A model generated the notes under the pieces. It was not told where the DNA came from and ran no database searches. It saw only the letters and a program-made list of their open reading frames with translations. From a virus, in IMG/VR virus record IMGVR_UViG_3300027734_002740, positions 1 to 24,087 of that record: a stretch of DNA of 24,087 nucleotides; one strand, 5' to 3'. Within the stretch, counting starts at the first letter, position 1. Each line of letters starts with the position of its first letter. Shown here piece by piece: positions 1 through 24,087 of the stretch. The position numbers were made by a program, and so were the translations under genes.

Positions 1-1
1 C

Positions 2-361
2 TACGAGGCTTTTCATGAGGCTTCTATAAATGCCTTGCCAAACATAGAAGTAGTTGAAATGTTAAATGATGCAGTAGCAGATAAGTTTGCGGTTCTTATT
101 GTTACATCCCGTAAAGAAAAATATCGTGGACTAACATCTCTATGGCTTGAAAGAAATAATCTAAGGTCGCATGCTCTTTTTATGAGAGCAGATGATGATA
201 ACAGGCCAGACTATGAGGCTAAAAAAGATATGCTTGATAAGATTACAGAACATTGGGATGTTTTTCATGCTGTAGACGACAACCCAAATGTAATCAGGCT
301 ATGGGAAGATAACGGTATTCCCACTACTAAGATTGGTGACTGGGATGGAAACAAGTCTTGA
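2..361 (+). CDS. Polynucleotide kinase-type 3'-phosphatase (HAD), C-terminal part, truncated by window edge
   Basis: The frame is open to the left edge, so this is the end of a longer gene; an internal TTG at 35 is unlikely to be the start. The visible 119 residues contain the order LIVTSR (HAD motif II), then RADDDNRPDYEAKKDML, then HAVDDNPNVIRLW (motif III/IV acidic pair). The R-x-DDxRPD-x-x-K pattern is characteristic of the C-terminal phosphatase half of T4 Pnkp-like proteins, which remove 3' phosphates during nucleic-acid repair. The N-terminal HAD nucleophile and any kinase domain lie outside the window. A consensus promoter for the next gene overlaps its stop codon. The HAD phosphatase call is firm; whether a kinase domain precedes it is not visible. 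Confidence 0.75.
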   Translation, partial: YEAFHEASINALPNIEVVEMLNDAVADKFAVLIVTSRKEKYRGLTSLWLERNNLRSHALFMRADDDNRPDYEAKKDMLDKITEHWDVFHAVDDNPNVIRLWEDNGIPTTKIGDWDGNKS

Positions 362-386
362 CATGTGCCCTCAAATATGATATGAT
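358..386 (+). promoter_or_regulatory. Sigma-70-type promoter for the 393-849 genes and tRNA cluster
   Basis: TTGACA at 358-363, a 17-bp spacer and TATGAT at 381-386. The predicted transcription start falls at about 393, the A of the ATG of the next gene, which has no Shine-Dalgarno sequence. The transcript should therefore be leaderless. The -35 box overlaps the stop codon of the upstream gene. Confidence 0.75.
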
Positions 387-392
387 TAGTTT

Positions 393-530
393 ATGAGCAA
401 ACGAGTTAAGAAAATTTACAAGTGTGTTGAGTGTGAGACTATGATTACGATTGTAACCAAGGTTCACGAACTTCCAGAATCAATCATATGTCCTTGTGAC
501 AATGTAGCAGAAAACCAGGGATCAAAATGA
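393..530 (+). CDS. 45-aa zinc-ribbon-like protein
   Basis: A short ORF (MSKRVKKIYKCVECETM...) with a CxxC pair near residues 11-14 and a CPC pair near residues 33-35, a minimal zinc-knuckle pattern. The ATG lies 6 nt after a TATGAT -10 box that has a consensus -35, so it is probably translated from a leaderless mRNA. Its TGA overlaps the ATG of the next gene (ATGA), indicating translational coupling. No family is recognised. The promoter geometry and the coupling make it a convincing real gene despite its size. Confidence 0.6.
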   Translation: MSKRVKKIYKCVECETMITIVTKVHELPESIICPCDNVAENQGSK

Positions 531-694
531 AAAAGTCTAACGACAAAGTATCTCAGCATAAGATTAAAAGAGCAAACAAAAATAAAAAAAGAATCAAAGC
601 AAAACCATCTTTATCTAAATTTGAAAGACAGCAGGCTGCTTTAAGATCAAAAATTATTGGTCAGTCTATGTTTAAAGCATCTCAAAATATTTAG
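527..694 (+). CDS. 55-aa Lys/Arg-rich basic protein
   Basis: Starts in an ATGA overlap with the preceding gene and encodes a strongly basic, hydrophilic peptide (MKKSNDKVSQHKIKRANKNK...), with many Lys/Arg and almost no acidic residues. This suggests nucleic-acid binding, but no fold or family is recognised. It is followed 11 nt later by another small gene preceded by AGGAGA, and all three appear to share the promoter at 358-386. Confidence 0.5.
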   Translation: MKKSNDKVSQHKIKRANKNKKRIKAKPSLSKFERQQAALRSKIIGQSMFKASQNI

Positions 695-705
695 GAGATA
701 TATAA

Positions 706-849
706 TTGGTAGATCAAGAAGAGTTAAACAACTTATCAAAAGAATTAAAGAGTCACATTATTAAAGAACATATGAAAACATACTACTATTCTACTGTTGG
801 AATTTTATGTTTTTTGCTTGGCATATTCCTTGGCTTACTTATTAAATAA
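706..849 (+). CDS. 47-aa single-pass membrane protein
   Basis: TTG start at 706, preceded by GGAGA (694-698) with about 7 nt spacing. The N-terminal half is charged and helical (VDQEELNNLSKELKSHIIKE). The C-terminal half is one hydrophobic segment (about residues 29-46, VGILCFLLGIFLGLLI) ending in a single Lys, so it looks like a tail-anchored inner-membrane peptide. tRNA-Met starts 7 nt after the stop, so gene and tRNAs are likely co-transcribed. No function is assigned. Confidence 0.5.
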   Translation: MVDQEELNNLSKELKSHIIKEHMKTYYYSTVGILCFLLGIFLGLLIK

Positions 850-855
850 GGTCTA

Positions 856-929
856 GCACCAGTAGCCAAGTTGGTTAAGGCACCGAACTCATAATTCGGC
901 TATCGTAGGTTCAAGTCCTGCCTGGTGTA
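856..929 (+). tRNA. tRNA with CAT anticodon (Met or Ile2)
   Basis: A complete cloverleaf can be drawn: acceptor GCACCAG/CTGGTGT, anticodon stem CCGAA/TTCGG with loop CTCATAA (anticodon CAT at 890-892) and T-arm GGTTCAAGTCC. CCA is not encoded. The paired first position argues against an initiator tRNA. Elongator Met and lysidine-modified Ile cannot be separated by eye. Confidence 0.9.
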
Positions 930-933
930 CAAT

Positions 934-1007
934 GCGGATGTTGCATATTGGTAGTGCCTCTGCCTTCCAAGCAGAAGGGGTCAGTTCGATTCTGATCATC
1001 CGCTCCA
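934..1007 (+). tRNA. tRNA-Gly(TCC) with encoded CCA
   Basis: Acceptor GCGGATG/CATCCGC, anticodon stem TCTGC/GCAGA with loop CTTCCAA (TCC at 966-968) and T-arm GTCAGTTCGATTCTGAT. The mature 3' CCA is encoded at 1005-1007, unlike the other four tRNAs here. It reads GGA/GGN codons. Confidence 0.92.
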
Positions 1008-1008
1008 A

Positions 1009-1081
1009 GTCTCCATGGTCTAGTGGCCTAGGACTCCACCCTTTCACGGTGGCAACACGGGTTCGAATCCCGTTGGAGATA
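1009..1081 (+). tRNA. tRNA-Glu(TTC)
   Basis: Acceptor GTCTCCA/TGGAGAT, anticodon stem CCACC/GGTGG with loop CTTTCAC (TTC at 1043-1045) and T-arm ACGGGTTCGAATCCCGT. It starts one base after the CCA of tRNA-Gly, so the three tRNAs form a tight processing cluster. CCA is not encoded. Confidence 0.93.
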
Positions 1082-1098
1082 CACAAACTGTGTTAGTG

Positions 1099-1104
1099 TA
1101 TAAT
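1099..1104 (+). promoter_or_regulatory. -10 box directly before the sulfotransferase ATG
   Basis: TATAAT at 1099-1104 inside GTGTATAAT, 6 nt before the ATG at 1111. No good -35 hexamer lies 17 bp upstream. Its position predicts transcription starting at the ATG (leaderless). Confidence 0.5.
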
Positions 1105-1110
1105 TATTAT

Positions 1111-1662
1111 ATGATAAATAAAGTTGTACCTCACTTACTTACATATCCTAGAAGTGGTATGCATTTTTTTGATGATAATCTTTATGAAATAGAAAAAATT
1201 CATTTTACTCAATCACATTTTTTGGAACAACTGTTTGATAAAAACAAAAATAAACAACGAATAATAATAACAATAGCAAGAGATCCAATTAACAGTATTA
1301 CTTCTTATCTAGCGCAACTTGGTTATAATTATCCAAACGATAATAAAAATATTTTAATTAGAGAAAAAATAACAGAATATGTGCTAATGTATGCTTTCTT
1401 ATGTGAACATGCAGACTATGTCATAGATTTTAATGATCTTATAAAATATCCAGAAACTGTAATTAAAAAAATATTAGAGTTATTAAAGATAGATAAAAAC
1501 AAATATATTTATTTTAATAGTGAAATTGTTCCTAGAAATAAACACTTTTTAGAATCAAGCAAGTCTTCACCAAACTATAAAGAAGATATATTAGATGATT
1601 TTGATCTTGACTTATGTTATTATTACTACAACAAACTTTTAGAAAAGAAAATTATAATTTAG
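1111..1662 (+). CDS. Sulfotransferase-like protein
   Basis: 183 residues. Two PAPS-binding signatures of P-loop sulfotransferases are visible: LLTYPRSGMHFF at residues 9-20 (5'-phosphosulfate loop, equivalent to TYPKSGTTW) and IARDPINSITSYL at about residues 55-67 (3'-phosphate site, Arg57 and Ser62). The expected reaction is transfer of sulfate from PAPS to a carbohydrate or protein hydroxyl. It is shorter than typical 250-300-aa sulfotransferases, so the acceptor region is reduced. The frame extends upstream to a GTG at 1090, but that start would put the -10 box inside the gene; the ATG at 1111 is preferred. The acceptor is unknown. A possible PAPS-supplying enzyme is encoded at 10839-11600. 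Confidence 0.72.
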   Translation: MINKVVPHLLTYPRSGMHFFDDNLYEIEKIHFTQSHFLEQLFDKNKNKQRIIITIARDPINSITSYLAQLGYNYPNDNKNILIREKITEYVLMYAFLCEHADYVIDFNDLIKYPETVIKKILELLKIDKNKYIYFNSEIVPRNKHFLESSKSSPNYKEDILDDFDLDLCYYYYNKLLEKKIII

Positions 1663-1675
1663 TCTTATTTGTAAC

Positions 1676-1704
1676 TTTACAAAACTGTTGAATTAATGTA
1701 TAAT
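1676..1704 (+). promoter_or_regulatory. Promoter for tRNA-Arg
   Basis: TTTACA at 1676-1681, 17-bp spacer, TATAAT at 1699-1704 (again within TGTATAAT). Predicted start about 1711, 20 nt before the tRNA at 1731. It lies in the spacer after the sulfotransferase gene. Confidence 0.65.
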
Positions 1705-1730
1705 AGAAATATGGCTACGAGCCTACACAA

Positions 1731-1803
1731 ACCTCTGTAGTTCAGTGGACAGAACGATGGACTTCTAAGCCATGCGTCGCAAGTTCGATTCTTGCCAGGG
1801 GTA
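1731..1803 (+). tRNA. tRNA-Arg(TCT)
   Basis: Acceptor ACCTCTG/CAGGGGT, anticodon loop CTTCTAA (TCT at 1764-1766) and T-arm GCAAGTTCGATTCTTGC. The base pair closing the anticodon loop is an A-G mismatch. It reads AGA, which is abundant in these AT-rich genes. CCA is not encoded. It ends 2 nt before the convergent 42-aa gene. Confidence 0.88.
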
Positions 1804-1805
1804 CT

Positions 1806-1934
1806 TTACTTTTTAGGATGCTTTGGTTCGTATGGTGCGATCTTAGACTTAATTCGACCATCTTTATATAATCTAACAATCCATCCATCTTTGATCTGTA
1901 CTGGATTAAATGCTGTTGCTTTTTTCTTTGGCAT
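1806..1934 (-). CDS. 42-aa basic conserved-type small protein
   Basis: MPKKKATAFNPVQIKDGWIV..., with a body that includes a YKDGRIKSKIAPYEP stretch and a Lys-rich end. Its ATG overlaps the TAA of the upstream gene (TAATG), so it is translationally coupled to the Cys-rich structural protein. The Trp/Tyr-containing beta-hairpin-like pattern suggests a small folded protein rather than noise. No family is recognised. Confidence 0.55.
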   Translation of the reverse strand: MPKKKATAFNPVQIKDGWIVRLYKDGRIKSKIAPYEPKHPKK

Positions 1935-2794
1935 TATCTAAATAACCTATCTGTTCTTGTTTGCTTTGTATAATCTTTTGCTGCAAACAGTATTGACTCT
2001 GCTTTTGCAGCAGGTACACAGTTAGGAACTGGCTTACCATTTGCTCCTGGCTTCATACCTCTTTGTACATAGCCATCCCAACAAGGTGCTTGCTTATTTA
2101 GATCAGCACAACAATCACTTTTCATTTCATTTGCTTGACAAACAGGACAGTTTTCACAATTTACATTTAGTTCTTTGCATGTTGGGCATCCGCAGCCGTC
2201 ATACTCTTTGCCTTGGTAAGTATTTGTTGGCATAATTGAGTCATCTGCTTTACCAATCTGGGCATCAAACATTGCCATGCCTAATTCTGAATCCATACTT
2301 TCTTCCTCCATACTATGATTATTAATATCAACAACTTCTGCATCTTTATACATCATTCCAATACTGTATGCTGTTGGCTTCCATGTACCATTTTCTTCTT
2401 TGTAAATTCTAACAGCCATTGCTGGATTTTCTGGTGGCATAGACTGAATTGCATACTCTGTTCCAGGTGTTCCGTAAACTCCACCCTCTGTCATTATGTG
2501 TTCAACTACACCATGAACAACACCCTCTGATGTTGAACCCATAACAAAATCGCCTTCTTTTATAGATGGTGCAGTAATTTCTGCAGTAATTGATTTACCA
2601 ATTGCAAATGCAGAACCAGACCAAATTCTTACACCAGGCTTATTATGTATTCCAGGCCCTGTTGGTCTTGATTGATTTAACATGTATTGTGGTTTCTTCA
2701 TACCTACCCCTGGATTAATATTAGATGATGGGTTTGCTGGTGTTGGATTAGTTACTGTTGCATTGTAGGAAACATCCATTGGTGTGTCAGACAT
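1934..2794 (-). CDS. Cys-rich multi-domain protein, probable virion or assembly protein
   Basis: 286 residues. Residues about 1-50 are a low-complexity Asn/Pro/Gly region. Residues about 75-155 (KEGDFVMGSTSEGVVHGVVEHIM...) resemble the small SH3/Tudor-like beta domain (DUF2945-like) often found beside capsid-maturation proteins of actinophages. A Cys cluster follows (CGCPTC, CENCPVC, CC), likely zinc-binding. The C-terminus carries CWDGYVQRGMKPG...GKPVPNCVP, a short motif that I associate with phage structural proteins. No protease catalytic residues are evident, so I do not call it a protease. Its ATG overlaps the TAA of dps (TAATG), suggesting coordinated production with the Dps protein. 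Confidence 0.5.
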   Translation of the reverse strand: MSDTPMDVSYNATVTNPTPANPSSNINPGVGMKKPQYMLNQSRPTGPGIHNKPGVRIWSGSAFAIGKSITAEITAPSIKEGDFVMGSTSEGVVHGVVEHIMTEGGVYGTPGTEYAIQSMPPENPAMAVRIYKEENGTWKPTAYSIGMMYKDAEVVDINNHSMEEESMDSELGMAMFDAQIGKADDSIMPTNTYQGKEYDGCGCPTCKELNVNCENCPVCQANEMKSDCCADLNKQAPCWDGYVQRGMKPGANGKPVPNCVPAAKAESILFAAKDYTKQTRTDRLFR

Positions 2795-3243
2795 TAGTCC
2801 ATACCTACTTCTTTAAGTGATGCAGATAGCATCCAATGCCATCTCTGATGCATATCCATGCGTTCTGCAAAAAAGTTTGCAATTGCATGTTGTCTATTTT
2901 GTGTAGCAAGATCAACAGCATCTGTAAGTTTTGCAAGAACCATATCATTAGCCATAAGTAAATCTGCAGACATCATCATTGGATCTGAAGTAACATCAGG
3001 CTCTCCAACTTCATTTAATACAATAAATCTTGATAGTTTAAATGGTGCATAGGCATCTAACTTACGAAGCCACTCTGCATATGTATCTGTTGCTTCATCG
3101 TAGTCTGTGTAAATATTTTCAAATAATTCATGGTACTGAAGAAAATCATCTCCTTCTACATTCCAATGATAACCATGAGCCTTAAGTTTAAGGGTAATGT
3201 TATCTGCAAGTAGGACCTTTAGCAGGTTGACGAGTTCTTCCAT
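2794..3243 (-). CDS. dps: Dps-family ferritin-like protein
   Basis: 149 residues. The Dps inter-subunit ferroxidase signature is present: HWNVEGDDFLQYHELFENIY, then DEATDTYAEWLR. His26, His38, Asp53 and Glu57 have exactly the spacing of the Listeria Dps iron ligands (31, 43, 58, 62). Dps forms 12-mers that oxidise Fe(II) with peroxide, store iron and in some cases coat DNA. There is no long basic tail, so DNA binding is uncertain. The ATG lies 6 nt after an extended -10 (TGATATAAT), consistent with leaderless expression. The next gene starts within its stop codon. It may protect phage or host DNA from oxidative damage. Confidence 0.88.
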   Translation of the reverse strand: MEELVNLLKVLLADNITLKLKAHGYHWNVEGDDFLQYHELFENIYTDYDEATDTYAEWLRKLDAYAPFKLSRFIVLNEVGEPDVTSDPMMMSADLLMANDMVLAKLTDAVDLATQNRQHAIANFFAERMDMHQRWHWMLSASLKEVGMD

Positions 3244-3249
3244 CTAATC

Positions 3250-3255
3250 ATTATA
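3250..3255 (-). promoter_or_regulatory. Extended -10 box for dps
   Basis: On the minus strand TGATATAAT, then six bases, then the dps ATG. It overlaps the stop codon of the HNH gene. No recognisable -35. The position predicts a leaderless dps mRNA. Confidence 0.5.
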
Positions 3256-3523
3256 TCATGCCGTTTAGCCTATTATATGTCCTGATCCTATGACAGTTAG
3301 CGCAAACCACTTCACACTTTTCTATCTCTTTTTTAATAGCCCTCCATGAAAAACCATCGTGGATCATTCTGGACACATTATATTTCTTGTCTCTTATATG
3401 ATCAAAGTCTAGTATTATGTGGTTACCAACACCACAGTCCGCACAGCCAGAATCTTCTTTTATCTTAGCAAGCATCTTTTTATACTCTTGCTTATTATAA
3501 TGGTCTAACTCTTTGTCAGTCAT
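3251..3523 (-). CDS. HNH endonuclease-like small protein
   Basis: About 90 residues with the zinc-bound HNH layout: CADCG near the N-terminus, then LDFDHIRDKKYNVS (the DH of the HNH core), then CEVVCANCHRIRT (second CxxC with the final His). Such stand-alone small HNH proteins are common in phages as free-standing homing nucleases or packaging-associated nickases. An in-frame ATG also occurs at 3532, but that codon lies inside a TATAAT box; the ATG at 3523 sits 7 nt after it and fits the leaderless pattern seen elsewhere here. No Shine-Dalgarno is visible for either. Target unknown. Confidence 0.7.
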   Translation of the reverse strand: MTDKELDHYNKQEYKKMLAKIKEDSGCADCGVGNHIILDFDHIRDKKYNVSRMIHDGFSWRAIKKEIEKCEVVCANCHRIRTYNRLNGMI

Positions 3524-3530
3524 TGTTATC

Positions 3531-3536
3531 ATTATA
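3531..3536 (-). promoter_or_regulatory. -10 box at the start of the HNH gene
   Basis: TATAAT on the minus strand, 7 nt before the second in-frame ATG of the HNH gene. It supports a leaderless start at 3523. No convincing -35 is present. Confidence 0.4.
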
Positions 3537-3550
3537 CCGTGAAAATATTA

Positions 3551-3636
3551 GGTCCCCACACAGGCAATTCACCTGACTTGCGCCACGGTCTCTATACAAT
3601 GGGTAACTATGCCATCTCTAAGGTCCTGTGGGGGAC
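3551..3636. other. Structured spacer with long-range inverted repeat
   Basis: GGTCCCCACACAGG (3551-3564) and CCTGTGGGGGAC (3625-3636) are complementary apart from a one-base offset and enclose about 60 bp, including GAC/GTC arms around TTGCGCCACG. The block is GC-richer than its surroundings and lies between divergent genes. A 38-codon GTG frame (3539-3655) crosses it on the plus strand but has no ribosome binding site. It could be a structured RNA, a gene remnant or an operator; no known family is recognised. Confidence 0.35.
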
Positions 3637-3673
3637 ATATCTATTGTACTCCTAGATTATATGGTGTCAATGG

Positions 3674-3679
3674 TATACT
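3674..3679 (+). promoter_or_regulatory. -10 box for the methyltransferase gene
   Basis: TATACT, 7 nt before the ATG at 3687, with no Shine-Dalgarno between them. It fits the leaderless arrangement. No -35 match at 17 bp. Confidence 0.45.
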
Positions 3680-3686
3680 TGTTGGT

Positions 3687-4376
3687 ATGATAAATAAAAA
3701 ATGGTCCACTGGTAAAGAAATAGTGGAACCTATTGGGTATAACGAAGAAAAGGTATACGATGAAGAAAAAGTTGAGCGAGCAATACCCATATCTCAAAAT
3801 CAGTTAAATGGTGCAAAACTGTTCAATTCAAAATATGAATATGCAAAAACATTAAGTAAAAATATATCATATTTAGAGGTAGGTGTTGCCTATGGGGAAA
3901 GTGCTCAAATGTTTATAGACACAACGAAGGCTAAAAGTGCAGATCTTCTAGATTTATATGATAACGCTTCTGGAGTTAGACATCCAGGAGGACTTGCTCC
4001 AAAAAATAGTTTAATGACACATGAAGAATACATAAAGGACAAGTTCTCCTATCATCCTGATATAAAGATCATAAAGGGCGATGCAAGAGATGCTTTCTTT
4101 ACTTTAGATAAGAAATATGACCTTATTCTTTTTGATGCAATGTCAGGAAGGCTTTTAATAAGAAATTTACTAAAACATTGTCCTCAAATAGTTAATATTG
4201 GTGGGGTTGTAGGGTTTACTTCTTACATAAATTATGATGCTATTTTTTATGACACGCATGTAGGAATATATCAAAGCGTAAATGAGTTTTTACATTTTAA
4301 CAAAAATTGGTCTGTCAATGCTATTGTATTGAATGATCTTGGATTTCACGAAATATATATTAAAAGAAATTCATGA
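3687..4376 (+). CDS. Class I SAM-dependent methyltransferase
   Basis: 229 residues. Residues about 62-72 (YLEVGVAYGES) form the SAM-binding motif I, LLDLYDN about 20 residues later is the acidic motif II, IIKGDARDAF is motif III and YDLILFDAMSG is motif IV. The layout resembles Methyltransf_24/FkbM-like O-methyltransferases acting on sugars or small molecules. The frame runs upstream to 3609, but the ATG at 3687 is favoured by the TATACT box 7 nt before it. It is the only large plus-strand gene among minus-strand neighbours and is flanked by two structured spacers, which suggests a separately acquired moron. Substrate unknown. Confidence 0.68.
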   Translation: MINKKWSTGKEIVEPIGYNEEKVYDEEKVERAIPISQNQLNGAKLFNSKYEYAKTLSKNISYLEVGVAYGESAQMFIDTTKAKSADLLDLYDNASGVRHPGGLAPKNSLMTHEEYIKDKFSYHPDIKIIKGDARDAFFTLDKKYDLILFDAMSGRLLIRNLLKHCPQIVNIGGVVGFTSYINYDAIFYDTHVGIYQSVNEFLHFNKNWSVNAIVLNDLGFHEIYIKRNS

Positions 4377-4380
4377 TAAA

Positions 4381-4467
4381 TGAGCAGTTTAGAGACGACT
4401 GCTCAGGTCTATCGGCCACGAAGATTCAACTCCTGCCAACTCTCCACTCATTGGAGCATCCGTTGGT
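4381..4467. other. Structured spacer with two hairpins between convergent genes
   Basis: A perfect 8-bp stem TGAGCAGT (4381-4388)/ACTGCTCA (4398-4405) is followed by a nested structure: CCAAC (4436-4440)/GTTGG (4462-4466) enclosing CTCCA (4442-4446)/TGGAG (4452-4456). Neither hairpin has a strong U-tract, so they are not classic terminators, although the first may end transcription of the convergent genes. On the minus strand a 31-codon stop-to-stop frame runs through it without an obvious start. The GC-richer block may be a small RNA or a gene remnant. Confidence 0.35.
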
Positions 4468-4509
4468 AAAACTTTCTTAAGGTCTTATAGCGGAATAGTA
4501 TCCATTATA

Positions 4510-4926
4510 CTACTGAATTTTAATAGATTTAGGCTTTTTTTCTTCAGGAACAACACGAACTACATTAACATGTAGCATGCCGTCCTTAAGTTCTGCAGAT
4601 GTTACTTCCATGTACTCTCCCAGTGCAAAAGATCTTACAAACTTTCTTCCTGCGATACCTTTATGGACTACCTCTGCATCTGTCACTTCAACAATCTCAC
4701 CCTTGATAATTAATGTTCCGTTGTCTACTGAAACATCAATATCTTCCTTAGTAAACCCTGCAATAGCAAGTGATAGCCTATATGTGTCTTCATCTAATTT
4801 AAGAAGATCATACGGAGGATATGATTGAGAGTTTATTTTGTGTGCACTATTTAGACGGGCTAGGTCTCTGTTAAAGCCAATAAAAAAAGGATCATTGAAA
4901 AGATCCATAGCGAATTGTGTTACCAT
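4510..4926 (-). CDS. Small heat-shock protein (Hsp20/IbpA family)
   Basis: 138 residues. The alpha-crystallin domain spans about 37-125: YPPYDLLKLDEDTYRLSLAI, AGFTKEDIDVSVDNGTLIIKGE, then GRKFVRSFALGEYMEV and ELKDGMLHVNVVRVVPEE. The C-terminal SIKIQ supplies the I-x-I anchor used in oligomer formation. It acts as an ATP-independent holdase; phage Hsp20s are widespread, notably in cyanophages, and are thought to help capsid assembly or stress survival. It has its own consensus promoter (4982-5010), a 48-nt leader and an AAGGGG ribosome binding site, so it is transcribed independently of the operon ending just upstream. Confidence 0.9.
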   Translation of the reverse strand: MVTQFAMDLFNDPFFIGFNRDLARLNSAHKINSQSYPPYDLLKLDEDTYRLSLAIAGFTKEDIDVSVDNGTLIIKGEIVEVTDAEVVHKGIAGRKFVRSFALGEYMEVTSAELKDGMLHVNVVRVVPEEKKPKSIKIQ

Positions 4927-4981
4927 GTTATTCCCCTTTCAAGCGAATAATTTAATTCCCCCCATTTAGGCAGGTATAGAT

Positions 4982-5010
4982 ATTATAGCATAGAAAAACA
5001 GGCTAGTCAA
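4982..5010 (-). promoter_or_regulatory. Promoter of hsp20
   Basis: On the minus strand TTGACT (5005-5010), 17-bp spacer, TATAAT (4982-4987); predicted start near 4975. The -35 box lies in the loop and descending arm of the upstream terminator hairpin. Confidence 0.78.
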
Positions 5011-5023
5011 CTACCCTAGCCTG
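4994..5023 (-). terminator. Rho-independent terminator of the 8445-5037 operon
   Basis: On the minus strand an 8-bp stem CAGGCTAG/CTAGCCTG with a 9-nt loop, followed by TTTTTC. It lies 14 nt after the stop codon of the Lys-tailed membrane protein and overlaps the hsp20 promoter. Confidence 0.78.
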
Positions 5024-5036
5024 CTAATCTAAAGAA

Positions 5037-5318
5037 TTACTTCTTTGCTGCTGCCTTCTTGACAGGAGCCTTCTTTGCAGTCTTCTTGACTACCTTAGCA
5101 GTCTTAACTGCTAAATCTACCTCTTCAACAGATGGCAACTTACCAAATGCCTTGTCATTAGGGTTAACTGCTCTGATTGCTACGGGCACGATGGCTCCAA
5201 GCAATGAATAAGCAAGTGTCTTTGGATCTGTCACTCCAGAAGCGTAAAGCGCAATTGCAGCACCAAGTACTGATCGTCCATACGATGCAAGCATTGCTTT
5301 TAGTTGTGTGTTATTCAT
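5037..5318 (-). CDS. Small membrane protein with Lys/Ala-rich tail, holin candidate
   Basis: 93 residues. Two moderately hydrophobic segments (about residues 16-28 and 35-48) are followed by a short hydrophilic stretch and a strongly basic tail of repeated KK-A-P/A units (residues about 73-93). Holins are small, have one to three membrane segments and end in a charged tail, so this is a candidate, but the tail also resembles histone H1/HU-type DNA-binding extensions. It has a good AGGAGG ribosome binding site 8 nt before the ATG and follows the XapX gene. The endolysin is far away at 13583-14131, which weakens the holin reading. Confidence 0.45.
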   Translation of the reverse strand: MNNTQLKAMLASYGRSVLGAAIALYASGVTDPKTLAYSLLGAIVPVAIRAVNPNDKAFGKLPSVEEVDLAVKTAKVVKKTAKKAPVKKAAAKK

Positions 5319-5328
5319 AATTTTCCTC

Positions 5329-5487
5329 CTAGGATATTACGTTTGTTAGTATTGTGAAGCCAATCCATAAACCAATAATTCCTGCGACTCCCGCAAAAAC
5401 TGGTGGTGCTGGTACTGGCAATTTGAATGCAGCAAATACTACACCACATCCAAAACCTGTTATTATTGATAGCATAATATCTTTCAT
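5329..5487 (-). CDS. XapX-domain (DUF1427) membrane protein
   Basis: 52 residues from the ATG at 5487. The pattern MLSIITGFGCGVVFAAFKL followed by PVPAPPVFAGVAGIIGLWIG is the XapX signature: a GxxxGxxFAxxKxPVPAPP core between two membrane helices. XapX proteins are small bacterial membrane proteins of unknown function. The frame reaches an ATG at 5526, but that start would overlap the upstream oxygenase by 38 nt; the ATG at 5487 begins one base after the upstream stop, the spacing also seen at 17913. The operon context gives no function. Confidence 0.68.
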   Translation of the reverse strand: MKDIMLSIITGFGCGVVFAAFKLPVPAPPVFAGVAGIIGLWIGFTILTNVIS

Positions 5488-5488
5488 T

Positions 5489-6064
5489 TTAATATTGAAC
5501 AGTCCTAGCGGTTCCTTCTGTCTCATTTATATTTCCACGATAAGAAGTACCTTCAATATTAAACCACAAAGGCGATGAGTATCTATCTGAACTATTTACT
5601 AACACTTCATGCAAATAATGGTTGTTGCTAGGGAATAAAATAAAACTATTAGCCTTTGGCTTAACTGTTAAATTATGCCATGGAAAATTTATCTCTCCTC
5701 CATCGTAGTTATCATTAATATAATAAATAACTGCAAAATCTCCTGCCGTGTCTACATGTTTGTTCATTGAATAATCTTTTTCAAATTTAACTAAATGAAC
5801 TTCTGATTTTTCAAAAACACGAAGTTTTACATTATATTTATCTATACATTTTTGCCAAGCAATTCGAATAGCCTTGTCTAACAGGTCAGAGATCTCCGAA
5901 GATAATCCTTTTTCAGAATTAAAAAACTTTACACCCCAAGGCTGTTTTTGCCACCCATCAACATTAACTACATAGTCAAGTAATTTTTCATGTTCCTCTT
6001 TAGACAATACATCTTCTACAGTTTGTATATTATCTACAGAGTTTTCTGATGTAATTTTTGTCAT
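5489..6064 (-). CDS. Prolyl 4-hydroxylase-like 2OG-Fe(II) oxygenase (copy 1)
   Basis: 191 residues. The double-stranded beta-helix signature is intact: His103-Val-Asp105 (HVDT) and His152 (YLHEV) as iron ligands, and Arg161 in RYSSPLWF as the 2-oxoglutarate anchor. YYINDNYDGGEINFP between them is typical of the P4Hc/2OG-FeII_Oxy_3 group, which hydroxylates prolyl or other side chains in proteins. The N-terminal VEDVLSKEEHEKLLDYV element is shared with the two upstream paralogues. Its start overlaps the stop of the next copy (ATGA). Catalytic residues are all present; substrate unknown. Confidence 0.85.
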   Translation of the reverse strand: MTKITSENSVDNIQTVEDVLSKEEHEKLLDYVVNVDGWQKQPWGVKFFNSEKGLSSEISDLLDKAIRIAWQKCIDKYNVKLRVFEKSEVHLVKFEKDYSMNKHVDTAGDFAVIYYINDNYDGGEINFPWHNLTVKPKANSFILFPSNNHYLHEVLVNSSDRYSSPLWFNIEGTSYRGNINETEGTARTVQY

Positions 6065-6669
6065 TCTTTATTGTACCATTCTGCTTTTTTAGTAAAAGTT
6101 GAACCAGCAAACTGAAACCACATTGATGAACTATATCGATTTCCACTGGAAATTTTTTTAACCTCATGTAAATAGTTTTCATTACCAGGGAAAAATACTA
6201 AACTGTTTGGTTTTGGTTTAATATTTATATTAAATTCTGGGAAACACAATTCGCCACCAGTAAAATCATCATTAAGATAATATATTGAAGCAATATGATT
6301 TGATTCGGCAGATTCGGTATCTACATGTGGCATCAAAACAAGATTTTCTTCAAATTTGAGAAGTGAAATATTCTTTTTTTCAAAATAATTAATATCTACT
6401 CCATAAGCCTTTGTAGCATTTTCGTAAACAATTGTAAATACTCTTTGTAACATATTAAAAATATCAACTGGTAACTGATCCATCGCAACAGAGTAGGCAT
6501 CCCAGGGCTCAAGAATCCACAACTTACGGTTCCTTACGTAATCAAGCAAGATTGCGTGTTCTTCTTCAGATAGTACGTTCTCCATAACCTTTATGTTTTC
6601 TGGAGAGTTTCCTATTTTTTCAACATTCTTTAAATAAATTTCATCTTTTTCAGAAAGGTTTTCAATCAT
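6061..6669 (-). CDS. Prolyl 4-hydroxylase-like 2OG-Fe(II) oxygenase (copy 2)
   Basis: 202 residues. Iron ligands His115-Val-Asp117 and His168 (NYLHEV), 2OG anchor Arg178 (NRYSSSMWF), with YYLNDDFTGGELCFP between them. The N-terminus (DEIYLKNVEKIGNSPENIKV) closely parallels that of the copy at 7066-7713 (DEIYLNNVNKLGSFAKNVYV), showing a recent duplication. It overlaps its neighbours on both sides by 4 nt (ATGA), so it is tightly co-translated with the membrane protein upstream and copy 1 downstream. Cytosolic; substrate unknown. Confidence 0.85.
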   Translation of the reverse strand: MIENLSEKDEIYLKNVEKIGNSPENIKVMENVLSEEEHAILLDYVRNRKLWILEPWDAYSVAMDQLPVDIFNMLQRVFTIVYENATKAYGVDINYFEKKNISLLKFEENLVLMPHVDTESAESNHIASIYYLNDDFTGGELCFPEFNINIKPKPNSLVFFPGNENYLHEVKKISSGNRYSSSMWFQFAGSTFTKKAEWYNKE

Positions 6670-7073
6670 GTATCTATTTTACCATACTCTTCTGGGAGAA
6701 GTTTCTTTAATTCTTCGTAGGCCCCCATAATTTTTTTCATGGAGTAGTAATTTGGTGCCATGGATCCAAGGTCTCCATACTCTTTAAAGTAGTTAATCTC
6801 AGGCTCAAGATCAGTAATAAACTTATTTAATGTCTCCTGGACTTCTTCAATATATTGATAGGCCCAGTCTCGTGAATCTGAAACAAATTTTAAAAAATCT
6901 TCGTTAGACTTATCTTTTTCTGTTTTATTTGTGTTCATGCTAAATTGCGAAAGCAACAAATTTTCTATAGTTTTAGCAATAAGTTTTGTGTTGGCTCTTT
7001 TCTGTAAAACATATAGGGATAAAAAAAACAATGTCAAGAAAAACAGAATACATATAAGGATTAACTTAACCAT
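6666..7073 (-). CDS. Membrane-anchored helical protein
   Basis: 135 residues with an N-terminal hydrophobic segment (about residues 4-23, LILICILFFLTLFFLSLYVL) and basic residues after it, followed by a hydrophilic, predicted mostly helical domain. The core SDSRDWAYQYIEEVQETLNKF resembles small uncharacterised proteins I recall from other phage genomes. It sits between two 2OG oxygenase paralogues and overlaps both, so it probably interrupted or accompanied the duplication. The soluble part would be cytoplasmic if the anchor is N-out. No function is assigned. Confidence 0.6.
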   Translation of the reverse strand: MVKLILICILFFLTLFFLSLYVLQKRANTKLIAKTIENLLLSQFSMNTNKTEKDKSNEDFLKFVSDSRDWAYQYIEEVQETLNKFITDLEPEINYFKEYGDLGSMAPNYYSMKKIMGAYEELKKLLPEEYGKIDT

Positions 7074-7713
7074 AGTTTTTTTCCGCCCACTCCCTAATAC
7101 CTGTTGGTCCTAAAAATTTAGAGCCTGAAAAAGCAAACCTCATACCAAAAGTATATCTAAAACCTTTTGAAACTTCAAGGACTCCGTGAAGATAGTTTTC
7201 GTTACCAGGAAACATAATCAAACTATTCGATTTAGGTTTAATTTTTAAATTATAATCTGGAAACACAAGTTCCCCTCCATCATATTTATCATTAATATAG
7301 TACATGCACACAATATGTTGATGTTTTTGAGAGTCTGTATCAACATGGGGATTCATTACGTCCCCAATACTCCACTTTGTTAAAAGATATTCTCCTATAA
7401 AATTATTGTCTACTTCTATATCATAATAATCTATACAGTTTAATCTTCCAGTTTGAAATATTTTTTCCAAAAGTTTCATAATATCTTTTGGAATTGAGTC
7501 TTTAGTGGTTCTTTCTGTACCCCATGGCTCTTTAATCCAAGAAACTTGATTATCATTGTTTACAAAATTAGATAATGTCTTGTGCTCCTCATCAGATAAA
7601 AAATTATCTATAACATATACGTTTTTTGCAAAACTTCCTAATTTATTAACATTATTTAAATAAATTTCATCTTTTTCTAAATCAATGTGCTTTCTAAATT
7701 TTTCTAGGTCCAT
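7066..7713 (-). CDS. Prolyl 4-hydroxylase-like 2OG-Fe(II) oxygenase (copy 3)
   Basis: 215 residues. Iron ligands His123-Val-Asp125 and His176 (NYLHGV), 2OG anchor Arg186 (FRYTFGMRF), with YYINDKYDGGELVFP between. It is the longest of the three clustered copies, with a short N-terminal extension and a C-terminal WAEKNYG tail. The ATG lies in a TAATG overlap with the 78-aa gene upstream, and the 3' end overlaps the membrane-protein gene by 8 nt. All catalytic residues are present. Confidence 0.85.
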   Translation of the reverse strand: MDLEKFRKHIDLEKDEIYLNNVNKLGSFAKNVYVIDNFLSDEEHKTLSNFVNNDNQVSWIKEPWGTERTTKDSIPKDIMKLLEKIFQTGRLNCIDYYDIEVDNNFIGEYLLTKWSIGDVMNPHVDTDSQKHQHIVCMYYINDKYDGGELVFPDYNLKIKPKSNSLIMFPGNENYLHGVLEVSKGFRYTFGMRFAFSGSKFLGPTGIREWAEKNYG

Positions 7714-7949
7714 TATTCTTTCCCACCCTCTCTAACCAACAAGACAATTGCCCCGTTATCTTCCAAAGCCTTTTTTACACGGATCATATACTCTACAGCC
7801 TGCTTTTTAAGTTCAACTGTTTCTAAAGACATAAAATCTTTTTCTTTTGCTTTCACTGTAATAAAATGATCATTATCTATTACCTGCAAAGAAAATCCCT
7901 TGGGACAACTTAATGATCTAAAGGCCATTTTCATCTTATCTGTATACAT
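7713..7949 (-). CDS. 78-aa hypothetical protein
   Basis: Small soluble alpha/beta protein (MYTDKMKMAFRSLSCPKGFS...) with FSLQVIDNDHFITVKA and AIVLLVREGGKE strands around a basic helix (LKKQAVEYMIRVKKALEDNG). GGAG precedes the ATG by 4 nt. It is sandwiched, almost without gaps, between the WhiB gene and oxygenase copy 3, so it is part of the operon. No family is recognised. Confidence 0.6.
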   Translation of the reverse strand: MYTDKMKMAFRSLSCPKGFSLQVIDNDHFITVKAKEKDFMSLETVELKKQAVEYMIRVKKALEDNGAIVLLVREGGKE

Positions 7950-7950
7950 A

Positions 7951-8232
7951 TTACTCCATTGTTAATGACTGCCATGTCATTCCCCAGTCGTTCTTTGTCT
8001 TGTGACTAGCAAACTCTTTTGATATTTCACCATTCTCTAAGTATACACCACCCCAGACTCCCCATTCTTTGCCCGAAATTCCAACAGAAAAACATTCTTT
8101 CCTGACTGGACAAGAAGAACAAAGAGCATCAATTGCTGGTCTTAACAATTCATCATCTTCATATTTTTCAAAAAACAAATTTGTGTCATAATCTAAACAA
8201 ACAGCGCTATCTTTCCACATGTATTTATTCAT
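7951..8232 (-). CDS. WhiB-family iron-sulfur transcription factor
   Basis: 93 residues with the complete WhiB signature: Cys12, Cys38, Cys41 and Cys47 (C-x25-C-xx-C-x5-C) to hold a [4Fe-4S] cluster, followed by the GVWGG turn at 58-62. WhiB proteins occur only in Actinobacteria and their phages, and bind the primary sigma factor to alter promoter choice. The region after GVWGG is short and not strongly basic, so direct DNA binding is uncertain. Phage WhiBs (for example TM4 WhiB) can repress host whiB genes. It lies early in the operon, 1-2 nt from both neighbours. Confidence 0.9.
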   Translation of the reverse strand: MNKYMWKDSAVCLDYDTNLFFEKYEDDELLRPAIDALCSSCPVRKECFSVGISGKEWGVWGGVYLENGEISKEFASHKTKNDWGMTWQSLTME

Positions 8233-8445
8233 TTAGATCACATACTTATCAGGAATTTCCCACCCTTGGCTAGAAGGAATAAAACTTTTTTTCATTTGCC
8301 ATTTTCCATTTTTATAAATGCCAAACTTTGAGTAGTAGGCTTTGTCTGAAGGAAAAGTCTCAACCACTGTCCAACCGTCCCAAGACAGTTGCCGATTCTT
8401 GATGACTATAGATTCCATAGCCTCTAAAGAATTAACTATTTTCAT
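8233..8445 (-). CDS. 70-aa hypothetical protein of actinophage type
   Basis: First gene of the operon downstream of the 8494-8522 promoter. The pattern WDGWTVVETFPSDKAYYSKFG, YKNGKWQMKK, then GWEIPDKYV recalls small actinophage proteins that share the NGKW and GWxIPxK motifs, but I know no function. It is rich in aromatic residues and probably a compact beta fold. The ribosome binding site is weak (GGAAAC 5 nt before the ATG). The next gene, WhiB, begins right after its stop. Confidence 0.62.
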   Translation of the reverse strand: MKIVNSLEAMESIVIKNRQLSWDGWTVVETFPSDKAYYSKFGIYKNGKWQMKKSFIPSSQGWEIPDKYVI

Positions 8446-8493
8446 TGTGTTTCCATTCTATTCGTGTGCTAAAGCACATTTAAAGCATACTTA

Positions 8494-8522
8494 ATTTTAA
8501 CAGATCTGACTGTATTTGTCAA
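8494..8522 (-). promoter_or_regulatory. Promoter of the WhiB/2OG-oxygenase operon
   Basis: On the minus strand TTGACA (8517-8522), 17-bp spacer containing the palindrome CAGATCTG, and TAAAAT (8494-8499). The 5' leader contains a small hairpin TGTGC-TTTA-GCACA. The palindrome in the spacer could be an operator. It drives genes 8445 to 5037. Confidence 0.75.
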
Positions 8523-8528
8523 CACTGT

Positions 8529-8879
8529 TTAAAAATTGTACACATTGGTGTTGATATTATTTAGTTTTGATATATGAACCATTTTTGACACTGGCTCTTT
8601 TGGATTAGACAAAAAAGCAAAATGATTTAGTTCTAAAATATTTTCTTCTAGCCATTGAGGAGTAACCTTAATAAACTTGATAGACTTTCCTCTTAACTTC
8701 ATTCCTTTTTCAGATAAGTTTGAAAACTCCATAGCCATCATGTTAATGTTGTTTGGACCTGCAGAATATATGTGAAAGGTTTTATCTTCTTCTAATAACT
8801 CAGAAAGAGCAACGCCCATTGATCTTATAAAGACATTATAGTTATCAAAACTACTCGTCCCTTGGACCCCTACTATCAT
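8529..8879 (-). CDS. SLOG-like (DUF2493/YspA-type) protein
   Basis: 116 residues. MIVGVQGTSSFDNYNVFIRS is the glycine-containing first strand and loop of a Rossmann-like nucleotide-binding fold. Later IYSAGPNNINMMAMEF and PQWLEENILELNHFAFLS match the order seen in cpYpsA-related SLOG proteins, which bind nucleotides or nucleotide-derived ligands. The ATG at 8879 is preceded by AAGGG at 7 nt; a TTG at 8885 is less likely. The start overlaps the preceding gene by 29 nt. Function unknown; assignment by pattern only. Confidence 0.5.
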   Translation of the reverse strand: MIVGVQGTSSFDNYNVFIRSMGVALSELLEEDKTFHIYSAGPNNINMMAMEFSNLSEKGMKLRGKSIKFIKVTPQWLEENILELNHFAFLSNPKEPVSKMVHISKLNNINTNVYNF

Positions 8880-9267
8880 CGCCAATCCCTTCTCTTAGTC
8901 TATCCATTATAAACAGCATCTTATCTAATTGTACCTTATCCATACCCATCGTGTCAACTTGCTCTGCAGACTCTTTATCAATAAGTTCGTTTACTAAAGG
9001 CGCTTTATAAAACATATTATCTTTAATCCAGTATGCGTTATTGTCAAGAATAATAACCCTTATGTTGGTTTTATCATGTTGAATCGTTGATTGTGTTTTA
9101 GGTTTTAGTCTTCTTGGTTTTTTATTTAGACTATTATACCTATATAACAGCATTGACTGGCTTATAATAGACCGATTGTTAGGGATTGCTTTATTCCTTA
9201 ACAAATAAACATAGAAAAGTATTAAGATAGTTACTGTTATTGCCATAGCCCCATAGAAATTATTCAT
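8851..9267 (-). CDS. Membrane-anchored hypothetical protein
   Basis: 138 residues with one N-terminal membrane segment (about residues 6-23, GAMAITVTILILFYVYLL), then a basic linker and a C-terminal domain containing NAYWIKDNMFYKAP and an amphipathic helix (VQLDKMLFIMDRLREGIG). AGGAG lies 5 nt before the ATG, and a TATACT -10 box lies further upstream. It probably displays a cytoplasmic domain at the membrane. No family is recognised. Confidence 0.6.
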   Translation of the reverse strand: MNNFYGAMAITVTILILFYVYLLRNKAIPNNRSIISQSMLLYRYNSLNKKPRRLKPKTQSTIQHDKTNIRVIILDNNAYWIKDNMFYKAPLVNELIDKESAEQVDTMGMDKVQLDKMLFIMDRLREGIGDDSRGPRDE

Positions 9268-9285
9268 TAGTACTCCTAGATTTAA

Positions 9286-9291
9286 AGTATA
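9286..9291 (-). promoter_or_regulatory. Possible internal extended -10 (TGATATACT)
   Basis: TATACT preceded by TGA on the minus strand, 18 nt before the ATG at 9267, overlapping the end of the preceding gene. No -35 match. It may give extra expression of the last two genes of the operon. Confidence 0.3.
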
Positions 9292-9624
9292 TCAGTTTTT
9301 ATTAGAAAGGGCTTTGACTATCTCTTCCATAACTATTCTCTCCTCTTTGGGCAAAGACTTTATATCCATAGCACTGAAAGATTTTGGTCCTAGTTTTACT
9401 AATGGATCTTTATCTGTTACATTCATATCAATAAAACCTTTTTCCCAAAGTTTTAAAGTCACTTCTGAAAAATATAAAGATAGGTCTTCGCTAAGTTTAG
9501 AGTCTAACTTTTTAAGCCTATCTGTAGGCTTATAAAGGGCTTCTCCAGTTTCCAAGTCACTACCAACAAACTTAAGAGCACCAAGATCTATAAGACTTTG
9601 TATTTTATCATCTTCAAAGGTCAT
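9292..9624 (-). CDS. 110-aa hypothetical protein
   Basis: Acidic, Leu-rich soluble protein, mostly helical by pattern. It contains IQSLIDLGALKFVGSDLETG, EALYKPTDRLKKLD, then SLYFSEVTLKLWEKGFIDMN. The helix-strand alternation resembles a small winged-helix or terminase-associated domain, but this is not strong enough for a call. It starts 11 nt inside the end of the 2OG oxygenase gene upstream. No family is recognised. Confidence 0.58.
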   Translation of the reverse strand: MTFEDDKIQSLIDLGALKFVGSDLETGEALYKPTDRLKKLDSKLSEDLSLYFSEVTLKLWEKGFIDMNVTDKDPLVKLGPKSFSAMDIKSLPKEERIVMEEIVKALSNKN

Positions 9625-10186
9625 AGGACACTTCTTTTTCTTTTATATTTGTTGCCCAAATAGGCATCGCTATTCTTAAACCAGATAAAACTTTTGTTAT
9701 TTCGTGTAATTCTTTAGAGTCAAAAATAATAAGGCTTAACTTTTTTGGTTTAATTATAAAATCTTTATCTGGAAAATTTAAATATCCTCCATCAAAATCT
9801 TCATTTAAATAAATAACACCGCTTCTAAATAAATGCTCTGAATTTTTATGGTTATCTATATGCGGATCAAGGGCACTATCTGGCCCTAACATAGTCATCC
9901 ACAGTTCTGATAAGTATATGTTTTCATCATCCTTAAAAAAAAGATTAGTTTCTAACAAAAACTTATCAGAGTATTTTTTTAATAAATGTAAAATTTCTAG
10001 ATGATTTGAAAATTTACTCTGTTCTGGTATGCGTGATTCATACCTTATTTTATTATTAACTATATGTGTTAGCGAGATAGAAAATTTTGTTTTGTCTGAA
10101 CAGTTATTTTTTATATAATTTACAAGTATGTCAGCATCTTCTAAAGTTATAAAATCTTCTATTACCTTAATTTTAAAATCTACCAT
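9614..10186 (-). CDS. Prolyl 4-hydroxylase-like 2OG-Fe(II) oxygenase
   Basis: 190 residues. Iron ligands His109-Ile-Asp111 (PHIDNH) and His161 (KELHEI), 2OG anchor Arg171 (GLRIAMPIW), with IYLNEDFDGGYLNFP between. It is more divergent from the three clustered copies: the N-terminus is different and the last strand reads PIWATN rather than WF. It is coupled by TAATG to the nuclease gene upstream. All catalytic residues are present. Confidence 0.83.
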   Translation of the reverse strand: MVDFKIKVIEDFITLEDADILVNYIKNNCSDKTKFSISLTHIVNNKIRYESRIPEQSKFSNHLEILHLLKKYSDKFLLETNLFFKDDENIYLSELWMTMLGPDSALDPHIDNHKNSEHLFRSGVIYLNEDFDGGYLNFPDKDFIIKPKKLSLIIFDSKELHEITKVLSGLRIAMPIWATNIKEKEVSYDL

Positions 10187-10593
10187 TACTTACCCGACTT
10201 TTTTCTTGCTTTAGCAAGTGCTCCAAAGTCTTTAACCTTAGTGTCTCCAAGGTATCCCCATGCATAACCATCATTGATCATCATGTCGTTAAGAGATACT
10301 GTGTTTCCATCTACATAGACCCACCCTAATATGCGCCCATACTTTTCAGATGAATCCATCTTTTCAGTCTTGATCACAACAGACTTAGCATCCTTAAAAG
10401 CCTTCTTTAGGTATTCCTTGGCTTCAAGACCAAGTGCCTTCTCAACAAGATCCTTTGTACGAGACTCAGGGGTATCAATACCAGCCAGTCTAACACGGGA
10501 TTGAAATAAAATATCAAACCCTAAATCAATAAGAACATCGATGGTATCTCCATCTACTACATTCTCTACTTTTCTTACATAGTATTCATACAT
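10186..10593 (-). CDS. Staphylococcal-nuclease-like (thermonuclease) protein
   Basis: 135 residues from the ATG at 10593. The SNase fold motifs are VVDGDTIDVLIDLG (calcium-binding Asp16), RVRLAGIDTPES with Arg35, Asp40 and Glu43, and EKYGRILGWVYVDG with Arg87; these residues fall at or near the numbering of the classical enzyme. It should cleave DNA and RNA 5' to phosphate in a Ca2+-dependent way. No signal peptide, so it is cytosolic, perhaps for host nucleic-acid breakdown. An ATG at 10608 is in frame, but the 10593 start forms a TAATG overlap and is preceded by GGGGGAG. Confidence 0.85.
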   Translation of the reverse strand: MYEYYVRKVENVVDGDTIDVLIDLGFDILFQSRVRLAGIDTPESRTKDLVEKALGLEAKEYLKKAFKDAKSVVIKTEKMDSSEKYGRILGWVYVDGNTVSLNDMMINDGYAWGYLGDTKVKDFGALAKARKKSGK

Positions 10594-10796
10594 TATTTTC
10601 TCCCCCATTTAACTTTATTCCAACCACGCTCATGGAAGTAATAAAGGATTGTCTTTGTTAGTACTTCAAACCCTGCAATTGATGCAGCAGTTATTGCTTT
10701 ATGTGTTATAAAATATGATAAAACAAAAGTATCTGCCGTGCCAATTATACGCCAAGTGATAGCCTTTAATGCTGATCTTTGTTTAGTTACGTTCAT
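10593..10796 (-). CDS. DUF2061-family membrane protein
   Basis: 67 residues from the ATG at 10796, which has AGGAG 7 nt upstream; the longer frame to 10820 lacks a ribosome binding site. SALKAITWRIIGTADTFVLS, FEVLTKTILYYFHERGW is the DUF2061 pattern: two membrane helices, a conserved Trp-Arg, and the final YFHERxW. The family is common in bacteria and phages and has no established function. A second member is at 13383-13583, next to the endolysin. Confidence 0.75.
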   Translation of the reverse strand: MNVTKQRSALKAITWRIIGTADTFVLSYFITHKAITAASIAGFEVLTKTILYYFHERGWNKVKWGRK

Positions 10797-10838
10797 TGCC
10801 CTGCTCCTAAAGCCAACCATGACAAAACTTTTTTTACT

Positions 10839-11600
10839 TTAGATACCCATCTCTTTACGTTTTTGCGTAGCGCTAATAGCATGAATGTCTGCCCCCAAAT
10901 CTACTTGTTCAATTTTATATCCTACGTCACGACCATATACAATGTTGGTAATATTAGGCAATCTTAATACCAATGCTCCATCCATAAATTCATCCTTGGC
11001 AATATATTCTTTTACCTGATCAAACTTAAGTGGATCTTTCTCGCTTGTATTGTATGTATTGCGGACACCAAGAAGTACCTGATCTGTTCTCTTTCCTGCC
11101 TCTTTATAAAGGGCATGGTGGCCTTCGTGCCAAGGCTGGTACCTACCCAGCATAAGTGTTGTGGGTGCTGACCAATCGTGTAAATTAAAATACTTAATTA
11201 TTACTGTTGCTTTTTGTTCGGCGTCTAATCTATGGTCTTCAAATGTTGCATCAAACTCAGTTGGTCGCTCAAACATTTTATTGGTGTCTTCAAATCTACC
11301 TTCAACAATAGTATCCATAAAAATAAGAATATCTGGCTTACCAAAAGCGGTACGAGTCAAACCAGTAGGACATACAAAATCTACGATTACTGGAGCAACA
11401 CCTTGCTTAGCAATTAGTCTTGCCATTTCTCCCATACGACGAGCCTGCTCAAGTCTATCTTCTGGTGCAAAGCCTAGATCTGAATTGACTGTTGCACGAA
11501 CTTCATCTGCATTAAGATGAATAGCGTTGATTCGTTCTTTGAGTGCCTTGGCCAGTTCTGTTTTTCCAGATCCTGGAAGGCCTATAATCTGTATAATCAT
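10839..11600 (-). CDS. APS kinase-like / nucleotidyltransferase fusion protein
   Basis: 253 residues, two domains. Residues about 1-140 are a P-loop kinase (GLPGSGKT at 7-14; ADEVR and LARLIAKQG-like elements) of the adenylylsulfate-kinase type. Residues about 146-253 are a compact HIGH-superfamily nucleotidyltransferase (LGRYQPWHEGHHALY with HEGH at 158-161; ISATQKRKEMGI at the C-terminus, equivalent to ISxTxxR). The combination could make PAPS from ATP and sulfate, but the second domain is as small as NMN or pantetheine-phosphate adenylyltransferases, so an NAD-salvage kinase/adenylyltransferase is also possible. The ATG has AAGGAG 7 nt upstream and overlaps the preceding stop (ATGA). Confidence 0.72.
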   Translation of the reverse strand: MIIQIIGLPGSGKTELAKALKERINAIHLNADEVRATVNSDLGFAPEDRLEQARRMGEMARLIAKQGVAPVIVDFVCPTGLTRTAFGKPDILIFMDTIVEGRFEDTNKMFERPTEFDATFEDHRLDAEQKATVIIKYFNLHDWSAPTTLMLGRYQPWHEGHHALYKEAGKRTDQVLLGVRNTYNTSEKDPLKFDQVKEYIAKDEFMDGALVLRLPNITNIVYGRDVGYKIEQVDLGADIHAISATQKRKEMGI

Positions 11601-12166
11601 TTTTCTCCTTTAATAAACTTGTTAGGTAGAATATCAAGCATCAAATGTATGCGCTCAATATCTCCGTTGTTTTCTACGCTATGAATAAGACTATTATTTA
11701 TTTCCCAACAGTCTCCAACTTTCATGTGCTTTTTTTCTTTGTTGACAAAGAAAAAAACATCTTCATTTGTTGTTATTGCAAGGTGATGACGCCTTACGGC
11801 TCCCAAGTAGTCCATATCGTCCACATGTTCTTGAACCTTTTTATGTGCAGGAAGTTTAATAAATAAACATTTTCCAATCTTGCCGTTGTGAATTGACTCA
11901 AGACTCTTGACAATAGGAGAAACAAGTTCAATCATAGACAACTGGCTATTATTTATTTTTAAATTATATCTATCTCCAACGGACCAAGTATTTGAATGAT
12001 CATAAATAAATATAGAATTGGTTTCTTTGTGTACTTGATAAATTGTTTGTCTGTCTTTATTTGCAAACCACTCATCAGAATATGTTGAAAGTAGGTTTGC
12101 TATTTTTGATACATCAAAATTGCCTTGAAATTTATAATTAAATTCCTCATTTATTTTGCTAATCAT
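11597..12166 (-). CDS. Aspartyl/asparaginyl beta-hydroxylase-like 2OG oxygenase
   Basis: 189 residues. The layout LPAHKKVQEHVDDMDYLGAV, RRHHLAITTNEDVFFFVNKE, GDCWEINNSLIHSVENNGD, ERIHLMLDI is that of PF05118. Candidate ligands are His114 and Asp116, His162, and Arg172 for 2OG. Animal members hydroxylate Asp/Asn in EGF domains, and bacterial ones act on peptides or lipids. This is a different subclass from the P4H-like copies. It begins 2-3 nt after the DUF7455 gene and overlaps the kinase fusion by 4 nt. Confidence 0.78.
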   Translation of the reverse strand: MISKINEEFNYKFQGNFDVSKIANLLSTYSDEWFANKDRQTIYQVHKETNSIFIYDHSNTWSVGDRYNLKINNSQLSMIELVSPIVKSLESIHNGKIGKCLFIKLPAHKKVQEHVDDMDYLGAVRRHHLAITTNEDVFFFVNKEKKHMKVGDCWEINNSLIHSVENNGDIERIHLMLDILPNKFIKGEK

Positions 12167-12168
12167 TT

Positions 12169-12402
12169 TTAACCCTTAACTAGTTTTTCTCGTTCATCAA
12201 GAACAGTAAGAGCAAAAGACATCATTTTCTTATATCCTTCAGCATCATCCATTATCTTGTTGTAATGGTGACCACAAAACAATAAGTCTCCAGGCAATCC
12301 AGTTACTTGAACTAAGGCTTCAGCAGCACATGAATCACATCTATCTAATGGGGATAGAATCCATTCTTTTGTTTGTACTTCTTCTTCAATCATTGTCTTC
12401 AT
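12169..12402 (-). CDS. DUF7455-type zinc protein
   Basis: 77 residues. LSPLDRCDSCAAEALVQVT followed by GDLLFCGHHYNK is the actinobacterial DUF7455 signature: Cys22, Cys25, Cys43 and His45/His46 probably bind zinc. These small proteins of unknown role are nearly confined to Actinobacteria and their phages, so the gene supports the host assignment. The ribosome binding site AGGCGG is 6 nt before the ATG, and a consensus promoter lies upstream. It is the first gene of the operon down to 8529. Confidence 0.75.
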   Translation of the reverse strand: MKTMIEEEVQTKEWILSPLDRCDSCAAEALVQVTGLPGDLLFCGHHYNKIMDDAEGYKKMMSFALTVLDEREKLVKG

Positions 12403-12442
12403 AGTATACCGCCTATTTCTTGTATTGTTTTTAACATATTTA

Positions 12443-12471
12443 ATTATATCCTAATATAGACAGAATGTCAA
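12443..12471 (-). promoter_or_regulatory. Consensus promoter of the 12402-8529 operon
   Basis: Perfect TTGACA (12466-12471) and TATAAT (12443-12448) separated by 17 bp on the minus strand. The 34-nt leader ends in AGGCGG-TATACT-ATG. This is the strongest promoter by consensus in the window. Confidence 0.85.
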
Positions 12472-12478
12472 TATTGGT

Positions 12479-13090
12479 CTATACATAAGTAAGTCTTTCT
12501 GCTTCTTCTGCAAGTGTAAATGTCATTCTATACCTTTCATCTAAAACTTTGTGATAGTCTTCGTATCTAATACCGTTATTGTGGTATCTATTAGACTCTC
12601 GTCTAAAGTGAAAGTTACAGTAAAAAATATCTTTTGTGATATCATTTTTATCTTGAAATACAGTGAAATTTATTTTTCCAGGAACTAGTTTAATAGGATT
12701 AACTTTTACAAAAGCATCAGCAGTACACCCATGTCTCTTATTGAATGAATTAATTAGTGAGCATTTATGCCCAACCGTTTCCGTAGTTGTAACATTTTTG
12801 GCAAATGTTTCTTTTACTTTTTCTGTTTCATCTATAATGAATTGCTGAATTTGTTCCCAAGAACTGTTAGGGGCTGAATAGCCCTGTCTATTCATATAGA
12901 GTTCATAATAGTAGTGGTAATCACATAGAAATTTTTTACCATGTTTGCCCTCTACATAAACAAATGCTTGCACTAAGCAAGAAGTGTTTGCATTCTGAGT
13001 AACACCTTGGTTTCTCAAAAGATCTGGAGGTAAATTCATTTTTGCATCAAACTGTTGACAGATCTGTCCTTCTGGAATTCTTGTTATCAT
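12479..13090 (-). CDS. 203-aa protein with two CCCH zinc modules
   Basis: Two similar halves. The first has Cys11, Cys38 and C56DYH59 around QAFVYVEGKHGKKFLC. The second has Cys110, Cys122 and C158NFH161 around ADAFVKV...DIFYC. Each half matches the DUF7455 pattern (C..A.V.V...G..FLC.xH), so this looks like a duplicated, enlarged relative of the 77-aa protein at 12169-12402. Function unknown; a zinc-stabilised structural or nucleic-acid-binding role is plausible. It is the last gene of the endolysin operon and overlaps the FmdB gene by 4 nt. Confidence 0.6.
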   Translation of the reverse strand: MITRIPEGQICQQFDAKMNLPPDLLRNQGVTQNANTSCLVQAFVYVEGKHGKKFLCDYHYYYELYMNRQGYSAPNSSWEQIQQFIIDETEKVKETFAKNVTTTETVGHKCSLINSFNKRHGCTADAFVKVNPIKLVPGKINFTVFQDKNDITKDIFYCNFHFRRESNRYHNNGIRYEDYHKVLDERYRMTFTLAEEAERLTYV

Positions 13091-13272
13091 TTTTTCCTAC
13101 TATCTGTGGAATAAAATCCACTACCGTTAAAAACTGCTCCTACATTAGAGTAAACACGAACTAAAGAAGTATTACAAATATCACATTTATATCCAGGATC
13201 GTTATCATTGATAGATCTTTCTTTGGTATATCTTTGTGCACATGGCATGCAGTCGTATTCGTACAAAGCCAT
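13087..13272 (-). CDS. FmdB-type zinc-ribbon protein
   Basis: 61 residues. MALYEYDCMPC with Cys8/Cys11, KCDICN with Cys30/Cys33, then FNGSGFYSTD is the FmdB/CxxC_CxxC family pattern, including the hallmark F-x-G-x-GFY-x-TD end. The family occurs widely in bacteria and actinophages as a putative regulatory zinc ribbon. It starts 3 nt after the 35-aa gene. Confidence 0.82.
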   Translation of the reverse strand: MALYEYDCMPCAQRYTKERSINDNDPGYKCDICNTSLVRVYSNVGAVFNGSGFYSTDSRKK

Positions 13273-13275
13273 TTG

Positions 13276-13383
13276 TTACTTTTTCTTTTTTGCTTTTACT
13301 GTCCAGATTGGTGCGTTGAGAAAATCCCCGCCCCATTCATAACCAAGTGCTTTTACAACAAAACGAATAATCTTAATACGCAT
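13276..13383 (-). CDS. 35-aa basic small protein
   Basis: MRIKIIRFVVKALGYEWGGD followed by a short hydrophobic/Trp segment and the tail KAKKKK. The ATG overlaps the TAA of the DUF2061 gene (TAATG), the same coupling as many neighbours, and it fills an otherwise empty 110-bp gap exactly. Amphipathic with a basic end; a membrane-surface peptide is possible. No family is recognised. Confidence 0.55.
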   Translation of the reverse strand: MRIKIIRFVVKALGYEWGGDFLNAPIWTVKAKKKK

Positions 13384-13583
13384 TACTTAATCCCCTTTCC
13401 AAATTTAGCCCAGACTCTTTCGTGTAAAAAATATCCAAGTGCTTCCCAACCAATGTAAAGAAGAGCACCAAGACTTGCATACTCCCACTCACCAGTAAAT
13501 AAATAAATTACTCCAGCAACTCCAGCAAGGTGAAAGGTTTCCCAACTTACTGTTTTAAGTAAAGTTCTTTTTGTTGATTCCAT
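13383..13583 (-). CDS. DUF2061-like membrane protein next to the endolysin
   Basis: 66 residues. KRTLLKTVSWETFHLAGVAG, YIGWEALGYFLHERVWAKFG: two membrane helices and the conserved YFLHERVW ending, as in the 10593-10796 protein. It starts in a TAATG overlap with the endolysin stop. Its size, two membrane spans and position directly after the endolysin make it a holin or lysis-accessory candidate, although the family itself is not an established holin family. Confidence 0.68.
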   Translation of the reverse strand: MESTKRTLLKTVSWETFHLAGVAGVIYLFTGEWEYASLGALLYIGWEALGYFLHERVWAKFGKGIK

Positions 13584-14131
13584 TACTTAACCTTGCTTAA
13601 CAATGGAGCATCTTCTTCTCCAACATATACTGGACGACCCCAACCAACAACAGCATTGATCAACTTCTTCTTATTATTTTTTACATAGCCACGAGTCTTC
13701 TCTACACACATTCCGCCATTGCGCTGGTCTCCCTTTGCAGTTCCAGATGTATTTCCTTCAATAACTTGAATTGTTCCATCACCATTGTTCTTAACACATA
13801 GGCCTACATGTGAAATACGATTTACACCATCATCTGGGAAATCAAAATAGATCCAGTCTCCTGGAGTTGGATCATCATTACGGGCATCTGCCCAACGATT
13901 ATTTTTCTTAAACCAATCTGATGCAGCAATTGTTGCTGCAGACTTTGGATACTTCTTTGCATCTAGACCTGATGTAAATGCACACCAAGAAACAAATGAC
14001 TGACACCAAGGAAGGAAGTTTGCGCCTGTCCATGCACCATACTTTGTTTCATTATCTTTAGGGCCTTCAATTGTGCCCACTTCTTTCTTTGCAACCTCAA
14101 TGATTGCCTCTACTGATCCTTTTGTTGCCAT
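13583..14131 (-). CDS. CHAP-domain endolysin
   Basis: 182 residues. CHAP amidase/endopeptidase residues are visible: Cys43 in PWCQSFVSW, His108 in RISHVG, and Glu125/Asn127 in IEGN; PTPGDWIYF precedes the His as usual. It should cleave peptidoglycan peptide bonds (D,D- or L-Ala-linked) at the end of infection. No signal peptide, so export would need a holin. The short Lys-containing C-terminus shows no clear cell-wall-binding domain. A strong promoter (14161-14189) and AGGAGG site precede it, which suggests high, separately timed expression. Confidence 0.88.
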   Translation of the reverse strand: MATKGSVEAIIEVAKKEVGTIEGPKDNETKYGAWTGANFLPWCQSFVSWCAFTSGLDAKKYPKSAATIAASDWFKKNNRWADARNDDPTPGDWIYFDFPDDGVNRISHVGLCVKNNGDGTIQVIEGNTSGTAKGDQRNGGMCVEKTRGYVKNNKKKLINAVVGWGRPVYVGEEDAPLLSKVK

Positions 14132-14160
14132 GAATATATCCTCCTATAGGTTATCTATTA

Positions 14161-14189
14161 ATTATAGCAGATTAGCGTGTAATTGTAAA
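14161..14189 (-). promoter_or_regulatory. Promoter of the endolysin operon
   Basis: On the minus strand TTTACA (14184-14189), 17-bp spacer, TATAAT (14161-14166). The -35 and part of the spacer lie inside the end of the carbamoyltransferase gene. A good AGGAGG ribosome binding site follows 9 nt before the ATG. Confidence 0.8.
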
Positions 14190-15593
14190 GTTATAGGTTT
14201 TTTCCCATGCTTGGATATCTAGTTCGTCATTTAGTAATGGTTGGCCTTTAATGTTAAGGCTGGTATTAAGAAGAATGGGAACTCCAGTCTGCAAATAAAA
14301 TTTATTTAAAACCCTATATAACCCTGAGTGCTGTTCTCTTGTAACTGTCTGAACCCTTGATGTGCCATCTGCATGCACTACAGAGGGGATCTTATTAGGC
14401 TGTAAACACTTCACTGTGTACTGCATATAAGGGCTTTCAAAGTCCATATCAAACCATTTATGTGCGTGGTCTGCCAAAACTACAGGAGCAAAGGGCCTAA
14501 AGAGTTCTCTCTGCTTAATTAGATTAACTTTGTCTTTAATAAGTGGATCTCTTGGGTCAGCAAAGATACTTCTATTGCCTAGCGCTCTTGGACCATACTC
14601 TGCCCTACCTGTTGCTACTGCTACGATTCCATCTTTTAATATGCCGTCGACAATTTTCTGAACAGGATATTTTCCTCCAAGGTCGTAACCCAGGTAAGGA
14701 GTCTTCCAATCAAGATGCTTTCCGTATAGTGCTGCTGCTGCTCCCAAAGAACTTCCAGCATCTCCAGGGTTAGGCATGATCCAAATCATATCAAATATCT
14801 TCCAAAGTAAAGTATTTGCAGAAGAGTTTAGCGCACATCCACCCATAAAAACCAAATTCTTTTTACCAGTCATTCTTTGTGCCATACGCATAAAATCGTT
14901 AAGCCTTTGCTCGTATACCATTTGTACTGACGCTGCTATGTCAAATTTATCTTCTTCTGAAACCCAGCCCCAGTCTGTAATGCCTTTATGAAAGTTATAT
15001 TTTTGTTGATCGTAATGTGGAAAATATTCATCTACCTTTTTGTAATGCTTTGTCCAGTCTCCGTATGCTGCCATACCCATCATAATATATTCTTCTTGGT
15101 TTGGCATAAGTCCAATCAACTGCGTGAAGGCTGAATAAAATAATCCAAAACTGACTGGATAGTTTTGCTTGTATTTTAACTTAATTTTATTTCCTTCACC
15201 TGTCCAAATTGTAGAAGTATTGTATTCTCCAATAGCATCTAGGACCACAATCACGGCATCATTAAAGTCACTGGTGTAGTATCCTGCTGCTGCATGAGAA
15301 TAGTGATGGCTAAAAGATTTTCTTGGAATATCAGGAAGTTCAAACCTTGGCTTCCATTCCCCAGATCCACCCCTTAAAGCCAGCCTGGAGGCCTTTAGAA
15401 GGGGCTTTTCATAGTAGGCTATGTAATCTGGTGTCCCATACTGTAAAGCATCTTTTATTAAACTATCATTCACATACCAGTCATTTTTTTGCTTGCTATA
15501 TCTTTCTGCATGCCCAGCAAATAATATTTTTCCGTCTTCAATTAAAGAGACAGAAGCATCATGTGAAGTTTCATTTATTCCTAGGATCTTCAT
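14172..15593 (-). CDS. NodU/CmcH-type O-carbamoyltransferase
   Basis: 473 residues. The N-terminal ASKHA-like domain begins GINETSHDASVSLIEDGKIL with His11/Asp12, the HHYSHA iron/nucleotide-binding motif is at 96-101, and DAIGEYNTSTIW follows. FMGGCALNSSANTLL and GDAGSSLGAAAALYG are the second nucleotide-site elements. The C-terminal YrdC-like part has GRAEYGPRALGNRSIFADPR and RPFAPVVL. These enzymes convert carbamoyl phosphate and ATP to carbamoyl adenylate and transfer the carbamoyl to a hydroxyl of a sugar or natural product. It is about 100 residues shorter than typical NodU, but all motifs remain. It overlaps the SGNH gene by 4 nt. In a phage it could modify sugars on virion, host surface or DNA. 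Confidence 0.88.
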   Translation of the reverse strand: MKILGINETSHDASVSLIEDGKILFAGHAERYSKQKNDWYVNDSLIKDALQYGTPDYIAYYEKPLLKASRLALRGGSGEWKPRFELPDIPRKSFSHHYSHAAAGYYTSDFNDAVIVVLDAIGEYNTSTIWTGEGNKIKLKYKQNYPVSFGLFYSAFTQLIGLMPNQEEYIMMGMAAYGDWTKHYKKVDEYFPHYDQQKYNFHKGITDWGWVSEEDKFDIAASVQMVYEQRLNDFMRMAQRMTGKKNLVFMGGCALNSSANTLLWKIFDMIWIMPNPGDAGSSLGAAAALYGKHLDWKTPYLGYDLGGKYPVQKIVDGILKDGIVAVATGRAEYGPRALGNRSIFADPRDPLIKDKVNLIKQRELFRPFAPVVLADHAHKWFDMDFESPYMQYTVKCLQPNKIPSVVHADGTSRVQTVTREQHSGLYRVLNKFYLQTGVPILLNTSLNIKGQPLLNDELDIQAWEKTYNFTITR

Positions 15594-16336
15594 TTATTTT
15601 CCCAATACTTTGTATATATAAAATCTGCATAAAATTCATGAAAAGATGTTCCTGGGTGAACCCCATCACTTGCCCATATAGATTTTTCTTTTGTGTTGCT
15701 GTTTTTGTCAAACTTATATACAGAATCTAACATTTCTTCTGTTGTGTAATCATAAAAAGATTCAAAATCATTTAATAAATCTAGATCATACAAAGATTCT
15801 TGAGTACTTACCTGCTCAGTCCAAAGAGGTCTTAAAGATTGTATTCCATTCATAAGCCAAGTATATCTTTTTGGAGTCTCTTTAACTATTCCAGCAGATT
15901 TTAGCCAACTAAAAGAATATAGTTTAATATTATTAGATGCACAGTATTGATTTAAATAGTAATACATTCTATGAATAAACAAGTCTTGATGATGTTGGTT
16001 TACATACCTCAAGTCTCTATCAAATTCTGTAGTTATAAAAAACACCACATCTGGATTTCTATAAGAGCCACAATATTTAAAAAATTGATCAATACATTCG
16101 CTGATTGAAGCGCCAGACATTCCTAAATTATAGTAACCACTAACTTTTTCTTTTTTATTTATTTTATTATAAACTTTATAGCACCATGTATCTTCTTTTT
16201 CTAGTCCATCGCCACAAGCAAATGAATCTCCAATAAACAAGACATGCTTTCCATCATGATCTTTAGTAAACTTGTCACACCTATACATTGCTGAAGGTGA
16301 ATAGTTTTCAGATATAGAAAATTTTTGTATTGTCAT
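15590..16336 (-). CDS. SGNH/GDSL-family hydrolase
   Basis: 248 residues. VLFIGDSFACGDGL gives the nucleophile Ser38 (block I), NLGMSGASISE is block II with the oxyanion glycine, FFITTEFDRD is the block III region, and WASDGVHPGTSFH contains Asp224 and His227 (block V). The Asn of block III is not obvious. Members deacetylate or deacylate sugars, lipids or peptidoglycan; no signal peptide is seen, so it acts in the cytosol. It starts in a TAATG overlap with a tiny ORF and overlaps the carbamoyltransferase by 4 nt, linking the two reactions. Confidence 0.78.
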   Translation of the reverse strand: MTIQKFSISENYSPSAMYRCDKFTKDHDGKHVLFIGDSFACGDGLEKEDTWCYKVYNKINKKEKVSGYYNLGMSGASISECIDQFFKYCGSYRNPDVVFFITTEFDRDLRYVNQHHQDLFIHRMYYYLNQYCASNNIKLYSFSWLKSAGIVKETPKRYTWLMNGIQSLRPLWTEQVSTQESLYDLDLLNDFESFYDYTTEEMLDSVYKFDKNSNTKEKSIWASDGVHPGTSFHEFYADFIYTKYWENK

Positions 16337-16413
16337 TAGTAGGTAAACTTTCTCTTTTTAAGGGCTTTTTTATTTTTCCTCATCCAAAAATAAAATTTTA
16401 TTTTTTTTATCAT
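16336..16413 (-). CDS. 25-aa Lys-rich ORF coupled to the SGNH gene
   Basis: MIKKIKFYFWMRKNKKALKK plus RKFTY. Its TAA overlaps the SGNH start (TAATG), and its own ATG overlaps the stop of the 28-aa ORF before it. The peptide is strongly basic with an aromatic core. The 180-bp A/T-rich stretch could produce such frames by chance, but two consecutive TAATG junctions argue for real coupled leader-type genes. Confidence 0.38.
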   Translation of the reverse strand: MIKKIKFYFWMRKNKKALKKRKFTY

Positions 16414-16499
16414 TAGTATATGTATCTATCTTGATTATTATTTTTTTTTATTTTTCTTAATATAAAATATGTCTTAATTTTTTTTATTATTTTTTTCAT
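16413..16499 (-). CDS. 28-aa Lys/Ile-rich ORF
   Basis: MKKIIKKIKTYFILRKIKKN, then a polar end. GGAG (about 13 nt before the ATG) lies next to the stop of the oxygenase gene upstream. Its TAA overlaps the ATG of the 25-aa ORF. It could be a cationic amphipathic peptide or simply a translational bridge between the oxygenase and SGNH genes. Confidence 0.38.
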   Translation of the reverse strand: MKKIIKKIKTYFILRKIKKNNNQDRYIY

Positions 16500-16516
16500 T
16501 ATATTCTTTAATCTCC

Positions 16517-17080
16517 TTAGTTAATGTCTGGATCAACAATTATATACCCTTTTGGATGTTCTGTCTGGGTTGTATGCATATAGAGCAGGGTTGATCTAGA
16601 CCCGCTTTCTATAGTAGATATTCCATGTCTCCATAAATATCCATCGCTTAGAAAAAATATACCATCATATTTTTTTGGTTTATAAGTAAAGTCAAATCCT
16701 GGAAAATATAAATCTCCCCCGACAAAGTTATCATCTAAATAAATTACCGTACTGTATTCTATAAACTCTTCTGGAGACTGATCATCAATATGAGCATCTG
16801 CATGGCTTCCTGCTGTCCAAACTGATCCAAAAGATTTAAATGTATTTATTTTTTTTGTTTCTTTTGGGTTAAGTCTTTGATGCACATCATTAGATAGTAA
16901 AGAATATTTTTTTTGAATATTTAAAACTATCTTATTATAAGGATACGCTGTTCCACCATACCTAGTTTTATAGTATTCTGGGTATGGATTTACCTCTGAT
17001 GGATTATTAATTTCATCTACAAGAGTCTGTGCATCTTTAGGAGTAATAAAATTTTTAATTACTACAGGTTTTGTTATCAT
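16517..17080 (-). CDS. Prolyl 4-hydroxylase-like 2OG-Fe(II) oxygenase coupled to a GT60-type gene
   Basis: 187 residues. Iron ligands His97-Ile-Asp99 (AHIDDQ) and His152 (WRHGI), 2OG anchor Arg162 (SRSTLLYMHT), with VIYLDDNFVGGDLYFP and YKPKKYDGIFFLSD between. It is divergent from the 5489-7713 copies. Its start overlaps by 4 nt (ATGA) the end of a GlcNAc-transferase-like gene, so the two proteins are made together. By analogy with the Skp1 pathway it may hydroxylate a Pro that the transferase then glycosylates; this is inference. Confidence 0.82.
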   Translation of the reverse strand: MITKPVVIKNFITPKDAQTLVDEINNPSEVNPYPEYYKTRYGGTAYPYNKIVLNIQKKYSLLSNDVHQRLNPKETKKINTFKSFGSVWTAGSHADAHIDDQSPEEFIEYSTVIYLDDNFVGGDLYFPGFDFTYKPKKYDGIFFLSDGYLWRHGISTIESGSRSTLLYMHTTQTEHPKGYIIVDPDIN

Positions 17081-17913
17081 GAGTATATCCTGTTCGCCAC
17101 TTCATGAAATCTTTGCTCAGAAAGTTTGTCTAGATTTGAAAGAAACTCATACTCTACATCATTTATATTATATGGAAAATACTCTAAACTGGTAAAATCA
17201 TATTCTATTAATTTCATAAGTTCTTTAACGCCAGGAATAGACTCATTTTTTGATTTAAAACAATCTATAATTTTTGAATAGTTATGATATAAAGAAAATG
17301 GAATAAAATCATTTTTTAATATACTAGGCTCATTATCAACTACAAAATTAGTTGGAATTGCTAAAACAGATATACCCTCATGTGCTGCAAACAATGAAAG
17401 GTATTCCTCAACCCCATAGTATTTAAATATTGATATGTCTGGCAAAGTTCTAAATAGATCAAAGTTCATAAAGAAAAAATCTTTAGATACCCAATTTACC
17501 TTTGTTTCTTTTGTTATCTCTATCTTTTTATACTCTGGATAAAATTTATAATTATCTTTATTAAAAATAACATTATGGCTACCTGATAAAATTGTTTTTG
17601 ATTGATCTTGATATTTTAATAACTCAATGTCCCAATCTTTTTGAAACATTTTTGCACCATCAACATACATAAAAAAATCAAAGTTTTTTCTCTTTTTAAA
17701 AAAGTTCATATACTTAAACCTAGACGTTAAGTCACCCCAAAAAATATGATTGTAATTAACATCAACAAATTTTTCTGGTCTAGAAATATTTCTTTGATCA
17801 AAAACAACAACATCTATTTTATTTTGACCACTTTGATTTCTCATAAGTTGATCAACGGCATCTGGCAACAACTTACTTTTATAACCGTAAAAATAAACCA
17901 ATATGTTTTTCAT
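17077..17913 (-). CDS. GlcNAc-transferase-like glycosyltransferase (GT60/PF11397-type)
   Basis: 278 residues from the ATG at 17913, which begins one base after the upstream stop; a frame to 17961 would overlap that gene by 47 nt. The GT-A metal-site region FDFFMYVDGAKMFQKDWDIE resembles the D-S-H-x-x-F-x-x-x-WD motif of PF11397. Later FFFMNFDLFRTLP and YYGVEEYLSLFAAHEGISVL match the faFasF and GEE...R.(y/h)-x-G segments. In Dictyostelium Skp1, the GT60 enzyme adds GlcNAc to hydroxyproline. Donor and acceptor here are unproven. Cytosolic, no signal or membrane segment. Confidence 0.65.
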   Translation of the reverse strand: MKNILVYFYGYKSKLLPDAVDQLMRNQSGQNKIDVVVFDQRNISRPEKFVDVNYNHIFWGDLTSRFKYMNFFKKRKNFDFFMYVDGAKMFQKDWDIELLKYQDQSKTILSGSHNVIFNKDNYKFYPEYKKIEITKETKVNWVSKDFFFMNFDLFRTLPDISIFKYYGVEEYLSLFAAHEGISVLAIPTNFVVDNEPSILKNDFIPFSLYHNYSKIIDCFKSKNESIPGVKELMKLIEYDFTSLEYFPYNINDVEYEFLSNLDKLSEQRFHEVANRIYS

Positions 17914-17914
17914 T

Positions 17915-18580
17915 TTATAGCAATGGTATCCAGTGCTGCTGGATTGTATGATCGCCACCAAGAAGTAACGAACTTAGAGGCTGAATGTCGTAAGCAACTG
18001 TAATTCTAGATCCAGGCCAATCCCAATCGCCTTGTGCGTGTGGGTGTCCCATTTCCGAAACAATCATTCTGTTATCAATATTTTTGTTTTCAACCTCTCT
18101 TTTTGGATCACCAAAAAGTCTATAATATGTACTTGATGGCTCAGCCTTTACGCAATAGTATCCGTGGAAATTAGGAGCCCCTGGTGCGCCATGGTCATGC
18201 CAGTTTAGTTTTCCATTACCTGCTTCATTAATATTAAACCATCCCTGAACATAGTATTTTTGTTTGTCAAAATCTATTCCATAATAAGAGCAAGCCTCTT
18301 TGACTAGTTTTGCTAATTCAGAATATAACTTGTGCAAAGATGGATGATAAAGTTGAAAGACATTATATTCTCTCCACTTTACAGTTGATAAACTTCCAGA
18401 CTCTAACCAAATTCCTTCATCATTTTCCATTGTGCTAACGCCACGCAGTTGCGCTTCTGTAATTAACTTATACTTGGCTTCTAAAAACCTAGCAAGTTCA
18501 TCTAAATTATTGTCTAGGTGCTTTTCAAAAAACTTGTGCTCTTTGTTACTTTGTAACATAGTTCCACTTGCGTTTAACAT
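17915..18580 (-). CDS. 2OG-Fe(II) oxygenase, 2OG-FeII_Oxy_5-like
   Basis: 221 residues. The core NWHDHGAPGAPNFHGYYCVK, then EPSSTYYRLFGDP, then GHPHAQGDWDWPGSRITVAY resembles the TIGR02466/Oxy_5 family of marine phages and bacteria: His128-x-His130 first ligands, a second His (His179 or His181) before the final strand, and Arg192 (SRITVAYDI) as the 2OG anchor. It is a different subclass from the P4H-like copies because HxH replaces HxD. TAATG coupled to the gene upstream and followed closely by the glycosyltransferase. Substrate unknown. Confidence 0.7.
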   Translation of the reverse strand: MLNASGTMLQSNKEHKFFEKHLDNNLDELARFLEAKYKLITEAQLRGVSTMENDEGIWLESGSLSTVKWREYNVFQLYHPSLHKLYSELAKLVKEACSYYGIDFDKQKYYVQGWFNINEAGNGKLNWHDHGAPGAPNFHGYYCVKAEPSSTYYRLFGDPKREVENKNIDNRMIVSEMGHPHAQGDWDWPGSRITVAYDIQPLSSLLLGGDHTIQQHWIPLL

Positions 18581-19350
18581 TATTTATCTCCCTTATTGTT
18601 TATTTTTTCTTTACTGTACTTTGCATATTCTTTTTTTCTCCATGCAAATTTTCTATAGTGTGCTGTTATATCAGACCTTCTATTTTCTGCTATTGAATGA
18701 TGTTTTTCTTGTGCATCAGAGGAATCATCAACTATTAAATTCCAAGGCTCTCTTTTAATTGGGATCATTTGACATATAGGAGTTCCCATTGGTATAACCC
18801 CTTCAAAATTTCTTTTTATAAAAAATGGTACAAATGGAGGTAGTCCCCAGATATCAGAATCAACTATAGCAGATGGAGTCCAAAATGGCAAATCTGGCCT
18901 ATTTATTGGCATTGTCATAAACAAAGAATAGTCTTTTGGTGTTTCATAATACCATTGCATCTTAACACCAAAATGTATAGGGTGAACGTCTTTTGGAATT
19001 GCCATGTCAACATGCTCTCTTGTATCCATCATCATAAAATTCTTTTTCCAAGATAGGGATGGCTTTCCAGAGACATCAAGTGTTACCTCTAAATCATCTT
19101 CTAGTAAATACATATAGCCAAGTGACATAGCATCTTGAAATGGCAAACAAAGTTTTGTAGAAACATTAGAGCCATCTGCACCTCTATCATTTACAGGGCA
19201 TAAAGATTTTAAATCATTAGTTGTAACATGCTTTGCCAGATCTCTATACCACTGTGGTATTGTTTTATAGGATGGCTCTGGAGATAAAAAATCAGCAACA
19301 TCTTGATCATGATGTGGAATAAATATTAACTCTAAATCATTTTTGTCCAT
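18580..19350 (-). CDS. Uncharacterised protein, DUF6065-like
   Basis: 256 residues. The N-terminal PEPSYKTIPQWYRDLAKHVT, then LCLPFQDAMSLGYMYLLEDD and the later DSDIWGLPPFVPFFIKRNFE, GTPICQMIPIKREPW resemble the DUF6065 family of proteins found in marine phages and often placed among 2OG oxygenases and glycosyltransferases. The fold looks cupin/jelly-roll-like. Candidate metal ligands are not clear. It overlaps the hypothetical gene upstream by 14 nt and the 2OG oxygenase downstream by one base (TAATG), so it belongs to the modification cassette. Confidence 0.55.
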   Translation of the reverse strand: MDKNDLELIFIPHHDQDVADFLSPEPSYKTIPQWYRDLAKHVTTNDLKSLCPVNDRGADGSNVSTKLCLPFQDAMSLGYMYLLEDDLEVTLDVSGKPSLSWKKNFMMMDTREHVDMAIPKDVHPIHFGVKMQWYYETPKDYSLFMTMPINRPDLPFWTPSAIVDSDIWGLPPFVPFFIKRNFEGVIPMGTPICQMIPIKREPWNLIVDDSSDAQEKHHSIAENRRSDITAHYRKFAWRKKEYAKYSKEKINNKGDK

Positions 19351-20005
19351 AATAATCCTTTAGTTGTGATATTTCTTTGTCATCTAAAATAACAGACATA
19401 TCGTACATTGCAGTATTCTTACTAATAATACCATACTTTTCTTTTAAATAATATGCCCCAGTATTTTTAATTTTAAAATCAACAAAATCTGAAAAAGCAT
19501 AATAGGCAGAATCTTCTAAGTAGTTTGCAGTAAAGGTTTGTTCTTTTATGTAAAAGGGAGCGTATTCATCTTCTACTCCATTTATTTTAAAACTAACATT
19601 TTTATTTATAAACCAAGGAATATAAAATTTATATGTTGGGTCAAAACATTCTTTGTTTTCTAAATTATTTAAAGATGGATAAAACTGTCTTTGATGGCAT
19701 TTGTCTAAAGCATAAAGCGTACCATCATCAAATTCTTCAACCCAAATCTCTGCATGAGTTTTTTGTCTAAAAGTAACTATATTATTAGTTATATTTGTAA
19801 TTTTAGGTTTTGGATAAAAATTAATAACATAATTATTTACTGGCTTTAGAATACTTTTAATTTTTAAATTTTCTTTTGAGTCATATCTAGACCATTTATT
19901 TGGAAGTCTTGAATGCATTGATATTTCTGGTAAAGATAAATTTGCAGAATTTAGCCACCATTCAGACCCTGAAATATTATATTTTTTATTTATTATATTT
20001 CGCAT
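19337..20005 (-). CDS. 222-aa hypothetical protein, first gene of the modification cassette
   Basis: Asn/Lys/Tyr-rich protein (MRNIINKKYNISGSEWWLNS...) with many short beta-type strands. YKFYIPWFINKNVSFKING and YAPFYIKEQTF resemble segments of the DUF6065-like neighbour, so the two may be distant relatives. AGGA lies 5 nt before the ATG, and a TGTATAAT box is about 30 nt upstream. No catalytic residues stand out and no family is recognised. Confidence 0.55.
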   Translation of the reverse strand: MRNIINKKYNISGSEWWLNSANLSLPEISMHSRLPNKWSRYDSKENLKIKSILKPVNNYVINFYPKPKITNITNNIVTFRQKTHAEIWVEEFDDGTLYALDKCHQRQFYPSLNNLENKECFDPTYKFYIPWFINKNVSFKINGVEDEYAPFYIKEQTFTANYLEDSAYYAFSDFVDFKIKNTGAYYLKEKYGIISKNTAMYDMSVILDDKEISQLKDYYGQK

Positions 20006-20036
20006 AAATTCCTAACTTAATTGTTTTGATATAACA

Positions 20037-20042
20037 ATTATA
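20037..20042 (-). promoter_or_regulatory. -10 box for the modification cassette
   Basis: TATAAT within GTGTATAAT on the minus strand, just after tRNA-Asn and about 31 nt before the first cassette gene. It has the same GTGTATAAT as the sulfotransferase promoter. No -35 match; the cassette could also be read through from the tRNA. Confidence 0.4.
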
Positions 20043-20052
20043 CACTAAGTCG

Positions 20053-20125
20053 CTGCCCCACCTGGCCTCGATCCAGGGACATCCGAATTAACAGTTCGGC
20101 ACTCTACCAACTGAGTTATAGGGCA
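20053..20125 (-). tRNA. tRNA-Asn(GTT)
   Basis: Acceptor TGCCCTA/TGGGGCA, D-arm with CTCAGTTGGTAGAG, anticodon loop CTGTTAA (GTT; complement of 20090-20092) and T-arm CCTGGATCGAGGCCAGG. CCA is not encoded. It reads AAC/AAT, very common codons in the AT-rich modification genes that follow. Confidence 0.93.
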
Positions 20126-20160
20126 AAACAGGCAGTTTATGTCATACCCAGGACTATACT

Positions 20161-21069
20161 TTAGTTACTAGTGTATGTTACAGTGCCAATTAAAATCTTT
20201 GGAAGAGAGGCTAGATACTCTCCAAAAGTTTTAAAGGTGTTACGGTTTACATATGAGGCTGCCGAAACCACAGTTGCTACAGAAGTACCAGCAGTATCAT
20301 ATAGTGCCGACTGGCCATATTTTGCAACACTTACTTTTCCAGAAGCAACCATATCAAGTCCAGGACCTGTGTTTGTTGCTTTTTCTAAACCTACTTTTCC
20401 ATCACTCACCCCTGTTGCACCAACACCAATTGCTCCAGCAACACATGATGGGAACCCCACTACATCTTTACGTTTATCATTTCCTGTTGCAACAAAGACT
20501 GGTACATTGTTAGAGGTCAAAGATGCAATGGCATTAATCGTGACAGTGTCATTTAAACATCTATCAAGGACCAGTGGGTTTACTGAAGACTGGCTAACTG
20601 ATACAGCATCAATGCTATATTTTGTTGCATTCTTTGATACCCAATCAAGGGCTAACTCAATTGTACGGTTAGAAAATGCGTTAATACCACCAGTCTTATC
20701 TAGATTAGAAATTCTTACAAACACAATCTTAAGATTAGGATTAACTGTTAGTGCAGCCTTAACCATTGTATCTCCATGGTAAACTGCAGGTATGACTCCA
20801 TTTCCAGGCATTACTGGCCAAACCGTATTTCCTGCTGCTCCTTTACCTTCCATAGAGATCTTACCGTTTGGACATAAAACAGAGCCACCAACATTTAAAG
20901 CAAATTCATCATTTGCTGTAAAGCATGCTTCTTGAATGATTGATGGAAAATTATTTGAGTTAATTGCAGAGTCAATAATTGCTAATACTCTTTGATCTTC
21001 TGCTTGTGCTGGTTGTACTATAGTAATCAATAGTACTGCTGATAGTAGTGCTAGTAGTGCTTTCTTCAT
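20161..21069 (-). CDS. Secreted subtilisin-like (S8) serine protease
   Basis: 302 residues. Signal peptide at 1-23 (KK start, hydrophobic ALLALLSAVLLITIV, AQA cleavage site). The catalytic triad of the S8 family is present: Asp33 in AIIDSA, His98 in YHGDTM, and Ser263 in AGTSVAT; the oxyanion Asn is in VATGND. There is little prodomain between the signal and the Asp motif, which is unusual for subtilases. It would act outside the cytoplasm, on host surface proteins, superinfection receptors or virion proteins. It follows the 67-aa gene by 15 nt. Secreted S8 proteases are uncommon in phages; a host-derived moron is possible. Confidence 0.82.
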   Translation of the reverse strand: MKKALLALLSAVLLITIVQPAQAEDQRVLAIIDSAINSNNFPSIIQEACFTANDEFALNVGGSVLCPNGKISMEGKGAAGNTVWPVMPGNGVIPAVYHGDTMVKAALTVNPNLKIVFVRISNLDKTGGINAFSNRTIELALDWVSKNATKYSIDAVSVSQSSVNPLVLDRCLNDTVTINAIASLTSNNVPVFVATGNDKRKDVVGFPSCVAGAIGVGATGVSDGKVGLEKATNTGPGLDMVASGKVSVAKYGQSALYDTAGTSVATVVSAASYVNRNTFKTFGEYLASLPKILIGTVTYTSN

Positions 21070-21084
21070 GTTATTCCGTTTCTA

Positions 21085-21288
21085 TTAAGAAATCATCAGT
21101 CTTAAGACATGACAACATGGGTCTCCGCCTTGGTCCCATTCTTCAACTTCTTCTTCATCCATATATTCGTACCCGCCATCATGGGTATTGCAATAAGGAG
21201 GTGTTACCCATCCTCTTTCAATACCGTTTTCAAGCCAGATACCAAATTCTTGTTCTTCAGGTGATAGATCTTCGTGCAAGTGGTTCAT
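21085..21288 (-). CDS. 67-aa acidic actinophage-type protein
   Basis: MNHLHEDLSPEEQEFGIWLE, then GWVTPPYCNTHDGGYEYMDE and a Glu-rich helix ending DPCCHVLRLM. The TPPYCNTHDG...EE.EEW..GGDPC.HVLRL pattern is one I recognise from many small actinobacterial and actinophage proteins, probably binding a metal through its Cys/His. Function unknown. A TTGACA-17-TATACT promoter ends 6 nt before the ATG, so the mRNA is probably leaderless even though an AGGAG occurs upstream of the predicted start. Confidence 0.72.
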   Translation of the reverse strand: MNHLHEDLSPEEQEFGIWLENGIERGWVTPPYCNTHDGGYEYMDEEEVEEWDQGGDPCCHVLRLMIS

Positions 21289-21294
21289 ATTAAA

Positions 21295-21323
21295 AGTATA
21301 CTCCTAAAGACTGACAATGTCAA
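21295..21323 (-). promoter_or_regulatory. Promoter giving a leaderless start for the 67-aa gene
   Basis: On the minus strand TTGACA (21318-21323), 17-bp spacer, TATACT (21295-21300), then six bases and the ATG at 21288. The promoter lies at the 3' end of the Ntn-hydrolase gene. With 358-386 this is the clearest case of a full consensus promoter ending at a start codon. Confidence 0.78.
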
Positions 21324-21828
21324 CTGGACCCATGCAAGATGGGTTAAATTTAATTGCTGCATTTACTGCTTGCATAACTCTATTTCTTGCATTTTTTTGC
21401 TTGTCTGTTGCATATAAAACCCCATAAGCATACTCTGCTCCAGACCCCATAGCAAGGTATGGAAGTGTGTACTTAGATAAAGACATATCAGCAGAACTAT
21501 GTTCATAGATGTTTCCACGAATTGCAATAATTAAACCAAGGTCGCCATCTTTGGATGTGTCAACCCAAAACTCATTATAGAATTCTTTTAGTTCTTTAAT
21601 AAACTTTGTTTGCATGTGCTTGTCAGTATCTTTTAGTATTGGGGCAGATGGTTTAAAGTTGTAGCGGATTCTTTCTCCGTCCATAGATCCTGCATATCCA
21701 ATAAGATAGGGACCTATCTTCCAAACTTTTGGTGCATCAAGTGCTAGGATTGTTCCATCATCTGAGGCCCCTCGATCACCTGCCATATAAATCTTGTCTT
21801 CATGTTTTACAACGGCAATACAGGTCAC
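21304..21828 (-). CDS. Proteasome beta/HslV-like Ntn hydrolase
   Basis: 174 residues, GTG start (21828) with AAAGGG upstream. After removal of the initiator Met, Thr is residue 1; Asp17 (AGDRG) and Lys33 (APKVWKIG) complete the exact Thr1/Asp17/Lys33 catalytic set of proteasome beta subunits and HslV. YLAMGSGAEYAYGVL gives the conserved GSG oxyanion region (GSG at 127-129 in the mature numbering) and the C-terminal GPVDIV carries the conserved Asp. The length matches HslV. It would form self-compartmentalised rings degrading peptides or proteins; no ATPase partner is visible nearby. Promoter and palindrome precede it. Confidence 0.78.
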   Translation of the reverse strand: MTCIAVVKHEDKIYMAGDRGASDDGTILALDAPKVWKIGPYLIGYAGSMDGERIRYNFKPSAPILKDTDKHMQTKFIKELKEFYNEFWVDTSKDGDLGLIIAIRGNIYEHSSADMSLSKYTLPYLAMGSGAEYAYGVLYATDKQKNARNRVMQAVNAAIKFNPSCMGPVDIVSL

Positions 21829-21836
21829 AGTTAAAG

Positions 21837-21885
21837 GCCCTTTCCAGAGAGGTTATATTATAAGTATATCACCTCTAGAAAGGGC
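21837..21885. repeat. Imperfect inverted repeat across the Ntn-hydrolase promoter
   Basis: GCCCTTTCCAGAGAGGT (21837-21853) and ACCTCTAGAAAGGGC (21871-21885) are complementary except for a C/T difference and a two-base insertion, around a 17-bp AT-only-like centre. One arm fills the promoter spacer and the other lies in the 5' leader and contains the AAAGGG ribosome binding site. It could be an operator or a leader structure controlling translation. Confidence 0.6.
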
Positions 21886-21891
21886 TGTCAA
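21863..21891 (-). promoter_or_regulatory. Promoter of the Ntn-hydrolase gene
   Basis: On the minus strand TTGACA (21886-21891), 17-bp spacer, TATACT (21863-21868; TGA precedes it as an extended -10). Predicted start near 21856, giving a 28-nt leader. Confidence 0.78.
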
Positions 21892-21907
21892 ACAAGGTCA
21901 ATAATGA

Positions 21908-22192
21908 CTAATTAGCCTTTTTGTCTACAGACTTAAAGGCATCATTTATCTCTGTTAATGATAGCCTTCCATCGTCCAAAAAAGCCCTTGCTAGTCTTTC
22001 GATAACTGTTGCTACGCCTAAGAGTCCTGCAAGCATTACTGCCTGTACAGTTTCAATTCCTACTACGGCTCCTGCTCCCAAGACTGATAGTCCTGATGCT
22101 GCAAATACCGCCAAAATTCTCATAAGTATATTTGTTAATGCTTTCTGTGGGTGATCATTTTTTGGGGGTTCTACTATTTTTTTAGTTGCCAT
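21908..22192 (-). CDS. Holin-like membrane protein with an EF-hand-like loop
   Basis: 94 residues. A hydrophilic N-terminus (MATKKIVEPPKND) is followed by two hydrophobic segments (about residues 24-41 and 45-62, ILAVFAASGLSVLGAGAVVG and VQAVMLAGLLGVATVIERLA), then DDGRLSLTEINDAFKS, which reads as a canonical EF-hand loop. Small size and two spans after the tail gene make it a strong holin candidate for the region. It is TAATG coupled to the 57-aa membrane protein. The calcium-loop reading is inference. Confidence 0.62.
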   Translation of the reverse strand: MATKKIVEPPKNDHPQKALTNILMRILAVFAASGLSVLGAGAVVGIETVQAVMLAGLLGVATVIERLARAFLDDGRLSLTEINDAFKSVDKKAN

Positions 22193-22365
22193 TATTCATC
22201 ATCTCTATTTCTAATCGGATATGTGATTGCCCATGCAATTAATGTACATATAATTGCATACCCCACTATCGTCTTTGCTGAACCATCAAGGACTACCCAG
22301 GCAATAAACATACCTAGAAGTGTCCAAAGTTGATCTATCATATCTTGCATTATTTTCTTTATCAT
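22192..22365 (-). CDS. 57-aa two-span membrane protein
   Basis: MIKKIMQDMIDQLWTLLGMF, with two hydrophobic segments (about residues 14-27 and 33-50) separated by DGSAKT and ending in a charged NRDDE. The ATG overlaps the tail-protein stop (ATGA) and the TAA overlaps the next ATG (TAATG). The pair of adjacent small membrane proteins suggests a holin/antiholin arrangement. No family is recognised. Confidence 0.62.
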   Translation of the reverse strand: MIKKIMQDMIDQLWTLLGMFIAWVVLDGSAKTIVGYAIICTLIAWAITYPIRNRDDE

Positions 22366-24087
22366 GGTCTTCTTCTCCTTATTCCCTTGGAATCGCCAGA
22401 GGCTCCTCCGCCACCTGATCCACCAGAATTACCTCCGCCTGAGCGAGATCCCCCTGTTGATCCTCCGATGGAGTTTGCTGCTGCACCTACTGCATTTAAT
22501 GCAGCACCTGAAGCAATAACTGTTGCAACAACCATCTTGGTTGCTTCTTCTCTTTCACCTGGAGTCATATCTGCTCCAATACTTCCAAGTGCTGCTAATG
22601 CTGCTCCTGGATCATTAAATAATTCTGCTGCAAATGCTGCTGGATCTGATATCAATTCTACTTGTACAGCAACTTCTGCTGTAATAACAACTGCTTCACC
22701 ATTTTCAGATGTACGAACATCTACTGGTGTATCTGGTGGTAAGTCTGCTAATTTAATTCCAGCCTCGGCTACCTGTTCTTTAGTTAGGTTTTCACCTTCT
22801 GGAACTGATTGAATTAGTGCATCAGCAACAATTTCTTTTTCTGCCTGAGATAATTTGCCGTCTGAACTTGCCAATGCAACAATTGCTGCAACATCTTCTT
22901 TTGACACTTCACCATCTGATGCAAGTGCATCTAATACAGACTGTTGATCTGCTACTGAAACTTTGCCATCTGATGCTAATGCATTAATTAATTGATTAGT
23001 TTCTTTTGCATCAATTTCTCCATCTGCTGCCATAACATCTGCAATATCTGCCACTTCTGTTGAATCTAGTTTGCCATCTGCTAAGGCATCATCAACAGTA
23101 TTGTTTACCGCTTCTTCTGTACCTTGATCTAATGCTGCTTGTTCTGCTTCTACTGCTGCTTGCTCAGCATCTGCTTGTGCCTGTGCATCTGCTTCTGCTT
23201 GTGCCTCTGCCTCTGCCTGAGCAGCCTCTGCATCTGCTTGGGCTTGTGCATCCTGTTGGGCTTGTGCTTCAGCAGCCTCTTGTGCTGCTTGAGCGTCTGC
23301 TTGTGCCTGTGCATCTAACGCTGCTTGTTCTTCTGCTGCAGCCTGTGCATTAGAAGCATCTATTGCTGCTTGAGCGTCTGCTTGTGCTTGAGCCTCTGCT
23401 GCAGCCTGGGCTGCTTGGGCTTCTGCTGCTGCCTGTGATGCAGCCTCCGCTGCTGCTTGTGCTGCGATGGCAGCCTCCTTTGCTGCTTCTGCTGCTGCTG
23501 CGTTTGCAGCATCTTGCACTGATGTATCTGGTGCAGGTTCAGGTGCAGGAGCGGGTGGTGGAGGTGGTGTTGGAATTGCACTAATTACTGTTTGTGCCTC
23601 TGAAATTATTGCAGGTGCAGTAGTTACTTTTTCTACTGCTGTAGAAACAATTGCAAGATCTGCTACTTTTGCAGTTAATGTTGTGTTTGCTGTTGCTAAT
23701 GCAGTCACAGTATTTTGTGAAACTGTTGCAATAGGAGCAATTACTGTATTTGTATTTGCTGTATTTGTTGCAACAACTGTTGTAATTGCTGAGTTTAATG
23801 TAGCAATTTGTGCATTAGCCGTATCAATTGCTGTTTGAATTGCTGCTGTTGAAGGATCTGGCGTAGGTGTAAATGGTGCACCTTGACTAATAGTTCCATT
23901 AAATCCAGATCCAGAATTTGTATCAGTAATAGGAGTAATTGTTCCATTAGTGCTTGATCTAGTATTAAAACGAGCACCATTTGGAATAGGACCAGTAACA
24001 CTGACATCTGCTACCCAGGCACCATCTGCTGGGTTTACATCAGCATTAAATCTAATTTGTGTCATTTGAGTATCGGCAGTTACTTGT
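22362..24087 (-). CDS. Tail-type structural protein with coiled coil and DG repeats (partial)
   Basis: At least 575 residues; the frame is open to the right edge (QVTADTQ before the first Met, no ribosome binding site), so the N-terminus is missing. In order from that Met: a beta-rich region (about 1-70), a Thr/Ala helical region, a Pro-rich hinge (about 165-182), about 130 residues of Ala/Gln/Glu heptad-like repeats (long coiled coil), five 18-residue DGxxxxxE/D repeats (22836-23078), a mixed alpha/beta domain, and a Gly/Ser-rich end with a basic IRRRRP tail. The architecture fits a tail fibre, tape-like or baseplate protein. The exact role is unknown. Confidence 0.6.
   Translation of the reverse strand, partial: QVTADTQMTQIRFNADVNPADGAWVADVSVTGPIPNGARFNTRSSTNGTITPITDTNSGSGFNGTISQGAPFTPTPDPSTAAIQTAIDTANAQIATLNSAITTVVATNTANTNTVIAPIATVSQNTVTALATANTTLTAKVADLAIVSTAVEKVTTAPAIISEAQTVISAIPTPPPPPAPAPEPAPDTSVQDAANAAAAEAAKEAAIAAQAAAEAASQAAAEAQAAQAAAEAQAQADAQAAIDASNAQAAAEEQAALDAQAQADAQAAQEAAEAQAQQDAQAQADAEAAQAEAEAQAEADAQAQADAEQAAVEAEQAALDQGTEEAVNNTVDDALADGKLDSTEVADIADVMAADGEIDAKETNQLINALASDGKVSVADQQSVLDALASDGEVSKEDVAAIVALASSDGKLSQAEKEIVADALIQSVPEGENLTKEQVAEAGIKLADLPPDTPVDVRTSENGEAVVITAEVAVQVELISDPAAFAAELFNDPGAALAALGSIGADMTPGEREEATKMVVATVIASGAALNAVGAAANSIGGSTGGSRSGGGNSGGSGGGGASGDSKGIRRRRP
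22836..23078 (-). repeat. Five 54-bp (18-residue) DG-x-(I/L/V)-x-x-x-(E/D) repeats
   Basis: Consecutive units begin DGKLDSTE, DGEIDAKE, DGKVSVAD, DGEVSKED and DGKLSQAE, exactly 18 residues apart, each followed by a hydrophobic helix. The DG-x-hydrophobic-x-x-x-E pattern resembles EF-hand or dockerin-type calcium loops or TerB-like helices. Repeats at DNA level are degenerate, so the array is old rather than newly expanded. Confidence 0.7.

What the first reader, a model, noticed from the sequence alone, without database searches (positions are those of the whole stretch)
16517..17913. Prolyl-hydroxylase/GlcNAc-transferase pair resembling the Skp1 pathway
A P4H-like 2OG oxygenase (H97-x-D99, H152, R162) overlaps by 4 nt a glycosyltransferase whose VDGAKMF...DWD and VEEYLSLFAAHEG segments resemble PF11397/GT60. 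In Dictyostelium Skp1, a prolyl 4-hydroxylase makes hydroxyproline and a GT60 enzyme adds GlcNAc to it. The same two enzyme types being translationally coupled here suggests phage-encoded hydroxyproline glycosylation, which I do not know to be described in phages. Candidate substrates include the Pro-rich hinge of the tail protein (22362-24087).
Basis: partly seen in the sequence, partly recalled or inferred. Interest (0 to 1): 0.78.

Follow-up and report, generated by a model that had tools for sequence, protein, structure and literature searches.

The report
Phage prolyl-hydroxylase and sugar-transferase pair
Viruses of aquatic actinobacteria carry two always-adjacent genes for a proline-hydroxylating enzyme and a sugar-adding enzyme distantly related to the pair that decorates hydroxyproline in the protist protein Skp1, which suggests that these phages put sugars on hydroxylated prolines of proteins, something I found no report of in phages.

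Summary
On the minus strand, a 187-aa P4H-like 2OG oxygenase (16517-17080) overlaps by 4 nt the end of a 278-aa glycosyltransferase (17077-17913). The pair is not chance: in 40 of 40 IMG/VR contigs that encode the transferase, the hydroxylase lies directly downstream (39 within -4 to +33 nt), as part of a five-gene cassette. The oxygenase model matches prolyl hydroxylases in the PDB. The transferase model matches ppGalNAc-transferases (GT27), and its profile matches GT60 (PF11397) specifically. But it has lost the DxH metal motif of GT60, so it is a divergent GT60-clan protein, not a proven GT60 member. Independent support: in bacteria canonical GT60 is fused to P4H domains (once also to a hydroxyproline arabinosyltransferase domain), and in three other phage contigs a P4H gene abuts a canonical GT60 gene, in two of them downstream of a Pro-repeat protein. 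A TET-like DNA-hypermodification reading finds no support. Best reading: hydroxylation then glycosylation of proline in Pro-rich phage proteins. The substrate, the sugar and the activity of the transferase are inferred, not shown.

The parts
16517..17080 (-). P4H-like 2OG-Fe(II) oxygenase, 187 aa (H97xD99...H152...R162)
   Evidence: catalytic residues invariant in 21; PF13640 in 8/21, best 1.3e-6; PDB prolyl 3-/4-hydroxylases 1.3e-6 to 6e-4; top structural matches prolyl hydroxylases
17077..17913 (-). GT60-clan glycosyltransferase, 278 aa, divergent, without the DxH motif
   Evidence: PF11397 in 4/23, best 5e-4, the only glycosyltransferase family hit; best PDB matches GalNAc-T2, E 5e-10; hhalign to bacterial GT60, prob 96%, E 3.7e-9; specificity control
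17077..17080 (-). ATGA overlap: stop of the transferase and start of the hydroxylase
   Evidence: spacing varies from -4 to +33 nt in relatives
17915..18580 (-). conserved cassette gene, 221 aa, unassigned; by eye a second 2OG-oxygenase-like protein (WHDHG...HPHA...GxRIT)
   Evidence: no Pfam or PDB assignment; present in every cassette that spans the site
18580..19350 (-). conserved cassette gene, 256 aa, phrog_7084 / DUF6065-like
   Evidence: phrog_7084, 2e-32; PF19541 DUF6065 in 5/14, best 6e-4; related to a hypothetical protein of haloarchaeal tailed viruses
19337..20005 (-). conserved cassette gene, 222 aa, unknown
23523..23573 (-). candidate substrate stretch PTPPPPPAPAPEPAPDT in the Ala-rich protein 22362-24087 (its N-terminus is cut by the contig end)
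   Evidence: proteins with Pro tracts (PTPEPTPEPSPEP etc.) lie upstream of the cassette in G001-G004; substrate role is inference only

Best explanation
A phage-encoded two-step protein modification. The P4H-like enzyme hydroxylates prolines in Pro-rich segments of proteins, most likely phage-encoded tail or secreted proteins with PTP/PEP/TP or collagen-like repeats, in the cytoplasm before assembly or export. The neighbouring GT60-clan enzyme then transfers a sugar from a nucleotide sugar (by family UDP-GlcNAc) to the new hydroxyl. Shown: the prolyl-hydroxylase fold and catalytic residues; the GT-A/GT27-like fold and GT60-profile kinship; invariant gene coupling; recurrent P4H-GT60 fusion or pairing elsewhere. 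Inferred: protein acceptor, hydroxyproline as the linkage, sugar identity, that the transferase is active without the usual metal motif, and which protein is modified.
For: Hydroxylase: the 50 listed PDB matches are prolyl hydroxylases (viral collagen P4H of PBCV-1, B. anthracis and P. putida P4H, P3H1, PHD2, C-P4H-II) or uncharacterised 2OG oxygenases; no TET or AlkB; sequence profile hits P3H1 1.3e-6 and P4H 5e-4. Transferase: best PDB matches are ppGalNAc-Ts; an HMM of bacterial GT60 finds only the canonical GT60 and the cassette transferases among all ORFs of three large relatives and the window; hhalign 96% with bacterial GT60; GT60 is the only one of 36 phage families that matches (70.7%, next 2.6%). 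Coupling: 40/40 contigs. Slot kept despite divergence: in L005/L006/L008 the hydroxylase is only 46-47% identical while the transferase is 68% and most neighbours 81-99%; in L029/L030 the transferase is 22-27% while the hydroxylase is 66-67%. Independent pairs: P4H and GT60 fused in L166, L145 (with HPAT, PF23452 2.9e-11) and L136; P4H next to GT60 in L143 and L138; PF13640 background is 65 hits in about 197 Mb, so about 0.3 of 80 loci expected against 5 seen. Phage pairs with canonical GT60 in L222-L224, downstream of a Pro-repeat protein in L222 and L224. Precedents: Dictyostelium/Toxoplasma PhyA-Gnt1 (PMC6939170) and a dual-function P4H/GlcNAc-transferase of a plant pathogen cited in PMC8724618.
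Against: The DxH metal motif invariant in GT60 is absent. Most of the 80 viral GT60 loci examined have no P4H neighbour, so GT60 in phages does not imply hydroxyproline. The five-gene cassette includes three proteins of unknown role. These phages carry several further P4H-like oxygenases away from any GT60. No substrate is identified; Pro-rich proteins are common in phages. Only 5-7 of 80 bacterial GT60 loci have a P4H neighbour.
Confidence: 0.48

Rival explanations
1. Mucin-like route: the transferase glycosylates Thr/Ser in TP/SP-rich repeats, as T. cruzi GT60 and GT27 enzymes do, and the hydroxylase modifies prolines of the same protein in parallel, without a Hyp-sugar link.
For: GT60 and GT27 include Thr/Ser enzymes (PMC6939170 and PMC8724618); the Pro-repeat proteins are rich in Thr-Pro; most viral GT60 genes have no P4H neighbour.
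Against: Does not explain why the hydroxylase is coupled to the transferase in 40/40 contigs or fused to GT60, once with HPAT, in bacteria.
Confidence: 0.2
2. Host-directed modification: the pair modifies a host protein during infection, for example a translation factor, to redirect the cell.
For: A B. anthracis P4H structure entry among the hits is titled as interacting with and modifying EF-Tu; neither enzyme has an evident signal peptide, so both should be cytoplasmic.
Against: No host target is suggested by the genomic context; the phages have their own Pro-rich and collagen-like proteins.
Confidence: 0.12
3. Remodelling of a non-protein glycan, cell-surface polymer or small molecule by an oxygenase-transferase-carbamoyltransferase cluster.
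For: A SGNH hydrolase and a NodU/TobZ-type carbamoyltransferase lie next to the cassette in the window; Xanthomonas phage XacN1 also has a GT60 next to a carbamoyltransferase.
Against: These neighbours are not fixed: absent or elsewhere in several relatives, whereas the five-gene core is constant; both folds are closest to protein-modifying enzymes.
Confidence: 0.12
4. TET/JBP-type DNA hypermodification (base oxidation followed by glycosylation or carbamoylation).
For: Weak sub-threshold Tet_JBP hits in 6/21 hydroxylases (best 0.012); carbamoyltransferase nearby.
Against: No Tet_JBP match above the curated cut-off in 8 related records; the structural neighbours of the hydroxylase are prolyl hydroxylases and those of the transferase are polypeptide transferases.
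Confidence: 0.04

Closest known systems
Skp1 PhyA (P4H) - Gnt1 (GT60) pathway of Dictyostelium/Toxoplasma, including the dual-function P4H/GlcNAc-transferase of a plant-pathogenic protist (Pythium)
   Same: P4H-type 2OG oxygenase plus a GT60-clan transferase acting as a pair; soluble, presumably cytoplasmic enzymes
   Different: Phage-encoded; separate coupled genes in a five-gene cassette; no Skp1; the transferase has lost DxH; acceptor unknown
Bacterial P4H-GT60 fusions found here (L166 Kordiimonas, L145 and L136 uncultured Gammaproteobacteria)
   Same: Same two enzyme types in one chain
   Different: Canonical GT60 and P4H sequences with extra TTL, HPAT or other domains; the cassette genes are only remotely similar to them
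Phage P4H - canonical GT60 pairs found here (L222-L224)
   Same: Adjacent genes in environmental phages
   Different: Canonical GT60 with DSH kept; order hydroxylase then transferase; lie downstream of Pro-repeat proteins, not in the five-gene cassette
GT27 ppGalNAc-transferases
   Same: Closest solved fold
   Different: Act on Thr/Ser with UDP-GalNAc and Mn2+; about 10-12% identity; no lectin domain here
Lysyl hydroxylase LH3 and the mimivirus L230 hydroxylase/glycosyltransferase (the latter from own knowledge)
   Same: Hydroxylase and transferase joined for collagen glycosylation; LH3 is among the fold matches
   Different: Hydroxylysine, not hydroxyproline; different oxygenase class

Membership tests
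P4H-type 2OG oxygenase (P4Hc / PF13640) | HxD...H iron triad and basic 2OG-binding residue | tested here: met
   H97, D99, H152, R162 invariant in 21
P4H-type 2OG oxygenase (P4Hc / PF13640) | Profile match above the curated cut-off | tested here: inconclusive
   P0001 itself has no Pfam hit; PF13640 hits 8/21 relatives, best 1.3e-6; PDB profile hits to P3H1/P4H
P4H-type 2OG oxygenase (P4Hc / PF13640) | Prolyl-hydroxylase fold | tested here: met
   pLDDT 87 model; the listed matches are prolyl hydroxylases or unassigned 2OG oxygenases
P4H-type 2OG oxygenase (P4Hc / PF13640) | Hydroxylation of peptidyl proline | not testable with these tools
   needs an assay
GT60 / PF11397 | Profile similarity over the catalytic domain | tested here: met
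   hhalign 96%, 183 columns; PF11397 in only 4/23 members directly, best 5e-4; specific among 36 families
GT60 / PF11397 | DxH (QIDSH) metal-binding motif | tested here: not met
   position 87 is A/E/Q in 23/23; D85 replaced in 4; DSH invariant in the GT60 alignments A3 and A7
GT60 / PF11397 | GEE-type acid in the C-terminal half and WD after the DxH | tested here: met
   W94-D95 invariant; residue 169 E/D in 23/23
GT60 / PF11397 | GT27-related GT-A fold | tested here: met
GT60 / PF11397 | UDP-GlcNAc: polypeptide transferase activity | not testable with these tools
   needs an assay
Skp1-type hydroxyproline glycosylation pathway | P4H and GT60 acting in sequence on the same proline | tested here: inconclusive
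   gene coupling 40/40 and fusions elsewhere are consistent; sequence of action not shown
TET/JBP DNA oxygenase | Tet_JBP profile above cut-off | tested here: not met
   no match over the cut-off in 8 records

The most novel reading that the evidence does not exclude
A widespread clade of actinobacterial phages has its own hydroxyproline O-glycosylation pathway for Pro-rich or collagen-like virion or secreted proteins, using a metal-motif-free offshoot of GT60; together with bacterial P4H-GT60-HPAT fusions this would make Hyp glycosylation an overlooked prokaryote and phage modification.
Probability: 0.4. Interest if true: 0.85.

Novelty: new variant of a known kind. Interest (0 to 1): 0.66.

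Why it matters
Hyp-linked glycans are known from plants, algae and protists. A phage version, with fused P4H-GT60(-HPAT) enzymes in bacteria as a second line of evidence, would extend this modification to prokaryotes and their viruses, raise the question whether the protist Skp1 pathway has prokaryotic roots, and offer a direct test of how phages harden or decorate Pro-rich adhesins. It is testable by expressing two small genes with a candidate substrate.

Tried and rejected
Single-sequence Pfam, PHROGs and PDB searches of the transferase gave nothing; only alignments worked. tblastn of the transferase in 50,697 phage records: no match; GTDB genomes: none. A profile search of the PDB with the transferase alignment: chance hit only. 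PHROG names such as 'DNA endonuclease' for the hydroxylase rejected as misnaming, since window paralogs with clear 2OG-oxygenase Pfam hits get the same names. TET/JBP DNA modification tested and not supported. The proteins at 17915-18580 and 18580-19350 could not be assigned by PDB search. Two SAR86 loci (L171, L178) have a degenerate P4H-like ORF next to the GT60 ORF; counted apart because the HxD motif is missing and PF13640 does not ring in those genomes. Literature: no held paper joins GT60, prolyl hydroxylase and bacterial; the library is incomplete, so this is not proof of novelty.

Full report
What is there. The window is a 24-kb virus record. On the minus strand a 187-aa ORF (16517-17080) and a 278-aa ORF (17077-17913) overlap by ATGA. 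A WhiB gene in this record and in all seven related records examined points to an actinobacterial host. The pair ends a cassette of five genes: 19337-20005, 18580-19350, 17915-18580, transferase, hydroxylase.

Is it more than chance? Searches of IMG/VR gave 38 loci with the hydroxylase and 40 with the transferase. In all 40 the hydroxylase is downstream on the same strand: 39 at -4 to +33 nt, and one 639 nt away because another oxygenase of the same superfamily sits between. The three upstream genes are present wherever the contig reaches far enough. Both genes evolve under purifying selection (dN/dS 0.16 and 0.10). Two exceptions are telling: in L005/L006/L008 the hydroxylase is a divergent homologue (46-47%) although the transferase is 68% and most neighbours 81-99% identical; in L029/L030 the transferase is 22-27% identical although the hydroxylase is 66-67%. 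The pair of slots is kept while either member diverges or is replaced.

The hydroxylase. H97, D99, H152 and R162 are invariant in 21 sequences. Members hit PF13640 (8/21, best 1.3e-6); the profile hits PDB prolyl 3-hydroxylase 1 (1.3e-6) and bacterial prolyl 4-hydroxylases (5e-4). The AlphaFold2 model (pLDDT 87) matches viral collagen P4H, B. anthracis P4H, P3H1, PHD2, P. putida P4H and C-P4H-II; apart from two uncharacterised 2OG oxygenases the listed matches are all prolyl hydroxylases, with no TET or AlkB. The fold class is well supported; peptidyl-proline as the substrate is an inference, as many PF13640 proteins are uncharacterised.

The transferase. One Pfam glycosyltransferase family rings among members: PF11397 (4/23, best 5e-4). 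The model (pLDDT 82) has polypeptide GalNAc-transferases as its best PDB matches, the family to which GT60 is known to be related (PMC8724618). A related 119-kb phage (G001) carries, besides the cassette, a canonical GT60 (5.6e-26), which led to 80 bacterial GT60 loci. A profile of these finds nearly all cassette transferases, and, among all ORFs of G001-G003 and the window, nothing else but the canonical GT60; profile-profile comparison gives 96% over 183 columns, aligning YVDGAKMFQKDWD with QIDSHMRFEPGWD and YYGVEEYLSLFAAHEG with the GEE block. Against 36 viral families only GT60 scores (70.7%; next 2.6%). But the DxH metal motif, invariant in the GT60 alignments, is gone in 23 of 23. So the protein is a divergent GT60-clan member; whether it works without the motif is open. 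Purifying selection argues that it does something.

Independent evidence for the pairing. Of 80 bacterial GT60 loci, three have a P4H domain in the same polypeptide: L166 (P4H-GT60-TTL; PF13640 2.5e-14, PF11397 1.6e-65), L145 (HPAT-GT60-P4H; PF23452 2.9e-11, PF11397 9e-40, PF13640 1.3e-13) and L136 (GT60-P4H); two have one adjacent (L143 7 nt, L138 149 nt), and two more a degenerate one. The background density of PF13640 in 40 of these genomes is 65 per about 197 Mb, so about 0.3 loci are expected against 5; the gammaproteobacterial pair L136/L145 is not independent. In viruses, canonical GT60 is common (at least 584 contigs). In 80 examined, three (L222-L224) have a P4H gene touching it (-12 to +18 nt), confirmed by Pfam (for L224: PF13640 8e-18, PF11397 1.6e-42). 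In L224 the second gene upstream of the hydroxylase encodes a PASTA-domain protein with long (TP)n and PTPAPTATPAP repeats; in L222 the upstream gene encodes a DPTPDPTPDPDP repeat. Most other viral GT60 genes lack such a neighbour, so GT60 alone does not imply hydroxyproline.

Candidate substrates. The window's Ala-rich protein has PTPPPPPAPAPEPAPDT (23523-23573). Proteins encoded upstream of the cassette in G001-G004 have tracts such as PTPEPTPEPSPEP, and the one in G002 has a PA14 domain. Large relatives also encode collagen-like proteins (PF01391 in G001, G002, G003, G005) and FTPYSFTP or PTPVAP repeat proteins. Context favours Pro-rich phage proteins but does not choose among them.

Mechanism (committed reading, 0.48). 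Step 1, prolyl hydroxylation by the 2OG oxygenase (fold and residues shown, substrate inferred). Step 2, sugar transfer to hydroxyproline by the GT60-clan enzyme (kinship and fold shown; activity, sugar and acceptor inferred). Purpose: decoration or hardening of Pro-rich tail or secreted proteins (inferred). The role of the other three cassette genes is unknown.

Comparison. It works, in outline, like the PhyA-Gnt1 pair of the Skp1 pathway (PMC6939170); a dual-function P4H/GlcNAc-transferase of a plant pathogen is cited in PMC8724618. It is not filed as a GT60 member because a tested defining feature is missing. DNA hypermodification is disfavoured. Carbamoyltransferase and SGNH hydrolase neighbours vary and are not part of the core.

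Verdict. New variant of a known kind; interest 0.66.

Noticed in passing
L145:297-3851: Uncultured gammaproteobacterial 1184-aa protein joining a hydroxyproline O-arabinosyltransferase domain (PF23452), a GT60 domain and a P4H domain; a likely bacterial hydroxyproline glycosylation enzyme.
   Followed up: partly
L166:5293-7920: Kordiimonas sediminis 875-aa protein P4H - GT60 - tubulin-tyrosine-ligase-like domain.
   Followed up: partly
L086:20-961 (related phage G001): Cytochrome P450 (PF00067, 1.9e-51) encoded on the same small locus as the canonical GT60 of a phage.
   Followed up: no
window 5489-6064, 6061-6669, 7066-7713, 9614-10186: Four further PF13640 2OG oxygenases in 24 kb, plus an Asp/Arg beta-hydroxylase family protein at 11597-12166; related phages carry several each.
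   Followed up: partly
viral contigs L216-L295: At least 584 IMG/VR contigs encode canonical GT60 (PF11397), many of a type of about 425 aa without a P4H neighbour; function not evident.
   Followed up: partly
AP018399.1 (L119:7998-11715): Jumbo phage XacN1 has a GT60 gene directly followed by a carbamoyltransferase gene.
   Followed up: no
window 21304-21828: HslV/proteasome-like peptidase (phrog_1040, 5e-21) encoded near the cassette and conserved in relatives.
   Followed up: no
window 10839-11600: Protein with an N-terminal APS-kinase-like domain and a C-terminal cytidylyltransferase-like region (phrog_10255, 6e-62).
   Followed up: no
window 18580-19350: DUF6065-like protein shared with haloarchaeal tailed viruses (HF1/HF2 group), where it lies near baseplate genes.
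   Followed up: partly
G002:89607-91715 and G003:46229-47497: Phage proteins built of long YSFTPYSFTP repeats, in the same place as Pro-rich repeat proteins of relatives.
   Followed up: no
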